In this document: positions 1 to 64,000 of the stretch, in pieces | How the letters are laid out: every line of letters starts with the position of its first letter | How positions within the stretch are numbered: the stretch's first letter is position 1 | NCBI RefSeq assembly: GCF_000316605.1 | Contig: NC_019683.1 | Coordinates: 4,262,036-4,326,035, forward strand | From: [Leptolyngbya] sp. PCC 7376 | GTDB taxonomy: Bacteria; Cyanobacteriota; Cyanobacteriia; Cyanobacteriales; MRBY01 | Length of the DNA stretch: 64,000 bases | Reading direction: 5' to 3' | Notes under the pieces: model-generated | What the model was told of the DNA's origin: nothing | Databases searched by the model: none | Seen by the model: only the letters and a program-made list of their open reading frames with translations | Program-made: the position numbers and the translations under genes

Positions 1-5
1 CAACA

Positions 6-389
6 ATGATCGAACAAAATCCAGACATGTTTAGTTTGTTGGCATTTGATTCTGAAATTGGCGAGCAACCTTTTCTAACCAATATCAACATTATTAGTGA
101 AGCTCTACCTAGTAACCTCACAATTGAGACCTATCTTGATATTACAAAACAGCAGTTGCCGGCACAATTTAATATTGTTGAAGAAGAGTTTATTGAAATT
201 AATTCAAAGCCAGCTGTTCGTTTAATTATTGAGTTGGAAATGGCAGGTAGTTTAGTGAAGGAATCTGTTTATATTGTGCGAGGCGATAATAAAGCATGGG
301 TCATTACTTGTGCCACCGGAAAGGAAGACTTTGAAACGCGTCGCCCAATTTTTGAAAAAATGGCAAACAGCTTCACTATTGATTCCTAA
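6..389 (+). CDS. C-terminal part of a PsbP/DcrB-like protein (5' end outside window)
   Basis: The reading frame is open to the left edge, so the ATG at position 6 is probably internal and the gene starts upstream of the window. The visible 127 residues have the pattern of the C-terminal half of the PsbP/DcrB (DUF1795-like) fold: alternating beta strands, a central segment around IEINSKPAVRLIIE, a strand with YIVRGDNKAWVITC, and a final helix ending in an FEKMANSFTI-type motif, which is typical of the end of this fold. No signal peptide can be judged because the N-terminus is missing. The assignment rests on pattern only and is tentative. Confidence 0.5.
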   Translation: MIEQNPDMFSLLAFDSEIGEQPFLTNINIISEALPSNLTIETYLDITKQQLPAQFNIVEEEFIEINSKPAVRLIIELEMAGSLVKESVYIVRGDNKAWVITCATGKEDFETRRPIFEKMANSFTIDS

Positions 390-489
390 GTGTAATTTTT
401 GAACGTTAGTTTACTAATTTATTTTGCGTGGCAGTGCGCAGGTTTAGTGAGCTCGCTCAAAATGAGAGTGGATTTCTAAGTGAGACATT

Positions 490-1419
490 ATGCAGCACTC
501 AAAATGGCATCCTTCTGAAGGGGTTACTCGCCATTCCGGTGGGGCGATCGCCGCGGACACGGACTTTTTTGTTGCCCCATCTCCTGAAATTGGCACAATT
601 ATTACTGCTGATAGTAATCTTGTGACCTCTAAACAGGAAATGGAAACGAGTAAATGCTGGATGTTTATCCTATTAGGGGCATTTTTGGGTGGTGCATTTT
701 TTCAGATTCTTCCTCTAATTTTTGGTTTAGGCAGTAGTATCGGCTGGCACATCGCCTCTGTTGTTTCTGCATTGACGGTGGGACTCATCATCCATACGAA
801 AACCTCGTTTTCATATCTGTGTTCTTATGTGGGCGATCAGGGTATTGAAGAACATAAAATATCGGGATCTAGGCAAGGTAAATTGATAAGCCAAAGACTG
901 AAATTCAATGAAGCAGAAGATTTATATACAGCCCAAACTCGTATGTATACGAATGGTGTTTACACTGGGACAAACTATCTATACAAATGGATAAAATCTG
1001 GAACAAAACCTTTCCGGCTAGCAGGTAGCTATCACAATAAAAAAGGTTGGCCAGAAGAAGGGCATGCTTGGCATTGTGCAAATTCTGGCGAAGCGGTATG
1101 GAGCAATTATCGTTTACGACAACTTAATCAAGATCTAGACAAACAAGGTTTTATTGAGTTTGCAATGAAAGGAAATCCAAAAGCTGTAAGGGTTGGCAGC
1201 GGCTTTCTTGAGTTTGTATTAAAAGATAATTCGACCCAGCGAGTGGGTGCTAAAGACATGAAAAAAATCACCCTTGGAAGTGGCAATTTTAATTTTGTCC
1301 ACAACAATGCAAAGTGGTGGTCTGGGAAAGGAAAATACTCATTTAATTATTCGAATTTACCCAATGCAAAATTGTTTTTACTATGTCTGGATCGTTTAGT
1401 TGGAATTTCTTGGTCTTAG
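490..1419 (+). CDS. Hypothetical membrane protein
   Basis: I do not recognise a family. The first 50 residues are polar and of low complexity. A more convincing start is the ATG at 640, which follows CAGGAA closely and places a hydrophobic pair of helices (about residues 57-75 and 80-98 of the long form) at the N-terminus. The rest is a soluble domain of about 200 residues rich in Lys, Gly, Trp and Tyr (for example NYLYKWIKSG and WSGKGKYSFNY), probably mostly beta structure on one side of the membrane. It converges with leuS and shares a hairpin with it at 1441-1474. Start uncertain: 490 or 640. Confidence 0.55.
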   Translation: MQHSKWHPSEGVTRHSGGAIAADTDFFVAPSPEIGTIITADSNLVTSKQEMETSKCWMFILLGAFLGGAFFQILPLIFGLGSSIGWHIASVVSALTVGLIIHTKTSFSYLCSYVGDQGIEEHKISGSRQGKLISQRLKFNEAEDLYTAQTRMYTNGVYTGTNYLYKWIKSGTKPFRLAGSYHNKKGWPEEGHAWHCANSGEAVWSNYRLRQLNQDLDKQGFIEFAMKGNPKAVRVGSGFLEFVLKDNSTQRVGAKDMKKITLGSGNFNFVHNNAKWWSGKGKYSFNYSNLPNAKLFLLCLDRLVGISWS

Positions 1420-1438
1420 TATTTCGCTTCAACTGGAA

Positions 1439-1476
1439 AAGGAATCACTGCTTATGCTAAAAAACAATGATTCCTT
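1439..1476. terminator. Hairpin between convergent genes
   Basis: AAGGAATCA and TGATTCCTT form a 9-bp perfect stem around a 20-nt loop between the convergent hypothetical gene and leuS. The T tract is short in both directions, so this may be a weak bidirectional terminator. Confidence 0.45.
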
Positions 1477-1505
1477 CTCACAATATTGAATTGATTTAAG
1501 CTGTT

Positions 1506-4061
1506 TTACTTTGCAACTACAAAGTTCACAAGTTTATTGGGGACAACAATTACTTTACGAATTTCTTTGCCTTCAATATATCGTTGGGCCGCTTCTGAAT
1601 CTTTCGCAAATTGCTCAAGTTCTGCTTTGGAAGCCCCTGCAGGAACCTGAATTGTGCCGCGAGTTTTACCCATAATTTGGATAACTAGGGTGATTTCATC
1701 AACAGTTAAGGCTGATTTATCAAGAGTTGGGAAATCGACTGTGTGAATAGATTCTGCATGACCCAAATTTTGCCAAAGTTCATCGGCAAGGTGAGGGGCA
1801 AAGGGAGCAACTAGTAAGAGCAATGCTTTAATGCCTTCTGCATACACTGGTGAATCAGTACATTTCGCATCTTTGAGGGCATTACTGAGTTTCATCAATT
1901 CGGCGATCGCCGTATTAAATTGATAGTCACCTTCGAGGTCTTCCTGAATCTCTTTGATTGCGGTATGGATAGCGCGGCGGAGATCTTTTTCTTCCTTAGA
2001 ATAATCCCCAGAAGCCTCTTTTGTAGCCGACAAATCAGCACCAGAAACTAATGCCCAAATACGATTAAGAAAACGGAATTGACCTTCCACATCGGCATCA
2101 TCCCACTCCAAATCCTTCTCTGGGGGAGCCTTGAACAAGATAAACATCCGTGCAGTATCTGCTCCATATTTGCTCAATACAACCTGAGGATCTACACCGT
2201 TGTACTTTGACTTCGACATTTTTTCGTAGAAGCCTTTGAGCACATCACCAGTTTCTGGATCTTTAGGATCTTCGGGATCAATTTGATCAACGGGAATATA
2301 TTTATTGGTTTTCGTATTTTTGTAGGTCAGCGCTTGCACCATTCCCTGCGTCAACAACCGCTTAAAGGGTTCATCCACTGATACCAACTTGTTGTCTCGA
2401 ACAACTTTAGTGAAGAAGCGAGAATACAAAAGGTGCAAAATAGCGTGCTCAATACCACCAACATATTGATCAACACTCATCCAATCATTAACCTGATCGA
2501 GCTTGAAAGGATTTTCTTCATTTTTTGCGTCGGTATAACGAAGGAAGTACCAAGATGAATCGATAAAAGTGTCCATCGTATCGGTTTCACGACGAGCAGG
2601 TTTTCCGCAGCAAGGACAATCTACAGACTTCCAATCTTCCATCTGTGCCAAAGGTGAACCACCACGGGAAGAAAACTCTACATCTTCAGGCAGAACCACA
2701 GGTAAATCTGCTTCAGGAACAGGCACGACACCGCAATCATCACAGTAGATCATGGGAATAGGACAACCCCAATACCGCTGGCGGGAAATTAACCAATCCC
2801 GGAGACGATATTGGATACGCTCTTTTCCGTAACCTTTTTCTTCTGCGAATTTGATAATGGCTTGCTTCCCATCAGTAGAAACAGTGCCATCAAATTCACC
2901 ACTATTCACCATCACACCGACTTCGGTATATGCCTCTTCTAGTTCAGCCGAAGCGTCGCCACCTTCAGGGATGATCACTGTTTTGATGGGCAAACTATTT
3001 TCCTTGGCAAATTTGAAGTCGCGGGTATCATGAGCTGGAACACCCATTACCGCTCCAGTGCCGTATTCATACAACACATAGTTTGCGATAAGAATCGGGA
3101 CTTCTTCACCAGTGAAAGGATTAACGACTTTACCGCCAGTGGGCACACCTTTCTTCGGCTTGTCATCGGCAGTACGCTCTTCCTCGCTTTCGTTACTGAC
3201 TTCCTCGATAAAGGCATCAACAGTTGCTTTTTGTGCAGCAGTTGTGACCTGTGCAACGAGGGGATGTTCCGGCGCGAGGACAACGTAAGTTACGCCATAA
3301 ACGGTATCGGGACGAGTCGTAAATACAGCGACTTTCTCATCACTCCCAACAATGAGAAATTCGAGAAGCGCACCGGACGATTTGCCGATCCAGTTTTGCT
3401 GCATCGTTTTGACGCGATCGGGCCAACCTCCAAGTTGATCGAGATCTTGCAATAATTCTTCTGCGTAATCCGTGATCTTGAGGAACCATTGACGAAGTAA
3501 CTTCTTTTCAACGATCGCCCCAGAACGCCAAGACTTACCTTCCGCATCTACTTGTTCATTAGCGAGTACTGTTTGGTCAATGGGATCCCAATTCACAGCG
3601 GCTTCCTTTTGATAGGCGAGGCCGGATTTATAAAACTGTAAAAAGAGCCATTGCGTCCATTTGTAATAGTCTGGGGAACAGGTGGCAACTTCACGATCCC
3701 AATCAATCGACAAACCCAATTGCTTGAGCTGGTCACGCATTTGTTCAATATTTTGATACGTCCACTTTGCAGGTGGAATACCGCGATCGATCGCCGCATT
3801 TTCGGCGGGTAAACCAAAAGCATCCCAACCCATAGGATGGAGCACCCGGAAACCCTTCATACGTTTGTAGCGGGCGATCACATCAGTAATCACATAATTG
3901 CGGACGTGACCCATGTGGAGCTTACCGGAGGGATAGGGAAACATCGACAGGGCATAAAACTTAGGCTTGTCACTTTTTGCCGGGGTTTGATCAAGTCCGA
4001 GTTCTAGCCATTGCTGTTGCCATTTTGATTCGATATCGGCAGCACTGTAGCGCGTTTCCAC
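1506..4061 (-). CDS. leuS: Leucyl-tRNA synthetase
   Basis: Class I aminoacyl-tRNA synthetase that charges tRNA-Leu in the cytoplasm. At 851 residues it has the usual bacterial length. The HIGH signature appears as HMGH at residues 49-52, preceded by FPYPSGKL, a leucyl-enzyme hallmark. The KMSKS loop lies near residues 612-616. The editing (CP1) insertion includes [16 protein letters not shown] around residues 336-351, with the conserved T-rich and D-containing editing motif. A Cys cluster (CDDCG and CPCCG) near residues 440-485 suggests a zinc-binding insertion. The ATG at 4061 gives the expected [16 protein letters not shown]-terminus. Transcribed alone, with no neighbour in the same direction. 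Confidence 0.97.
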
Positions 4062-4309
4062 TGAATGTATCTCCGTTGTAGGGGTCAGTCGCCTATTCTA
4101 ACCCTGTTCGGCGTGGTCTGATAATTCGGCGATCGCCAAGCGCTTTGAAACAATCTTTTGACCGATCTCACATGTTGAATTTTAGGGGAAGCGATCGCCT
4201 TTATGATTCCATCACTAAATTTCATATTCGTAACAGAATGATTGGGCTAGGATGCCAGTAACGCCATAAGATCTATCGATTTGCTTGGATCACACAGCAC
4301 ATTTTTTCT

Positions 4310-5980
4310 ATGAATAAGCCCATAATTCTTACGGTTGATGATGATCCAGAAGTATTGCAGGCGATCGCCCGTGATTTGCGAAAAAAGTATGCAGATCGTT
4401 TTCGGATAATCCGGGCAGATTCAGGGCAAACAGCCTTGGATGTGGTGCAAAAACTCAAACTCCGCAATGACACTGTTGCTCTGTTTCTAGTTGATCAACG
4501 GATGCCCCAAATGACTGGGGTGGAGTTTTTAGAACAAGCATCGCCTGTTTTCCCGGAAGCCAAGAGAGTTTTGCTAACCGCCTATGCAGATACGGAAGCA
4601 GCGATTCGGGCGATTAATGTGGCGCGGCTTGATTATTATTTGCTCAAACCGTGGGATCCACCAGAAGAAAAGCTTTATCCGGTTTTGGATGATCTAGTCG
4701 ATGATTGGTTCGCCAGTTTCCAGCCAGAATTTCAAGGGATACGGGTGATTGGCGATCGCTGGTCGGCAGATTCCCACCGCATTAAAGATTTTTTGGCACG
4801 AAACCAAATCCCCTACCGTTGGTTGGATATTGAGCGGGATGCTAAGGCCAAAGAGTTAATCGAATATGCCAAGGTGCAAGATCCTTGTTTGCCATTGGTT
4901 TTATTTCCCGATGGTGACTCCCAAAAGAAACCCAGTAATTTGGCGATCGCCGAGAAGATTGGCTTACAGACCGAAGCAGAAAAACCTTTTTATGATCTGA
5001 TTATTGTGGGTGGTGGCCCCGGCGGATTGGCTGCCGCCGTCTATGGCGCTTCTGAAGGATTGCGCACTGTGATGCTCGAAAAGGAGGCTCCCGGTGGTCA
5101 GGCAGGAACAAGTTCTCGCATTGAAAATTATTTAGGCTTTCCAGTCGGTCTCAGCGGCGGAGATTTAGCGCGGCGAGCAGTAACCCAAGCGAAACGCTTC
5201 GGCGTAGAAATCCTGACTCCCCAAGAGGTCACCAACATTCGCATTGAAAATGACTATCGGATTGTCACCCTAAAAAGTGGTGCAGAGTTGACGAGCCACG
5301 CCGTAATTTTGGCGATGGGGGTTTCTTGGCGACGGTTATCCATGCCGGGAATCGAGAAATTTACGGGCGCTGGAGTTTACTATGGTGCTGCTCAAACTGA
5401 GGCGATCGCTTGCAAAGGAGAAGATGTTTATGTGGTGGGTGGCGCAAATTCTGCGGGACAAGCGGCCATGTATTTTTCGAGATTTGCGCGGAAAGTCATC
5501 ATGTTGGTGCGGGGCGAATCCCTTACAAAAAGTATGTCTCAATATCTCATCGATCAAATTGGTGAGACCGAAAATATCGAGGTTCGTACCCATTCCAGCA
5601 TCATGGAAGCTCAGGGTGAGACTCGCTTAGAATCTCTCGTTATCCAAAACTCTGCGACAGAAACCATCACCACCGAACCCGCCAAATCTCTCTTTATCTT
5701 TATCGGTGCAGTCCCAAGAACCGAATGGCTTGATGAGTTCATCAGTCGCGATGAGCGGGGGTTCATTCTCACAGGGCCAGATTTACATGGCGATCGCCTA
5801 GGCATTCCCCGGCAATATCGTTGGTTGCAGGAGCGCGCCCCATTCCTCCTCGAAACCAATGTCCCGGGTGTTTTTGCCGTTGGAGATGTGCGCCATGGTT
5901 CCGTTAAGCGTGTAGCTTCTGGCGTTGGGGAAGGTAGTATTTGCGTGCAATTTGTGCATCGTTATCTCAGCAATCTATAG
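4310..5980 (+). CDS. Response regulator fused to a thioredoxin-reductase-like flavoprotein
   Basis: Residues 1-120 form a receiver domain with acidic pocket D10-D12, phospho-acceptor D62 (LVDQRMP), the T/A switch in LLTAYAD and the conserved KPW lysine. Residues about 135-215 look like a thioredoxin/glutaredoxin fold, but the usual CxxC position reads WSAD. From about residue 225 the protein is a thioredoxin-reductase-type FAD/NAD(P) oxidoreductase: GGGPGG near 230, the NAD(P) motif VVGGANSAG near 374, and GVFAVGDVRHG near 520. The reductase CxxC is replaced by YGAAQTEA. So both cysteine pairs of a working thioredoxin system are absent. It is followed 9 bp later by a histidine kinase, probably its partner. 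I infer a redox- or flavin-sensing output rather than disulfide reduction. Confidence 0.85.
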   Translation: MNKPIILTVDDDPEVLQAIARDLRKKYADRFRIIRADSGQTALDVVQKLKLRNDTVALFLVDQRMPQMTGVEFLEQASPVFPEAKRVLLTAYADTEAAIRAINVARLDYYLLKPWDPPEEKLYPVLDDLVDDWFASFQPEFQGIRVIGDRWSADSHRIKDFLARNQIPYRWLDIERDAKAKELIEYAKVQDPCLPLVLFPDGDSQKKPSNLAIAEKIGLQTEAEKPFYDLIIVGGGPGGLAAAVYGASEGLRTVMLEKEAPGGQAGTSSRIENYLGFPVGLSGGDLARRAVTQAKRFGVEILTPQEVTNIRIENDYRIVTLKSGAELTSHAVILAMGVSWRRLSMPGIEKFTGAGVYYGAAQTEAIACKGEDVYVVGGANSAGQAAMYFSRFARKVIMLVRGESLTKSMSQYLIDQIGETENIEVRTHSSIMEAQGETRLESLVIQNSATETITTEPAKSLFIFIGAVPRTEWLDEFISRDERGFILTGPDLHGDRLGIPRQYRWLQERAPFLLETNVPGVFAVGDVRHGSVKRVASGVGEGSICVQFVHRYLSNL

Positions 5981-5989
5981 GAGAGCACT

Positions 5990-7414
5990 ATGCTTTGCAT
6001 CGAAAATTTATTGGCGATCGACGCTTTCCAAGAATTACCTCAAGACAAGCTGGAATGGACTTGTGAGCGAGCAAAAGAAGTCAAGCTGAAAACTGGTGAC
6101 TTTCTCATGCAAGAAGGAGAAGCGCCCAATGGCTTTTTTATTTTGGTGCAAGGCAAAATTAGTATTAGCCGCTTAAGTGAAGGTGTGGAAATGCCCATTG
6201 GACAGCAGGAAGCACCAGCCTTCTTCGGGGAAATTGCCGTACTGACCGAAAATCCCCATGCTGTGTCAATGCGAGCCCTAAGTGAATGCGATTTGTACCA
6301 ACTGAATTGCTGTGATTTTTTGACATTACTCCATGAATGCCGAGGCTTTGAGCGGAGTATTTTTCGCACCATGCAAGCTCGCACAAGAGGGTTAGAATCC
6401 TTCCTTCGTAGCCGAGAAAAAATGGCCGCTTTGGGGACTCTTTCAGCAGGATTAGCCCATGAACTGAATAATCCAGCCGCTGCGTTAGTCCGAGCTCTAA
6501 AAGATGTATTGCCTAATATCCGTGAATTGGAATGGATGAGTTTGGTTTATGGCCAACAAAATCCAGATCCTGAACATACTCAAGATTGGCAGGATACCCG
6601 TGATCAGGGCTACGAGGTGATTTTGCATCAAACCATGGATGCGATGACTTTAAGTGATCGCGAGGACGAACTTTTAGATTGGCTTGAAGATTATGGTGTA
6701 GAAGATGCGTGGAAATTGACAGAACCCCTTGCTTCGGCAGGCATTGAAGCGGCAACGTTAGAGCGTTTAACTGAACGGTGGCGCGATCGCCCCGATGAAT
6801 TGCGAGATCAGGGAGTGCGCTGGCTAGCGGTATCTTTTGATGTGATGTCGATGATCAAAAATGGTTTGCGGGGGGCAGAGCGAATTTCTGAGTTAGTGAC
6901 TTCGATGAAATCCTATTCCCATATGGATCGCGGGGCACAGCAGTTTGTGGATGTGCATAGTGGCTTGGAGGATACGCTCAAACTTTTTTCGTTCAAGCTC
7001 AAGCATGGCATCAAAGTCGAACGGCAGTATGATTGCTCCCTCCCCAAAATTTGCGCCTATGGTAGTGAACTTAATCAGGTCTGGACGAATCTAATCGATA
7101 ATGCGATCGCCGCGATGGACGAAAAAGACACTTTGAAAATTATTACCTGTCGGGATGGCGATTATGTGCGCGTCGAAATCATTGATTCAGGTGCTGGTAT
7201 TGACCCAGAGATTCAGACCAGAATTTTTGAGCCATTTTTCACGACAAAGCAGATGGGGCAAGGCTCTGGTTTAGGACTAGATGCAGTGAGTCGAATTATT
7301 CGTAATCGCCATGAAGGAATTGTGACAGTCACATCTCAACCAGGACAAACTTGTTTTACGGTCTGTTTGCCCATCACCGAGATGCCAGCTTGCGATATTC
7401 CAGAAGAAAGTTAG
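5990..7414 (+). CDS. Histidine kinase with cyclic-nucleotide-binding-type sensor domain
   Basis: Residues 1-120 are a cNMP-binding-type beta barrel (GDFLMQEGEAPNGFFILVQG, then FFGEIAVL, matching the phosphate-binding cassette region). The HisKA H-box is HELNNP with the histidine near residue 157. An atypical insertion of about 130 residues, acidic and helical, separates it from the HATPase domain, which has N-box NLIDNA near 367, a G1 box DSGAGID and G2 GSGLGL near 424. No membrane segment, so it is cytoplasmic. The gene starts 9 bp after the response-regulator/flavoprotein gene with a good Shine-Dalgarno (AGGAGAG), indicating one operon and probable phosphotransfer between the two. Confidence 0.88.
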   Translation: MLCIENLLAIDAFQELPQDKLEWTCERAKEVKLKTGDFLMQEGEAPNGFFILVQGKISISRLSEGVEMPIGQQEAPAFFGEIAVLTENPHAVSMRALSECDLYQLNCCDFLTLLHECRGFERSIFRTMQARTRGLESFLRSREKMAALGTLSAGLAHELNNPAAALVRALKDVLPNIRELEWMSLVYGQQNPDPEHTQDWQDTRDQGYEVILHQTMDAMTLSDREDELLDWLEDYGVEDAWKLTEPLASAGIEAATLERLTERWRDRPDELRDQGVRWLAVSFDVMSMIKNGLRGAERISELVTSMKSYSHMDRGAQQFVDVHSGLEDTLKLFSFKLKHGIKVERQYDCSLPKICAYGSELNQVWTNLIDNAIAAMDEKDTLKIITCRDGDYVRVEIIDSGAGIDPEIQTRIFEPFFTTKQMGQGSGLGLDAVSRIIRNRHEGIVTVTSQPGQTCFTVCLPITEMPACDIPEES

Positions 7415-7541
7415 AGATGTTTAGATAGAGGTTTTCTAAAATTCTCTTACGCAAAATAGAGCGGTACGCTTCCCTAATTAATCAGAATTCTGGGGACGTT
7501 TTCCTGCACACTAGTAAGGCTCCTACAACAATAGATTTCCC

Positions 7542-8909
7542 ATGAAACAATCGCTTACCGAAGGTGCTATTGGTCAACGACTAGTGAAGCTCACTTTGCC
7601 AATGGTTTGGGGCATTCTCGCCATTGTTGCGTTCAATCTTGCTGATACCTACTATGTCGGTCAACTCGGCACAAATGAACTCGCAGCGATGAGTTTTACC
7701 TTCCCAGTGGTTATGACCTTAGGCAGTTTAGCGATGGGTTTGGGGATTGGTGCCTCGTCGATTATTGCGCGAGCTATCGGTGTGGGCGATCGCAGTCGGG
7801 TACAACGTTTTACGACAAATAGTTTGACCCTCGGTGTGGTGGCAGTGGCCTTACTCGCCTCGATTGGTCTTTTGACCATTGGGCCATTATTTACGGCTCT
7901 AGGGGCAAATGAAGCAGTGCTGCCTTATGTCCGGCAATACATGGAAATTTGGTATTTTGGCATTGTTTTTCTCGTCATCCCGATGATTGGCAATAGTGCA
8001 ATCCGGGCTGCGGGGGATACGGTGACGCCGAGTTTGATTATGATCTTTGCCGCAGGAATCAACATATTGCTTGATCCACTGTTGATTTTTGGGGTGGCTG
8101 GTTTTCCAGAATTGGGTTTGGCAGGGGCTGCTTGGGCAACCTTGATTTCTCGGGCAATCACCCTAACCGCGTCTCTGTGTGTCTTGAAATTTAAAGAGGA
8201 TATGTTGTCTTCACACTTCCCAGATTTAGAGGAGACACTCTGGTGTTGGCGAGATATTTTATCTGTGGGTTTACCTGCGGCTGGGGCGAGTATGATTACG
8301 CCCATCTCTATTGGCATTATCACAGGTCTACTCGCGAGTTATGGTTCTGTGGCTGTGGCCGGTTTTGGAATTGCATCACGTATCGAATCTTTTGCAATGA
8401 TTGCTTTGATGGCACTGTCTGCCAGCATTGGGCCTTTCGTGGGGCAAAACTGGGGTGCAAAGGAGTATGGACGGGTCGCCGAAGCGCTTAAGCAAAGCTA
8501 TATTTTCTGTCTAGGCTGGGGTCTCTTGATGGCGATCGCCCTTGCTATTTTTGGGACACAGTTGGCAACGTTATTTAATGACAATGGCGAGGTGGTCAGA
8601 ATTGCCGCAGTTTATCTATTGTTTGTCCCGGTAACCTATGGCGCAAGTGGCATTATCCAAGTAGCAAGCTCAGCGTTTAATGCTCTAGGTAAACCAATTC
8701 CCGCGATTACGATGACAGCCTTGAGGATGTTCGTTTTTTATATTCCTTTGGCGTATCTGGGCAGTCGTATTTTTGGCGTCGCAGGTGTGTTCGTCGCGGC
8801 AACGGTTTCTAATGCTTTAGTCGGTATTGTTGCTTTTGTGTGGAGTGGACGCACTCAGAAAAAACTGATCAATTGCATGGATATGGTTGAAACCGCAGAA
8901 TGCAACTGA
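7542..8909 (+). CDS. MATE-family efflux transporter
   Basis: Twelve predicted membrane helices over 455 residues in two halves, the arrangement of multidrug and toxic compound extrusion proteins, which export cationic compounds by H+ or Na+ antiport. The N-terminus has the family's typical LTEGAIGQRLVKLTLPM, followed by FNLADTYYVGQLG in helix 1, as in NorM/DinF-like proteins. The second half carries a similar SIGPFVGQNWGA loop. The gene stands 127 bp after the kinase gene, with its own likely promoter in the gap. Substrate cannot be told from sequence. Confidence 0.92.
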   Translation: MKQSLTEGAIGQRLVKLTLPMVWGILAIVAFNLADTYYVGQLGTNELAAMSFTFPVVMTLGSLAMGLGIGASSIIARAIGVGDRSRVQRFTTNSLTLGVVAVALLASIGLLTIGPLFTALGANEAVLPYVRQYMEIWYFGIVFLVIPMIGNSAIRAAGDTVTPSLIMIFAAGINILLDPLLIFGVAGFPELGLAGAAWATLISRAITLTASLCVLKFKEDMLSSHFPDLEETLWCWRDILSVGLPAAGASMITPISIGIITGLLASYGSVAVAGFGIASRIESFAMIALMALSASIGPFVGQNWGAKEYGRVAEALKQSYIFCLGWGLLMAIALAIFGTQLATLFNDNGEVVRIAAVYLLFVPVTYGASGIIQVASSAFNALGKPIPAITMTALRMFVFYIPLAYLGSRIFGVAGVFVAATVSNALVGIVAFVWSGRTQKKLINCMDMVETAECN

Positions 8910-9197
8910 TGATGAACTGGCAATGGGAGAATTTCAACGGCGATCGCCACACTCTATAAAAACAAAGAAGGAAGTGATCAAAACAATTCATGCCTGTTTT
9001 ACACTTATTTAAAAGCTTTTGAATTTTGCCTAATGTCTTCAAATATTTGTAGTGACTAAAGCGAGAAAACCAAATATTTATCCGCGATTAATCTGGTTGA
9101 ATTTCTTTTGGGCTTCAAAATTTCAGACTGCCTTAAAACATGACAAAATTTTCTGAAAGTATTCAGAAAATCATCGTTTTTTTAAATGGGAAATAGT

Positions 9198-9377
9198 CTA
9201 CTTAGCTTTTCTCTTTGCTTCTGCGAACGCCTGTGTCGAGCGGCGAAACGGCAAAACCTTACAGTAGTTAGGGGAAGATTCTACTTGACCTTTCTCAATT
9301 TGCCATTCACCTGTTTCAGGGTCGCGGTAAGTTTGAAATGGTGCTTTATCGAGCTTAGAATTACAAGGGACGGCCAT
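9198..9377 (-). CDS. Small hypothetical protein, 59 residues
   Basis: An ATG-started frame of 59 codons on the minus strand ends in TAG at 9198. The product is charged and soluble, beginning MAVPCNSKLDKAPFQTYRDP, with the segment ETGEWQIEKG and a basic C-terminus (AFAEAKRKAK). The composition is far more protein-like than the frame on the opposite strand, and it lies in a gap otherwise empty of genes. No strong Shine-Dalgarno is seen. Function unknown; it has no obvious operon partner. Conservation in related cyanobacteria would settle whether it is real. Confidence 0.6.
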   Translation of the reverse strand: MAVPCNSKLDKAPFQTYRDPETGEWQIEKGQVESSPNYCKVLPFRRSTQAFAEAKRKAK

Positions 9378-9498
9378 GGTAGATGCGTTTTTGAGGAGTC
9401 TTCACTGAATCTTTATATTCGTATTTGTAATTATACTCATTGATGCGCCATATGCAACGGGGGGAGAGACCAACCATCCCAACGACCTGCAAAGCCTT

Positions 9499-9516
9499 GC
9501 TATACGTACGTATAGC
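9499..9516. promoter_or_regulatory. Perfect 18-bp palindrome, candidate operator
   Basis: GCTATACGTACGTATAGC is a complete inverted repeat without spacer, 79 bp before the inositol-phosphatase-like start. Its size and position fit a dimeric repressor site, but the regulator is unknown. Confidence 0.4.
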
Positions 9517-9594
9517 TTGTTTCTGGGCAACTCTACTGCTAGGCTAAGGGCGATCGCCACCACCTAAAAATACAAGCTTTTTGGCAAAGATTTT

Positions 9595-10437
9595 ATGACT
9601 GAGAATTTGTTTTGGGATGATATCCTTACGTTCGCTTCACAAACGAGTCATCGAATCGGGGATGAGCTGATCGGAAAGTTTGGGAAGTTACAAGCGGTAC
9701 GCAAGGATGATGGCAGTCTCGTCACTGAAGCGGATAAATGGTCTGATGCAGAGATTCGGCAGGCGATCGCCACAACTTTTCCTGAGCATGGCGTTTTAAG
9801 CGAAGAGACAGAACATATTTTTCCGGCGAATGATTGGTGTTGGGTGATTGATCCTATTGATGGCACCACAAATTTTACACGGGGCATTCCTATCTGGGGC
9901 ATCTCTATCGGTCTTCTCTATAAAGGCACACCAGTTTTCGGATATGTACATTTCCCAGTGATTCGCCAATCTTTTCATGGCTATTGGTATGGGGATTCTG
10001 GTTTGACCGGGCCAACAGGTGCCTACTGTAACGGCGAACCGATTCATACGAGTCCCGACGAACCCAGTCTCAACCATATTTTTAATCTCTGTGCCAGAAG
10101 TACCGATGTGGCAGCAGGAAAATCTTTTCCTTGCAAAATTAGGTTAATGGGTGTGGCGAGTTATAACGTGCTCATTGTGGCGACAGGAGCTGCCCTCGGT
10201 GGCGTAGAAGCCACACCTAAAATTTGGGATATTGCCGCAGTTTGGGCCATTGTGCAAGCGGCTGGTGGGGCGATCGCCACCCTCGAACCCAATGCGATTT
10301 TTCCGTTAGAAATTGGCAAAGATTATGGCAGTAGACCTTTCCCTTGTGTCACAGCAAGTCGCGAAGATTTAGTAGATATATTTAAACCGTTGGTTCAATT
10401 TATTGGCGATCGCGTATGTGAAAAATATGAATTATAA
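9595..10437 (+). CDS. Inositol monophosphatase family protein
   Basis: Li-sensitive Mg-dependent phosphatase superfamily. The metal-binding motifs are all present: EADKWSD region near residue 46, SEETE near 69-73, the signature WVIDPIDGTTNFTRG near 82-96, and WDIAAVWAIVQAAGG near 211-225. Members hydrolyse inositol-1-phosphate, histidinol phosphate, fructose bisphosphate or 3'-phosphoadenosine 5'-phosphate; sequence alone does not say which. Its 280 residues match the usual family length. The ATG at 9595 gives a compact N-terminus. Cytoplasmic, transcribed alone. A role in inositol or histidinol phosphate metabolism is an inference. Confidence 0.88.
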   Translation: MTENLFWDDILTFASQTSHRIGDELIGKFGKLQAVRKDDGSLVTEADKWSDAEIRQAIATTFPEHGVLSEETEHIFPANDWCWVIDPIDGTTNFTRGIPIWGISIGLLYKGTPVFGYVHFPVIRQSFHGYWYGDSGLTGPTGAYCNGEPIHTSPDEPSLNHIFNLCARSTDVAAGKSFPCKIRLMGVASYNVLIVATGAALGGVEATPKIWDIAAVWAIVQAAGGAIATLEPNAIFPLEIGKDYGSRPFPCVTASREDLVDIFKPLVQFIGDRVCEKYEL

Positions 10438-10620
10438 AGACTTTAATTCAATCTTTACTTAGCATTAATTGAATCAACTAAATCATCATGAAAAATACTT
10501 ATTTAGACTTAGATGAGTTGCTTAGAATTGGGAGATAAGACCTTCTATTTCTCACCTTCAAAAATAGAAAAAGAAGAATCTTGATCACCTTATGGGTAGA
10601 AAATAATTCTTCTCTAAGCC

Positions 10621-11589
10621 ATGCGACAAACAATATTTCGTTTGCTCTTACCTTTCGCATTAGTTAGTTTTTTTTCAGGTTGTGCGACTTCTCCAGAAGT
10701 CCAATCCCCAACAACTACAATACCTCAAGAAAATTCCAGCTCAACGGATAAAGAAGCTGTAAATCCAGAGTCAATGATTGTTTTAGGAGATGTTTCAGAA
10801 AACCCTACCCGAAAAATTGAGCGTTTCCAGCCCTTAGCTGATTACCTCGCAGCACAACTAGAAGCAGAAGGCATTACCAAAGGAAAAGTCAAAGTTGCAC
10901 CGGACATCGATACGATGATCGCTTGGTTGAAAAGTGGCGAAGTTGATCTCTATTTTGACAGTCCATTTCCGGCAATGTTGATGCAAAAAAATGCCCAAGC
11001 AAAACCACTACTACGGCGACGGAAAAAGGGACAGGCTGAGTATCACACAGTATTCTTTGTTCTAAAAGAAAGTGGCATTACAAGCCTCGAAGATCTAAAA
11101 GGAAAATTACTTGCCATCGATGAACCTGAGTCAACAACGGGCTTTATGTTGCCGATTGGTTTTCTACTCGAATCAGAATTTAAAGTTGAAGAGAAAGCCT
11201 CTCTCAACGCTCAACCTACCGAAGATACTGTTGGCTATATTTTTAGTGGTGACGATGAAAATACGGTGGAATGGGTCATTAGTAAAGAGATTGAAGCGGG
11301 AGCTGTTGACAATAGAACTTTTGATCAACTTGACCAATCTGTACGAGATGCAATGTTGATTATTGCGGAAACAGAAGTTGTGCCGCGTAATTTAACAATG
11401 GTGGCTCCAGATTTAGATGAGGCACTAACAACCAAGATTAAAGAGGTGTTGATTAATATGGATGAAACACCAGAAGGTCAAGATGTGCTCCAGTTGTTTG
11501 AAAAAACAGCTCAATTTGATGAGCTGCCTGATGAAAGTTCCCTTGAGAAAATGGATGTTTTCTATGATTTAGTACAATCCCAAAACTGA
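10621..11589 (+). CDS. PhnD-like phosphate/phosphonate substrate-binding lipoprotein
   Basis: The first 21 residues are a lipoprotein signal with lipobox FFSGC (Cys21), so the protein should be anchored on the outer face of the inner membrane. The mature part has the periplasmic binding fold of the PhnD/phosphite-binding group: LGDVSENPTRKIERFQPLADYLAAQL, a DTMIAWLKSGEVDLYFDSPFPAML segment, and an LKGKLLAIDEPESTTGF hinge. These proteins usually feed ABC importers of phosphonate or phosphite. No permease or ATPase follows; a sensor histidine kinase does, 57 bp downstream. I infer that here the protein may act as a ligand-binding partner of that kinase. Confidence 0.82.
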   Translation: MRQTIFRLLLPFALVSFFSGCATSPEVQSPTTTIPQENSSSTDKEAVNPESMIVLGDVSENPTRKIERFQPLADYLAAQLEAEGITKGKVKVAPDIDTMIAWLKSGEVDLYFDSPFPAMLMQKNAQAKPLLRRRKKGQAEYHTVFFVLKESGITSLEDLKGKLLAIDEPESTTGFMLPIGFLLESEFKVEEKASLNAQPTEDTVGYIFSGDDENTVEWVISKEIEAGAVDNRTFDQLDQSVRDAMLIIAETEVVPRNLTMVAPDLDEALTTKIKEVLINMDETPEGQDVLQLFEKTAQFDELPDESSLEKMDVFYDLVQSQN

Positions 11590-11646
11590 TTTCCAAATCG
11601 GCTCATTTCTTTCTCTCATGGCGGGCGATCGCCACACAAAACAAGC

Positions 11647-13386
11647 GTGAAGCACCTAAAAAAACACTTTAAGTTTCGTCTGCGAGCGAACTCCCTTGCG
11701 GCGAAATATACCCTCGCAATGACAGCACTTGTTGTCAGTATCGTTGCGGGGGTGAGTGGTTTGACGATTGCGAGAGAACGTAACACTTTCCGCTCAGAGT
11801 TAGAGCAGCAAGCCGAAGTGATGCTCAACACTGTAGTGGCCATGACCAGTGATGCTTTTTATCAGCGAGATTTCGATGATCTTGAGCGGTTTATGGATAA
11901 TCTGGGGTCAACCCTAGAAGATGATTTATTTAGCTTCGGACGCGTTTACCAATCAGATGGACGCGTTGTATCAGACGCATACCAAGCTGATATTGAAATT
12001 TATTCCCTAGAGGCGGAGCCGTTCGGACAACAGCTCATCGCCTCCGAAAATATTGTTTACCTTTGGGAAGACAATCAGCTGATTGTGGGTCGGGCTGTCT
12101 CTATTGGCGGTGATGTGTGGGGGGCGATCGCCATTGGTCTGTCTACAGATGCTCTCAAAGCAAAAGTTACAGCCGTGAGAAATCAAGGTTTTGTCTTAGC
12201 GATTTTTGCGGTTGTTATTGGCATAATCCTGGCAAGGATATTAAGTCGTTCTATTACAGAATCTCTGCGGGAACTCACTGCCGCCACCAAAGATTTGGCG
12301 GAAGGGAATCTCGACCAAAAAATCACAGTGGCAGGTGAACAAGAGCTGGCTGACCTTGCCAATAGTTTTAACCTGATGTCCAGCAATGTTCGCACTTTAG
12401 TTCAGGAGTTACAGGAACAGGCTGAAGCACTAAAAACAAGTGAGGCGATCGCCTCAGAAAAAGCCCTCAAGCTCCAAATTGCAATGGAAGAGCTGACAAC
12501 GACTCAGACCCAGCTGATGCAGAGCGAAAAAATGGTTAGCCTCGGTCAACTCGTCGCAGGAGTCGCCCATGAAATCAATAATCCCATTAACTTTATCCAC
12601 GGCAACATTAGGCACACGATCGATTACACAAATGATTTATTAGAACTGCTAGATGTCTATCAAGACCACAATCCAGAGCCTCCCGATGATATTGCGGATC
12701 TCACAGAAGAAATTGAACTGGATTTTCTCAAAGAAGACCTGCCAAAGATGCTGCAATCCATGTGGACAGGCACAGAACGTATCCAAGAAATCGTTAAATC
12801 TCTGCGTAACTTTTCGCGACTAGACGAAGCAGAGTTTAAAGCAGTCGATCTTCATGAGGGTATTGATAGTACCTTAATGATTCTCGAAAATCGTCTCAAA
12901 TCCAGTGGTAGTTTCCCAAGAATCGAAATCAGAAAAAATTATGGTCAGCTCCCAAATATTGAATGTTTTCCGGGTCAACTCAACCAGGTCTTTATGAATC
13001 TGATTGTCAATGCCATCGATGCCCTAGAGAGTAAAGGAGAAGACAAAACTTACGAAGAAATTGAAGCCCTAGATCCACATATTGCGATTACAACCTCTCT
13101 AATCGAAGATAACTGGCTTAGGGTTTGTATCCGCGACAATGCTGGTGGCATTCCACCAGAAGTTCAGGCAAAGTTATTTGACCCATTTTTCACCACTAAG
13201 CCTTTAGGTAAGGGCACAGGCCTGGGACTGTCCATTAGTTATAAAATCATTACTGAAAAACATTTTGGCCATATTTCCTGCAACTCGATAATTGGTGAGG
13301 GCACAGAATTTGTAGTGATGATTCCACAGCTCTCCAAACATGGCGTACAACAGACATCAGAAACCGTTAGTTCCACTTCCCTTTAA
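11647..13386 (+). CDS. Membrane sensor histidine kinase with HAMP domain
   Basis: GTG start. One membrane helix at about residues 22-44, a periplasmic sensor domain of about 130 residues (CACHE-like in length, with YLWEDNQLIVGRAVSIGGDVWGAIAIGLS), a second membrane helix near 178-198, then HAMP and a coiled coil. The H-box HEINNPIN is near residue 308, the N-box NLIVNAID near 451, and GTGLGLS near 523, all intact. It follows a PhnD-like lipoprotein gene by 57 bp, so the pair may detect an extracytoplasmic anion. No response regulator lies next to it. Confidence 0.88.
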   Translation: MKHLKKHFKFRLRANSLAAKYTLAMTALVVSIVAGVSGLTIARERNTFRSELEQQAEVMLNTVVAMTSDAFYQRDFDDLERFMDNLGSTLEDDLFSFGRVYQSDGRVVSDAYQADIEIYSLEAEPFGQQLIASENIVYLWEDNQLIVGRAVSIGGDVWGAIAIGLSTDALKAKVTAVRNQGFVLAIFAVVIGIILARILSRSITESLRELTAATKDLAEGNLDQKITVAGEQELADLANSFNLMSSNVRTLVQELQEQAEALKTSEAIASEKALKLQIAMEELTTTQTQLMQSEKMVSLGQLVAGVAHEINNPINFIHGNIRHTIDYTNDLLELLDVYQDHNPEPPDDIADLTEEIELDFLKEDLPKMLQSMWTGTERIQEIVKSLRNFSRLDEAEFKAVDLHEGIDSTLMILENRLKSSGSFPRIEIRKNYGQLPNIECFPGQLNQVFMNLIVNAIDALESKGEDKTYEEIEALDPHIAITTSLIEDNWLRVCIRDNAGGIPPEVQAKLFDPFFTTKPLGKGTGLGLSISYKIITEKHFGHISCNSIIGEGTEFVVMIPQLSKHGVQQTSETVSSTSL

Positions 13387-13477
13387 AGATATTGCGGGAA
13401 AAAATACGAGTTGTAAGGAATTCGATAAAATACTTGGGCGCATATATTGAGCATTTGAAAAGGGACGTAGGATAGTC

Positions 13478-14500
13478 ATGACCGTTGCAGTTGCCATTCA
13501 TAATCTTCAGAAAAGCTACGGCACAAATCCTGCAGTAAAGGATGTGTCTTTCGAGGTGGAGCGTGGCACAATTTTTGGATTATTGGGGCCAAATGGCGCA
13601 GGGAAAACCACCACGATTCGGTGTCTCTGTACTTTGGCACGACCGGATGCAGGAAACATTGATGTCTGCGGTATTTCAGCTTTAGCCAAACCCAAAGCAG
13701 TGCGACAACGCTTGGGATATGTGGCGCAAGAGGTAGCGATCGACAAAATTTTGACCGGACGCGAACTCCTCAATTTGCAAGCGGCGCTCTATCATCTCCC
13801 GAAAAAATTTATTCCCCAGCGAGTAGAGCAACTTCTTGGGGCTTTGGGTTTAGCAGAATATGGTGACCAGAAAACGGGGACTTATTCGGGGGGTCTGCGT
13901 AAACGTCTTGATTTGGCCGCAGGTCTACTCCATCAGCCAGACGTTTTGGTTTTAGATGAGCCGACGGTTGGTCTCGATATCGAGAGTCGGGTGGTCGTTT
14001 GGGATTTCCTGCAGCACTTACGAGCGGCCGGGACAACAGTGATTATTACGAGCCACTATCTCGAAGAAATTGATGCCCTTGCGGATAATCTCGCCATTAT
14101 TGACAAAGGTAAGGTGATTGCAGCAGGAACTCCTAACGAACTGAAAGATAAAGTTGGTGGCGATCGCGTTACCCTCAGAATTCAAGAGTTTACATCTGAT
14201 GAAGAGGCACAAAAAGCCACAGAGGTTATTGAGAAGCTAGATTTTGTCGAAACAGTTATTATAAATGGAGCTCAAGGTAACTCTTTAAATTTAGTCGTCA
14301 GTCGTCAAGGCAATCATCTCAGCGCTATTGAACAGACGATTCAATCTGCAAATTTACCGATTTTTAGCTTGAGTCAATCCCGCCCAAGTTTGGATGATGT
14401 TTATCTCGCAGCAACCGGTCAAACTCTTATGGATGCAGATCTTGCCGCCGCAGCGAAGCGGGATCTCAAAAAAGAGAAAAAGCAACAAATGAAAGCCTAA
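13478..14500 (+). CDS. ABC transporter ATP-binding protein (DrrA-like)
   Basis: Nucleotide-binding subunit of an ABC-2 type exporter. Walker A GPNGAGKTTT near residues 37-46, signature YSGGLRKR near 136, Walker B VLVLDEP near 155 with the D-loop VGLD, and an H-loop in TSHYLEEID. The C-terminal extension of about 110 residues after the core (VTLRIQEF onward, ending in a KKEKKQQMKA tail) is typical of the daunorubicin-resistance DrrA group. No permease gene is adjacent, so the membrane partner must be elsewhere. Substrate unknown. Confidence 0.9.
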   Translation: MTVAVAIHNLQKSYGTNPAVKDVSFEVERGTIFGLLGPNGAGKTTTIRCLCTLARPDAGNIDVCGISALAKPKAVRQRLGYVAQEVAIDKILTGRELLNLQAALYHLPKKFIPQRVEQLLGALGLAEYGDQKTGTYSGGLRKRLDLAAGLLHQPDVLVLDEPTVGLDIESRVVVWDFLQHLRAAGTTVIITSHYLEEIDALADNLAIIDKGKVIAAGTPNELKDKVGGDRVTLRIQEFTSDEEAQKATEVIEKLDFVETVIINGAQGNSLNLVVSRQGNHLSAIEQTIQSANLPIFSLSQSRPSLDDVYLAATGQTLMDADLAAAAKRDLKKEKKQQMKA

Positions 14501-14566
14501 GTTCTGAAAATCTAAGGGCGATCGCCTTTAATCCTTTCCCAACATCATCACTATCAGAGATAAACA

Positions 14567-14950
14567 ATGATTCGTATCTATGGCATCCGTGAACAGCTAA
14601 ATCCGATCAAAGCCAAACTTTCGGATGTGGTTCATCACTGCATGGTGGAAACACTAAAATTTCCCGATAGTAAGCGATCGCATCGATTTATACCGCTTGC
14701 CTCAGAAGACTTTTATTATCCAACTGACCGTTCCGAAGCCTACACCGTAATTGAAATTACGATGATAGCTGGCCGGACTGTTGAGACTAAGAAAAAACTC
14801 ATCCACTTATTATTTGAAAAGATTGAATCGGTGCTTGATATTTCGCCAGTAGATGTAGAAATTACTATTATCGAATCTCCTGCCAGTAATTGGGGATTTC
14901 GAGGGATGACTGGTGATGAAGCGAAGCTCAACTATAAAGTCAATGTTTAA
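14567..14950 (+). CDS. Tautomerase-family protein lacking the N-terminal proline
   Basis: The 127-residue protein resembles the tautomerase/MIF-like superfamily (Tautomerase_2 type): MIRIYGIREQLNPIKAKLSDVVH, a central YTVIEITMIAGRTVETKKKLI with the RTxExKKxLI pattern, and a C-terminal ESPASNWGFRGMTGDE. Known tautomerases use the proline directly after the initiator Met as catalytic base; here residue 2 is Ile, so classical activity is doubtful. It lies between the ABC ATPase and the toxin-antitoxin pair, all in one direction, without close spacing. Confidence 0.75.
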   Translation: MIRIYGIREQLNPIKAKLSDVVHHCMVETLKFPDSKRSHRFIPLASEDFYYPTDRSEAYTVIEITMIAGRTVETKKKLIHLLFEKIESVLDISPVDVEITIIESPASNWGFRGMTGDEAKLNYKVNV

Positions 14951-14986
14951 ACCAAGAAATTTAAGAGACAAACTTCCAACTTATAG

Positions 14987-15265
14987 ATGAAAATTACTTG
15001 GGATAAAAAAACTGCAGCCATCAATTTTCAGACCTATGGCCTTCACTTTTCTGATGTCGTCGCAATTTTCTATGACAGCAATACCCTCGAACTCGGTGAA
15101 ACACTCATAGAAGGCGGCAGAAAATATATCGCAATCGGTATCGATCAACTTTTTCGTACCTCTGTGATTGCCTATGATTTCCATGATAGTCACATTAAAA
15201 TAATGTCAGCGCGACTGGCTACACCTTCAGAGAAATATATGTATGAAACCAGAATACGATTTTAG
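14987..15265 (+). CDS. brnT: BrnT-like toxin
   Basis: The 92-residue product matches the BrnT type II toxin pattern: an N-terminal ITWDKKTAAINFQTYGLHF (family form is a WD..KA..N..KHG.SF segment), a central YIAIGID strand, and a C-terminal IKIMSARLATPSEKYMYE (family form RIISAR.AT..E...YE). BrnT proteins are RelE-like ribonucleases that inhibit translation. Its last 23 bases overlap the start of the antitoxin-like gene, the usual toxin-first BrnTA order and a sign of translational coupling. Confidence 0.82.
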   Translation: MKITWDKKTAAINFQTYGLHFSDVVAIFYDSNTLELGETLIEGGRKYIAIGIDQLFRTSVIAYDFHDSHIKIMSARLATPSEKYMYETRIRF

Positions 15266-15797
15266 TGAGGCGCGCCAAGGCGCAATTGTCCAGCAACCAG
15301 CGAACAAAACAAAAGTCTCTTTCTATCTAGATAATGCAATCCTCCGAACGCTACAAGAACAAGGAGATTTATCTGAAGAAGGATATCAATTTATTATCAA
15401 CAAAATTTTAGAAGAATCCCTCGATGGCTTTTTTTATCCCCAAGAAAAAATACAAGTTAGACATCTGGGAGCCTTTGTTTACCGATTACAAAATTTGATT
15501 GAGAAAGGACAAAATCATCTTATTAAGCTGCGAGAATATGATATCGATAAATACGAAGATAGTAAGAGAGATTATTACTATCAATCTATGGCTTGGCTGA
15601 CAACAGTAAATAACTTGGTTGAGATCTTTTTTCAAAATCAAGACATACTCTACGTCAAGCGTTTGAATCAACTCGCAGAGAAAATGACAAGTGGCAATTC
15701 CATCGGTCGGATGACCCAAGTACTCGGCATTCTTGAAGAATTATTATTTGATTTAGAAAAAGATACTTTTGATCTAAAAGAAAACCCTTCTCTCTAG
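15243..15797 (+). CDS. BrnA-like antitoxin with a long C-terminal extension
   Basis: The N-terminus MKPEYDFSEARQGAIVQQPA followed by KTKVSFYLDNAILRTL matches the BrnA antitoxin (toxin-binding YDFS.A..G motif, then a ribbon-helix-helix-like DNA-binding segment). Canonical BrnA proteins have roughly 80-100 residues; this one has 184. The extra region, about residues 70-184, is helical and charged (ENLIEKGQNHLIKLREYD-type heptads) and I do not recognise it. The gene overlaps brnT by 23 bp. Autorepression of the pair is expected from the family. Confidence 0.72.
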   Translation: MKPEYDFSEARQGAIVQQPANKTKVSFYLDNAILRTLQEQGDLSEEGYQFIINKILEESLDGFFYPQEKIQVRHLGAFVYRLQNLIEKGQNHLIKLREYDIDKYEDSKRDYYYQSMAWLTTVNNLVEIFFQNQDILYVKRLNQLAEKMTSGNSIGRMTQVLGILEELLFDLEKDTFDLKENPSL

Positions 15798-15888
15798 AAA
15801 TGTTATGGCTTATCGCAGCTGTATCTTTTCCAACAGAGAGTAAGCAACTTGAGGTAGGATCAGAATTCTGTTTCGGCTCTGGTCAGCT

Positions 15889-17112
15889 ATGTATCTGAAA
15901 AGTCTCCACCTGCGTAATTTCAGGAATTATCGTGAGCAATACATTGACTTCACTGCCCAGAAAACAATTTTGATTGGCAATAATGCCCAAGGAAAATCTA
16001 ATCTTTTAGAAGCGGTGGAGTTACTCTCCACATTAAAAACCCATCGCACTAGCCGTGATGCTGATCTTGTCCTACAGCCAGAGTCTAGTGGTTCATTACA
16101 AGCGGTTATTAGTCGGGAATATGGAGATTCTGAACTAAATGCAGTTTTGCGAACGAAGGGTCGACGCACTCTTGTACTCAATGGGGAGACTGTCCGCCGT
16201 CAAATGGATGCGCTTGGTATTTTAAATTCGGTGCAGTTTTCTTGTCTCGATTTGGATTTGGTGAGAGGTGGCCCTGATTATCGGCGCAACTGGATTGATG
16301 GGCTTTTGGTGCAGCTTGAGCCTCTATATGCTCATATTTCTCAGCAGTATCAGCAGGTGCTTCGGCAGCGTAATGCACTCCTGAAAAGAATTCGTAAACT
16401 CACTCAGGAAGGGGTTTCACTGTCTTCTGATGCGTTGCAAGAACTCCAACTTTGGGATCTGCAATTGGCAGCAGCAGGATCTCGCGTTACAAGGCGGCGA
16501 TCGCGGAGTTTAGCTCGGTTAATACCTTTAGCGCAGAAGTGGCATCGAGAAATTAGTAGCCATACCGAAAATTTAGTAATTACCTATTCACCAAATGTTG
16601 TGTGGACGGAAGATGAGCCGGAATCGGTACAACAAGCTTTCCTCGAAAAAATTGAGCAACGACGCACGGCAGAAAAGCATCAAGGTAGCAGTATGGTCGG
16701 AACACATCGCGATGAGATTGAGTTTGAAATCAATGGCACTCCAGCCCGTTTCTATGGTTCGCAGGGACAACAAAGAACGTTAGTTTTGGCACTGAAATTG
16801 GCAGAGTTACAGCTGATTGAAGAGGTCGTCGGAGAACCCCCTTTGCTGTTATTGGATGATGTTTTAGCGGAGTTGGACCCGTCACGACAAAATCAGTTGC
16901 TCGATACAATTCAGTCTCGTTTTCAAACGATTATTACGACAACTCATTTAAATTCTTTTGATGCAAATTGGCTTAAGCATGCGCAAATTCTGACGGTAGA
17001 ACAAGGTCATCTTCAAGAATTTGAGACTCAGCCGCAACCACAACTTTCAACAGATCTTCAGCCTGAGAAAGCGACGAAAAACTCGGAAAGTGTCACCAAG
17101 CACTCTGATTGA
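15889..17112 (+). CDS. recF: DNA recombination and repair protein RecF
   Basis: SMC-like ATPase that helps load RecA at single-strand gaps through the RecFOR pathway. N-terminus MYLKSLHLRNFRNYREQ is the RecF signature, Walker A is GNNAQGKSN at residues 30-38, the ABC signature region contains GSQGQQRT near 290, and Walker B LLLLDDVLAELD near 320. Its 407 residues exceed the roughly 360-380 of most RecF proteins because of a Gln/Lys/Ser-rich tail after about residue 378. Transcribed alone; no DnaA or DnaN gene nearby. Confidence 0.95.
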   Translation: MYLKSLHLRNFRNYREQYIDFTAQKTILIGNNAQGKSNLLEAVELLSTLKTHRTSRDADLVLQPESSGSLQAVISREYGDSELNAVLRTKGRRTLVLNGETVRRQMDALGILNSVQFSCLDLDLVRGGPDYRRNWIDGLLVQLEPLYAHISQQYQQVLRQRNALLKRIRKLTQEGVSLSSDALQELQLWDLQLAAAGSRVTRRRSRSLARLIPLAQKWHREISSHTENLVITYSPNVVWTEDEPESVQQAFLEKIEQRRTAEKHQGSSMVGTHRDEIEFEINGTPARFYGSQGQQRTLVLALKLAELQLIEEVVGEPPLLLLDDVLAELDPSRQNQLLDTIQSRFQTIITTTHLNSFDANWLKHAQILTVEQGHLQEFETQPQPQLSTDLQPEKATKNSESVTKHSD

Positions 17113-17269
17113 AATATAACTTGATTATTTGAATTGTCCTATTCGTGGGGCGATCGCCGGGTGTATCGATCCCGAATGCCCTAAGCCTAAAGAGATCGTA
17201 AGAGGGATGACAAGATTTGAAAAATCATAATAATGTAGAACATAATCTTTCTCTAATTATTGAGTCCCC

Positions 17270-17914
17270 ATGCCCGCTGAGCTGCCCCAACCAAAACGAA
17301 TTAAAACTCCCAACCCGGCAAATTACAGTAGCCCGTCCGTCCCAATTTCTGTTTATAAACAGCTTGCCGGAGAGTTGAATGTGGTGAAAACAGAAGTGGT
17401 GGCGCTGAAATCAGAAAATCAGCAACTACGCTCTAATAATCAGAAATTACAAAACCAGGTTCACCAGGTTATTCAGGCAGCAGAACACCTCAAACAGATG
17501 GTGAATCGCTATGACTTTGGGGCAGAAACCTATCAAGTTCAGGCACAAAGCGTTCCGCAACCGCCTCAACAAATGATGCCGCCCACGCCTCAGCCCCAAT
17601 TACCTGCGGCAGCTCCTCCAGCACAATATCCCTCAGCACAACAATTCCAAGCGCCTCAACCTGTCGCTGCACCGCCTTCTCAAAATGGCACGGCTCAATA
17701 CCAGGCCTCTCCCACAATGACCCCTGCAACAAATGCTCCTAAGCAAGTGACAACTGTTGCTCAGCCTAAGCTCAAAAGCTCTGAAGATGTTGAGGGTGGG
17801 ATTAATGGTTGGGTAATTGTCCTCGCGGCGATCGCCATTATCCTGACGGCGTTTGGCGCTGGATACATGGTAGTTTTACCTCTGCTAAACAATAACAACA
17901 CTCCATCTCAGTAA
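17270..17914 (+). CDS. Coiled-coil, Pro/Gln-rich, C-terminally membrane-anchored protein
   Basis: Four regions are visible in 214 residues: a short N-terminal segment with PKRIKTPNPANYSSPSVPISVYKQLA, a coiled coil at about 30-75 (VKSENQQLRSNNQKLQNQ-type heptads), a Pro/Gln/Ala-rich linker from about 88 to 165, and one membrane helix near 183-205 followed by a short polar tail. This suggests a tail-anchored protein with a cytoplasmic coiled coil. No enzymatic motif. It ends 3 bp before hisS and is probably co-transcribed with it. Function unknown. Confidence 0.75.
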   Translation: MPAELPQPKRIKTPNPANYSSPSVPISVYKQLAGELNVVKTEVVALKSENQQLRSNNQKLQNQVHQVIQAAEHLKQMVNRYDFGAETYQVQAQSVPQPPQQMMPPTPQPQLPAAAPPAQYPSAQQFQAPQPVAAPPSQNGTAQYQASPTMTPATNAPKQVTTVAQPKLKSSEDVEGGINGWVIVLAAIAIILTAFGAGYMVVLPLLNNNNTPSQ

Positions 17915-17917
17915 TTC

Positions 17918-19210
17918 ATGGCAAATATTCAGGCACTTAGAGGGACAAAAGATATCTATGCACCAGAAATCGCTTATTGGCAGATGGTGGAAGCGGTGGT
18001 GCGTGATTGTTTAGGGCGGGCAACCTACCAAGAAATTCGGACGCCTATTTTTGAACAAACGGATTTATTTCAGCGGGGTATTGGTGAAGCCACCGATGTC
18101 GTCAGCAAAGAGATGTACTCGTTTACAGATCGTGGCGATCGCTCCCTTACCCTCAGACCAGAAGGAACAGCTGGTGCGGTACGTGCTTACATCGAGCGTA
18201 AATTATTTGCCCAGGGTGGTGTGCAACGGCTTTGGTATACGGGGCCAATGTTTCGTTATGAACGTCCCCAAGCTGGTCGGCAACGGCAATTTCATCAAGT
18301 TGGTGTTGAGGTACTCGGTACTAATGATGCCCGCGCTGATGTGGAAGTAATTGCGATCGCTACCCAAATTTTAGGCACGTTAGGTCTTAAAAATTTAAGT
18401 CTTCAGCTCAATTCTGTTGGCAATAAAGAAGATCGCCAACGATATCGAGATGCTTTGGTGGAATATCTAACACCCTTTAAAGCAGACCTCGATAAAGATT
18501 CTCAGGATCGACTAGACCGTAACCCTCTCCGCATTCTCGATAGCAAGGATAAGAAAACTCAGGTGATCGCCAAAGATGCCCCAAGCATTTTGGATTATCT
18601 CAGTGAGAGCTCAAAAGCTCACTTCGATAAGGTGCAAGCCTCCCTCGCCAATTTGGGTATCGATTATCAGCTCAACCCTTGTTTAGTCAGGGGTTTGGAT
18701 TATTACACCCACACCGCCTTTGAAATTCAGTCGAATGATTTGGGAGCACAGGCAACAGTTTGTGGTGGCGGCCGCTATGATGGTTTGGTCTCAGAACTGG
18801 GTGGCCCTGAAACAGCGGCAGTGGGCTGGGCAATTGGTTTAGAGCGACTCGTCATTCTATTGCAGCAGTTGGCTGAAACGCCGACCCAAAGCCTTGATTT
18901 TTATGTGGTGTCCCGAGGGGATGCAGCGGAGGCTTCTTCTGGAGTTTTGGCGCACAAATTACGATTAGCAGGCTTTTCCGTCGAGCTGGATCTTAGTGGC
19001 AGTGCCTTTGGGAAACAGTTTAAGCGGGCAGACCGGAGCGGGGCGATCGCCTGTCTGGTGCTCGGCGATGACGAAGCGGCAAACGACCAAGTGCAACTAA
19101 AGTGGCTCCAAACAAAGGAGCAGCTAACCCTTGCACAATCTGAGCTGCTCGATAAGAGCGGTTTCTGGAAAACACAAATTTTATGGAACACACCCAAGCA
19201 ACAGGCATAA
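17918..19210 (+). CDS. hisS: Histidyl-tRNA synthetase
   Basis: Class II aminoacyl-tRNA synthetase for tRNA-His. N-terminus ANIQALRGTKDIYAPE is characteristic, motif 2 is FRYERPQAGRQRQFHQ near residues 112-127, the histidine-specific LVRGLDYYT lies near 256 and the GGGRYDGL motif near 283. The C-terminal anticodon-binding domain covers about 325-420. Its 430 residues are the usual size. Starts 3 bp after the coiled-coil gene, and its end lies 17 bp before the likely start of the next gene. Confidence 0.97.
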   Translation: MANIQALRGTKDIYAPEIAYWQMVEAVVRDCLGRATYQEIRTPIFEQTDLFQRGIGEATDVVSKEMYSFTDRGDRSLTLRPEGTAGAVRAYIERKLFAQGGVQRLWYTGPMFRYERPQAGRQRQFHQVGVEVLGTNDARADVEVIAIATQILGTLGLKNLSLQLNSVGNKEDRQRYRDALVEYLTPFKADLDKDSQDRLDRNPLRILDSKDKKTQVIAKDAPSILDYLSESSKAHFDKVQASLANLGIDYQLNPCLVRGLDYYTHTAFEIQSNDLGAQATVCGGGRYDGLVSELGGPETAAVGWAIGLERLVILLQQLAETPTQSLDFYVVSRGDAAEASSGVLAHKLRLAGFSVELDLSGSAFGKQFKRADRSGAIACLVLGDDEAANDQVQLKWLQTKEQLTLAQSELLDKSGFWKTQILWNTPKQQA

Positions 19211-19227
19211 AACCAAGGATTTTTACG

Positions 19228-21606
19228 ATGGGTAACTGGGACTTTCTCTTACAAAAAACAGGCGATAAACAATGGGGTACTGCCCATAAATCCGATCTGA
19301 AACTCAAGGCAGGGAGCTATCGCATTGCAGCGAAGGGAGATCCCAGTGTTGATGTGGCAGTCACCGTTGAGTTTGCCAGTGAAACGGCATCGGAAGGAGA
19401 GGCTCCCAAAACCCAAACCCGAGCAAAACGTACTAATGCGAAGGGATTGTTGGCAATTGTGCCCTTTACCGAATTTAAAGCTGGTCAATGGACCATTAGC
19501 TGTCAGAGTCTTGACCAAAATAATCCTTGGGAGAAAGTCCTCAATATCCAGGTCAAAGGGGCGATCGCCAAACCAAAAACATTCAAACCGCTCCCGCTCC
19601 CTCCCAACCCCAACCTTTTTTCCTTTGATGGCTCTCTCGGCACCACCGAACCAGAACAAACAGAACCCCAAGTTGTTGAGTCAGTTGATACCGAAGAAAC
19701 GGTTTTAGATCGTTCCCTCGCGAAATTGATGGCAACGAAAAATGAGGATGCCACTGCTGCCGAAAGTCTAAAAGAAACAGTGAGCGATACCCTCAAAGAT
19801 CTTGAGGTTCAGGAAGCAACACCCACAGAAACTGAGCTAGAAGATTGGAGTGATACCGAAACGGCAGCTGGTCTTTTACAAGGTTCATTGCAGGAGTTAG
19901 ATGAGCTCCTCAAGGCTGAGCTAGAGCCCATTTGGCAAGAAATGGATCGCACGGCTCAAAAACAAGCTGCTCAATCAGCACAGGAGTTATCGCAACCTGA
20001 TTTCCTCGCGGTCACTCTGGAGCAGCCGGTTTTAACATGGCAAGGCGATCGCCCGGTCACTATCGCAGGAACATTACGCGCGACAAAAGATATTCCCGAA
20101 CAATACCAGCCAGCCCTCAGACAAATAAAAATCCGTTTTCAGCTAGTTAACCCTCAAAATTCCCAGCAGCAAGTTGCCGTCGAGCAGCAACTCAATAACC
20201 CTGAATTTCCCCACAACTTCCGACAAGTGATTGCCATCGATCCAAACTGGCAAACCCTCACAATTGTGGGCGATATTACCGTAGAAACGAATGAACAGCC
20301 TCCACAGATCTTAGCGACTCAAGGTTTAAATCTCATTGCTGATTATCAGGCGATCGCCGCAAATATTCACCTTCCAGAAGTGCCTCCTGAGGATGAAGCG
20401 CTACTAAACGATGGTGATATTGACTTGCCCGAACCCGAGTCTTTTGTTGTTGCAGAAACAGTCCCTGACTCGAATCCTAATACGACGATTTTGCCGCCCA
20501 AACTTAGCACTCAAGGGCGTACCACCGCGGCAGCTCCCGAATTGCCAACATTTATGAAAACATCTGCCAATGCAGATCATTCCCCGATTGGTGAAGCTGT
20601 CCTCGAAGAAGCAGAAATCACTGAAATACCCACCGATTCAGATTCAGATTCAGCATCAGAACCAGAGACCAAAGCACTACCTGGTGGCGATGAACCAGTT
20701 GTGATGGGAGAGCGATCGCCAACAACGGAAGATTCAGAAACCCCAACATCAGAAGCAGAAGATGATATTCCCTACCCATTTGTTTTGACGCCTGAGGAGA
20801 CTCAAGAGAATGGGGAAATCCAAGATAATACTGATGAAGAAATACCAACTGTAACAGAGGTAGAAACAGAAGAAGATGCTTCTACTGGCGTACCAGATCT
20901 CGACTGGAATTCCCGTTTCTTCCAACGCCTTAACGTCATGGCAACGGATACTTCTGGCTCAGCATGGCTAGAGGATACGGCACAAAACAAATCCGAAGCG
21001 GAAGATTCAGTGGTCATTTTCCAAAAGGATGTAATGGCAATGCAGCCTTTAACGCCAGATCCTGAAGAGGGTGAAAGTCTACCAAATACGATGGAAATCG
21101 TGGTAGATAGTCTATGGGAAGAAGCTGAAGCAACCGCAGAGCCTCAAGCAACCATCGAACCTAGTTATGATGCCTCCGGATTGCCTCACCCACCAGAGTT
21201 TTTGCAAGATTCGGATATTCCCGATAATGCCATTCAAGCGTCTCAACCAACGCCGGAACCGGTTTTAAGTTTGACGAAAACTGAATATCGACCTGAAGAT
21301 ATGGCCGTTGTACAAGTCACCTTACCGCCCCATCCTGATCGCCTTTACGTCAAACTTTGGCTACAGGATCGACAAAGTCGAACTTTGTTGGCAGGCCCTT
21401 ATCAACTGACGGATTTTACGCCTAATGACAATGGTGAATCGGAGACTTTGACGCAAGTTTTAATTCCCCAGGGAGCTATCGAAATTCGCTTCGAGGCGAT
21501 CGCCATTAATCCGAGGCTGCAACAGGAAAGTCGTAAAGTGGGCATTGATCGTCGGGTAATTCCTCAGAATTTTTCAGAAATGAATTGGGATGACCTTGAA
21601 GTTTAG
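19228..21606 (+). CDS. Large acidic protein of unknown function
   Basis: The frame is open from an ATG at 19183 inside hisS, but the ATG at 19228 has AAGGA eight bases upstream and removes the overlap, so I choose it (792 residues). An N-terminal beta domain of about 110 residues begins GNWDFLLQKTGDKQWG, a middle domain near 245-365 reads as another beta domain (FLAVTLEQPVLTWQGDRPV), followed by a Glu/Asp/Pro/Thr-rich disordered stretch, and a C-terminal beta domain (LSLTKTEYRPEDMAVVQVTLPPHPDRLYVKLWLQDRQ, ending in a GIDRRVIPQNF segment). No membrane helix. Possibly a scaffold or surface-exposed protein. Not recognised beyond this. Confidence 0.7.
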   Translation: MGNWDFLLQKTGDKQWGTAHKSDLKLKAGSYRIAAKGDPSVDVAVTVEFASETASEGEAPKTQTRAKRTNAKGLLAIVPFTEFKAGQWTISCQSLDQNNPWEKVLNIQVKGAIAKPKTFKPLPLPPNPNLFSFDGSLGTTEPEQTEPQVVESVDTEETVLDRSLAKLMATKNEDATAAESLKETVSDTLKDLEVQEATPTETELEDWSDTETAAGLLQGSLQELDELLKAELEPIWQEMDRTAQKQAAQSAQELSQPDFLAVTLEQPVLTWQGDRPVTIAGTLRATKDIPEQYQPALRQIKIRFQLVNPQNSQQQVAVEQQLNNPEFPHNFRQVIAIDPNWQTLTIVGDITVETNEQPPQILATQGLNLIADYQAIAANIHLPEVPPEDEALLNDGDIDLPEPESFVVAETVPDSNPNTTILPPKLSTQGRTTAAAPELPTFMKTSANADHSPIGEAVLEEAEITEIPTDSDSDSASEPETKALPGGDEPVVMGERSPTTEDSETPTSEAEDDIPYPFVLTPEETQENGEIQDNTDEEIPTVTEVETEEDASTGVPDLDWNSRFFQRLNVMATDTSGSAWLEDTAQNKSEAEDSVVIFQKDVMAMQPLTPDPEEGESLPNTMEIVVDSLWEEAEATAEPQATIEPSYDASGLPHPPEFLQDSDIPDNAIQASQPTPEPVLSLTKTEYRPEDMAVVQVTLPPHPDRLYVKLWLQDRQSRTLLAGPYQLTDFTPNDNGESETLTQVLIPQGAIEIRFEAIAINPRLQQESRKVGIDRRVIPQNFSEMNWDDLEV

Positions 21607-21650
21607 AACGTAATCCTGCAAATTCCTATTTCTAAATTTAGGCAAAATCC

Positions 21651-22469
21651 ATGAATAAAACACTCACCATTGTTGGCGTGGCGATCGCTGGAGTTGCGGT
21701 ACTGGGTGTCGGTGGCTATGCACTGGCGGACTCTTGGCTGGATAACAAAGCTGAAACTGAAGTTGAAGCACAATTACTCGAAGCGACAGGCGGTATGTCT
21801 GAGGTAGGTAGTGTTGATGTCCAATTGCTTCGCCAAAGGATAGCGCTCAAAGATATTCAAGTTGATGGCATTGAGGGGATCGCGACCGAAAAACTCCTTA
21901 GCATTCAACAACTCACCCTCGATAAGCCCAACCTAAAAGATAATGCGGTCAGTGTTGACAAAGCAAAGGTGGAAGGCATCACAATCAATATTGACGGAGA
22001 TACAAGTAAGCTCCAATCCGCTTTCTTCGCCTATGGTGGCCAGCCGGGGCACTCCGAAGTTGCTCTAGACGAGTTAGCAGATCAACTCTCCACGTCGAAT
22101 AACACGACCCAATCAGCCACTGATTTTAGTATCGAACAACTAGAAATTGGGGCGATCGCCGTAAACCTTGATCTCGAAGTCCCTTGGCAAACAGAACGAT
22201 TGCAACATAACATCACGATTCCAGCGACAACCATCACCGATGTGACTGATGAAAACATTAGCGAGAAATTGTTGATTGCTCTCGGTCAACCTGCAATGCA
22301 GGAATTACAAGCCTTATTCTTTCAGCAAATTTTACCCACATCCATAGAGGAACTATCCGAAGCACTTCCCGCTGAAATTGACCTCTCAGATATTGAACTA
22401 CCTGAAGGGGTCGAGCTTCCCGAAAATATTGAGCTACCTGATATTAAACTTCCCCAAAATAGTAATTAA
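21651..22469 (+). CDS. Secreted or membrane-anchored AsmA-like hypothetical protein
   Basis: A membrane helix or uncleaved signal occupies residues 5-26 (TIVGVAIAGVAVLGVGGYAL). The following 200 residues alternate beta strands with the pattern VDVQLLRQRIALKDIQVDGI, LLSIQQLTLDKPNL and FSIEQLEIGAIAVNLDL, which resembles the repeated layers of AsmA/DUF748-type envelope proteins. The last 35 residues are an ELP-repeat tail (IELPEGVELPENIELPDIKL). I infer an envelope role. Follows the large acidic gene by 44 bp in the same direction. Confidence 0.65.
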   Translation: MNKTLTIVGVAIAGVAVLGVGGYALADSWLDNKAETEVEAQLLEATGGMSEVGSVDVQLLRQRIALKDIQVDGIEGIATEKLLSIQQLTLDKPNLKDNAVSVDKAKVEGITINIDGDTSKLQSAFFAYGGQPGHSEVALDELADQLSTSNNTTQSATDFSIEQLEIGAIAVNLDLEVPWQTERLQHNITIPATTITDVTDENISEKLLIALGQPAMQELQALFFQQILPTSIEELSEALPAEIDLSDIELPEGVELPENIELPDIKLPQNSN

Positions 22470-22660
22470 CCCGAACGAACCAGTATAAATACCTCTGCAT
22501 TACGTTATTACAGGCTGTTTTCAAAAGCAGTAACCAATCATCCTTAGAGCTTGGTGAAATTCAGTCAAAATTTTTTGTCATCTTCACCGGAAAATGGTGT
22601 GTGGGCCATGAAAACTTATTTGCTATCATTTGCAGACAGTCCAACGTGGCGCAGTAATTT

Positions 22661-24160
22661 ATGGGTGGTTTCGGTTTCTCAACTTTCTCTCAGTTCAAGC
22701 AGCGATTAATGGCTTTATCCCTTGCCCTCGGCATCGGTAGTCTCAGTCCACTGGCCCTCTTATCTCAGCCAGTTCAGGCAAAAACAAACCAATATTGTCG
22801 TCTCGATGCTCAGGCGATCGCCGCCAAAGATCAGCTGCGAGAAAAGGCATTAAGCGGTGACCAAACCGCCCAGCAAGAATATACAAAATTACTCGACGAG
22901 CACGGCAAACAGCTCAATGAATGTCGTCAGAAAAATTGGCCGAAAGATCAAGCTATTTGGCTGCGTGTTTATCCCTGTGATACCAGAGCAGGCGTGATCG
23001 ATAAAGTCCTTGATGACATCGTTAATAAAGGCTATGACCACCTCTATCTTGAGGTGTTTTATGACAGTCAGGCACTCCTCCCAGAAAACCAAAATAAAAC
23101 CGCTTGGCCTTCAGTTTTAAAGACAAACGGTCTCGAAGATCGAGATCTCATGGCAGAAATCATCGCGAAAGGCCATGCCCGTGGCTTGAAAGTCTACGCT
23201 TGGATGTTTGGCCTTAATTTTGGTTATGTCTATGCAAATCGGAGCGATCGCCGCACAGTAATGGCACGGAATGGCTTCGGTCAAACCAGTCTCGATTTTG
23301 TGAAAGATGGCGCCCAAGCCTTTGCAGATCCCTACAATCGTACGGCTCAAGAAGATTACTATAAACTCGTCAAAGAAATTCTGAAGCGCAAACCTGATGG
23401 CGTGTTATTTGACTACATTCGCTATCCTCGGGGAACTGGCACCCAATCCGTAACAGCGTCAGTCAATGATTTGTGGATTTATAGCCCAGCAGCAATCCAA
23501 GCCCTCTACAACCGCGCCCAGAATAAACAAGGATTAGTCCTCATCGAAAAATATCTCCGCAACCGTAAGATCACCGTTGGTGACGTTACAGCTGTTCGCG
23601 CCCAACACCCCAATGAAGATACACCGCGTTGGCAGGGACGTAATGCTCAAGCTTCCGAAAAGAATCTCTCAGACTCCCAGCTTCACCAACGCTTACAAAA
23701 TGATTTGTGGTATTTGACGGTAGGTCATGCAGCCCAAGGTGTAGTTGATTTTGTGAATTTGATTGCCCAAGCCCCGCAACGACAAGGCGTTCCTGCAGGT
23801 GCTGTATTTTTCCCTGGGGGCAATCAAATTGTCGGTCAGCGAGGCTTTGATTCGCGCCTACAACCTTGGGATAAGTTTCCTTCCTCCCTTGAATGGCACG
23901 CGATGGCTTATTCGGTTTGCGGTAGCCCCCAATGCATTGTCAATGAGATTGCGCGAGTTGTACGATTTGCGTCCTCTGACACTGAAATCATTCCAGCACT
24001 CGCCGGAGATTGGGATCGGGCCATTGGCAATCGTCCTTCCTTAAAAGATCAAATGGCCGCCATCCGCGCAAATTTCCCTCGGATCGACAGCGTCAGTCAT
24101 TTTGCTTATTCATGGCAGGAACCAACTTCAGATAATGAGCGTAAATTCTGTCGTGTGTAG
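22661..24160 (+). CDS. GHL10-type glycoside-hydrolase-like TIM-barrel protein, secreted
   Basis: A signal peptide of about 41 residues ends at PVQA. The main domain has the glycosyl-hydrolase-like family 10 pattern: IWLRVYPC, YDHLYLEVFYDSQALLP, a GLKVYAWMFGLNFGY strand and DGVLFDYIRYPRG, where the Asp/Glu-ending strands fit a TIM-barrel active site. Proteins of this family are found in cyanobacterial envelopes and are thought to act on polysaccharide or peptidoglycan, but substrates are mostly unproven. At 499 residues the length fits. The start at 22661 follows a 191-bp gap with no gene. Confidence 0.78.
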   Translation: MGGFGFSTFSQFKQRLMALSLALGIGSLSPLALLSQPVQAKTNQYCRLDAQAIAAKDQLREKALSGDQTAQQEYTKLLDEHGKQLNECRQKNWPKDQAIWLRVYPCDTRAGVIDKVLDDIVNKGYDHLYLEVFYDSQALLPENQNKTAWPSVLKTNGLEDRDLMAEIIAKGHARGLKVYAWMFGLNFGYVYANRSDRRTVMARNGFGQTSLDFVKDGAQAFADPYNRTAQEDYYKLVKEILKRKPDGVLFDYIRYPRGTGTQSVTASVNDLWIYSPAAIQALYNRAQNKQGLVLIEKYLRNRKITVGDVTAVRAQHPNEDTPRWQGRNAQASEKNLSDSQLHQRLQNDLWYLTVGHAAQGVVDFVNLIAQAPQRQGVPAGAVFFPGGNQIVGQRGFDSRLQPWDKFPSSLEWHAMAYSVCGSPQCIVNEIARVVRFASSDTEIIPALAGDWDRAIGNRPSLKDQMAAIRANFPRIDSVSHFAYSWQEPTSDNERKFCRV

Positions 24161-24233
24161 GATTACTTAAGTTTGGTAGCGTCATCACTTTCATCGTGGG
24201 AAACTCAGATCACGAAGAACGAGGGCGAATATT

Positions 24234-24530
24234 TTGCTCAAGGCGCTACCTGACAATCTTGTTGCTTATAAAAGAACCCCAGAATTCACCAAGACTTCCA
24301 TCCCTCAAGGCTTGCTCCATAGTCACAGTACAAAAGCAGAGGTTTGGGGGAAAATCGTTGTTTTGGCAGGCGAGCTAACCTACCGAATTTTGGAACCAAC
24401 TATCGAAGAAATTTTGTTGACTCCTACCCAATTTGGCATTGTAGAGCCCACAATTCATCATGAGGTTGTTCCCTATCGAGGTGTATGCTTCTATGTTGAG
24501 TTTTACCGCGATCCTCTACCTCATCGCTAA
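24234..24530 (+). CDS. DUF1971 family protein (TehB-associated domain type)
   Basis: The 98-residue product reads LKALPDNLVAYKRTPEFT, then GLLHSHSTKAEVWGKIVVLAG, LTYRILEPTIEEILLTP and a final HEVVPYRGVCFYVEFYRDP, which fits the small cupin-like DUF1971 family found alone or fused to the tellurite methyltransferase TehB. The start is TTG at 24234, with GAGGG about 10 bases upstream and no in-frame ATG nearby. It converges with the TPR-like gene downstream. Function of the stand-alone form is not established. Confidence 0.78.
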   Translation: MLKALPDNLVAYKRTPEFTKTSIPQGLLHSHSTKAEVWGKIVVLAGELTYRILEPTIEEILLTPTQFGIVEPTIHHEVVPYRGVCFYVEFYRDPLPHR

Positions 24531-24566
24531 GGAATAGGCAACTATCACAGGAAAATTGAATATCCT

Positions 24567-25067
24567 CTAAAATCCGGCGATCGCCCAAACTGTCATTCCA
24601 ACCACGCCTAATCCTAAAGCAACCCACACAAACTGATTGTCTTCGGTTTCAATTTGCGAGAGATCTTCAAAATCGTCAATAGATAATTCTTTTTTAGTCG
24701 GTTGTTGTTTCCCTTCGACATAAAGGGATTGGGTGGATTCAAAGTTTTCCATGCTCGGTATCTGGGTGAGCCATTCCTTGGGCCGTTCTAGTTTTGGTGC
24801 TTCGAGGATATAGAGTTGACGGCGAGCTCGTTCAGCAGTTTGAGGAAAAGGATGGGTTGCTAATTCGCGACAAAGATCAATCGCATCTTCAATTTGGTTA
24901 TTCGCTTGGTATGCATTTGATAGCCACAATCGCAGTTCACCCCCTTCGCGGGAGAGTTTGGGGACATTGGCGATCGCCTCCAGTAAAAAATCACGGCTCA
25001 GACGATATTCACCCTGTAAAAATGCGTCTTTTCCTTGCTCAAACAATATGGTGGTGCTTGTATCCAT
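24567..25067 (-). CDS. TPR-like protein with C-terminal membrane anchor
   Basis: Residues 1-85 form paired helices of TPR type (LFEQGKDAFLQGEYRLSRDFLLEAI, then LRLWLSNAYQANNQIEDAIDLCRELA). A linker follows, and residues about 145-166 form a membrane helix at the extreme C-terminus. It is 17 bp downstream of the murT-like gene on the same strand and so probably co-transcribed. It may tether a partner at the membrane; I cannot name it. Confidence 0.72.
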   Translation of the reverse strand: MDTSTTILFEQGKDAFLQGEYRLSRDFLLEAIANVPKLSREGGELRLWLSNAYQANNQIEDAIDLCRELATHPFPQTAERARRQLYILEAPKLERPKEWLTQIPSMENFESTQSLYVEGKQQPTKKELSIDDFEDLSQIETEDNQFVWVALGLGVVGMTVWAIAGF

Positions 25068-25084
25068 CTTTAACTAAAAAAATC

Positions 25085-26422
25085 TTATAAAATTTTGCGA
25101 CCAGTAAGAATTTGGCGCACTTCTAACATTGCAGAATAGGTCGGCAGAATATGCAATGTTTGGTCTGCTGGGGTCGCGTCTAATGCCATTTGAATCGATT
25201 TTTCGAGATTTGTTTCCACTGCCAATTGTGCATTGCCTTGGCAATAATGGAGTCGCAGCGCCATATCGTGGGTGCGATCGCCACTAATAATAATTTTGCC
25301 GGGAAACTGGGTGATTTTTTCCATATCCACATCCCAAATCCATGACACATCGGTACCATCAGGAGCACGGTCATTGAGGATTACGAGAGCCGTAGACGTT
25401 TTACCTTGCTTTTGGAGATCGGTGACAGCACGAATTGTTTCATTCATTCCCACTGGATTTTTCGAGAGAAGGATGCGGACAGCTTTTCCATCAACTTCTA
25501 ATTCCTCTGCTCGACCAAAGGCTGCTTTGAAATTTTGAATCTCTTCGTCAATTACATCACGGTGAATGCCTAAATCTTCTGCAAGTAATCCCGCGGCAAG
25601 GGTGTTGTATTTGTTATAAACACCGATCAAAATTTGTCCCCAATCTGGACTATGGATATCGAGGACATTTTTCGAGAAACCACAACTATCACAGTGATAA
25701 TCACCGAGGTGGGATAAATATACGCCTTTGTAATTTAACGATGCGCCACATTGGGGACAATAGATCGAGTCCACGGCATGGGGAATGGCATCAAGATAAA
25801 GGTCTGGTTCGCTGAGACCAAAGAACTTAACAGTTTGGGAAAGCTGTTGTCCAAAATGGTTGAGGGTTGGGTCATCGCCATTCACGATAATGGTTGTTTC
25901 TGTGGGGAGAGGGGCGATCGCCTCCTGCCAACGTTTACTGATAGTATCCACTTCGCCGTAGCGGTCTAGCTGATCTCGAAAAAGATTGAGCGTGACCATG
26001 TGGGTCGGTGTGCAAGTTTTTAGGAGAATAGGAACAATATTTTCGTCTACTTCGAGGATGGCATAGTCAATATCCAACTTACCGACTAAATTTGCCCTTT
26101 CAAGTAAGGCTGTCGCTAGGCCATTAATGAGGTTTGCGCCGGTGGCATTATGGGCAATTTTGTAACCCTGTGCCGTCAAAATGGCTTTAATAAGCAAGGA
26201 TGTGGTGGTCTTGCCATTGGTACCAACGACTAAAATAACGCCTTTTTTTGCTTGCTCGAATAGCTCTGGCAAAACGTTGGGAAAAATCTTTCTGGCGATC
26301 GCCCCGGCCAACACGCTACCAGCACTGAGCTTCAGACCCCGCACCACTGCCGTCACTGACTTCGCCACACTACAGGCGATCGCCAACCTTAGAGCTTTTA
26401 ACATAGACATTCCGTGCGGCAT
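25085..26422 (-). CDS. murT: MurT-like Mur ligase (lipid II amidation subunit)
   Basis: Mur-ligase fold with P-loop GTNGKTTT at residues 67-74, the central domain motif YAILEVDENIVP, and a four-cysteine zinc ribbon (CPQC near 224, CDSC near 245) inserted in the middle domain, a feature of MurT. The C-terminal DUF1727-type region contains RAPDGTDVSWIWDVD. MurT works with the glutaminase GatD to convert D-Glu to D-isoglutamine in lipid II. No gatD is beside it in this window. Internal Met5 and Met7 are also plausible starts. Confidence 0.88.
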   Translation of the reverse strand: MPHGMSMLKALRLAIACSVAKSVTAVVRGLKLSAGSVLAGAIARKIFPNVLPELFEQAKKGVILVVGTNGKTTTSLLIKAILTAQGYKIAHNATGANLINGLATALLERANLVGKLDIDYAILEVDENIVPILLKTCTPTHMVTLNLFRDQLDRYGEVDTISKRWQEAIAPLPTETTIIVNGDDPTLNHFGQQLSQTVKFFGLSEPDLYLDAIPHAVDSIYCPQCGASLNYKGVYLSHLGDYHCDSCGFSKNVLDIHSPDWGQILIGVYNKYNTLAAGLLAEDLGIHRDVIDEEIQNFKAAFGRAEELEVDGKAVRILLSKNPVGMNETIRAVTDLQKQGKTSTALVILNDRAPDGTDVSWIWDVDMEKITQFPGKIIISGDRTHDMALRLHYCQGNAQLAVETNLEKSIQMALDATPADQTLHILPTYSAMLEVRQILTGRKIL

Positions 26423-26530
26423 ACTCCCAGACTTTCTAAGTCCCTAAAGATAACAGAACTTGCTGTCCATGCCTATTAATTTCCTTATGAAAAGAAGCTT
26501 TCAAACATGATCAGCGCCGAAATCTAGGTT

Positions 26531-26707
26531 GTGGCAAAAATTTCAGACAAAAAAATACAGGATTACCACCCGCCGTGCCGTCTTACCTCAGCTTCTGACC
26601 TGGAAAATCCAGGGGGGAACATCATCGCTACTGCATCCATTTCCGAGTACAAGCTCGGTCTACTTCAGCGAGCGTATGACTGGCGTTCCCAATTAGCTCA
26701 AGCATAG
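26531..26707 (+). CDS. Small hypothetical protein, 58 residues
   Basis: GTG-started frame of 58 codons ending in TAG at 26705-26707, inside a 374-base gap. The product starts MAKISDKKIQDYHPPCRLTS and ends in an amphipathic helix (ISEYKLGLLQRAYDWRSQLA). The composition is clearly protein-like, with an NPGGNIIATASIS turn in the middle. The Shine-Dalgarno is weak. No recognised family. The DNA also folds into short hairpins, which first suggested an RNA gene, but the open frame explains the stretch better. Confidence 0.6.
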   Translation: MAKISDKKIQDYHPPCRLTSASDLENPGGNIIATASISEYKLGLLQRAYDWRSQLAQA

Positions 26708-26796
26708 ATCAACAAACAATATTGGCAGTCACCAACACAGTAGGCTTAATCCTGTTAGGAATATATTAATCGATTTTTTTTGTCTGGCGCAACGCC

Positions 26797-27363
26797 CTAG
26801 GCTACAGCATAAAGATCAGCGATCGCCACTGGACTATCTACCTTGACCACAAGCGTGAGGCGATCCTTCGGATTGTTCTGCAAACGCTCAATCGAAAAAC
26901 TTGCACCACCATAAATCTTACCCAAAGCCTCTGAGAGATCGACTTTCACTGCGCTAAAAGCTTCCTCTGTATTGGGAGCATTAAGGCGATCATTGCTGAT
27001 GTAGTGAAATTCATTCCCTTTGAGGGTGACACCCGCATCTTTTTCTAGAAGTGTGCCAAATTTTGCCGCAGATTTAACGAGATCAATAATGCCATCAACA
27101 TGGGATTGACCCTCAACCTCTGGCCATCGACGCTGTACATAGAGACCGTAGAAGTCTTGGTGCTCAAGCATATAGTTAATCTCATAGGTCACCAGCATCA
27201 TGCCGGGACCATCGGGCACATGACGATAATCGACAACATCAATTAATGTGCCACCAATTTTTTCGTTACGAATCCACTCTTGGAAAATACCAATCAAAGA
27301 ACCTTCATCAAAGCCATCAGGAGCTTGGGCCGGAAACTTCACACAAAAACGTTCAATATGCAC
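26797..27363 (-). CDS. Conserved-type hypothetical protein downstream of sir
   Basis: A soluble protein of 188 residues if it starts at the GTG at 27363 (MHIERFCVKFPAQAPDGFDEG); the frame is open from a TTG at 27393. No enzymatic motif is seen. Recognisable stretches are LIDVVDYRHVPDGPGMMLVTYEINYMLE and LYVQRRWPEVEGQSHVDGI. It follows sir by about 100 bp on the same strand, so it may share its transcript and relate to sulfur metabolism, but that is inference only. Confidence 0.65.
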   Translation of the reverse strand: MHIERFCVKFPAQAPDGFDEGSLIGIFQEWIRNEKIGGTLIDVVDYRHVPDGPGMMLVTYEINYMLEHQDFYGLYVQRRWPEVEGQSHVDGIIDLVKSAAKFGTLLEKDAGVTLKGNEFHYISNDRLNAPNTEEAFSAVKVDLSEALGKIYGGASFSIERLQNNPKDRLTLVVKVDSPVAIADLYAVA

Positions 27364-27466
27364 GGGTTTATCTCTAAGTAAATAAAAAGTCAATTTAAAA
27401 ATTGGTAGTCAGGCGGAAATGTCCCACCTGACTAGAAGTGCTTCAAGTAAGCATCGCTACAAGCAA

Positions 27467-29785
27467 TTAGCTAACGCCTTTCTTCAACATCCACTGCTTA
27501 AAGCTCACAGGGCTCGTAATCCCCTCGTCCACCATGCGGGAATTACAGGAGTGAGCCGCTTCAATAAAGAGACGTGCTTCTTCAACAAGTTGCTGGGCAC
27601 GATCTACAGAAGCAGGAGCCTTATCTTCTAGAGCAGCAAAGAAATACTGAGCAAACTTACCTTTCGCAAAGGGGTCAAAGAAGAGTTGCGTATCGTAAAA
27701 ATACTTACGGAATTCCGCTGCAACAACTTCAGGATCATCTTTAATGTCGATGTTCTGGAATTTAATTAGGGCTTGGGCTGCGCTCACCATTGAGGCGATC
27801 GCCTTATCCGCAGCCTGTTGAATATTGCCATTTTGAGGCTCTTCATCGAGTAGGACTGTTGCATCAAAGTGAAGACTTTCCGCATCAGCCATACTGAAAT
27901 CAGTAAGGGTTACAACTTCACCCGCACATTCCCCAATACCAATATCACCGAGGGTAAACTCACGGCTATCAGCCCAATCAGAATAGAACGACTTATCCTC
28001 TTCATAGCTGGGAACCTCAGTAAACGGCTTGAGGCGATCCTTCATTTCCTTACGGCCAATGCGGTTAAAGAAAGCAGGGAATTTCTCATCACCTTGGCGT
28101 TCTTTCATGAAAGTATCAACTAAGAATTCCACCACATCAGGGATACGCTTGGAAGGCAAAACACCCATTGATTTGCCATAGGTAGAGGCGTTATTGTCCC
28201 ATGCTCCACCAAGTACAAGGTTAAAGTGAGGGACACGGCGACGTTGAATGCGACGACTAGAACCGTAGAAACCAATCTCTGCAACCATATGCTGAGAACA
28301 AGAGTTAAAGCAGCCGCTAATCTTAATGCGAATATCCTTAATGGCTTGGTTATACTGCCAACCCTTTACAGCCATCCGACGACTTAACTCACCAGCCAAA
28401 CCACGGGAGCTACCAATACCGAGCTTACAAGTGTCAGTACCAGGACAAGCAGTGATGTCGATAATGGATTGAGCGCCACCATGGTGCATATTGATCGCTT
28501 TTAGATCCATATAGAGCGCGGGTAAGTCGGCCTCATGTACCCAACGGATTAAAACGTTCTGTTCAACAGTTGTCCGAATCGTGTCATTTGTATATTTCCG
28601 AACGATATCGGCTAAACCACGGAACTGAGGAGATGTTGCATCACCAAGGGGTAGAGAAACCGCCACGGTGATATAGCCATCTTGACGTTGAGGGTAGAGG
28701 TTTGTCGTTTTCCACTTCTCATAAGCATCAGTGTCATCCACTGTTGAGCCAGGAGATACAGGTTCTGCTTTACCGCTTTCTTGGTAAGTGGAGAGCTTTT
28801 CAATCCATGAAGTCCAACCTGGATCAGGTTCAATAATTTTGCGTTCTTCTTCGACTAAGCGACGGAATTCATCGAGACCCAGTTTTTGGATGAGGAATTT
28901 AATACGAGCCTTGTTACGGTTTTGCTTTTCACCGAGACGAGCAAAGACACGGAAAATTGCTTGGGAGAGGGGGAAGATTTCTTCGAGGGGAACGAAGTCA
29001 GAATAGAGCTTGGCAAGGAATGGTACAGAACCAAGACCACCACCCACAAATGTTTTGAAGCCTTTAACTTCGACGCCATCAATAACCTTTGTCTTAGCAA
29101 TAAAGCCAAGGTCATGCATGGATGTCAAACCGCAGGGATTGTCTTCACAACCGGAGAAGGCAATTTTGAGTTTACGTCCAAAGTCTTGGATATCACGGTG
29201 TCCGAGGAAAAAGTCTGTAAGTTCTTGGGCATGGCCAGAGACATCAAAAACTTCGTCATGGCAAACGCCAGCGAGAGGACAAGCAGTCACATTACGGACA
29301 GAGTTACCACAGGCTTCCCGAACAGTGATGCCCACTGCCGCCAAACGACGGTGCATGTCAGGAATATTGTCGAGGGACAGGAAATGAAGTTGAATGTCCT
29401 GACGGGTAGTGATGTGAATAATATTGTCGGAATATTCTTCGCAGATATCTGCAATCAGATCCATCTGCTCGGCAGTCATGCCACCATAGGGAATTTTGAT
29501 GCGCTGCATTCCCGGTGCTTGCCATTTTGTATCAGGGCCTTTCGTTAGTTCTGTGCGAGGGAAAGGAATAGGCTTAGGTTTTTCGCCATCGTTCCGAAAA
29601 CCGTTGTCATAGCGCTGTCCATAGGCTCCCCGGCGCAATCGCAGCTCGGCAAAGACCTTTTCATCTAGCTTGTTTTGACGGCGCAACGCCATTTGATTCT
29701 CGAATGTATCGATTTCCTCAGCCATCTGTGGGGTGATGCGATCGCCAAGAACGTCTTTCCAAGTTTTGGTAGTTGTCGTGGTCAT
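27467..29785 (-). CDS. sir: Ferredoxin-type sulfite (nitrite/sulfite) reductase
   Basis: Siroheme/4Fe-4S enzyme that reduces sulfite to sulfide with six electrons from ferredoxin. Two pseudo-symmetric halves. Cluster cysteines lie in TACPGTDTC near residue 448 and GCFNSC near 491. The first half also keeps TACPLAGVC near 166 and SGCEDNPC near 213, an unusual second set of four cysteines. A C-terminal extension of about 150 residues follows the catalytic part. The ATG at 29785 (MTTTTTKTWKDVLGD) is preferred over one 23 codons upstream, because it starts at the conserved part. Nitrite as substrate cannot be excluded. Confidence 0.88.
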   Translation of the reverse strand: MTTTTTKTWKDVLGDRITPQMAEEIDTFENQMALRRQNKLDEKVFAELRLRRGAYGQRYDNGFRNDGEKPKPIPFPRTELTKGPDTKWQAPGMQRIKIPYGGMTAEQMDLIADICEEYSDNIIHITTRQDIQLHFLSLDNIPDMHRRLAAVGITVREACGNSVRNVTACPLAGVCHDEVFDVSGHAQELTDFFLGHRDIQDFGRKLKIAFSGCEDNPCGLTSMHDLGFIAKTKVIDGVEVKGFKTFVGGGLGSVPFLAKLYSDFVPLEEIFPLSQAIFRVFARLGEKQNRNKARIKFLIQKLGLDEFRRLVEEERKIIEPDPGWTSWIEKLSTYQESGKAEPVSPGSTVDDTDAYEKWKTTNLYPQRQDGYITVAVSLPLGDATSPQFRGLADIVRKYTNDTIRTTVEQNVLIRWVHEADLPALYMDLKAINMHHGGAQSIIDITACPGTDTCKLGIGSSRGLAGELSRRMAVKGWQYNQAIKDIRIKISGCFNSCSQHMVAEIGFYGSSRRIQRRRVPHFNLVLGGAWDNNASTYGKSMGVLPSKRIPDVVEFLVDTFMKERQGDEKFPAFFNRIGRKEMKDRLKPFTEVPSYEEDKSFYSDWADSREFTLGDIGIGECAGEVVTLTDFSMADAESLHFDATVLLDEEPQNGNIQQAADKAIASMVSAAQALIKFQNIDIKDDPEVVAAEFRKYFYDTQLFFDPFAKGKFAQYFFAALEDKAPASVDRAQQLVEEARLFIEAAHSCNSRMVDEGITSPVSFKQWMLKKGVS

Positions 29786-30039
29786 AGAGTTTCTTCTAGA
29801 TTTTGAGCTGGTAGGGCTGCCTGTGAGGGAGCAGGCATATGAGTTCGGTATCACTTTTTACCGGAGATATTTTTTCCGGATGTACTATGGTGACACAAAA
29901 ATCTGGTGTAAAGAACAGTTCTGACAAAATCTGTAATTTTGACCACAGTTTGTAACTTGACACCATGCTGGCAGGGGCGATCGCCTCCCATTTGATGGCA
30001 GGGTTCCTGGCAAATTTTTTATCTCAATGGTTTTGGTGT

Positions 30040-33000
30040 TTAGGCTTGAGTTTCCTGCGGCATATGGGACGACGCACGGAAGGGTCTAATCAAAAATTGC
30101 GTCAGGTTATAGATATAGGTAAACAGCACTGGTACAACGACCAACGTTAAGACTGTCGAGGTGCTAAACCCTCCAATCACGGCGATCGCCATTGGACTGC
30201 GAGTTGCACCATCAGCCCCTAATTCCAAGGCAATGGGCATCATCCCGGCAATGGTGGAAATGGACGTCATACAAATCGGGCGGAGACGAGAAACCCCAGC
30301 CTCCAAAAGCGATTGCCGCAAGCTTTTACCTTCCTGCACTCCAGCAAGGGTAAAGTCCACCAGCAAAATTGCGTTCTTTGTCACCAAACCCATCAGCAGG
30401 ACAATACCAATCAGTGCGAAAAGTCCTAATTCCTTTTGAGTAATCAATAGACCAATCAACGCACCACCAATGGATAAAGGTAGGGCAGACAGGATGCCAA
30501 GAGGATACAAAAAGTTGTTGTAGAGCAAGACCAAGATGGCGTAGATACAAATAATCGCAGCGCTTAATGCAGTCAAAAAGCGGCTAAAAATATCCCGCAT
30601 AATCTCTGCATCACCGGAAGGCTCGAGAGTAACGGCAGGGGGGAGAGGACTCATCACGGGCAGAGCATTCACTTGTGCAAAGGCATCACCAAGGGCCACT
30701 CCCTGTAAGTTTGCGCCAACTTCTACCTGACGGAAACGATTGAAGCGGTCAATCTGAGCGGAGCCACTGCCCAACCGCAAATCAGCAACAGCGGCGAGGG
30801 GAACCATCTCTCCGGTGCTACTTGGTACGAGCAGGTTTTTCAACGTGTCGATGTCCTGACGTTTTTCAGGGGCAAGCTGTACACGAATCGGAATTTGGCG
30901 ATCGCTCAAATTAAATTTCGGCAAATTAAAGTCTTGGTCACCAATCAGCGCTAAAGAAGCCGTTTGGGAAATCGCTGCAACGGAAACACCTAAATCCGCC
31001 GCTCGTTGGGGGTTTGGTTTAATAATCAATTCGGGCTTAACGAGACTGGCGCTCGAGGCAATTTCCACTAAACCGGAAATGCTTGCCATCTGCTGCTCTA
31101 GGGTTTGGGCTGTTTCGACAAGAGTTGTGGCATCCTCACTCTTCAAAATAATCGTTAAATCTTTTGAGGTTCCCCCAGCACTATTACTACGGAAAGCCAC
31201 ACGCGCACCAGGTATTTTGCGGAATTCTGTGCGCATTCCCTGTTCAAATTCTCTTTGGGAAATACGTTCTTTTTTGTCGATCAGATTGACGTAAATTAAA
31301 CCGCTATTGATGTTGTCCGCTGTTGCTAAAACACTCTTGACAGCAGGATTTTCGCGGAGGCGATCGCCCACAAATCCCATCACTCTTTTACTGTCGTCAA
31401 GGGTTGAGCCGGGAGGCAAGTCAAAGGACACCACACTAATGCCTGTGTCACTCGTACTGAACAATCCTTTTGGGATAAAGGGTACAAGCTGCAAACTGCC
31501 AACGAAAAAGGCGAAGGCAATAAGCAACGTTGTGATGCGATGACGGAGTGCCCAGGTCAAAATATTGCGGTAGGTGCCAGGTTGATTATCTGCGTTGAAA
31601 CCATCGAGCTTCGATTTGAGTAAATAAGCACTCAACATTGGTGTCATGGTCGTGGCCACGAGGGTCGAAAACATCGTCGATACGGCAACGGTTACACCAA
31701 ACGGTTGGAAGAATTGGCCAGGAACCCCCCCCATAAAGGCAACGGGCAAAAATACCGCCACAATTGTTGCAGTGGTTGCGACAACGGCCAGACCGATTTC
31801 CATCGCGCCATCAATCGCCGCCTGAAAGGGTCGTTTACCCATCTGCAAATGTTGGTCGATATTTTCGATCATACAAATCGCATCATCAACCAAATTACCA
31901 ATCGCCAACGCCAATGCCAGCAATGTCATGCCATTGAGCGTATAGTCCAGCGATCGCATCACGAAAAAGGTGGGAATGATCGATAGAGGTAGAGCGGTTG
32001 CGGTGATAAGGGTCGCACGCCAATCTTTCAGAAAAATACCTACCGTCATTACTGTCAAAATACAACCCGCTACAAGGGCTAAAACGGTACCGTCATAGGA
32101 GGCTTTAATTTCATCAGCACGAGTGAAAATGAGTTGGAATTTCAGGTCATCAGGTAAAGTTTTTTCGAGTTTGGCGATCGCCTTTCTGATGCCCTGATCA
32201 ACCCCAAAAGTTGTACTACCCGGACTCCGCCAAACCGAGAATGCAACCACTGGTGCATCATCCAAAGTCGCAGCTACACGAGGTTCTCTGAAACTATCTT
32301 CCACTCGTCCTAAGGCTTGTAGCGCAACGGTATCGCCATTAGGGAGAGTGATGGGATATTGCTGGAGTTCTTGAATATTTTTAGCGCTACCAAGAGTCCG
32401 AACATTCTGCTCACTGCCGCCCAGTTCTACCCGTCCACCCGGACGATTGAGATTAAACCGCGCAATCTGGTCATTCACCTGTGAAGCCGAAATTCCCAAG
32501 CCTTGCAAAAGCTGAGGGTCGAGATCCACCCGAATTTCGCGGTCAAGTCCCCCTAAACGCCGAATCTCTGCCACGCCTTTGACATTAACGAGTTCACGTC
32601 CCACTTTCCGGTCAATCAGATCGCTAAGCTCTTCGACACTCCGTTTCTCTGACGAAAACGAATAAGTCATTACCGAGCCACCCGCAAATTCCAGTTCTCG
32701 TACCACCGGATCGGTAATATCTTGTGGCAATGATGTCCGAATTTCGGCGATCGCATTCCGCACATCATTGGTGGCTTGGTCGGTATCGGTGCCTATTTCA
32801 AAGTTAATAATCGTCTGGGAGCTACCATCAGTCACAGTCGAAGTGAGCTGATCAATATCAGCCAAACTCGCCACCGCATCCTCAATTTTTTTTGTAATCT
32901 CTGTTTCAATCTCTTCTGGGGCTGCGCCGGGCTGCGACACATTAATAATCACTGCCGAGACATCCACATTTGGCGTATTGTCAATGCCTAAATTAAAAAA

Positions 33001-33090
33001 TGAATAGAGCCCCACAATGCTCAAAATGATGAAAGCCATAAGGGTCGGCACGGGATTTTTTATCGACCAAGCAGAGACATGAAAGGACAT
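30040..33090 (-). CDS. RND-family efflux pump (AcrB/HAE1 type)
   Basis: 1016 residues with twelve membrane helices and two large periplasmic loops. Typical starts are present: [23 protein letters not shown] for helix 1 and an [18 protein letters not shown]-like pore loop. In helix 4 the segment [20 protein letters not shown] carries the Asp-Asp pair used for proton relay in AcrB-like pumps. Exports drugs, metals or lipids by H+ antiport. The membrane fusion protein and outer membrane channel are not adjacent. Confidence 0.92.
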
Positions 33091-33323
33091 AGCAGCGGTA
33101 AATGTTGCGGTTTGTTACAAGCTCTATTGTAGGCATACTCGTATCGCTTCTGGGGGCATTGTCAACTTAACTGAAGGTTTTAGGAATGTAGCCACTATTT
33201 TTCTACAAGGACGGCTGTTCCTGATTTAGAAGATTCTGTCAGAGTTGAGTTGTCAAAATAGGTTTGAATGTGACCGTCTGATATTGTTTGAGTCAACTTA
33301 AACCATCGCTCTCAAACCGTTCT

Positions 33324-34142
33324 ATGGACTGCCCTCATTGTGACTCGACAAGATTTTCAGTCCTACAACGAAAGACTAACCTTGGTTACGATCGCTTTCA
33401 GTGTAAAACTTGCCATCGCACCTATAACGAGCGCACTGCAACACCTTTCAATTTCATTGAAGTGCCTACAGACATTATCTTCGAAGTGTTATTCGTTCGA
33501 GTCAGATATAAACTCAGCTATCGAGATGTCGCTGAATTCTATTTGCTTCGCGGATTTCAATTCAGCCATGAAACTGTTCGGGACTGGGAGGAGCGTTTCC
33601 TGCCTTATTTCACCGAACACATTCGAGAAAAACGACGAGGAAAAATAGGGCAAGTCTGGTTTGTTGATGAAACTTATGTCAAAGTTTCTGGGCGATGGTG
33701 CTATCTATACCGTGGCATTGATCAAGATGGCAATCTTGTGGATGTGAGGCTCTCTGATAAACGGGACATGGCAGGGACTAAAGCCTTTTTTGAAATGGCC
33801 AGAGAGATATCAGGGGAAAGTCCCGAGCAAGTCTTTACTGATGGTCTTAAGTCATACCCCAGAGCCATTGATGAAGAATTAGGAAAAGAGGTGGAGCATC
33901 AAGTGATTGGCTGTCAGGGTAATCCAGTGGAGCAAAGTCATCGTGGCCAGAAAGACCGATATTATCCGACTCTTGGATTTGGAGCCTTGGAATCAGCCCA
34001 GAGATTCTGTCAGGCTTTTGATGAGGTGAATAATGTTCTGAGACCTCGTCGTCAAATGGGAGAAGTAGTGTCTTCGTCTGAACGAAGAGATAGGTTTCTC
34101 CAAAGAATCGAAGCATTACACAGCATTTTCAATGCCGCTTAA
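33324..34142 (+). CDS. IS6-family transposase with N-terminal zinc ribbon
   Basis: DDE transposase. N-terminal CPHC and CKTC pairs form a zinc ribbon, then a helix-turn-helix-like LSYRDVAEFYLLRGFQFSHETV and the catalytic core: D in VWFVDETY, D in VFTDGLKSY and E in NPVEQSHRG. It is the IS6 (IS26-like) fold. The frame is open from a TTG at 33288, but the ATG at 33324 gives a natural start (MDCPHCDSTRF). I could not define its terminal inverted repeats with confidence, so the element's ends are unknown. Confidence 0.85.
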   Translation: MDCPHCDSTRFSVLQRKTNLGYDRFQCKTCHRTYNERTATPFNFIEVPTDIIFEVLFVRVRYKLSYRDVAEFYLLRGFQFSHETVRDWEERFLPYFTEHIREKRRGKIGQVWFVDETYVKVSGRWCYLYRGIDQDGNLVDVRLSDKRDMAGTKAFFEMAREISGESPEQVFTDGLKSYPRAIDEELGKEVEHQVIGCQGNPVEQSHRGQKDRYYPTLGFGALESAQRFCQAFDEVNNVLRPRRQMGEVVSSSERRDRFLQRIEALHSIFNAA

Positions 34143-34458
34143 CAACAGGCTTATCGAAGAAAAATGATGTTTCGTCTTGGATGCCAACTTGGCTACCCAA
34201 TCCTGACATTTTCATATTCTGAACAAATAAACGTACTTGAGCCTCTGCTGCTTAAAGAATTTGGCGGTTGCTCATCTTTTGCAGGGCAGATTACAACAAT
34301 CAAATGTTCCGAGGATAACGGTCTGATCCGTGAGGTTCTTGAACAAGACGGACTAGGACGTATACTCGTGGTTGATGGTGGTGGCTCATTAAAACGTGCT
34401 TTAGTAGATGCCGAATTAGCATCAATAGCAGAAGAAGGTAGTGATGCACAAGTAATGG

Positions 34459-34880
34459 TCATAACTGAAGAGAGAGATTATAGTGTCTGAGAAAATAGAC
34501 CACTGCTCCAATGTGGTTTTCCCACTTCTTCGAGAAGGAAAGTGCCTGACGGACTAAGCGGGACGTTCTCTGACGTAGAGTGTTGTTGAATCTCTCAATA
34601 TGATTTGTTTGTCCAGTCTCCTTGCCCACAACTCGATGACGTTTACTCGGTAAGACACAGCCATAGGCATCCCAATAATCGGTGTAGACCAGCGCACACT
34701 GACGATACACAGGAGGCAGAGAATCCCATAATTGTTTCGCAGTCTTTTGACTACGGTCTCCGATGGCATATCCCACCACCTCTCGGGTGTCTCGGTCAAG
34801 AGCCAGCCAAATCCATGCTTTCTCACCTTTACTACCGACAAAAGACCACAATTCATCCATTTCGATGGTCAGTTGCCCTC
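34459..34880 (-). CDS. insB: IS1-family InsB-like catalytic part (frame 2)
   Basis: Catalytic half of the transposase in the -1 frame. Motifs: MDELWSFVG with the first Asp, [10 protein letters not shown] with the second, and [16 protein letters not shown] with the Glu, the IS1-type catalytic signature. An ATG at 34860 would allow separate translation, but homology to the fused reading begins just upstream at the slippery run. The element appears intact and may still be mobile. Confidence 0.85.
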
Positions 34881-35168
34881 TTTTTTTTGAGTCACAGGTA
34901 ACTCGTGAGGCACAGTCTCTAATTTGGCATTGACATAGTACTGTAGCCAGCGCAGAGAGACCCCTGTGGCACGAGTGATACCAGCGAGAGAGAGACGTTC
35001 TAATAGGAGACGGTCAATCAATTGACGAGTGTCAGTTGCAATGGGAGGGTGGGCAGGATGTTCCACAAACTGGCGACCACATTCATGGCAACGATAGCGC
35101 TGCTTTCCCGAATGGGTGTGACCATATTTAATGGTGCTGGGAGACTGACATTGAGGGCAAGTGAGCAC
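34869..35168 (-). CDS. insA: IS1-family InsA-like protein (frame 1)
   Basis: The 99-residue N-terminal transposase part carries a zinc ribbon (CPQC and CHEC) and a helix-turn-helix (LSLAGITRATGVSLRWLQYY). It ends at VTQKKEGN. The run of eight A on the coding strand (34881-34888 on the plus strand as T) is a slippery site: a -1 shift there gives [16 protein letters not shown], joining to the downstream frame as in IS1's InsAB'. Confidence 0.88.
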   Translation of the reverse strand: MLTCPQCQSPSTIKYGHTHSGKQRYRCHECGRQFVEHPAHPPIATDTRQLIDRLLLERLSLAGITRATGVSLRWLQYYVNAKLETVPHELPVTQKKEGN

Positions 35169-35520
35169 GGTGAGACTTGACGTTTAATCTTGCCCCTATT
35201 CTTCCACAACCATTACTAGTGCACCACTACCCAGAAGAAAACGAATGGGAAGGATTGGTTGTTCATGGTTGTGTCAGAGAGGTTGACGCATTGCGAGAAA
35301 TGACCGTAGGAATTCAGGCTGTAGCTTCTATCCCTGTTGGGGCAAGCTCTCAGGGCACTGGCGCAGTAGATGTAGCGATCAACTTTGGTGGTGTAACATT
35401 TCTGCCAGAAGATTACCTTTATGCAGATAGTACTGGAGTTATTCTTTCCCAAGAACGATTGGATGTGCAATTAGAAGTCGATGAGGACGATTTGTTGGCG
35501 AGATAGAATTAAGTTAAAAG

Positions 35521-35601
35521 ATGATCCAAGCAGAAGACGAAGAACATGATCGAGTAAGTGTTGTATTGGCTAACATGAGATCCAAACTGAGTAAAAAGTA
35601 A
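35521..35601 (+). CDS. Very small open frame, 26 codons
   Basis: ATG at 35521 to TAA gives MIQAEDEEHDRVSVVLANMR plus SKLSKK. It lies just after the rraA 3' piece and before the YcxB-like gene. Too short to support firmly. Confidence 0.2.
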   Translation: MIQAEDEEHDRVSVVLANMRSKLSKK

Positions 35602-35629
35602 ACGGGTAATAGTCACTCACTGGATCGAT

Positions 35630-36139
35630 ATGGAAGAAGTACGACTCAAGCTCAATGTTAATGACTATATAGATGCGAACATAATTTGGGCTAGGCAGAG
35701 TGCAGTGATAAAAATCATGCAAGGGCTACTCATAATGGCTGGGATTTACTTTGTGATGAACATTGTGACTTGGGCTATGCGAGGACATATATTCAACACT
35801 TTGCTTCCAGCATTCGGTTTGATTCTTGTGCTTATCTTCGCGTTTCCTGAGCGTCTCCTCTTCCGTGTGCAAGGCAGACTTAGATTTCATCTATGCCGCA
35901 AGCAATATAGTCAAGAACACCTATTTCAGTTCAATGAACAAGACATCAAAATCTACGCAGACACTGAGGATAGGGTGTTGCGATGGTTTGAATACCATGT
36001 AATCACTCCAAGTATGATTTTGATTTTCACAACTCAGGTCACCTTCTATCTCTTACCCAGGAAATATTTCCCGTCAGAGGAGCAATACGAAAGAGTCTGT
36101 GAGATTGTGAGAAACTTCCCTCAAGGTCAAGATGCATAA
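35630..36139 (+). CDS. YcxB-like membrane protein
   Basis: 169 residues with two membrane helices near residues 31-50 and 55-78 and a C-terminal soluble domain that reads YSQEHLFQFNEQDIKIYADTED, then VLRWFEYHVITPSMILIFTTQVTFYLLPRKYF, and ends in EQYERVCEIVRN. This order and the PRKYF-type strand fit the YcxB-like family (PF14317), whose function is unknown. It lies between two IS1-family elements in the HIP1-poor region. ATG at 35630 is the only good start. Confidence 0.72.
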   Translation: MEEVRLKLNVNDYIDANIIWARQSAVIKIMQGLLIMAGIYFVMNIVTWAMRGHIFNTLLPAFGLILVLIFAFPERLLFRVQGRLRFHLCRKQYSQEHLFQFNEQDIKIYADTEDRVLRWFEYHVITPSMILIFTTQVTFYLLPRKYFPSEEQYERVCEIVRNFPQGQDA

Positions 36140-36182
36140 CCAGCAATCAAGGGTGTACTGAGCAAAAAGTATTTAGAAAATG

Positions 36183-36943
36183 GGCGTTGCAGAATAGAGG
36201 TATGAATGGAGGTTGTTGACTCAATGGAATGTCCAGAATGCCAATCTACTCATATCCGTAAGAATGGAAAGAAAAAAGGCAAACAGAATCACATCTGTGT
36301 AGATTGCGGTCGTCAGTTTATCGACCACTATAGTCAGCTCGGCTACTCAAATGCCTTCAAACGTGAATGCCTCAAAATGTATGTCAACGGTATGGGCTTT
36401 CGAGCCATTGAACGGGTGAAAGGAGTGCACCACACTACCGTCATCACTTGGGTCAAACAAGTCGGTGCATTGCTGCCTGATGCTTATGAACCGGAAGAGA
36501 TGCCTCAGGTCGGGGAACTCGATGAACTTCAAACATTCGTCGGTGCTAAAAAAACAAGGTCTGGCTCTGGACAGCAGTAGACCACTTTCAACCAGGTATT
36601 CTTGCTTGGACTATTGGTGACAGAAGTGCAGAGACATTCAAGCCACTATGGGCAATCGTTAGTCTCTGGAGATGCTTCTTTTACGTCACAGATGGCTGGA
36701 AAGTTTATCCCATCTTTGTACCCGATGGGGACCAGATTGTCAGTAAGACCTATATGACTCGAGTCGAAGGAGAGAACACTCGATTGCGGCATTATCTCGC
36801 TCGACTCCATCGAAAGACCTTATGTTATTCAAAGTCTGTGGAAATGTTAGAGCATTCGATTCGATTGCTGATTCACTATCTCAAGTTCTGGGATGTTCCT
36901 ATCCCTCGACCCTCATAGATTCATACCTCAATTCACCAACGCC
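36183..36943 (+). mobile_element. Complete IS1-family element, second type (761 bp)
   Basis: Inverted repeats GGCGTTGCAGAATAGAGGTA (left) and GGCGTTGGTGAATTGAGGTA (right, reverse complement) match in most positions. An 8-bp direct repeat AGAAAATG flanks it at 36175-36182 and 36944-36951. It differs from the rraA-borne element in its ends and its protein. It sits in the gap between the YcxB-like and septum-type genes and breaks no visible gene. Confidence 0.92.
36206..36918 (+). CDS. IS1-family transposase made by -1 frameshift
   Basis: First frame: CPEC/CVDC zinc ribbon, helix-turn-helix FRAIERVKGVHHTTVITWV, and VGELDELQTFVGAKK up to the run of seven A at 36548-36554. Reading it -1 continues with NKVWLWTAVDHFQPGI, VTDGWKVY and RVEGENTRLRHYLARLHR, and stops at 36918; total 237 residues. 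The zero frame stops soon after at a TAG near 36580. Catalytic D, D and E are intact, so the element is probably functional. Confidence 0.9.
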
Positions 36944-37018
36944 AGAAAATGAACATTCAAGTTACTGTTCATCTATTAATCTAACTATTGACGCAACGTA
37001 ATTATCTAGGAGACCGAG

Positions 37019-37486
37019 ATGAAACTTAGACTTATTGTTTTCATAATCAGCCTCATTGGATTCGGTGTCTATAATCACTTCACAAGTGCTAGGCGGGACG
37101 GCAGCGGCGATATTGTCAGCGAAGGGGAAATCGGCTCCTTTGAGATCAAGCAAGGTGATTGCTTCAATAATACAGATTTCTCAAATCTAACCACTCTGCC
37201 TGCTGTGCCTTGCGCAGAACCCCATGATAATGAGGTTTATGCGGTATTCGACATTCCACTACCAACTTATGAGTCTGACGATGAGACCTTTAGGTTGGCA
37301 GTAGAAGCCTGTACTAAACGCTTTGATAATTTTGTTGGCAGGACTTATGAAGATTCCAAGCTTGATATCTTGACGCTCTATCCCACCTTGGCGACCTGGG
37401 AAGAAGGTGACCGTGAAATCGTCTGTGCGGTGTTCGACGTAGATGGCGAAAAGCTGATGGGTACTGCTGAAGGTCTAGGCATATAA
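37019..37486 (+). CDS. Septum-formation-family-like secreted protein
   Basis: 155 residues. N-terminal membrane helix or signal (residues 3-20), then IGSFEIKQGDCFNN and VPCAEPHDNEVYAVFDIP, the two Cys-containing motifs of the Septum_form domain (PF13845), in which the cysteines probably pair. Two further Cys occur in EACTKRFDNFVG and REIVCAVFDV. The domain is best known from actinobacterial envelope proteins; its role here is unknown. Flanked on both sides by IS1-family elements. Confidence 0.7.
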   Translation: MKLRLIVFIISLIGFGVYNHFTSARRDGSGDIVSEGEIGSFEIKQGDCFNNTDFSNLTTLPAVPCAEPHDNEVYAVFDIPLPTYESDDETFRLAVEACTKRFDNFVGRTYEDSKLDILTLYPTLATWEEGDREIVCAVFDVDGEKLMGTAEGLGI

Positions 37487-37531
37487 CGAACCAGAGTAGT
37501 CCCATTACACCAATTTTTTACTGTAATTAAT

Positions 37532-38326
37532 GAGAGTTTCAAGTAGGTAATGCTATAGCAAAATGGGGGGAGTCGTTTCCTTAAAATTCTCTCTATGACA
37601 ATTCATTGTCCTCAATGTAACGCTCAAAACATTATCAAAAGTGGATTTGCTAAAAATCGTCAACGATTTAAGTGTAAGCAGTGTAATTATCAATTTACAA
37701 GCTTTTCTAAAGAGCGGGGCAAGCCTCTCTGGATGAAATTAGAAGCTGTATTGATGTATATGAGTGGTATGTCCATGAATGCGACAGCCAAGATTCTCGG
37801 TGTATCAGCTCAATCAGTGCTCAATTGGGTAAGAGATTTCGGTGAAGCCAATTATGAAAAGCCCACTCCTGAGTCTGCTGTCGTGGTGGAGCTAGATGAG
37901 CTATGGCATTTTATCCAAGAGAAAAAAACAAACTTTGGGTCTGGAAAGCATATCACCGTAATACTGGGCGACTCATTGACTGGGAATTGGGAAGTCGTGA
38001 TAGTCGAACTTTAGGTCATTTACTAGAGCGGTTATCGCAATGGCAAATCACTGTCTATTGCACCGATAATTGGAAACCCTATCAACAGCTATTAGAGAAT
38101 CACCCAGATGCTTTTCATGTCATTAGCAAGAAGGAGACAATAGCAATTGAGAGAAACAATTCAGATAATCGCCATTGGTTCGCTAGGTTTCATCGCAGGA
38201 CGAAAGTTGTCTCAAAATCGAGACAGATGGTTGACTTGACTATGGCATTGTTTGCAAAATTCAGAGTCAATGGAAGCATTAATTTACTGCGCAACTGGCG
38301 TATAGCATTACTGAATTGAAACTCTC
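37532..38326 (+). mobile_element. Complete IS1-family element, third type, copy 1 (795 bp)
   Basis: Inverted repeats begin GAGAGTTTCAA at both ends and share GTAATGCTATA further in. The 8-bp target duplication is TAATTAAT at 37524-37531 and 38327-38334. The rebuilt target reads ACTGTAATTAATTACTGTAG, so the element jumped into a copy of the island's repeated palindrome. A nearly identical copy lies at 51161-51955 in the opposite orientation. Confidence 0.93.
37595..38319 (+). CDS. IS1-family transposase, copy 1, by -1 frameshift
   Basis: The zero frame from ATG 37595 encodes a CPQC/CKQC zinc ribbon, a helix-turn-helix (MSMNATAKILGVSAQSVLNWV) and VVELDELWHFIQEKK. At seven A (37922-37928) a -1 shift gives NKLWVWKAYHRNTGRLIDWE, then VYCTDNWKPYQQLL and AIERNNSDNRHWFARFHRR, to 38319. 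Unshifted, translation stops at about 38014. Catalytic residues are intact. Compared with copy 2, differences include HRNTG for DRNTG and NWKPY for NWEPY. Confidence 0.9.
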
Positions 38327-38367
38327 TAATTAATTACTGTAGTTTTCAGATGTGTGCCTATATCTGG

Positions 38368-38862
38368 TTAACAACGGTTACGTCTAAAATCCCACGGCAT
38401 ACAAGGATTAGATTGACTCCAGAAAACGCGACTGTTTGCTTTTGCTTGATTCTCTGCATTGAGTAAGTCATTACGACTATTGGGGCAGTTGTAGAGGTAC
38501 TGGTCATATACAACGGCGTAACCCTCACGAACCATCTGAAGGTTTACGTTGCCACTACTCCCAACAATGACACCGATAGTACGGCCATAGCGATCTGTAT
38601 CGACTTTGTAGATATCGACAGTGGAACCAACGGGTACAAGTTGATTAAGGCGTTGTGTCGCAAGTGACCCAAAGTTTTGATCTTTCTCAGGTGTATCGAT
38701 ACAGGCTAGTCGCACCCGAACTGTTGAATTACCTACCTGAGCGTTCAATGTATCCCCATAAGTGATTTTTACCACCTTGCCTTTAAGTAGTTCCGCTGCG
38801 TTTAAAGGGAAACCACTGGCGACAACAAGCAAACTTAATACGGTGGCAAGGGTTCTAAGCAT
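38368..38862 (-). CDS. Secreted thermonuclease-family protein
   Basis: Signal peptide of about 22 residues, then a staphylococcal-nuclease fold: VVKITYGDTLNAQV, RVRLACIDTPEKDQ, a DRYGRTIGVI strand and NLQMVREGYAVVYDQYL. The catalytic set is kept: D37 (in YGDT), R51, D56 and E59 in RLACIDTPE, and the Arg of DRYGRT. The enzyme cleaves DNA and RNA near neutral pH with Ca2+. The Cys-rich end (NPCMPWDFRRNRC) may form a disulfide. Its neighbour at 38992 has a similar CPWDF segment. At 164 residues it fits a minimal nuclease. Confidence 0.85.
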   Translation of the reverse strand: MLRTLATVLSLLVVASGFPLNAAELLKGKVVKITYGDTLNAQVGNSTVRVRLACIDTPEKDQNFGSLATQRLNQLVPVGSTVDIYKVDTDRYGRTIGVIVGSSGNVNLQMVREGYAVVYDQYLYNCPNSRNDLLNAENQAKANSRVFWSQSNPCMPWDFRRNRC

Positions 38863-38991
38863 GGCTAATTGCCTGAATTACACTTATGCTATTAAATCAT
38901 GCTCAAAGTGGATGGCAGTCAGAATGTAGTGGTGGGTGTGGCGGTTGTGGATGGATGAGTGTTTGGGGATGTTTTGAGTTTGATTTTTAAA

Positions 38992-39816
38992 TCATCTTGG
39001 TTGCTGCTTCGGTGGTTTCTTTTTAGGGCGGCGAAAGTTGCTTGCTCTAGCTTCATCTTCGTCTGCAAAGCACCAGTAAACATCAACACCGATCCTTTCA
39101 TCACCGAAATAATATATCCCTCTCGCATCAAAATTGTTTAGGTTAGCCGTAGCTCTAATAGGAAAATCCCATGGACATTGATTACTTCTGTTAGGAGGAA
39201 CACCAAACTCCAAGTTTTTTTTGCTACGTTCTGAGTACACATATTTCCAGTAATCTCTTTCTTCTTTTTCTCTTTTTTTACGCTCTTCTTCACGAAGCTC
39301 CTCATATTTATCAACTTTCTCTCTGATATCTTCATATGCAACTTCCAAATTATCAAAGGTGTCCTGAATCTCTGGAATGAGATCGACTAGATTTTGATAG
39401 GAAGAAATTTTTTTATTGAATTTAGCAAGTTTTTTTAAGCGGATATTTGCTTCAGTCTCTGAAAGTTTAGGGATCTCTTTGAGTGTTTTTTGTGATATTT
39501 TATTCAGCTTTGATACGATCTGTTGATCAACTCCTTGATTATTTGCCTTCAAGTATTGAGGTGATAGGACAGAAAACATTCCAGCCGCTAGAGTCGCAAG
39601 GAATATGCTTAAGAGCACAAAGACAGTTTGCCACCAAACCATTGAGCATGCACCACACAATGCTGCTGTAACTAATATGAGTTCAAACCATGCTTTTGGA
39701 CCTTCCTCAACAGAAAAAATCCCTAATGCAAAAAGTTCCGTTATAAGTTCGAATAGAGAGAGGAAAAGAGGCTGTTGAAAAGTGAACAATTGGTCAATTT
39801 TTATTATTGATTTCAT
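38992..39816 (-). CDS. Membrane coiled-coil protein with a Cys-containing C-terminal domain
   Basis: Three or so membrane helices in residues 15-85, then a long charged coiled coil of about residues 100-190 (KYEELREEERKKREKEERDYW), and a C-terminal domain near 205-262 with NQCPWDFPIRATANLNNFDARG and VYWCFADEDEARASNFRRPK. The final WCF..E.EA....FR.PK pattern recalls the small sunset-type domain often linked to secreted nucleases and envelope proteins. It lies beside the secreted nuclease gene. Function unknown. Confidence 0.6.
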   Translation of the reverse strand: MKSIIKIDQLFTFQQPLFLSLFELITELFALGIFSVEEGPKAWFELILVTAALCGACSMVWWQTVFVLLSIFLATLAAGMFSVLSPQYLKANNQGVDQQIVSKLNKISQKTLKEIPKLSETEANIRLKKLAKFNKKISSYQNLVDLIPEIQDTFDNLEVAYEDIREKVDKYEELREEERKKREKEERDYWKYVYSERSKKNLEFGVPPNRSNQCPWDFPIRATANLNNFDARGIYYFGDERIGVDVYWCFADEDEARASNFRRPKKKPPKQQPR

Positions 39817-39840
39817 TAAACAAAAGTTCGATTAATAAGC

Positions 39841-40275
39841 TTATTCTTTGACTAGATAGTATTCTCTGGTTCGATTGGGATCGTTCTTTAAATTAATCGA
39901 ATGTCTTGATGTTTGAAACCCGTCTTTGGCTAAGGTAATGCCAACATCATCTCTTGTGGGAATCTCAATTTGAACAAATCCATCAGTATTGGTCCTTCTG
40001 ACTTCGGGTCCCCCGGTAGAGACAACGCGAACTTCTACATCTTGTATTGGAAGATTTTCGCCAGAATCCAGCACAATAATTTCAACATTTATCAATTCTG
40101 TGGTTTCACTCTCTGAATTCTCAGACTGAATCGGGGCTTGAGTCACTATCTGCGGTATGACTGTTATGCCTGCATATGATAGTGCCGAAATAATTATCCC
40201 GAAGCAGATTTTGACGAATACAGGCCAGTCCTTGATTCTCTGCACGCACCTACCTCTAATGTTTTTTCTACACAA
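39841..40275 (-). CDS. Membrane-anchored protein with carboxypeptidase-regulatory-like beta domain
   Basis: One membrane helix near residues 20-42, a short acidic linker, then a beta-sandwich-like domain (VEIIVLDSGENLPIQDVEVRVV, VRRTNTDGFVQIEIPT, VGITLAKDGFQTSRHSI), the pattern of CarboxypepD_reg-like/FN3-like modules in secreted or surface proteins. 144 residues. Same strand as its neighbour at 38992-39816, 24 bp apart, so likely one transcript. No partner known. Confidence 0.62.
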   Translation of the reverse strand: MCRKNIRGRCVQRIKDWPVFVKICFGIIISALSYAGITVIPQIVTQAPIQSENSESETTELINVEIIVLDSGENLPIQDVEVRVVSTGGPEVRRTNTDGFVQIEIPTRDDVGITLAKDGFQTSRHSINLKNDPNRTREYYLVKE

Positions 40276-40473
40276 TTGTAGATGCTATTGCATAGTTAAA
40301 TTGTATTTACGAGGAATCATCGATCAGCAAACGGGCATGAAGTAAACGAATAATTCCTAGAAACAATTAAGTCTCCAACACTTATGAGGAAAAGAATCTG
40401 TTGTTTTAGATGATGATAGCGGCGGCTGTCGATTGTCCTTATTGTTCATCATAGATAGAGAACACTTCGGAGG

Positions 40474-40516
40474 ATTACCCTAATTAATTACAGTAAATAA
40501 CTACTGTAATTTTTTT
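40474..40516. promoter_or_regulatory. Variant of the island's repeated palindrome leader (B)
   Basis: Immediately after the repressor stop (on its strand), CCTAATTAATTACAGTAAAT and ACTACTGTAATTTTTTT occur. Read on the minus strand it gives TTTACTGTAATTAATTAGGG, close to the leader at 45776 and 46398. So the same element sits here in the opposite orientation. Confidence 0.55.
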
Positions 40517-40766
40517 ATTTGCACTTATAGTCAGCTTTCTTTTCAGCAACAGCAAAACTATCGCTATAGTCCATCAACTCTCGTAGTTCATCAGTTGTGA
40601 TCTCTAAAGCATCGGCTAGAGAGAAGAAGTAATCTATTGATGGTTTTGCTCGTTTTTTTATGTAAGACCTTAGTACCGAATCACTCATACCAGCTTCTTT
40701 GGCACATTCGGATACTGATGTGTATTTCTCTAAAATCAAGGCTTTTAGCCTATCCATTGGCAACAA
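40515..40766 (-). CDS. XRE-family helix-turn-helix repressor-like protein
   Basis: 83 residues with a Cro/CI-type helix-turn-helix: SVSECAKEAGMSDSVLRSYIKKRAKPSIDYFFSLADALEIT, where the SVSECAKEAGMSDSVLRSYI stretch is the two-helix motif. Met4 is an alternative start. It is transcribed away from the rightward gene run that begins at 40939, the arrangement of a phage-type genetic switch. The 172-base gap between them holds two hairpins and a direct-repeat-like AACTACCCC segment, good candidates for its operators. Confidence 0.82.
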   Translation of the reverse strand: MLPMDRLKALILEKYTSVSECAKEAGMSDSVLRSYIKKRAKPSIDYFFSLADALEITTDELRELMDYSDSFAVAEKKADYKCK

Positions 40767-40829
40767 AGATTTATGAGTATAAAGAGAGTGTGGTACAAAC
40801 GCTCAAAGTAGTTCGCACTTACTGTTGAT

Positions 40830-40912
40830 CCGTCACGGCATGACGGTTGTATTGTTAAGTGCCAGGCAACTAAGCCTAATCAAACCTAAGGAGTACTTGA
40901 ATACCCCTTAGG
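40830..40912. promoter_or_regulatory. Divergent control region with two hairpins
   Basis: CCGTCA-CGGCA-TGACGG is a perfect 6-bp hairpin (40830-40846). CCTAAGGAGTA and TACCCCTTAGG pair with one mismatch around CTTGAA (40885-40912). Both lie between the repressor and the first rightward gene, with GGTTACTAAATAACTACCCC (40912-40931) just before the ATG at 40939. I infer repressor operators or leader RNA structure. Confidence 0.5.
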
Positions 40913-40938
40913 CGGTTACTAAATAACTACCCCAATTA

Positions 40939-41493
40939 TTGATGATGAATCCCGTATCCACAAGTGGGAATAGTCCCCAAAGTACAGACGTACTAAACAC
41001 TGTGACATCTAACGAAGATGCACAGCCATTACAAGTCGATGAGCCTATCTACTGGAGTGTTACGCGGACAGGCAAAGCAGCGATGACCCCATTAGACCCT
41101 CAGATGTTTGATGGGAAAGGTCTCACGAAATTTTGCAAGACGACCAAAGACCTGCCTAAGACTGACTGGGTTTACAACGCGAAGTCTAAGCACACAAAAC
41201 GAGCTGAGGCTTATCACGGCGATGTGATTTTCGATGCTGAATATGTCCGCCACTGGATCGAACGCAATCTACTAAATCGCTTGATGCCTCACGCTGAAAC
41301 TATCGAAGATTACAAGCAAGTTTGGGATGCGATCGCCCTGAATTGCCCTGAAGTAGGATCCGTTGCCCCTACAGCAATCCATGAATCAGCTCTAAGTATT
41401 CGCGAAAACTGCGACTCTGATGAACTCCCAGACTGTAGTGCATTGAGAGACATTTACGCTTCGTTGAGTGCTTTGATTGCTTCTTTGGGTTGA
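40939..41493 (+). CDS. Hypothetical protein, first gene of the cassette
   Basis: 184 soluble residues of unknown family. It has a polar N-terminus, then YWSVTRTGKAAMTPLDPQMF and GLTKFCKTTKDLPKTDWVYNA, a basic centre (AKSKHTKRAEAYHGDVIF) and an acidic C-terminus with four Cys. As the first gene of a rightward run next to a repressor it may be an early protein, possibly DNA-binding, but nothing shows that directly. Its stop overlaps the TTG start of the next gene by a few bases. Confidence 0.6.
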   Translation: MMMNPVSTSGNSPQSTDVLNTVTSNEDAQPLQVDEPIYWSVTRTGKAAMTPLDPQMFDGKGLTKFCKTTKDLPKTDWVYNAKSKHTKRAEAYHGDVIFDAEYVRHWIERNLLNRLMPHAETIEDYKQVWDAIALNCPEVGSVAPTAIHESALSIRENCDSDELPDCSALRDIYASLSALIASLG

Positions 41494-41951
41494 GCTATCG
41501 AAAATATGGGAATAAGTTCACATGGGTGAACAAAAAGAACACTGAACTTACCACCCACGAAAAGCCTCATCAAGACAAATTACCTGAGTGGATAAGGTTC
41601 GACTCAAAGCTTGAAGCTAATACTTATCAAGCACTCCCTAAACAGGGGTTGATGTTGCAATTCCCTATCACTCTAAAAGCTGGCTTAAACTCTCCGAAAA
41701 TCGACTATGTAGCTGACTTTTTAATAGCTATCCCTAACAAACAGATAGTCATTGAGAGCAAAGGTAAACTAACGCCCGAAGCAAGGCTAAAGCTCAACTT
41801 GCTTGATGCAGTTCACCCAAAATTATTTGCAAACTTACTGATAGTAACCAAGTCCCAAAGGGACATTCAAAAGCTTCCTAAATGGTTACAAGGTAAAGCT
41901 TGCACACTTACAAGACTACCGAAAGTAATTAGCACTTTCTTGGAACAATGA
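41490..41951 (+). CDS. DUF1064-like phage endonuclease
   Basis: SYRKYGNKFTWVNKK, then RFDSKLEANTYQALPKQG and PKIDYVADFLIAIPNKQIVIESKGKLT follow the pattern of the phage DUF1064 family: a tyrosine-lysine-rich start, FDS..EA...., and a restriction-endonuclease-like D...E.K motif (here YVADF ... VIESKG). Members are thought to be nucleases in recombination or replication. It begins with TTG at 41490 coupled to the stop of the previous gene, and ends in ATGA shared with the next. Confidence 0.75.
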   Translation: MSYRKYGNKFTWVNKKNTELTTHEKPHQDKLPEWIRFDSKLEANTYQALPKQGLMLQFPITLKAGLNSPKIDYVADFLIAIPNKQIVIESKGKLTPEARLKLNLLDAVHPKLFANLLIVTKSQRDIQKLPKWLQGKACTLTRLPKVISTFLEQ

Positions 41952-42112
41952 GAATCTACACCTTATTCAGAAAAGTCCCTAAAAAAGACGGCAACGGGTT
42001 CATGCAACTACCTTTTCAAGTAGAGGTAATGAGTGATACAGAAGCTCTTTTCAAAGGAAAAATCAGGTATCCAAATCTAGAGGTAACTCTGTCTAGATAC
42101 ACCGAGCATTAA
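41948..42112 (+). CDS. Small hypothetical protein, 54 residues
   Basis: ATG at 41948 overlaps the stop of the nuclease gene (ATGA). The product MRIYTLFRKVPKKDGNGFMQ then LPFQVEVMSDTEALFKGKIR, ending in TLSRYTEH, is a mostly beta, basic soluble protein. Overlap and composition support translation. No family recognised. Confidence 0.6.
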   Translation: MRIYTLFRKVPKKDGNGFMQLPFQVEVMSDTEALFKGKIRYPNLEVTLSRYTEH

Positions 42113-42147
42113 TCACAACTCTGTAAATTTTATCCAACTGAATAATC

Positions 42148-42321
42148 ATGAAAAAGCGTTACACAGTGGAAGTCACTGCACAGCTTGGCAATGGGGAAAA
42201 GGTAGATGCGTACACAACAACATCCGCTAATTCTCCAAGTGAAGCTATGGAAAAAGTTAACCAATCTAGCGCAAGCATTGTCGCCAAAAAAGCTGTTGAT
42301 CGCGATGAATCGAGAAGCTGA
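42148..42321 (+). CDS. Small hypothetical protein, 57 residues
   Basis: ATG at 42148. Product MKKRYTVEVTAQLGNGEKVD continues with AYTTTSANSPSEAMEKVNQS and ends in DRDESRS. The alternating strand-helix pattern (YTVEVTAQL, then SPSEAMEKV) is like small phage DUF proteins. It overlaps the next small gene by 17 bases in another frame. Confidence 0.6.
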   Translation: MKKRYTVEVTAQLGNGEKVDAYTTTSANSPSEAMEKVNQSSASIVAKKAVDRDESRS

Positions 42322-42439
42322 AACCTTTCTAGTGATGCTTATTATCGCAACATTCCTAGGCTTGTTTGTTTACTACTACAGCAATCACAGAGACACAACA
42401 ATCGAATTTCATTTGCCACAAGTTGAGGTAAAGCCATGA
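42305..42439 (+). CDS. Small membrane protein, 44 residues
   Basis: ATG at 42305 (MNREAETFLVMLIIATFLGL) gives one membrane helix over residues 8-25 and a polar tail ending VEVKP. A longer frame from 42206 would overlap most of the previous gene, so the short form is preferred. Its stop shares ATGA with the next gene. In phage contexts such proteins may be holin- or spanin-like, but that is speculation. Confidence 0.55.
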   Translation: MNREAETFLVMLIIATFLGLFVYYYSNHRDTTIEFHLPQVEVKP

Positions 42440-42570
42440 AGCTCAAAACAATCGCAACCATCCTAATAAGTCTCTTAATCGGAGGTCTCTTGACCCTTGC
42501 TGCTACAGAAGGCTTATCAATGCTGGATGGCGCTATCTCTGATTACTGCCAAAACCGCACTTACAACTAA
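42436..42570 (+). CDS. Small membrane or secreted protein, 44 residues
   Basis: ATG at 42436 overlapping the preceding stop. Product MKLKTIATILISLLIGGLLT then LAATEGLSMLDGAISDYCQN has one N-terminal membrane helix or a signal and a short polar end with a single Cys. No family recognised. Confidence 0.55.
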   Translation: MKLKTIATILISLLIGGLLTLAATEGLSMLDGAISDYCQNRTYN

Positions 42571-42590
42571 CTACTTTAACGGTATTAAAC

Positions 42591-43019
42591 ATGGGAACAC
42601 TACGTATAAAACTAGATCGACTAAAGCTAATCGAGCGCATCGAAGAAGCTATTAATTTCCTGCAAGAATACCTTCCAAAAATGGAGGAAGAATATCAAAA
42701 GAAAATCGAAGACTTTGAGCAATTGCTTGAAGGGCTAAAGAATGCAGATTATCGACAAGAAAACGCTTTCTCTGTTGAAGTGGGACAAGGTTGGAAGTGC
42801 AAGAGCAACGAAGCTGAGATTATCTTTCGCTACAAGGTAATTCTGCCTGAATCAAAGCCATATCCAACTATCGAAGTATATGTTCTGAGTTCGTACATTA
42901 GAACTCTGCAAAAGGCAAAGCGCCAACTAGAAACTTGCACTGTTGAGACCGTAACAGGGGGCACAATAAAGCCAATCGATGATGCCCTTGCATTCTATGA
43001 CTCTGTAAAAGACAAATAG
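42591..43019 (+). CDS. Hypothetical coiled-coil protein
   Basis: 142 residues. The first 55 form a charged coiled coil (IERIEEAINFLQEYLPKMEE and onward), and the rest reads as a beta domain (VEVGQGWKCKSNEAEIIFRYKVILPESK, then PTIEVYVLSSYI). A final helix follows. Good spacing, 20 bases after the preceding small gene. Function unknown; it belongs to the same rightward run. Confidence 0.65.
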   Translation: MGTLRIKLDRLKLIERIEEAINFLQEYLPKMEEEYQKKIEDFEQLLEGLKNADYRQENAFSVEVGQGWKCKSNEAEIIFRYKVILPESKPYPTIEVYVLSSYIRTLQKAKRQLETCTVETVTGGTIKPIDDALAFYDSVKDK

Positions 43020-43095
43020 CTCAATTGTCTGGGACTAGAAAGACATTAAATATCTGTTGACCAACTATCAATAACCAATCATTACGGAATAAACA

Positions 43096-43821
43096 ATGAC
43101 ACTCATCGTATCCCTTCCCTACAAGACTCGTACATATGCAACTATCACCCCTGATAAAGATGGTATTTCTCCATGCACTATCGACTGGGAATACATGCAG
43201 TTTGTGAAGATTGAAGGCGGTATTTCATTGCGTGGTAAAGCACGTTCTATCAGCCCTCTAAACATGGCTTACAAGCCTAAAGATTTTGATGCATCCAAGA
43301 ATTTCCCAGTTGATGTAATCATGGATTTCCACACCGATGGAATGAAGTATCGCGAAAAGAATGAATCATCTGGGCAATGGGAAGATAAGCAACTAAAATC
43401 TGTTTCCAACTTCGAGAAATTCCTTTTTGCTTATGCAGAAGAGTTAGGCCTCGAAGCTCAAGTTTCTTGCACCCTGAATATCAATGATTGCAATGCTCAA
43501 GCTCAGGTAGGGAATTACGCCAACGAAGAAGACGCGGTAAAGACCATGGTTGGTTCGATGCTCGTGTCAGGTGTTACTTACCCTGAAAAGCAAGACAATC
43601 CTTTGCCTGAGCCTCAAGAGTATGGCGGTGCTAATAGTCGTCGCTACCCAACCTTGAAGGAAAAACTAGAAAAACTGGACGCTGACACCATCAAGCTAGC
43701 AACAGAGAAAGCGTTTGCTATCCGTTCGCAGTCTGGATTATTTGATAGCGATGTTGATGATCCAGCATCACTTAAAGTCCCAATGGTTGATGTAGTAATC
43801 AACTTGATTGCCAGCCTATAG
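43096..43821 (+). CDS. Hypothetical soluble protein
   Basis: 241 residues, mostly beta in the first half (TLIVSLPYKTRTYATITPDK, MQFVKIEGGISLRGKARSIS) and a helical end (TLKEKLEKLDADTIKLATEK). No catalytic motif is obvious. Position between small genes and the replication-type genes suggests a DNA-metabolism role such as single-strand binding or recombination, which I cannot verify. ATG at 43096 follows ATTACGGAATAAACA, with a weak Shine-Dalgarno. Confidence 0.62.
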   Translation: MTLIVSLPYKTRTYATITPDKDGISPCTIDWEYMQFVKIEGGISLRGKARSISPLNMAYKPKDFDASKNFPVDVIMDFHTDGMKYREKNESSGQWEDKQLKSVSNFEKFLFAYAEELGLEAQVSCTLNINDCNAQAQVGNYANEEDAVKTMVGSMLVSGVTYPEKQDNPLPEPQEYGGANSRRYPTLKEKLEKLDADTIKLATEKAFAIRSQSGLFDSDVDDPASLKVPMVDVVINLIASL

Positions 43822-43829
43822 CCACCCGT

Positions 43830-43872
43830 AGGGTTACTGTAAAAAACTACTGTAAAAAACTACGGTAACCCT
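43830..43872. promoter_or_regulatory. Tandem 13-bp repeat inside a long inverted repeat (C)
   Basis: ACTGTAAAAAACT occurs twice in tandem (43836-43848, 43849-43861) inside arms AGGGTTACTGTA and TACGGTAACCCT (11 of 12 paired). It lies just before the 43901 gene. Related in wording (TACTGTAA, AACTAC) to the other leader elements. Confidence 0.6.
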
Positions 43873-43900
43873 CAGTTGACCCCCCCACTGAAGGATAGAA

Positions 43901-44224
43901 ATGCAAGTAGAAATAAATTATCAATGTCCTATTAACGGTCATCAGTTGGTCGCTTTAAACCTTGAGGAAATACTGATTGAGAAGGGGATTGTTGTTGACC
44001 CCGTTGTTTACTCGGTTAAGGCACTTTCCAATGATGGTGATGAGCTAGATACATACGTTGATTTGAAAGAGTGCATCAAGTCTGCCTATCAGGTCTTGGA
44101 CTCTTTTAATCGGTTCAATCACAAGTGTTTAGAGGCTAGCGCCAAGTCACGCGACTGGAAAAAATTTAGAGAGTTTAGAGAATTCTTAATGCTCAGATTA
44201 AATACCGAAGCTGAGGCAAGTTAG
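43901..44224 (+). CDS. Hypothetical protein
   Basis: 107 soluble residues with a good Shine-Dalgarno (AAGGATAGAA before ATG). It begins MQVEINYQCPINGHQLVALN and has a helical, charged second half (WKKFREFREFLMLRLNTE). No family recognised. It ends 2 bases before the ATPase gene, so the two are probably translationally coupled. Confidence 0.62.
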   Translation: MQVEINYQCPINGHQLVALNLEEILIEKGIVVDPVVYSVKALSNDGDELDTYVDLKECIKSAYQVLDSFNRFNHKCLEASAKSRDWKKFREFREFLMLRLNTEAEAS

Positions 44225-44226
44225 GG

Positions 44227-45752
44227 ATGGATTTAGAGGAACTACAGCAACAGCTAAAAGTAGAGTTAGAGAACAATGGCAATGACGAAACAGAACCTGA
44301 GACCATCGAGGCTAGCGCCGAACTGGATGGTAATCAAAGCGCTGAACAAAAATCAGACGATCCTTCAGATACTGATAGCGATCAACTTCCTTGTCCTTTT
44401 GACGATGATGATGATCCTCAAGAATCTTTGGCTGATGAATTAGATCAGCTCAAGAAATCTTTGCAGGAAGAATTACAGCCACCACCGCCCAGCACAGACA
44501 AAACAACGCCTTTAGAAGCATTGGGAGAAGAATTAAAAAAGGCAATCGAGGAAGGGTTAGAGGAAGAAGAAAAAGAAAGTGAGCCAAGGCAACCGCCAGA
44601 ATTGCATGACATTGGTATGCAAGCGTTAGACTTCAAAGCGCTACGCCGCAAGCGTCAGTCATGGCAGGATTTATATGACGATGAACTGTCATATCCAAAG
44701 AATATCCTAAACATACTTAAGCGTTCTTTCGTAATACCTGAAGACTGGCTATACCCCTTAATTGCTTCCTACATTATTTTCCCTTCAGCGATTACTGAGA
44801 GAGTACCTATTTTGCAGGTATATGGAACTGCTGGTACAGGGAAATCAACTTTAGGCCATCTCGCTTGTAAGGTGTTTGGGGTTAAGTCCAGAACATCGAA
44901 TGATACAGAAGCTGCATTGCGCCGAATCCTGAACAATTCAAGGTATTTATACAAGAACACCAAAGAGTATGAGCAAAACGTTTTTTTAGTGTATGAGGAT
45001 CTAGATTTTGGTGTCCTTAAGCAGAATGGAGAACTCATCTACCGATTGCTAAAGCTAGGCTATGACCGTTCTTCCGGTTACACTCAGTTTGCGGTGAGTC
45101 GCCAGAAAGCCTTATCGAGCAGTTCATCTATTGCCCTAAAATCCTCAGCTCTACTCAGCCATTATTCAACTATGACCCTGAGCTAAAGAGACGATCTTTA
45201 GTGATTAAATCAAAGTCATTAGATGAGGTCAAAAGCTTCGATAAAAATCAATTAATCTCTATCCCTAGTGTTGAATGGAAGGGCTTTAATTCAGAGCATA
45301 AACGCTACTGGAATACCCTAGACTATGTCCTTGATTTTAATGATGCTGGTGATGCATTGGATACAGTTCTAAACCATATCGGGGCAAGTGAAAAAGCTGT
45401 ACTCCATGACCTTTCAGCGGTGATGGTTTCCACTGGGTTAATGCCATTAGATAAGGTCGTTTCTTTCTGGCAAAAATACTTCATCTACAAAGAAGAAATT
45501 GCGGAAGATGGTACTAAGCCATTGAAGCGTCTAATTGCTGAAAAATTGCATGACTATGAGGAGAAAGCTAAAGAAAATAACCTTATGTCTCCAAATATGG
45601 AGGTATCCAAGCTTGACGCTGAAATAGAGGCATGGCTACAGCAAAAGGTCATCCTCGAAAAACCACGGGCTAGGGAGCTTACCGAGACTATGCTTTCGCT
45701 TGGTTACACAATCAAGAGCATCTCTAAACGTGGCTATTGGGTGAAGACCTAA
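44227..45752 (+). CDS. P-loop ATPase (helicase-like), split by a -1 frameshift
   Basis: Two reading frames form one 508-residue protein if ribosomes shift -1 at the GCC codon 45109-45111. N-terminal 125 residues are strongly acidic, then an ATPase core: Walker A GTAGTGKST near residue 203 and a Walker-B-like VFLVYEDLDFG near 258. After the shift: LIEQFIYCPKILSSTQPLF, then a C-terminal winged-helix-like end (TETMLSLGYTIKSISKRGYW). Without the shift the first frame stops at 45186. A single missing base (gcCcttatc to gcCttatc) would explain it equally well. Role inferred as replication helicase of the element. Confidence 0.62.
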
Positions 45753-45775
45753 TACCAAAGTCCTAGGGTATGACG

Positions 45776-45819
45776 ATCCGAAAACTACCCTAGTTTTTTA
45801 CTGTAATTAATTACCCTAA
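45776..45819 (+). promoter_or_regulatory. Repeated 44-bp leader, copy D
   Basis: Contains the hairpin AAAACTA-CCC-TAGTTTT (45781-45797) and the perfect palindrome GTAATTAATTAC (45803-45814), ending 9 bases before the ATG of the primase-like gene at 45829. Identical base for base to copy E. Confidence 0.8.
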
Positions 45820-45828
45820 TCCTCAGCT

Positions 45829-46380
45829 ATGAGCACCTTTGCCAAAAAGAAAGAAAAGATTATTCGCGATCCAATGGGTCATGTTTCAAGTTATTACACA
45901 GTAAGCAAGTCTCTCAAAGGTATCTATTATCTCAACACGAGAAGCATTGTTATTGGTGACATTGATTTCAAGGGCAACAGAGACACCCCGCCAACCACTC
46001 AAAAACAAGCACTAGAGTTAATCAACAAAGTAGGGAGCGAATACGGCGTTTGCGCCCATGTTTTCAGGACACAAAACGGATTACGTTTTTTCTGTGATGC
46101 CTCGCATTTAGGCTTTTCACAACAATTAACTTTGCTGAAAATGTTTCGGTGTGATTCGACCTACATCATTTGCTGTGAAAAGCACGGGCAATTTTCCGCA
46201 AGGGCTTCGCCTAAGTCATTTTTTGATTTTACTGGGATCTATCGCCTAGGGCTTTACGGCAAGAAAGAATTTTCAAGCACACCTCTAATCAAAGTCATGA
46301 ATAAACATGATGAGCTTATTGAGCGGTACGAAACCTCCATCCAGAAAATCACAAAAAAAATTAGAGAGATATTGAAATGA
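45829..46380 (+). CDS. Primase-like protein (AEP-type candidate)
   Basis: 183 residues. IVIGDIDFKGN near residues 42-50 fits the Asp-x-Asp strand of archaeo-eukaryotic-type primases, AHVFRTQNGLRFFCD supplies the basic second motif, and FRCDSTYIICCEKHGQFSARASPK a third. Similar unnamed proteins occur in phage replication modules, though I identify it only by these motifs. It has its own leader copy D and runs in the same direction as the ATPase upstream, so the pair may form the element's replication unit. Confidence in the fold is modest. Confidence 0.5.
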   Translation: MSTFAKKKEKIIRDPMGHVSSYYTVSKSLKGIYYLNTRSIVIGDIDFKGNRDTPPTTQKQALELINKVGSEYGVCAHVFRTQNGLRFFCDASHLGFSQQLTLLKMFRCDSTYIICCEKHGQFSARASPKSFFDFTGIYRLGLYGKKEFSSTPLIKVMNKHDELIERYETSIQKITKKIREILK

Positions 46381-46397
46381 GACGCAAAGACATACCC

Positions 46398-46441
46398 ATC
46401 CGAAAACTACCCTAGTTTTTTACTGTAATTAATTACCCTAA
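46398..46441 (+). promoter_or_regulatory. Repeated 44-bp leader, copy E
   Basis: Same 44 bases as copy D, with hairpin 46403-46419 and palindrome 46425-46436, ending 9 bases before the methylase ATG at 46451. The two genes it precedes are otherwise unrelated. Confidence 0.8.
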
Positions 46442-46450
46442 CCCTCAATA

Positions 46451-46999
46451 ATGCCCCTAACTATGCAGAAATTTCAGTCGAAACCATCAGATCAAAGATA
46501 CACAAGATCTAAAGAGTTAAAGCTTGTCTACGACACATTGCAGGTCATCAATCTAGATCCCACTGCTGACCCTGATAAAAGAGTCGATGCGATGTTCCAT
46601 ATCACCGAGCAAGATGACTGTTTAACCACTGACTGGACATCTGCTTGCAGCGGTTTCCCGTCTAGCCAAATCTATATGAACCCGCCCTACAGCAATTCTC
46701 ATCCATTCATCGCTCGATTATGCGAGTACTTGCAAGGTTATCCCGATGCAGTGGCGATCACTCTTACCCATGCTTCGTTGATTCAAACCAAGACATCGCA
46801 GCATTGGTTCAAAAAGTATGCCCGCGCCATTTGCTTGCCTAACCATCGAATCAATTTTGATTATCCAGAAGGCATGAAGAAAAAGAATGGTAATGACAGA
46901 GATTCACTTTGGACTTATTGGGGCGGCGCACATTTCCTAAACAGGTTCACTCAGGTCTACGCCAATGAAGGATTAGTTATGGAGATGAAAAAAGCATGA
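46451..46999 (+). CDS. Phage-type DNA N6-adenine methyltransferase (Dam)
   Basis: 182 residues. The catalytic motif IV is NPPY at 77-80 within QIYMNPPYSNSHPF; phage Dam families (PF05869) carry the same DPPY/NPPY arrangement with a short C-terminal domain, here RINFDYPEGMKKKNGNDRD and a final YWGGAHFLNRF. It transfers a methyl group to adenine N6 in DNA, possibly to protect the element from host restriction or to mark replication. No restriction enzyme lies beside it. Overlaps the next gene by 4 bases. Confidence 0.85.
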   Translation: MPLTMQKFQSKPSDQRYTRSKELKLVYDTLQVINLDPTADPDKRVDAMFHITEQDDCLTTDWTSACSGFPSSQIYMNPPYSNSHPFIARLCEYLQGYPDAVAITLTHASLIQTKTSQHWFKKYARAICLPNHRINFDYPEGMKKKNGNDRDSLWTYWGGAHFLNRFTQVYANEGLVMEMKKA

Positions 47000-47262
47000 T
47001 GAGACGCAAAGACAGACAAGCATTAAGCGATTTTACTCGCTACATATATGGACTAGCTGTACTTAATTCAGCCCTGATTATTGCAGGAGAGATACTCCCA
47101 CCGTTTAGAATTTTTACGTACTTGCTCAGCTCGTTTATACTAGCCAAGTTTTATTTCGGTTGCTCTGACGTAATCATCTTTTATTCAGAACAGATGATGG
47201 CCATCGGGGAAGAGCTAAAGCGTGAACGCCAGCTTCGCCAACAACTAGAGCGGGAGCTATAA
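46996..47262 (+). CDS. Small membrane protein at the end of the cassette
   Basis: 88 residues with two membrane helices near residues 17-34 and 39-57 and a charged C-terminal helix (EELKRERQLRQQLEREL). Overlaps the methylase stop by 4 bases (ATGA), so coupled to it. Holin-like in size and topology, but without any signature. Last gene before tRNA-Gly. Confidence 0.6.
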   Translation: MMRRKDRQALSDFTRYIYGLAVLNSALIIAGEILPPFRIFTYLLSSFILAKFYFGCSDVIIFYSEQMMAIGEELKRERQLRQQLEREL

Positions 47263-47355
47263 TTAACCCAGTTTTGTTTCTGTTTTGTTTCTGTTTTATG
47301 TTAAGTAGGTAAGCTATCTAGCCTGAAAGCTGGATGATGGTAGGCTTACGCCGGA

Positions 47356-47426
47356 AGCGGGTGAGGGGAATCGAACCCCTATCATCAGCTTGGAAGGCTG
47401 AGGTTTTACCACTAAACTACACCCGC
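47356..47426 (-). tRNA. tRNA-Gly (UCC)
   Basis: 71 bases on the minus strand including discriminator U73. Acceptor GCGGGTG pairs with CACCCGC, the anticodon loop CTTCCAA gives UCC, and the T stem is AGGGG/CCCCT. CCA is not encoded. Its 3' end faces the accessory cassette, the usual attachment side for tRNA-targeting elements. Confidence 0.97.
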
Positions 47427-47499
47427 AAGAAATGGTTTAGACACTTGTACGAGTATAATGTCTTCTTCTAAAAATGCCAAGAGTAGTAGGTGATTTTCA

Positions 47500-48483
47500 C
47501 TAAAAAATAGGCTCAATTCTGAGTTGGGCACGGTAGGATTGGTAAACGGGTTTCCCCGCCATATAGGTCGGGTCAAATTGCCAGCGACTAAGGATTTCGG
47601 AAGCTAAAGATTCAGCCTGAGATTTAGTAATACTTGTGCTGGTTGAAATGGCCTGGATTATTTGCTCAGATTGCCCTTGCTGATTAATTGTGAAAACCAC
47701 ATCAATTGTGATGGTTTCGCTCAAAGATAAATCGGGGCTATTGAGATAGGCGATCGCCTCTAGTTGCTGCTGGGTGCGGAGGGGCTTAGCGGGTTGGTCA
47801 GGGATATCACGATTTTGATCGCTCAACTCAAATTTCCCAAAACTAACATTTAGAGAGCTAGGAATAGGATTCGGTGTTGGACTTGGTGCAGCTGATGCTG
47901 GACTCGGAGTTGGTTGTGGGGTAGGCGTTGGTACAGGAGCTGGAGGTGCTGGTATTGGGCTAAGGGGAGTTGGTTGTGGCGTTGGTGCCGGACTCGCAGG
48001 TACAGGATTAGGAGTTGGAACTGGTTGTGGGGATGGGCTAATAGGAGTTGGTGTTGGTGTTGCAGGCGTAGGCGTTGGAGAGGGTGATGGAGCTGGGGAA
48101 GGCGAGCTAGAGGGAGCTGGGGTCGATGCTGGAGCGGGGGAATTTGATGGTTGTTGGCGTGTTGGTGATGGCGTTGGAGAGGGTGATGATGGCTGCGGAC
48201 TGGTCTCTGGAACTGGAGTGGCAGGCGAGGCGATCGCCGGAACTTGGTCCGTTGTCTCAGTCTGAGTTTCTGGCACAGAGGATTGTGGCAATGTTATGGC
48301 ACTCGCTGAAGTTTCAGGCAATGTCACAAGTTCAATGGGTACAAAAGTTGGCTCCGCAATATTAAGGCTAATCACTTTCTGTAACCAAAATAAGGCGATC
48401 GCCCCATGCAAACTCATCGACAGCACGCCGAGTAATACCCAGAATGATGTTGAATCATAAAATCGCTGTGTTCCTCGCATCAT
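47500..48483 (-). CDS. TonB-like proline-rich energy-transducer protein
   Basis: A membrane helix at about residues 16-38, then a Pro/Ser/Thr/Ala-rich, extended periplasmic spacer near residues 80-205 (repeated PSPTPSP, PAPTPQP), and a C-terminal TonB-type domain: SETITIDVVFTINQQGQSEQI, SKSQAESLASEILSRWQFDPT-like and YQSYRAQLRIEPIF. This is the layout of TonB proteins that transmit proton-motive force to outer membrane receptors. It is 3 bases from modB on the same strand. ExbB/ExbD are not in the window. Confidence 0.82.
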   Translation of the reverse strand: MMRGTQRFYDSTSFWVLLGVLSMSLHGAIALFWLQKVISLNIAEPTFVPIELVTLPETSASAITLPQSSVPETQTETTDQVPAIASPATPVPETSPQPSSPSPTPSPTRQQPSNSPAPASTPAPSSSPSPAPSPSPTPTPATPTPTPISPSPQPVPTPNPVPASPAPTPQPTPLSPIPAPPAPVPTPTPQPTPSPASAAPSPTPNPIPSSLNVSFGKFELSDQNRDIPDQPAKPLRTQQQLEAIAYLNSPDLSLSETITIDVVFTINQQGQSEQIIQAISTSTSITKSQAESLASEILSRWQFDPTYMAGKPVYQSYRAQLRIEPIF

Positions 48484-48486
48484 GTC

Positions 48487-49185
48487 CTACCGCAAAAAAT
48501 GATGATGAACCACAATGGAACGGCGTTCGAGATATTGCGTCATCACCAAACTCAACAGTGACAAACTCGTTAGAATTCCCACAAAAATCATGGCTAGCGA
48601 ATCATTGCCTGTTTGTACCGCCTCGTAAATCGCCATCGGCATTGTTTGGGTCACACGCGGAATATTTCCGGCCACCATCAGCGTTGCACCGAACTCTCCC
48701 AGAGCTCTCGTAAAGCTCAATAATATCCCAGCTAAAATTCCCCGACTTGCCAAAGGAATCCAGATTTTGCTGGCGATCGCCCATTCTGGCTGGCCGAGCG
48801 TTGCTGCTGCCTCAAGAAAAATCGGATCGACACTTTGCAATGCTGCCTTCGTTGTTTTAAACATTAACGGAAAAGCCATTACCGCCGCCGCAATTGTCGC
48901 CCCCTGCCAAGAAAAAATAAGTCGAATCCCAAAACTCTGCTCCAGCCATTTCCCTAAAAAATTTTGTGTGCTTAATACCTGCAATAAAAAAAAGCCAACC
49001 ACAGTTGGCGGCATGACTAACGGTAACGTGGCGATCGCCTCTAGCCAAAACTTACCCCAAAACCGATACCGCACCACAACATAAGCCAAACCTCCGCCCC
49101 AAACCATAGCAAAAACCGTCGCTAAACCCGCGACCTTCAGAGAAATCCAGACCGCTGGCAGTACAACCTCTAGAGATGCCACCAA
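48487..49185 (-). CDS. modB: Molybdate ABC transporter permease
   Basis: Five to six membrane helices in 232 residues. The ABC-permease EAA-like loop is AAATLGQPEWAIASKIWIPLASRGILAGILLSFTRALGEFGATLMVAGN, with LGEFGATLMVAGNIP diagnostic for ModB. With ModA and ModC it imports molybdate for molybdoenzymes. Neither partner gene is adjacent. It is transcribed away from a gene with a Mo-dependent nitrogenase C-terminal-type domain. Its start is the ATG at 49185, overlooking a 352-base gap. Confidence 0.93.
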   Translation of the reverse strand: MVASLEVVLPAVWISLKVAGLATVFAMVWGGGLAYVVVRYRFWGKFWLEAIATLPLVMPPTVVGFFLLQVLSTQNFLGKWLEQSFGIRLIFSWQGATIAAAVMAFPLMFKTTKAALQSVDPIFLEAAATLGQPEWAIASKIWIPLASRGILAGILLSFTRALGEFGATLMVAGNIPRVTQTMPMAIYEAVQTGNDSLAMIFVGILTSLSLLSLVMTQYLERRSIVVHHHFLR

Positions 49186-49537
49186 ACTTTATACACCCCT
49201 TACCTAGCTAATAGTTTGAAATACCTGAAATTCTCGACCAAGCATAGAATTTTTACACGAACTTCACCCACTCTTTGCATTAGTCACCTCCAAGTGTTAC
49301 CTAGATCACCGTTTATCCAGAAAGCCTTAGAGATACTGGAATTAAGTTAAACAAAAGTCTATTTTTCTCTCCCTTCTTTAGAGTAAGCAGTTGATTCGTT
49401 CCGTTGAAATTACAAATATTTTTTGTAATTCTCCCCTAAAACTTTGAAGAGAAACATAGAAAGAAACCTCCACGCTTCGAACATTTTGAGTGAGGACGTT
49501 TCTACTCCAATAGTCCCTAACTATCTAGGCACTCACT
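49186..49537. other. Divergent intergenic region with a 9-bp-arm palindrome
   Basis: The 352 bases between modB (leftward) and the Mo-domain gene (rightward) contain AATTACAAA and TTTGTAATT around 5 bases (49408-49430), a good operator candidate. I looked for a molybdenum-cofactor riboswitch and could not support one. No gene seen. Confidence 0.5.
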
Positions 49538-49858
49538 ATGCAACTTTCAGACAATAATCGCAACAATCTCCAGTATTCTGGTTCTTTCGAAAACCGTCGT
49601 TTCGATATTTTTCAATCTCTCCGGTTTTGGCTCAATGCCATCGAGTTTTCTGAAGCAGAGTCAGCTCGTCTCGTATGCCGTCTTATTCCAGCCCAATGTC
49701 CCTTTGCTCGTGATGTCAGCTTACTCGGCCGCGTCCTATTCAGTATTCCGCCCCTCTGCAAACTTAACCCTGTTTATGATGAACTCGTGGCGCTCCGTTT
49801 CCGGGCATTATGCTATCTCGCCGATGAAGTAGGTGAAGATATCGGAGTTTACTGCTAA
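49538..49858 (+). CDS. Mo-dependent nitrogenase C-terminal-domain protein
   Basis: 106 residues with CPFARDVSLLGRVLFSIPPLCKLNP and ALRFRALCYLADEVGEDIG, the two motifs of the Mo-nitro_C domain (PF06967), a short helical domain widespread in cyanobacteria and sometimes attached to nitrogenase MoFe proteins. Alone it is of unknown function. No nitrogenase genes are in the window. Proximity to modB may be chance but makes a molybdenum link worth testing. ATG at 49538 follows CACTC and has no strong Shine-Dalgarno. Confidence 0.8.
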   Translation: MQLSDNNRNNLQYSGSFENRRFDIFQSLRFWLNAIEFSEAESARLVCRLIPAQCPFARDVSLLGRVLFSIPPLCKLNPVYDELVALRFRALCYLADEVGEDIGVYC

Positions 49859-49895
49859 GATCATCAGTACTGATTTTTGATCGAGCATATCTCCC

Positions 49896-50654
49896 ATGGC
49901 AATCATTGCGCTTAAGGCTTGGTATTTGGAGTATTACCAGCCCGTTGCTGATGTGATTCAGCGTCCCCATGATCTACGGCTAAATCGTAATAGTCTGTTG
50001 AAGTCCGCAATGCGGACTGATTTTCTCGACGAAGCGAAATCTATCGAAAGCTCGGTTTGGTTTCAGCGTTACCTTGAGGGAGAAACGGTCGAATTTTATA
50101 TTGAAGGCAGTGGTTCGTACGAAATCGCCAATGTCGATTTACTGTCGCAAGAGATTTACTTTGCAAAAAAACAAACAGCAAACTGGCTCCAACCGTATAT
50201 TTTTGTGAGTGCACAAGCGGTTAAGGAAAAGGTTAATCAGGCGATCGCCATAGAACTAGAGAAAGCTATAGAAGTACTGAATAAATCCAGCCGGATACCC
50301 ATCGAACTTAAGCTTTCCCAAGCGCCAACAGATGCACCTTGGCGCGTAAATAATACTCAGTTGCGGGCGATTCGGCAGAGTCTATTGCATATAGTCGATG
50401 TTACGGCGATCGCCGAGCAGAACGGACGACTAATTTGCGACCCGCAAGTAGCCTTGGAACTCGGCTATAGCTTACAAAATAAACACACTAATCAAATTTT
50501 ATTACTATCCCAAACCGATTCAGAGCTAACAGGGACAATGCCATTTGATCTGCCAGAACACCGTCAATTAGGCTTTAGTAGCCAACAAGAACTGGCCAAA
50601 ATGTTGCCAACTCTCCTTGAAAGTAGCCTGCAACCATACCGTCTGATTTCTTAA
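49896..50654 (+). CDS. Hypothetical protein with a possible nucleotide-binding C-terminus
   Basis: 252 residues. The N-terminal half begins MAIIALKAWYLEYYQPVADV and is helix-rich. In the C-terminal half, LICDPQVALELGYSLQNKHTNQILLLSQ followed by GTMPFDLPEHRQLGFSSQQEL resembles the NVNIEVGYALGLGK...PFDIRHHR pattern of TIR-like and nucleoside-deoxyribosyltransferase-like proteins. No catalytic Glu in the expected TIR position is certain. Starts 37 bp after the Mo-domain gene, perhaps co-transcribed. Function not known. Confidence 0.6.
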   Translation: MAIIALKAWYLEYYQPVADVIQRPHDLRLNRNSLLKSAMRTDFLDEAKSIESSVWFQRYLEGETVEFYIEGSGSYEIANVDLLSQEIYFAKKQTANWLQPYIFVSAQAVKEKVNQAIAIELEKAIEVLNKSSRIPIELKLSQAPTDAPWRVNNTQLRAIRQSLLHIVDVTAIAEQNGRLICDPQVALELGYSLQNKHTNQILLLSQTDSELTGTMPFDLPEHRQLGFSSQQELAKMLPTLLESSLQPYRLIS

Positions 50655-50760
50655 ATTACATTCTGAGCAACCTGAGATAAACTAAGTCTGGAGACTGTAT
50701 TTCACGGTTATCTCCACGCTTTAATTCTTTTATTCCAACTTTTTTAAGACAAGCAACGCT

Positions 50761-51012
50761 ATGCCCAGACAAGCAGACGAATATGCCGTTTACTTCCTAA
50801 TCGAAGGTGGTCACCGTGAGGAAGTCCGTTTCGCTGATATCAAAGAGTTTCAGAAATGGTACAGCAATATTTTCATCCCAAAAGCTGATGAGAAGGGTTT
50901 TATTAATGTCCCCATAAAAAATCTCCAAGGAGAATTTATGGTGGTTCGTCCCGCAAGCATTCATGCTATTCGCGTTGAACCGATTTTCCTTGGTAGTGTT
51001 GAACGCTTCTAA
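50761..51012 (+). CDS. Small conserved-type hypothetical protein
   Basis: 83 residues: MPRQADEYAVYFLIEGGHRE, then VRFADIKEFQKWYSNIFIPK and GEFMVVRPASIHAIRVEPIF. A small all-alpha/beta protein without motifs I recognise. Single gene followed by a strong terminator at 51078, so a complete transcription unit. Confidence 0.7.
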   Translation: MPRQADEYAVYFLIEGGHREEVRFADIKEFQKWYSNIFIPKADEKGFINVPIKNLQGEFMVVRPASIHAIRVEPIFLGSVERF

Positions 51013-51077
51013 AAATTTAGGATTTGCCAGTTCGTAAATAGGTTAGGCGATCGCCGAAAAAAGCAATATATGGATTT

Positions 51078-51114
51078 GGGCTATGGAGAAAGAACACCAT
51101 AGCCCTTATTTTTT
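51078..51114 (+). terminator. Rho-independent terminator
   Basis: GGGCTATGG and CCATAGCCC form a perfect 9-bp stem with a 10-nt loop, followed by TTATTTTTT. Fits the gene ending at 51012. Confidence 0.9.
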
Positions 51115-51160
51115 GTGCATGTTCAAATAACGAACTCTGCTTCGGAGATAAAGAAAAGAA

Positions 51161-51955
51161 GAGAGTTTCAAGAGAGTAATGTTAAACGCCAATTGCGCAG
51201 TAGCTCAATACTTCCATTCACTCTAAATTTCGCAAACAGTGCCATGCTCAAGTCCACCATGTGTTTTGATTTAGAGACGACCTTCGTCCTGCGATGAAAC
51301 CGAGCAAACCAATGGCGATTGTCTGAGTTGTTTCTCTCAATTGCTATTGTCTCTTTCTTGCTAATGACATGAAAAGCATCTGGGTGATTCTCTAATAGCT
51401 GTTGATAGGGTTCCCAATTATCGGTGCAATAGACAGTGATTTGCCATTGCGATAACCGCTCTAGTAAATGACCTAAAGTTCGACTATCACGACTTCCCAA
51501 TTCCCAGTCAATGAGTCGCCCAGTATTACGGTCATATGCTTTCCAGACCCAAAGTTTGTTTTTTTCTCTTGGATAAAATGCCATAGCTCATCTAGCTCCA
51601 CCACGACAGCAGACTCAGGAGTGGGCTTTTCATAATTGGCTTCACCGAAATCTCTTACCCAATTGAGCACTGATTGAGCTGATACACCGAGAATCTTGGC
51701 TGTCGCATTCATGGACATACCACTCATATACATCAATACAGCTTCTAATTTCATCCAGAGAGGCTTGCCCCGCTCTTTAGAAAAGCTTGTAAATTGATAA
51801 TTGCACTGCTTACACTTAAATCGTTGACGATTTTTAGCGAATCCACTTTTGATGATGTCTTGAGCATTACATTGGGGACAGTGAATTGTCATAGCGAGAC
51901 TTCCAAGGAAACGACTCACTCCATTTTGTTATAGCATTACTTACTTGAAACTCTC
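51161..51955 (-). mobile_element. Complete IS1-family element, third type, copy 2 (795 bp)
   Basis: Same GAGAGTTTCAA ends as 37532-38326 and the same length, inverted. Target duplication GAAAAGAA at 51153-51160 and 51956-51963. Very similar to copy 1, so recently mobile. Inserted between a terminator and tRNA-Leu, harming no visible gene. Confidence 0.93.
51168..51892 (-). CDS. IS1-family transposase, copy 2, by -1 frameshift
   Basis: Same two-frame layout as copy 1. First frame starts with ATG at 51892 (MTIHCPQCNAQDIIKSGFAK) and reaches VVELDELWHFIQEKK; the -1 frame at the A-run continues NKLWVWKAYDRNTGRLIDWE and ends at 51168. Zinc ribbon, helix-turn-helix and D, D, E residues are intact. 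Confidence 0.9.
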
Positions 51956-52028
51956 GAAAAGAAATAGATTAAACAAGAAAGACTTAAGCAGAATTAATCA
52001 GGGCTTATCTACTTTCAATATTTTTAGA

Positions 52029-52113
52029 TGGGGGTAGAGAGACTTGAACTCTCACGACCTATAACAGTCAACGGATTTTAAGTCCGCAGCGTCTACCATT
52101 CCGCCACACCCCC
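52029..52113 (-). tRNA. tRNA-Leu (UAA), without intron
   Basis: 85 bases including discriminator A73. Acceptor GGGGGTG pairs with TACCCCC, the anticodon loop CTTAAAA gives UAA, and a long variable arm is present. Many cyanobacteria carry a group I intron in this gene; here the anticodon stem-loop is continuous. Confidence 0.96.
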
Positions 52114-52329
52114 GTTTCGGGCACTCTCACAAGTTAATCACAGTTTTTTTGATTCAGCAAGTTATGAAGTTTTATTTCAGATGATAATTTAGGAAAGACG
52201 TCGAAAAGCAACGAAAAATAGGCAGAATTAAAGCTAGTTAAGATTAATGTCTCCTTGGATATAGAAACAAAATATTGCGTTTCGTTAATAATATGATCAA
52301 TTCTAATCCTGTAATTTTCTGGTGATTTC

Positions 52330-55227
52330 ATGGTCAATCTGCAACAGCTCCCTACTCTGCCAGCAACTCCGAAAAATGAAGCGTTTATCCGCCGTCATAT
52401 CGGGATTAGTGATGATGCAGCAGCAAAAATGTTGGCATTTTTGGGGTTTGATTCTCTCGAAGATCTTATTAGTCAGACTGTGCCTGATCCAATTCGTCAG
52501 AAATTAGAACTCGGTCTTCCCCACGCACGAACTGAAGTAAAAGCGCTTTCAGATCTTGAGACGATCGCCAACCAAAACAAAGTTTTCAAAAATTTGATTG
52601 GGATGGGCTATTACGATTGCGTCACGCCACCTGTCATCCAGCGAAATGTTTTAGAAAATCCGGGTTGGTACACCGCTTATACACCCTACCAAGCAGAAAT
52701 TGCTCAAGGCAGATTAGAGGCGCTTTTAAATTTCCAGACCATGGTGATTGAGCTGACTGGATTAGAAATTGCCAATGCGTCACTACTCGATGAAGGAACC
52801 GCCGCCGCCGAAGCAATGAGCATGAGTTATGGACTCTGCAAGAAGAAAACAGCCAATACCTTTTTTGTGTCGGAATTATGCCATCCCCAAACAATCGAAG
52901 TTGTACTGACCCGTGCGATGCCCCTCGATATCAATGTGGTCATTGGTAATCACGAAACCTTTGAAGTAACCGAAGATGTGTTTGGGGCACTGCTGCAATA
53001 TCCGGCGACCAATGGCTCGGTTTTTGATTACAGCGAATTTATCGAAAAAGTCCACAACCAAAAAGCATTTGCGACAGTCGCAACCGATCTAATGAGCTTA
53101 TGTTTGCTGAAAACGCCCGGTGAAATGGGTGCAGACATTGCAGTTGGAACCAGCCAAAGATTTGGGGTTCCATTGGGTTATGGTGGCCCCCACGCAGCAT
53201 TCTTTGCGACGAAGGAAAAGTTTAAGCGTCAAATCCCCGGCAGAATTGTAGGCGTTTCGAAGGATGTTCACGGTAAACCTGCGTTACGTTTAGCACTACA
53301 AACCCGTGAACAACATATTCGTCGTGACAAAGCGACCAGTAATATTTGCACGGCTCAGGTTCTTCTCGCCGTAATGGCCTCAATGTATGGGGTGTATCAC
53401 GGTGCTGAAGGCCTGAAGGCGATCGCCACGGAAATTCACCAGTTGACCCAAATTTGTGCGAAAGGTTTAGAAAAATTAGGTTTTGGAATTAGTTCGACCA
53501 TTACATTCGATACGATTCAGGTGATCGCGACAACAGAACAAGCTACAACTATTCGCGAAAATGCAGAAGCAGCAGAATATAATCTGCGCTATTTTGATGA
53601 TGGAAAAATCGGCATTAGCTTTGATGAGACTTGCACCACTGATGACGTGAAAGCTGTATGGGGATTTTTTGCTGAACAAGAAAAATTGCCCTTTACCCTT
53701 GAACAAATCGAGCGGGAAATCACCGATGCTTTGCCGGAAAATCTCCTGCGTACCAGCGCATTTTTAACCGATCCTGTTTTCAATACTCACCGGTCTGAAA
53801 CCGAACTTTTACGCTATATTCATCATCTCCAAAGTAAGGACTTATCCTTGACCACATCGATGATTCCATTGGGTTCCTGCACGATGAAACTCAATGCGAC
53901 AGCGGAAATGATTCCGGTCACCTGGGCAAGCTTCGGTAAAATTCATCCCTTTGCTCCCCGTAGCCAAACAGCAGGATATAAGGAAATGTGTGACCAGCTA
54001 GAAGGCTGGCTCGCAGAAATCACAGGTTTTGCTGGGGTTTCACTCCAACCGAATGCGGGTTCTCAAGGGGAATATGCTGGCTTGCAAGTTATCCGTCAGT
54101 TTCATATCAAGAACGGTGATCGCCAACGTAATATTTGTCTAATTCCAGAATCTGCCCATGGCACTAACCCTGCCAGTGCGGTGATGTGTGGCTTTAAAGT
54201 TGTGCCGGTGAAATGCTGTAGCAGTCAGGGTGATATTGAAATTGAAGATCTCAAAGCCAAGGCTGAAAAGTATAAAGATAATCTCGCAGCATTGATGGTG
54301 ACCTATCCCTCAACTCACGGTGTGTTCGAGGAAGGCATCAAAGGTATCTGTGAGATTATCCATAGCCATGGCGGTCAAGTTTATCTCGATGGCGCAAACA
54401 TGAATGCCTTAGTCGGCGTTTGTCGTCCCGGTGATTTTGGTGCAGATGTTTGTCACCTCAACCTACACAAAACCTTCTGTATCCCTCACGGTGGTGGTGG
54501 ACCTGGCGTTGGCCCTATTTGTGTTGCAGCACATTTAGTTCCTTACCTCCCCAAAACCGAGCTCACAGAAAATGAAACCAATATCGGTTTCATTTCGGCA
54601 GCTCCTTTGGGTAGTGCGAGCATCCTGCCAATTTCATGGATGTACATTGCCATGATGGGTTCTGAGGGATTAACAAAGGCCACTAAAACAGCAATCCTCA
54701 GTGCAAACTATATGGCTAAACGCTTGGATGAGCATTACCCAGTGCTGTTTAAGGGGGCAAATGATTGTGTTGCCCATGAATGTATTATCGACCTGCGCCA
54801 AATGCGAAAGTCTGCGGAAATCACAGTGGAAGATATTGCAAAACGACTGATGGATTATGGCTTCCATGCACCAACCATTTCTTGGCCTGTGGCTGGAACG
54901 ATGATGATCGAGCCAACAGAAAGTGAATCTCTTGAGGAAGTAGATCGATTCTGTGATGCAATGATTGCGATTCGTGAGGAAGTGCGCCAGATTGAAGTCG
55001 GCAATATTGCCAAGGATGATAATCCCGTCAAAAATTCTCCCCATACTGCTGAATCTTTAATCTGTGGAGATTGGGAGCATCCTTATTCCCGCGAAGTGGC
55101 AGCTTATCCTACGGCTTGGCTCAAAGAATCGAAGTTCTGGGCATCTGTTGGCAGAATTAATAATGCGTTTGGCGATCGCAACCTTGTTTGTTCATGTGAA
55201 GGAATGGATGCTTACAAAAACGAATAA
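52330..55227 (+). CDS. gcvP: Glycine dehydrogenase (decarboxylating), P-protein
   Basis: PLP enzyme of the glycine cleavage system that releases CO2 from glycine and passes the aminomethyl group to H-protein; in cyanobacteria part of photorespiratory 2-phosphoglycolate metabolism. Single-chain P-protein of 965 residues with both halves. The PLP lysine lies in [20 protein letters not shown] near residue 712, preceded by [22 protein letters not shown]-terminal [18 protein letters not shown] is typical. gcvT and gcvH are not in the window. The following gene starts 2 bp after its stop. Confidence 0.97.
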
Positions 55228-55229
55228 CA

Positions 55230-55568
55230 ATGTTTCCTCGATATTGGTCTGACTTTCTCGCACAGCATTATCTAACTGGCAAAAGCGCCACCATTCCTAA
55301 ATCCAAAGATTTATCGGGGCTCGGCGCTGAGTTACAATTTTTTAATGAGAATGAAGCGATAGAAGAAAGTGAGGAATTTTATCCAGGCATTGCTGTTGCT
55401 CCAGATGGTTTTATTCCGGTGGCAATTTGTTTGATTGGTAGTGGCGATCCATATTTTATCAATAGAAATGATGGCATTAATGGTGCTCTATATCGGGTTT
55501 ACCATGATGTAGTTGCCGTAATGCCTTACAGCAAATTTCAGCCTAGCAAGGTGTATGAAGTAGTATAG
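55230..55568 (+). CDS. SUKH-like hypothetical protein, possibly cut at its C-terminus
   Basis: 112 residues: MFPRYWSDFLAQHYLTGKSA, FYPGIAVAPDGFIPVAICLIGSGDPYF, then INGALYRVYHDVV. The GIAVAPDGFIPVAICLIGSGDPYFI stretch is like the core of SMI1/KNR4 (SUKH) proteins, which include immunity proteins against toxins. The ATG is 2 bases after the gcvP stop, so likely co-transcribed. Its stop (TAG at 55566) coincides with the left end of the IS630-family element, so the true C-terminus may have been lost. Confidence 0.6.
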   Translation: MFPRYWSDFLAQHYLTGKSATIPKSKDLSGLGAELQFFNENEAIEESEEFYPGIAVAPDGFIPVAICLIGSGDPYFINRNDGINGALYRVYHDVVAVMPYSKFQPSKVYEVV

Positions 55569-56577
55569 GTGAGTTGACTGGTGAGGAAGAAAGTAGCATC
55601 TTGCCGAAAGCCTACTCATTAGACTTAAGACAGAAAATAGTGGATGCCTACGAAAGGGGTGGTGTGAGTCAAAGTAGTCTTGCCCGACAATTTGGAGTGG
55701 CGAAAAGTTTTGTACAAAAGCTCCTCGACCAAAAACGACTGACAGGGTCGATTGCTCCGAAAAAACGAAGCCAACAAACACCTCCCAAATTAAACGAAGA
55801 GCATCAAACAATATTGCGCCAGTTGCTCACCAAGAAAAACGATGCGACGCTAGCGGAACTATGTGATGAGATGGAGAAACGCACTGGTCTCCGTGTGGCC
55901 AATAGCACCATGCATCGCACCTTAAGAAGAATGGGATATAGCCTCAAAAAAAACATTCTATCCAGACCTTAAGGCGACAAAACGAGTGCAACAAGCCAGA
56001 TATGATTTTTGGCAGAAAATGCAAGCGACTCTAGCGAAAAACTTGATTTTTATCGATGAATCGGGCGTGAACTTAGCCATGACAAGACTGAGGGCACGTT
56101 CTGAGAAAGGGAAACGAGCTTATAGTCCGAAATCCAGTAAACGAGGCAAGAATGTTTCTTTGATTGGAGCATTAGGCTTCAAGGGAATGGTCGCTAATTA
56201 TCATCTGCTGGGGAGTACGGATGGATTAACCTTTGAAGCATTCATCAGCCAGAAGTTAATACCAAACTTATGGGCGGGAGCATGTGTGGTGATGGATAAC
56301 TGTTCGATTCATTTAGGAGAGTCAGTACGCACAATGATTGAGGCCGTGGGAGCTAAGTTGATTTACCTTCCTCCCTATTCTCCAGATTTTTCACCCATTG
56401 AAAATTGCTGGTCAAAGTTGAAAAGTACCTTGAAAAGTATCGGGGCAAGAACTTATCTAGCTCTAGACAAGGCAATTGAGGTAGCTTTTTCCAAGATTAC
56501 CCTTGATGATATTCGATGCTGGTTTACACATTGCTGCTATTGCACCTCACTCGACTAGAAATTGCTATACAAAAAAG
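55563..56577 (+). mobile_element. IS630-family element (ends approximate)
   Basis: Two-frame IS630-type transposase flanked by GTATAG at the left and, reverse-complemented, GTATAG at the right; IS630 elements insert at TA. Longer inverted repeats are too imperfect to place exactly, so both ends are estimates. Confidence 0.65.
55574..56558 (+). CDS. IS630-family transposase in two frames
   Basis: The first frame encodes paired helix-turn-helix domains (SSLARQFGVAKSFVQKLLDQ, ending in MHRTLRRMGYSLKK). A run of eight A at 55946-55953 separates it from the catalytic part one frame on: KTFYPDLKATKRVQQARYDF, IFIDESGV, CVVMDNCSIH and SPDFSPIENCWSKLK give D, D and E. Seven A would give a continuous protein. 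Either programmed +1 shifting or a one-base insertion makes it two open frames. Confidence 0.85.
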
Positions 56578-56672
56578 AGGAGGCGATCGCCATAGTTCTC
56601 AAAAACCATGAAGAAATACTTTTTTTTCTAGATGCCGATTAGGGAAAAAAGCTCAATTGGAGGAGATACAGA

Positions 56673-57302
56673 ATGACATCCGAAGAAAATACTACGCAGA
56701 AAAGTGCTGCACGAAAAAGAGCAGATGAGATTAAAGGATATCAATGTAAAAATTTAATTGCTGTTATAGAAAACCCCAAATACATTGAAAATATCGGCTC
56801 AGTAATTCGCAATGTCAATGCTTTGGGAGTTGAAAAAACCTATATTATCGATCCTTTCAAAAAATTGCCTGATGATTGGCAAGATATGCGAGAACGTAAA
56901 TCTTTATCGCGGCTTTCTGTCTCTGCAATCAAATGGAGTTTTGTAAAACGCTTTGATTCAACAGAAGATTGCTTAGCTCATCTTAAGAATAAGCACTTTC
57001 ACTCTATCGTTACTTCACCACATATTAAAGGTGAAAGAAACTGCATCCTCCATGAAGTTGATTACACTGTTTATACGAAATTAGCAGTATGGTTTGGGAA
57101 TGAATCCCACGGTATTAGTAAGGTTGCTGTGAAAAACAGTGAAATGTGTGTGAGTATTCCGATGTTTGGCATGGTTGAAAGCCTAAATTTGGGCACAACA
57201 TCGGGGATTGTTTTATATGAAGTGACAAAGCAACGCCGTGAATATCAAAAACAATATAAAAGAAGTGGAAAGCGTCGCCCAATTAATGCAGAAAAATACT
57301 AA
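56673..57302 (+). CDS. TrmH/SpoU-family RNA 2'-O-methyltransferase
   Basis: 209 residues. SPOUT-fold motif 1 NPKYIENIGSVIRNVNALGV at 34-53, motif 2 VWFGNESHGIS and motif 3 SIPMFGMVESLNLGTTSGIVLYEV, the deep-knot signature. It methylates a ribose 2'-O, most likely of tRNA or rRNA; the short form with only the catalytic domain fits TrmH-like or related enzymes. Start ATG has a strong Shine-Dalgarno (GGAGGAG 7-8 bases upstream). Lies between two transposons, the right one only 2 bp past its stop. Confidence 0.88.
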   Translation: MTSEENTTQKSAARKRADEIKGYQCKNLIAVIENPKYIENIGSVIRNVNALGVEKTYIIDPFKKLPDDWQDMRERKSLSRLSVSAIKWSFVKRFDSTEDCLAHLKNKHFHSIVTSPHIKGERNCILHEVDYTVYTKLAVWFGNESHGISKVAVKNSEMCVSIPMFGMVESLNLGTTSGIVLYEVTKQRREYQKQYKRSGKRRPINAEKY

Positions 57303-57334
57303 CTAACGTGAGTTCGGGATAAGGAATAAATGTT

Positions 57335-58057
57335 CTAATCAAGTTTTAGAGAGGGTTTCTTGGGCTGATGACAATAGGCAATGAGACAACAAAGCAAGTT
57401 GACACAAAAATTGGCAGGACTGCGGTGGCGGGAATGCTCAATCTGAGAAATATTCTTCAGTTGGTCAATGACTGTCTCAATCAAAGCTCGCTTGCGGGCC
57501 AAAACTTTGTCACGCCAAAGCATCCGGTGATTCTTCATATTGCGACGAGGCTTAGCTAGAAGCCTCACATCATATTCTTCTTGTAAATACTGTGCCAGAG
57601 CTTGAGAGACGTAACCTTTATCGGCAAAGACTTTTCCCGATAACCCTTTCAAAAGCTCCACTACCGGTTTTCTATCATCGGTGTTGCCAGGCGTGATTTT
57701 AACATTGAGTAATTCTCCACGGTCATTGATAATCAGATGTAGTTTGAAACCAAAGAACCAACCCACAGAGGTTTTACCTCGAGCGGCATGACCTTCAAAA
57801 ACGCGATGTTGAGAGATGCGGCGATTGTGACAAACTTTGATACTGGTGGCATCAATGAAACTAATGCCTGTGCAATCTCCATAACAGTCACATAAATAGG
57901 CACATAGAGGCACTAAGCTGGAGGGCATCCATGCCACAAAGCGTTGATAACTCACTGCTTTGGGAAAGGCTTTTTGCCAATAGTGTCGCATCATCAGGAG
58001 ATAGAAATACTTGAAATTACGATAGTGAGATTGGTGAAAAGCAATCAATATCGTCAT
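57335..58057 (-). pseudogene. IS982-family transposase, broken copy
   Basis: 240 residues from an internal ATG match residues 46-285 of the intact copy with few changes (for example [10 protein letters not shown] for IVQHRVFNGH). In frame upstream, [19 protein letters not shown] extends it to a TGA near 58150; the preceding N-terminal 20 or so residues are out of frame because of a small insertion (CATGA). So a defective copy, unless translation starts at the internal ATG. Confidence 0.82.
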
Positions 58058-58202
58058 TATCTCGCTGAGACTAAGGCTTCTGGGGCGACGCCGTCGCTTT
58101 TGCTTTGAGGCCAGTAATTGCTGTTGCCATTGAGGTTCAAAGACTGGTCATGGGAGAAGCTGGTGGACTGCTTATTAACTTCCACAATATGCACTTTCTC
58201 CT

Positions 58203-59060
58203 ATGCTTAGTTTAGACGCTTTATTTTGTGACGTTGACGATTTCTGCCCAGTCTTTGAACCTCAGTGGCATCAAGAATTACTTAGCTCTTGCAAAAGGTA
58301 TCGTCACCGTTCTAGAAGCCTAAGCTTGAGTGAGGTGATGACGATACTCATCGCTTTTCATCAATCTCACTATCGTAATTTCAAGTATTTCTATCTCCTG
58401 ATGATGCGACACTATTGGCAAAAAGCCTTTCCCAAAGCAGTGAGTTATCAACGCTTTGTGGCATGGATGCCCTCCAGCTTAGTGCCTCTATGTGCCTATT
58501 TATGTGACTGTTATGGAGATTGCACAGGCATTAGTTTCATTGATGCCACCAGTATCAAAGTTTGTCACAATCGCCGTATTGTCCAACATCGAGTCTTTAA
58601 CGGTCATGCCGCTAGAGGTAAAACCTCTGTTGGGTGGTTCTTTGGCTTCAAACTCCATCTGGTCATTAATGATCGGGGAGAATTACTTCATGTACAAATC
58701 ACTCCTGGCAATATTGATGACAGAAAGCCTGTCGTCGAACTGTTACGGAATTTATTCAGCAAAGTCTTTGGAGATAAGGGCTATGTGTCCCAAGCTCTGG
58801 CACAACATCTCAAAGAAGAACATGATGTGATGTTAATTGCTAAACCTCGCCGCAATATGAAGAATCACTTGATGCTCTGGCAAGATACATTCATCGCTCG
58901 TAAACGAGCTTTGATTGAAACCGTGATTGACCAACTGAAGAACATTTCTCAGATTGAGCACTCTAGGCATCGTAGTCCAGCGAACTTCTGCGTCAATTTG
59001 CTCTGTGGCTTGATTGCCTCTTGTCATCAGCCTAAGACACCTTCTCTCCAACTCAATTAG
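58203..59060 (+). CDS. IS982-family transposase, intact copy
   Basis: 285 residues, full length for IS982. DDE core: [10 protein letters not shown] with the first Asp, KVFGDKGYVS with the second, and [26 protein letters not shown] with the Glu. The conserved [10 protein letters not shown] and FGFKLHLVIND stretches are family hallmarks. ATG at 58203 (MLSLDALFCDVDDFCPVFEP). It has a right end repeat but no left one. Confidence 0.9.
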   Translation: MLSLDALFCDVDDFCPVFEPQWHQELLSSCKRYRHRSRSLSLSEVMTILIAFHQSHYRNFKYFYLLMMRHYWQKAFPKAVSYQRFVAWMPSSLVPLCAYLCDCYGDCTGISFIDATSIKVCHNRRIVQHRVFNGHAARGKTSVGWFFGFKLHLVINDRGELLHVQITPGNIDDRKPVVELLRNLFSKVFGDKGYVSQALAQHLKEEHDVMLIAKPRRNMKNHLMLWQDTFIARKRALIETVIDQLKNISQIEHSRHRSPANFCVNLLCGLIASCHQPKTPSLQLN

Positions 59061-59167
59061 AGTCTCTTTTCCTTATCCGGAACTCACGTTAACTTAAGTT
59101 GACCATACCCTTTGTTGTGAGCGGACATTTGGAGTGGCGATCGCCCACTTCCCTAATCATCAATAGA

Positions 59168-59686
59168 TTAGGTATCTGTTTGCTGTAATTCTTTTTCTTT
59201 GTCTTGGCAGTAATTATTTAAAGATTCACCAATCGTTTTCTCAAGTTCACCAGCAGCTTGAGTGCGTGTTTGAGCTGCAAGAGCCGTTTCAAGATTTTTC
59301 TTTTGCCAAGCTTCAACCATACTGTATGTTGCTGCTGCTTGCTCGCTGTAGACTTCGCTAATTTTGTCTTGGTAATTTTCTAGGATGGGGCTGCTGATAT
59401 CAATATTGGCGATCGCCTCAGCTCCTGTTTTTAAGGTATCTGCTGCTTGGAGCCAGACATCAAGGTTCGGCTCTTCGCCTTCGAGTGTTTGTTCAGCTTG
59501 AGTAATTGTTTGGGCCTCGATCACGACATCATTAATCGTTTCAAGCAACTCCTGACATTCGTAGACTACAGGGTCAATACTTTGGCAGGCGTTGAGAGTG
59601 ATGAGGCTGAGAGATGAGACACTGGCACAGGAAAGAAGGCGTAGATTCACGGAAATAGTCGTAAAAGAGTCACGCACAGTGTACAA
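59168..59686 (-). CDS. Hypothetical lipoprotein
   Basis: 172 residues from the longest start; a GTG at 59650 gives a cleaner 160-residue form with a signal ending at lipobox ITLNAC. The mature part is helical and acidic (ECQELLETINDVVIEAQTIT, AAATYSMVEAWQKKNLETAL), with two Cys that may pair. No family recognised. Divergent from the methyltransferase gene at 59722. Confidence 0.68.
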   Translation of the reverse strand: MYTVRDSFTTISVNLRLLSCASVSSLSLITLNACQSIDPVVYECQELLETINDVVIEAQTITQAEQTLEGEEPNLDVWLQAADTLKTGAEAIANIDISSPILENYQDKISEVYSEQAAATYSMVEAWQKKNLETALAAQTRTQAAGELEKTIGESLNNYCQDKEKELQQTDT

Positions 59687-59721
59687 AATTTAAGCAACCT
59701 TTTGTGTTTAGAGTGTCATCA

Positions 59722-60393
59722 ATGGTTATTGCGCGTATTTTGGAACCGGAAGTGATGGATGATCCCGCTGAGGCGATCGCCTATGATGCGATGGATTTTT
59801 CCGATGTAAATCAAGATTTTGCAAATGTAGTGGTCGCAACTTACCCGCAGCCTACTGCAACGGTTTTAGATTTGGGGACAGGTACGGCGAGAATTCCAAT
59901 TTTTGTCGCTGAGCAACGCCCGCAATGGCAAATTATTGCCGCTGATTTAGCACCATCGATGTTGGCCGTAGGTCAAAAAAATGTTGATGCGGCAGGTTTC
60001 ACCTCCCAAATACAGTTGCAATTAGCGGACTCGAAAGACTTACGATTTGGCGATCGCTATTTTGATGTCATTATGTCGAATAGTTTGATTCACCACTTGC
60101 CAGATCCGCTGCCTTGTTTCCAGGAGATGCGACGGCTATTGAAACCTGGTGGAGCAATTATTTTGCGAGATCTCTTCCGACCAACTAGTGTCGCGAAAAT
60201 TGACAAAATTATTGCAGGTGTTGATGATGCTGATTTTGATGCTCACCAACTAAAGCTCTTTCGAGATTCGCTATTTGCCGCATTTACGATTGATGAAATT
60301 CAGGCGATCGCGAATCAAACAGGCTTAGCTACTGCCAACGTTGAACAAACATCTGAACGTCACTGGACATTGATTTTTGTTGATGAACAATAG
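59722..60393 (+). CDS. Class I SAM-dependent methyltransferase
   Basis: 223 residues from ATG 59722 (MVIARILEPEVMDDPAEAIA); a GTG at 59704 is in frame but less likely. Motif I VLDLGTGTARIP near residue 49, acidic motif II IIAADLAP, and HHLPDPLPCFQEMRRLLKPGG with RDLFRP for the post-motif region. Small-molecule or cofactor methyltransferase of the UbiE/Methyltransf_25 type; substrate unknown. Confidence 0.85.
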   Translation: MVIARILEPEVMDDPAEAIAYDAMDFSDVNQDFANVVVATYPQPTATVLDLGTGTARIPIFVAEQRPQWQIIAADLAPSMLAVGQKNVDAAGFTSQIQLQLADSKDLRFGDRYFDVIMSNSLIHHLPDPLPCFQEMRRLLKPGGAIILRDLFRPTSVAKIDKIIAGVDDADFDAHQLKLFRDSLFAAFTIDEIQAIANQTGLATANVEQTSERHWTLIFVDEQ

Positions 60394-60406
60394 TGCCGAA
60401 TAACTT

Positions 60407-60970
60407 TTAAATTCGAGCAAGCAGCTCCGTCTTTTTTGTCTGAAATTCCTCTTCTGTGAGCACGCCCTGCTCCTTGAGTTGACCCAACTTTTCGAGGGTT
60501 TGGTAAATATCAGCGGCCGTATCTCCTTCTTCTTTTTCGAGATCGGACACGTAGCCTTTTCCTTTCTCGAAAGCGCTGTCATAAGCTGATTTAACCTTTT
60601 CCTCGACAAAGTCAGAGAGAGAACCACCCGTCGCAAAATGATTGACGACCACCTGGCCCACCGCATAAGTAGAAGCCCCAGACGTAATCGCCATCGATGC
60701 GCCACCAATCACTGATCCCACGCCGGGAATTGCCTTGATAAAACTGGCACCGAGACGCGCTAAAGTTGTTCCGGTCAGAGCTGAGACGAAGGTTTTACCT
60801 GTACTGCGCGTATAGTTGACGCCATAAACCTGTGCGATCTGCTGAATCATTTCAAGCTGGATGGCTGTGACCGCCGCAAAATCAACTAAAGGGATTGGAA
60901 TGAGGCCACCTCCCATTGCCCAGATAACGTGGGATTTGATGATGGCATCAGCTTCAGTTCTTTGGCTCAT
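60407..60970 (-). CDS. DUF697-like membrane-associated protein with C-terminal SHOCT domain
   Basis: 187 residues. The centre SHVIWAMGGGLIPIPLVDFAAVTAIQLEMI and a Gly-rich ALTGTTLARLGASFIKAIPGVGSVIGGA region fits the DUF697 pattern seen at the end of YcjF/Era-like membrane GTPases. Residues 155-187 (LEKLGQLKEQGVLTEEEFQTKKTELLARI) are a SHOCT motif. No GTPase domain is present. Possibly a membrane-linked adaptor. Confidence 0.8.
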   Translation of the reverse strand: MSQRTEADAIIKSHVIWAMGGGLIPIPLVDFAAVTAIQLEMIQQIAQVYGVNYTRSTGKTFVSALTGTTLARLGASFIKAIPGVGSVIGGASMAITSGASTYAVGQVVVNHFATGGSLSDFVEEKVKSAYDSAFEKGKGYVSDLEKEEGDTAADIYQTLEKLGQLKEQGVLTEEEFQTKKTELLARI

Positions 60971-61206
60971 TGTTGTTTCTCTAATCTAGAGTTGAGGGGA
61001 ATTTGGAGCTCCCTTTTTCCTATGATAGTCAGCCTGATTTTTCTTTTGGGTGATTCTTAAGGTTTGGTCATCTCGGCAGAAATTGGAAATTGGGTGTTGC
61101 GGCGATCGCCTCGGTACTGTTTGTTCGGTTTCTGACATTGCATAACGCTTTTAAGTATGACTACGATCAAGAAAGCAAAATTACGAATATTCTAAATTTT
61201 TTAATA

Positions 61207-61344
61207 ATGGCCCAGTCAGACACAGCTCCACAAAATTCTGCGGACTCAAAAACCGAAGAAAAAATCTTATGTCCTCACTGCAAACGCACCGCAACAAATG
61301 GCATTAAGTGTAAGGGGATTTGTGTTTCCGATGACGATTACTAA
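61207..61344 (+). CDS. Small Cys-rich zinc-ribbon-like protein
   Basis: 45 residues from ATG 61207 (MAQSDTAPQNSADSKTEEKI). Two Cys in LCPHC and two in IKCKGIC could hold one zinc ion. A longer frame from 61090 adds 39 hydrophobic and unlikely residues, so the short form is chosen. Function unknown; type found in cyanobacteria as a small open frame. Confidence 0.65.
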   Translation: MAQSDTAPQNSADSKTEEKILCPHCKRTATNGIKCKGICVSDDDY

Positions 61345-61428
61345 ACGCTAATGGTGATTTTTTTTACTCTAATCTCATAGCTAAAAAGCCTTGAAAATAA
61401 ACTGACTAAACTCTCTTAAACTCAGATT

Positions 61429-61752
61429 CTAGATAAAAAATAAGACAATATTGAGGGTGATCAAAATCCCTAATAAACCGAGATTTATCTGAATTTCTCG
61501 ATGGCTATCATTGAGCTTATTGCCGAGAATTTTTTTTGTCTTTTCTTGAAAGTAGCGTTGTAGGAACAGGGGTAGCCGATCAAAATATCGCTTATATTTC
61601 AAAATCGAGACGACAACATTGAAAACATTAAAGAGCGTAATCCCCAACATCGCCCAGCGATAGAGGCTGTAAAAGTTGATATTTTCATGACTGATCAAGA
61701 GGACTAGTTGCTGTAAATGACCGATTTCAATGAGAGTTTGTGCGTCCATCAA
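61429..61752 (-). CDS. Small hypothetical membrane protein
   Basis: 107 residues with membrane helices near 32-50 and 88-106 joined by a basic loop (KYKRYFDRLPLFLQRYFQEK). No family recognised. Starts ATG at 61752, reading away from the kinase gene at 61886. Confidence 0.6.
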   Translation of the reverse strand: MMDAQTLIEIGHLQQLVLLISHENINFYSLYRWAMLGITLFNVFNVVVSILKYKRYFDRLPLFLQRYFQEKTKKILGNKLNDSHREIQINLGLLGILITLNIVLFFI

Positions 61753-61885
61753 TGTCAGTTTTAAACGTTGCTTCTATAAATCTGAATAAATAAATCGAGC
61801 AAATCCACACCTAATGAGGTTCGGTTCTACAGATTCTGTTTTGCTCAAGATACCTTTATTATCAATTTAGCTTGGTCGAAAGAAA

Positions 61886-63295
61886 TTGATGAATGCAAAT
61901 TTCGAACTAAATCAAATAGAAATCAGCAAAACGATTAGTTCTGTATTGCAGGATGCGCTGGGTGATGATGGAAATCAATCTCCGATGTCTGCACCGCAAC
62001 GTCGTCGACAATGGCGGGGGGCGATCGCCGCGCTAGAGTTGTTATTGCATGAGCAAAACCCCCAAGCTCAGGATGCAGGGATGGTTCTTTCAAGCCCTAG
62101 TCCAATGTTCTGCGATCGCCAAATTTCAGATTTTTATCAGCAGGTTGTCTTTGCGCCGAAAAGCATCCAAGAAGTTGCCATTAAGACGCTGATGCTGACA
62201 GGCATTGTGGATGATTGCCCCAGTAAATCCAACCATAATTTTTTAGAATTTCCACTTTTTTCCAACGATCCGCTCTACAAAGAACGGTTTTGTATTGTCT
62301 TGACCCCAAAGTTTAGCTTTGTGATGGTTGCGTCGGAGGAAGGTGGATTCCAATTCTCTTTTGATCCAGAGGTACTCAGCGAACTCTGGCAAATGTTGCG
62401 ATGGCGGATGGCTCTCTCTCAGCCATTTCAATTTCAGACCATTCAGCAATTGTGGCAGCAATTTCTCCCTGTTGCACCAGATTATAAGCTTGTGTCGCGT
62501 TTCTCTCAGGTGATGTTGCGATCGCTGCCGGATATTAATGTCGTTCCCACAGCCGCTCCAAAAACGCACTCTACCAAAGAAAAATCCACGGTTGCCCGAG
62601 ATATTCAGCCAGAGCTAGAACTCTTGCAGGCATTGACTCACGAAATTCGAACGCCACTCACTACGATTCGGACGATGACAAAGCTGTTGCTTAAGAAGAA
62701 AAAACAGCTCACTTCAGACATTGTGAAACGCATCGAAACAATTGAGCAGGAATGTAACGAGCAAATTCGGCGGATGGAATTAATCTTTCGTGCAGCAGAG
62801 CTTGAAGCACCTTCCCATTGCCGTGAAGTACAGCTCATTCCGATTTCTCTCGAACAAATTTTTCACCATGGGATTCCTTTTTGGGAAAAGCAAGCTCAGC
62901 GGCGAAATGTCGAACTAAAAGTACTTTTACCGAAAACTTTGCCCCAAGTCGTGAGTGATCCAGCGATGCTCGATCAAGTGCTTTCCGGTCTCATTGAAAC
63001 CTTTACTCGTCGTTTGCCTTCGGGCTCTGAAGTTGAGATCAATGTTTCAACGGCAGGTAGTCAGTTGAAATTAGAGGTGCAATCCCAGGGAATTGGTCAA
63101 AAATGTCTCGAAAAGGCAATTGGCCAGATGCTTATTTTCCAACCGGAAACGGGCAGTTTGAGCCTCAATGTGAATGTGACTAAAAATCTGTTTCAGGCCC
63201 TCGGAGGGAAGCTTCGCATTCGCCAAAAGCCTTCTGGAGAAGATGTTTTCACAATCTTTTTACCCCTTGGGAATAACGTACCACTCACGATTTAA
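61886..63295 (+). CDS. Histidine kinase with degenerate ATPase domain
   Basis: 469 residues. A sensor-like N-terminal region of about 230 residues of unknown type, with SFVMVASEEGGFQFSFDPEVL. The H-box QALTHEIRTPLTTIR lies near residue 250. The HATPase region lacks a normal N-box (VLSGLIETFTRRLP where NLIxNA is expected) and has QSQGIGQKCLEKA instead of the DxGxG box, and the final TKNLFQALGGKLRI replaces a GTGLGL motif. Phosphotransfer from ATP seems doubtful. Perhaps it acts only as a phosphatase or scaffold. Confidence 0.8.
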   Translation: MMNANFELNQIEISKTISSVLQDALGDDGNQSPMSAPQRRRQWRGAIAALELLLHEQNPQAQDAGMVLSSPSPMFCDRQISDFYQQVVFAPKSIQEVAIKTLMLTGIVDDCPSKSNHNFLEFPLFSNDPLYKERFCIVLTPKFSFVMVASEEGGFQFSFDPEVLSELWQMLRWRMALSQPFQFQTIQQLWQQFLPVAPDYKLVSRFSQVMLRSLPDINVVPTAAPKTHSTKEKSTVARDIQPELELLQALTHEIRTPLTTIRTMTKLLLKKKKQLTSDIVKRIETIEQECNEQIRRMELIFRAAELEAPSHCREVQLIPISLEQIFHHGIPFWEKQAQRRNVELKVLLPKTLPQVVSDPAMLDQVLSGLIETFTRRLPSGSEVEINVSTAGSQLKLEVQSQGIGQKCLEKAIGQMLIFQPETGSLSLNVNVTKNLFQALGGKLRIRQKPSGEDVFTIFLPLGNNVPLTI

Positions 63296-63309
63296 AGTTG
63301 TGGGCTGAT

Positions 63310-63759
63310 CTACTTTTTATCGAGTAGAGAACTGTCAGTGAAAAGCTGTTTAAAGGTTTTTGATTCTAAGATTTTGTAGGTTTTACCCACCGCGATATCA
63401 AAATCTTTTTCAGCTTTTTCGACCATTGCTGGCGTGATATTTTGGCGATGATTTTTGCCATGCCAATAGTTAATCATGGTCAGTTGATCAGGCTGTTTGT
63501 CGTTTTGCCAAAGCTCTTTGCCGATATAGTCGGGCGATCGCCGATTAACTGGATCCCAAATTTCAATCTCTTTGGTGATGAAGAGCGCTTGCTCATCCTC
63601 GGGCACTGAAAATTGCAACCATTCAACAATGATTTCATCTTGGGAAGCCGCCGCAGGAACAGTCTTAAAGCTGAGAAACAGACCTAAAAATGCCACACAG
63701 CAAATGCTGGTGAGAAGAATTTGATTGAGTTTTTGTAGTAAAGACTTGAATTTAGTCAT
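63310..63759 (-). CDS. TIGR03792-family-like secreted protein
   Basis: 149 residues from ATG 63759 with an N-terminal signal (LNQILLTSICCVAFLGLFLS). The mature part: IIVEWLQFSVPEDEQALFIT, EIWDPVNRRSPDYIGKELWQ, LTMINYWHGKNHRQNI, which fits the cyanobacterial TIGR03792 pattern (EWL.F.V.....F, KE.W) of a ferredoxin-like fold. The ORF is longer upstream, but that part overlaps the neighbouring gene. The two overlap by 8 bases, so likely co-transcribed. Confidence 0.68.
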   Translation of the reverse strand: MTKFKSLLQKLNQILLTSICCVAFLGLFLSFKTVPAAASQDEIIVEWLQFSVPEDEQALFITKEIEIWDPVNRRSPDYIGKELWQNDKQPDQLTMINYWHGKNHRQNITPAMVEKAEKDFDIAVGKTYKILESKTFKQLFTDSSLLDKK

Positions 63760-63997
63760 CACCAATAATCCGTAAACGTACACTGCTTTCGCCAGACTCA
63801 TCGAGATCCACTTCAATCACTTCTCCACTTAGGATTTCTAGGGAGCCGAGGAGTGATCGCAGGTAAGGATTACTCGCGCCAGTATCAACGTAGAGACGGT
63901 CAGCTAATTTGCCCATCCGCCTCCAAGTGGTAAAGAGCTTGACGACAACCTGCTCCATCTGAGTGGCTTGCTTCACCAAGTCCGCAGCAGTCCCCAA
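63752..63997 (-). CDS. Hypothetical protein, 5' end outside window
   Basis: 81 residues are visible from a TTG at 63997 close to the edge; the frame runs to the end, so the gene may start beyond it. The C-terminal part VEIDLDESGESSVRLRIIGDD-like is acidic and beta-rich; the first part has a coiled-coil-like LVKQATQMEQVVVKLFTTWR helix. Overlaps the next gene by 8 bases. No family recognised. Confidence 0.5.
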   Translation of the reverse strand: MGTAADLVKQATQMEQVVVKLFTTWRRMGKLADRLYVDTGASNPYLRSLLGSLEILSGEVIEVDLDESGESSVRLRIIGDD

Positions 63998-64000
63998 ACA

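What the first reader, a model, noticed from the sequence alone, without database searches (positions are those of the whole stretch)
45776..46441. Two identical 44-bp leaders before unrelated genes
The primase-like and methylase genes each begin 9 bases after the same 44 bases, a hairpin AAAACTACCCTAGTTTT followed by palindrome GTAATTAATTAC. Identity over 44 bases between two otherwise different loci implies selection for a shared signal: a promoter-operator, a terminator-antiterminator, an RNA processing site, or a recent duplication that spread control.
Basis: partly seen in the sequence, partly recalled or inferred. Interest (0 to 1): 0.75.

Follow-up and report, generated by a model that had tools for sequence, protein, structure and literature searches.

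The report
Element-specific palindrome arrays at gene boundaries
The two identical 44-base leaders are two of at least five copies of a triple-palindrome array that marks gene boundaries in a small integrated mobile element; related elements in other cyanobacteria carry arrays of the same design in a DNA sequence of their own, which suggests docking sites for an element-encoded protein that blocks transcription.

Summary
In detail: 45776-45825 and 46398-46447 match at 49/50 bases, and the 44 identical bases end 9 bases before two unrelated ORFs. The "hairpin plus palindrome" is really three near-palindromic boxes (TACNGTA or TACCCTA) with starts 13 bp apart. The same array recurs, diverged, at 40476-40508 and 43835-43867, and once split by an IS (37506/38335). 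Elsewhere in the 5.1-Mb genome paired boxes occur only at control frequency. The arrays belong to a decayed element next to tRNA-Gly; its helicase has relatives in 25 of 391 genomes of the order, in up to nine copies. Six independent relatives carry dispersed arrays with the same 12-13-bp spacing but their own box sequence. Box pairs at 12-13 bp number 49 in 174 kb of elements and 0 in 133 kb of host DNA. Arrays occupy 6/8 convergent, 18/40 tandem and 0/8 divergent spacers. This disfavours ordinary promoter operators and favours boundary devices, most likely bidirectional protein roadblocks (stoperator-like); RNA hairpins are the main rival. The near-identity of the two leaders looks like a recent duplication, not selection. 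The binding protein is unidentified; XRE binding is untested.

The parts
45776..45825 (+). Leader copy 1: array of three boxes TACCCTA 45786, TACTGTA 45799, TACCCTA 45812 (13-bp pitch), between helicase stop 45752 and ORF 45829
46398..46447 (+). Leader copy 2: the same array (46408, 46421, 46434), before the Dam methylase
43835..43867 (.). Diverged array TACTGTA/TACTGTA/TACGGTA at 13-bp pitch, between the ~240-aa gene and ORF 43901 + helicase; same relative position as arrays in relatives
40476..40508 (.). Diverged array TACCCTA/TACAGTA/TACTGTA at 13-bp pitch, just past the xre stop codon
37506..38341 (.). Array split by an IS (IS body 37532-38326, 8-bp target duplication TAATTAAT); joined flanks give TACACCA/TACTGTA/TACTGTA at 13-bp pitch, between convergent gene ends
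40916..40938 (.). Possible degenerate array GTTACTAAATAACTACCCC before ORF 40939; doubtful, not counted as an array
   Evidence: by eye; not scored by the matrix
45829..46380 (+).
46451..46999 (+). Gene B, Dam-type DNA N6-adenine methyltransferase
   Evidence: PF05869; phrog_111
46377..46395 (+). Duplicated start of the gene at 46996 (second copy 46999-47017), same 622-base period as the leaders: trace of the duplication
   Evidence: family D6
44227..45752 (+). P-loop helicase-like gene, core marker of the element family; frame broken between about 45093 and 45114 in this copy
43096..43821 (+). ~240-aa conserved protein of unknown function, upstream partner of the helicase
   Evidence: weak match to relative in L043 (8e-4), alignment
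41490..41951 (+). Nuclease (DUF1064 / Holliday-junction-resolvase-like)
40939..41493 (+). Probable relative of the conserved ~100-aa protein that precedes the nuclease in relatives
   Evidence: weak, alignment
40515..40766 (-). Small XRE-type (HTH_3, SinR-like) regulator, candidate binder
47356..47426 (-). tRNA-Gly(TCC), probable right boundary of the element

Best explanation
Each leader is a three-box docking array for a DNA-binding protein encoded by the element. One box is a 7-9-bp near-palindrome (consensus TTAC-N-GTAA) and boxes lie 13 bp apart, so two or three protein units would bind side by side. Arrays stand at the 3' side of transcription units, between tandem genes and between convergent gene ends, where the bound protein would stop RNA polymerase coming from either direction and keep the integrated element silent and insulated. 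Each element has its own box sequence, as expected if a protein-site pair sets an immunity type. The near-identical pair at 45776 and 46398 arose by a recent duplication or recombination that put a second gene with its array behind the first. SHOWN by sequence: arrays, spacing, dispersal, different sequence in each element, conserved position, avoidance of divergent spacers. INFERRED: that a protein binds, that it blocks transcription, and which protein it is.
For: Genome-wide the paired-box pattern is at 11 places, 8 of them in four arrays of this element, control 3. A box matrix gives pair scores of 22.6-25.5 at 13 bp and at most 18.0 at any other spacing from 9 to 25. Relatives found by the helicase carry 2-5 dispersed arrays each with their own palindrome at 12-13 bp: L088, L089, L090/L098, L091, L093, L094/L095. 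Palindrome pairs at 12-13 bp: 49 in 174 kb of elements, 0 in 133 kb of host DNA. Same position between the ~240-aa gene and the helicase in the window, L088-L091 and L095. 6/8 convergent, 18/40 tandem, 0/8 divergent spacers. Outer boxes of the two leaders are direct copies (TACCCTA twice) that cannot pair with each other as RNA; the leaders fold weakly (z -1.7 and -2.1). Sibling elements L044/L045 in one genome have mostly 82-99% identical core proteins but two small regulator-like proteins at 32-47%.
Against: No binding protein identified: the XRE gene is not shared by array-bearing relatives and no single regulator family is common to all. Models of two shared proteins were too poor to read. 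Many arrays in relatives are perfect inverted repeats with strong RNA folds. Some family members have no array, or a single hairpin, at the helicase position. The repeat sites of L045 differ from each other. This copy is decayed (frame break, IS in an array, no integrase seen), so it may not function now. The spacer count rests on hand-curated gene tables.
Confidence: 0.5

Rival explanations
1. RNA-level signals: the arrays are transcribed and fold into intercistronic hairpins that are cut by RNase III or act as bidirectional 3'-end or termination signals, somewhat like phage T7 RNase III sites.
For: Long inverted repeats in relatives: arms of 17 bp (L089), 13 bp (L095), 15 bp (L090), 20 bp (L091), 22 bp (L093); fold z-scores -4.8 to -8.5 in L088, L089, L095; intercistronic and convergent positions; other family members keep a single hairpin at the helicase position. 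In 43835-43867 the one outer-box difference is a U-G pair in the sense RNA.
Against: The two leaders of the finding do not form a full hairpin; their outer boxes are direct copies. Tandem palindromes fold automatically, so folding is not independent evidence. Fixed 12-13-bp pitch in three-box arrays is not needed for a hairpin. No Rfam match and no terminator-like site at any array.
Confidence: 0.22
2. Classical promoter operators: a repressor (for example the XRE protein) controls transcription initiation of the gene behind each array.
For: Arrays end 9-33 bases before start codons in the window and about 13-27 in relatives; an xre gene lies in the element.
Against: 0/8 divergent but 6/8 convergent spacers hold arrays; no promoter-like site overlaps the leaders; closeness to starts follows from short tandem spacers; XRE not shared by relatives.
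Confidence: 0.13
3. DNA-maintenance sites: replication iterons, partition (centromere) sites or packaging/organisation sites bound by an element protein.
For: Iteron-like repeats near replication genes; several sites per element.
Against: Sites are spread through the whole element and track gene ends, not one origin or centromere cluster.
Confidence: 0.1
4. No function: the leader identity is only a by-product of a recent duplication or recombination.
For: Leader and 3' tail share a 622-base period; 49/50 identity.
Against: Diverged arrays elsewhere in the element keep boxes and spacing, and relatives keep the design. Duplication explains the identity of the pair, not the arrays.
Confidence: 0.05

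Closest known systems
Stoperators of cluster A mycobacteriophages (L5 and relatives; PMC9283540, PMC6550527)
   Same: Many dispersed repressor-type sites in short intergenic spaces; site sequence differs between relatives; proposed effect on transcription elongation.
   Different: Stoperators are single asymmetric 13-bp sites oriented with transcription and bound by a monomer; here near-palindromic boxes stand in tandem arrays of two to four and also between convergent genes. No binding protein is known here.
Intergenic repeat motifs of Nostoc phages A-1 and N-1 (PMC4916379)
   Same: Cyanobacterial mobile DNA with a motif repeated between ORFs; its authors suggested stoperators as one option.
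   Different: Those motifs are described as asymmetric and lie in 65-68-kb phages; here palindromic tandem arrays in elements of roughly 10 kb.
Tandem operators of ribbon-helix-helix repressors (MetJ, Arc type; from general knowledge)
   Same: Short palindromic boxes in tandem, one dimer per box, cooperative binding.
   Different: Those sit at one or a few promoters with shorter pitch; no ribbon-helix-helix protein was recognised by Pfam here.
Phage T7 intercistronic RNase III sites; REP/BIME elements (from general knowledge)
   Same: Palindromic repeats in intercistronic and convergent spacers.
   Different: The arrays keep 12-13-bp box spacing and some do not form full hairpins; no RNA evidence.

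Membership tests
Stoperator system (mycobacteriophage L5 type) | multiple dispersed sites in short intergenic spaces | tested here: met
Stoperator system (mycobacteriophage L5 type) | asymmetric 13-bp site oriented with transcription | tested here: not met
   boxes are near-palindromic, in tandem, and also lie between convergent genes; definition from PMC9283540
Stoperator system (mycobacteriophage L5 type) | site sequence differs between related genomes | tested here: met
   each relative has its own box
Stoperator system (mycobacteriophage L5 type) | a repressor that binds the sites and halts elongation | not testable with these tools
   no binding or transcription data
Gammaproteobacterial LexA/SOS box | CTGT-N8-ACAG | tested here: not met
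   no intact window array contains it (sequences); other elements have other boxes
Intrinsic terminator | G+C-rich stem followed by a T run | tested here: not met
   six sites found, six expected, none at an array
Iteron-type replication origin | one clustered array beside the replication gene | tested here: not met
   arrays are dispersed through the element
Known RNA family (Rfam 15) | match to a curated covariance model | tested here: not met
   only the tRNA passes its threshold
Ribbon-helix-helix tandem operator | ribbon-helix-helix protein encoded by the element | tested here: inconclusive
   candidates by eye in L044, L045, L090; no Pfam match; none seen in the window

The most novel reading that the evidence does not exclude
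A widespread, apparently undescribed family of small tRNA-associated cyanobacterial provirus-like elements silences itself with dispersed, orientation-independent tandem palindrome arrays whose box sequence, together with a fast-changing binding protein, switches from element to element: an independently evolved stoperator-type immunity system.
Probability: 0.33. Interest if true: 0.75.

Novelty: new variant of a known kind. Interest (0 to 1): 0.52.

Why it matters
If a protein binds these arrays, the elements give a natural series of site-regulator pairs with changed specificity, including two sibling elements in one genome that differ mainly in those parts, so the way such specificity evolves could be tested directly. 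The family gave no match in the phage, plasmid and viral collections searched here although its helicase has relatives in about 6% of the genomes sampled in the order, in up to nine copies; the arrays offer a handle to recognise and type its members.

Tried and rejected
Relatives of ORF 45829 and of the ~240-aa protein in phage, plasmid and viral collections: none. Exact triple TACNGTA pattern in viral contigs: three hits with no related genes; one resembles tandem SOS boxes before a DinI-like start (by eye). Pattern with two mismatches in 100 related genomes: outside this element only single hits at control frequency. AlphaFold models of 40939-41493 and 43096-43821: pLDDT 42 and 39, not usable. 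Gene B as a diverged copy of gene A, suggested by the equal 622-base spacing: rejected. An att duplicate of the tRNA-Gly end within the window: none found. SOS box, intrinsic terminator, Rfam RNA: not met.

Full report
CHECK. The repeat is real: 45776-45825 and 46398-46447 agree at 49 of 50 bases and each is followed by a start codon 9 bases after the 44-base identity. Shuffles never gave such a match. The two genes share no similarity. The methylase is a Dam-type enzyme; the other ORF is an orphan without any family match, so 'primase-like' is not supported.

ANATOMY. The 44 bases resolve into CTACCCTAG, TTACTGTAA and TTACCCTAA, three near-palindromic boxes whose starts are 13 bp apart. Searching the whole genome with the leader returns further places in the same element. 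Two of them are intact triple arrays, 40476-40508 and 43835-43867, with other box variants (TACAGTA, TACGGTA). A fifth array was split by an IS with an 8-bp target duplication; joining its flanks restores three box positions at 13-bp pitch. The pattern TASNSTA-N6-TASNSTA occurs at 11 places in 5.1 Mb, 8 of them in the four intact arrays; the reversed control pattern gives 3. With a matrix built from the boxes, pair scores reach 22.6-25.5 at 13-bp spacing and at most 18.0 at any other spacing from 9 to 25; because the matrix was built from these boxes, the contrast between spacings is the informative part. The diverged copies, not the two near-identical ones, are the evidence that the design is maintained. 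The identity of the two leaders goes with a 16-19-base tail repeated at the same 622-base period, in which the start of the following small gene is duplicated; this looks like a recent duplication or a recombination between two versions of the element.

ELEMENT. The arrays lie in a stretch of about 10 kb that ends beside tRNA-Gly. Its left end was not found, nor an integrase or an att repeat. It holds a small XRE gene, a probable relative of a conserved ~100-aa protein (weak), a nuclease, a ~240-aa protein and a P-loop helicase that is frame-broken in this copy. The helicase leads to the same gene order in integrated elements of other cyanobacteria: 25 of 391 genomes of the order have a helicase match, up to nine in one genome. 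Relatives carry tyrosine integrases and, in some, an endolysin, and several lie beside tRNA genes. No relative was found in the viral, phage or plasmid collections searched, apart from two distant plasmid homologues of the methylase. The viral scans used short peptide patterns, so absence there is not proof.

ARRAYS IN RELATIVES. Six independent relatives have dispersed arrays of the same architecture but their own sequence: L089 (TTTGAATCAAA, 13 bp), L090/L098 (ACTTTAAGT, 12 bp), L091 (TTTCTGAAA with AACGTT, 12 bp), L093 (TTATCCAATAA, 12 bp, counted by eye), L094/L095 (TAGCCGCTA, 13 bp) and L088 (CGTTNAACG, 12-13 bp, few copies). L095 repeats one leader exactly before two different genes, the same phenomenon as the finding. 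Over 17 element stretches, pairs of similar 9-bp palindromes at 12-13-bp spacing number 49 in 174 kb, against 0 in 133 kb of host DNA from the same loci; no other spacing exceeds 9. Overlapping pairs within one array are counted separately, so this measures signal, not independent events. In the window and in L088-L091 and L095 an array lies between the ~240-aa gene and the helicase, so position is conserved where sequence is not; in the window a 107-aa ORF intervenes before the helicase. Other family members have no spacer there, or a single hairpin.

POSITION. Spacers of seven elements, classified with hand-curated gene tables: arrays are in 6 of 8 convergent, 18 of 40 tandem and 0 of 8 divergent spacers (Fisher p = 0.008 for divergent against the rest). 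A possible degenerate array at 40916-40938, seen by eye in a divergent spacer of the window, was not counted; counting it would make 1 of 8. A device for starting transcription should favour divergent spacers and be absent from convergent ones. The arrays therefore mark ends or boundaries of transcription units, and their closeness to start codons follows from the shortness of tandem spacers.

MECHANISM. A protein roadblock fits best: palindromic boxes serve both directions, the fixed 12-13-bp pitch suggests side-by-side binding, the outer boxes of the two leaders are direct copies that cannot pair as RNA, and box sequence changes between elements as an immunity specificity would. In genome G050 two sibling elements (L044, L045) have core proteins that are mostly 82-99% identical, while two small proteins that look ribbon-helix-helix-like by eye are only 32-47% identical, and short 12-bp repeats differ too. 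That is suggestive only: Pfam does not recognise these proteins, and the repeat sites of L045 differ from each other. An RNA function remains open because many arrays in relatives are perfect inverted repeats with strong folds; tandem palindromes fold automatically, so this does not discriminate. The protein, its binding and its effect on transcription are inferred, not shown.

COMPARISON. Stoperators of L5-like phages are the nearest functional model (PMC9283540, PMC6550527), but they are asymmetric, oriented single sites; that defining feature was tested and not met, so this may work like a stoperator system but is not filed as one. Repeated intergenic motifs in Nostoc phages A-1 and N-1 were also suggested to be stoperators (PMC4916379). 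I found no published description of such arrays or elements in the searches made, which is a limited look at open-access papers.

Noticed in passing
window 44227-45752: The helicase gene is frame-broken near 45093-45114 relative to relatives: decay or a sequencing error.
   Followed up: partly
window 37532-38326 and about 51168-51919: Two copies of an IS1-like insertion sequence; the first split an array and made an 8-bp duplication TAATTAAT.
   Followed up: partly
L043-L045, L083-L102: An apparently undescribed family of cyanobacterial integrative elements with helicase, nuclease, integrase and in some an endolysin; genome G593 has nine helicase copies. No match in the phage or plasmid records or viral contigs searched; possibly non-tailed proviruses.
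   Followed up: partly
L044 and L045: Two sibling elements in one genome: core proteins mostly 82-99% identical, two small regulator-like proteins 32-47% identical, and different 12-bp repeats.
   Followed up: partly
L099 8368-8387, L101 8381-8398, L085 2381-2407, L087 6343-6375: Family members without arrays carry a single perfect hairpin, different in each lineage, between the ~240-aa gene and the helicase.
   Followed up: no
L099 10886-11296: Three direct copies of a roughly 176-bp repeat in one copy of a nine-copy element.
   Followed up: no
L030 5910-5955 and L032 409-454: Two viral contigs share an array of TACAGTA units at 13-bp pitch with no related genes nearby; unexplained.
   Followed up: no
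window 45829-46380: 183-aa ORF without any detectable family.
   Followed up: yes
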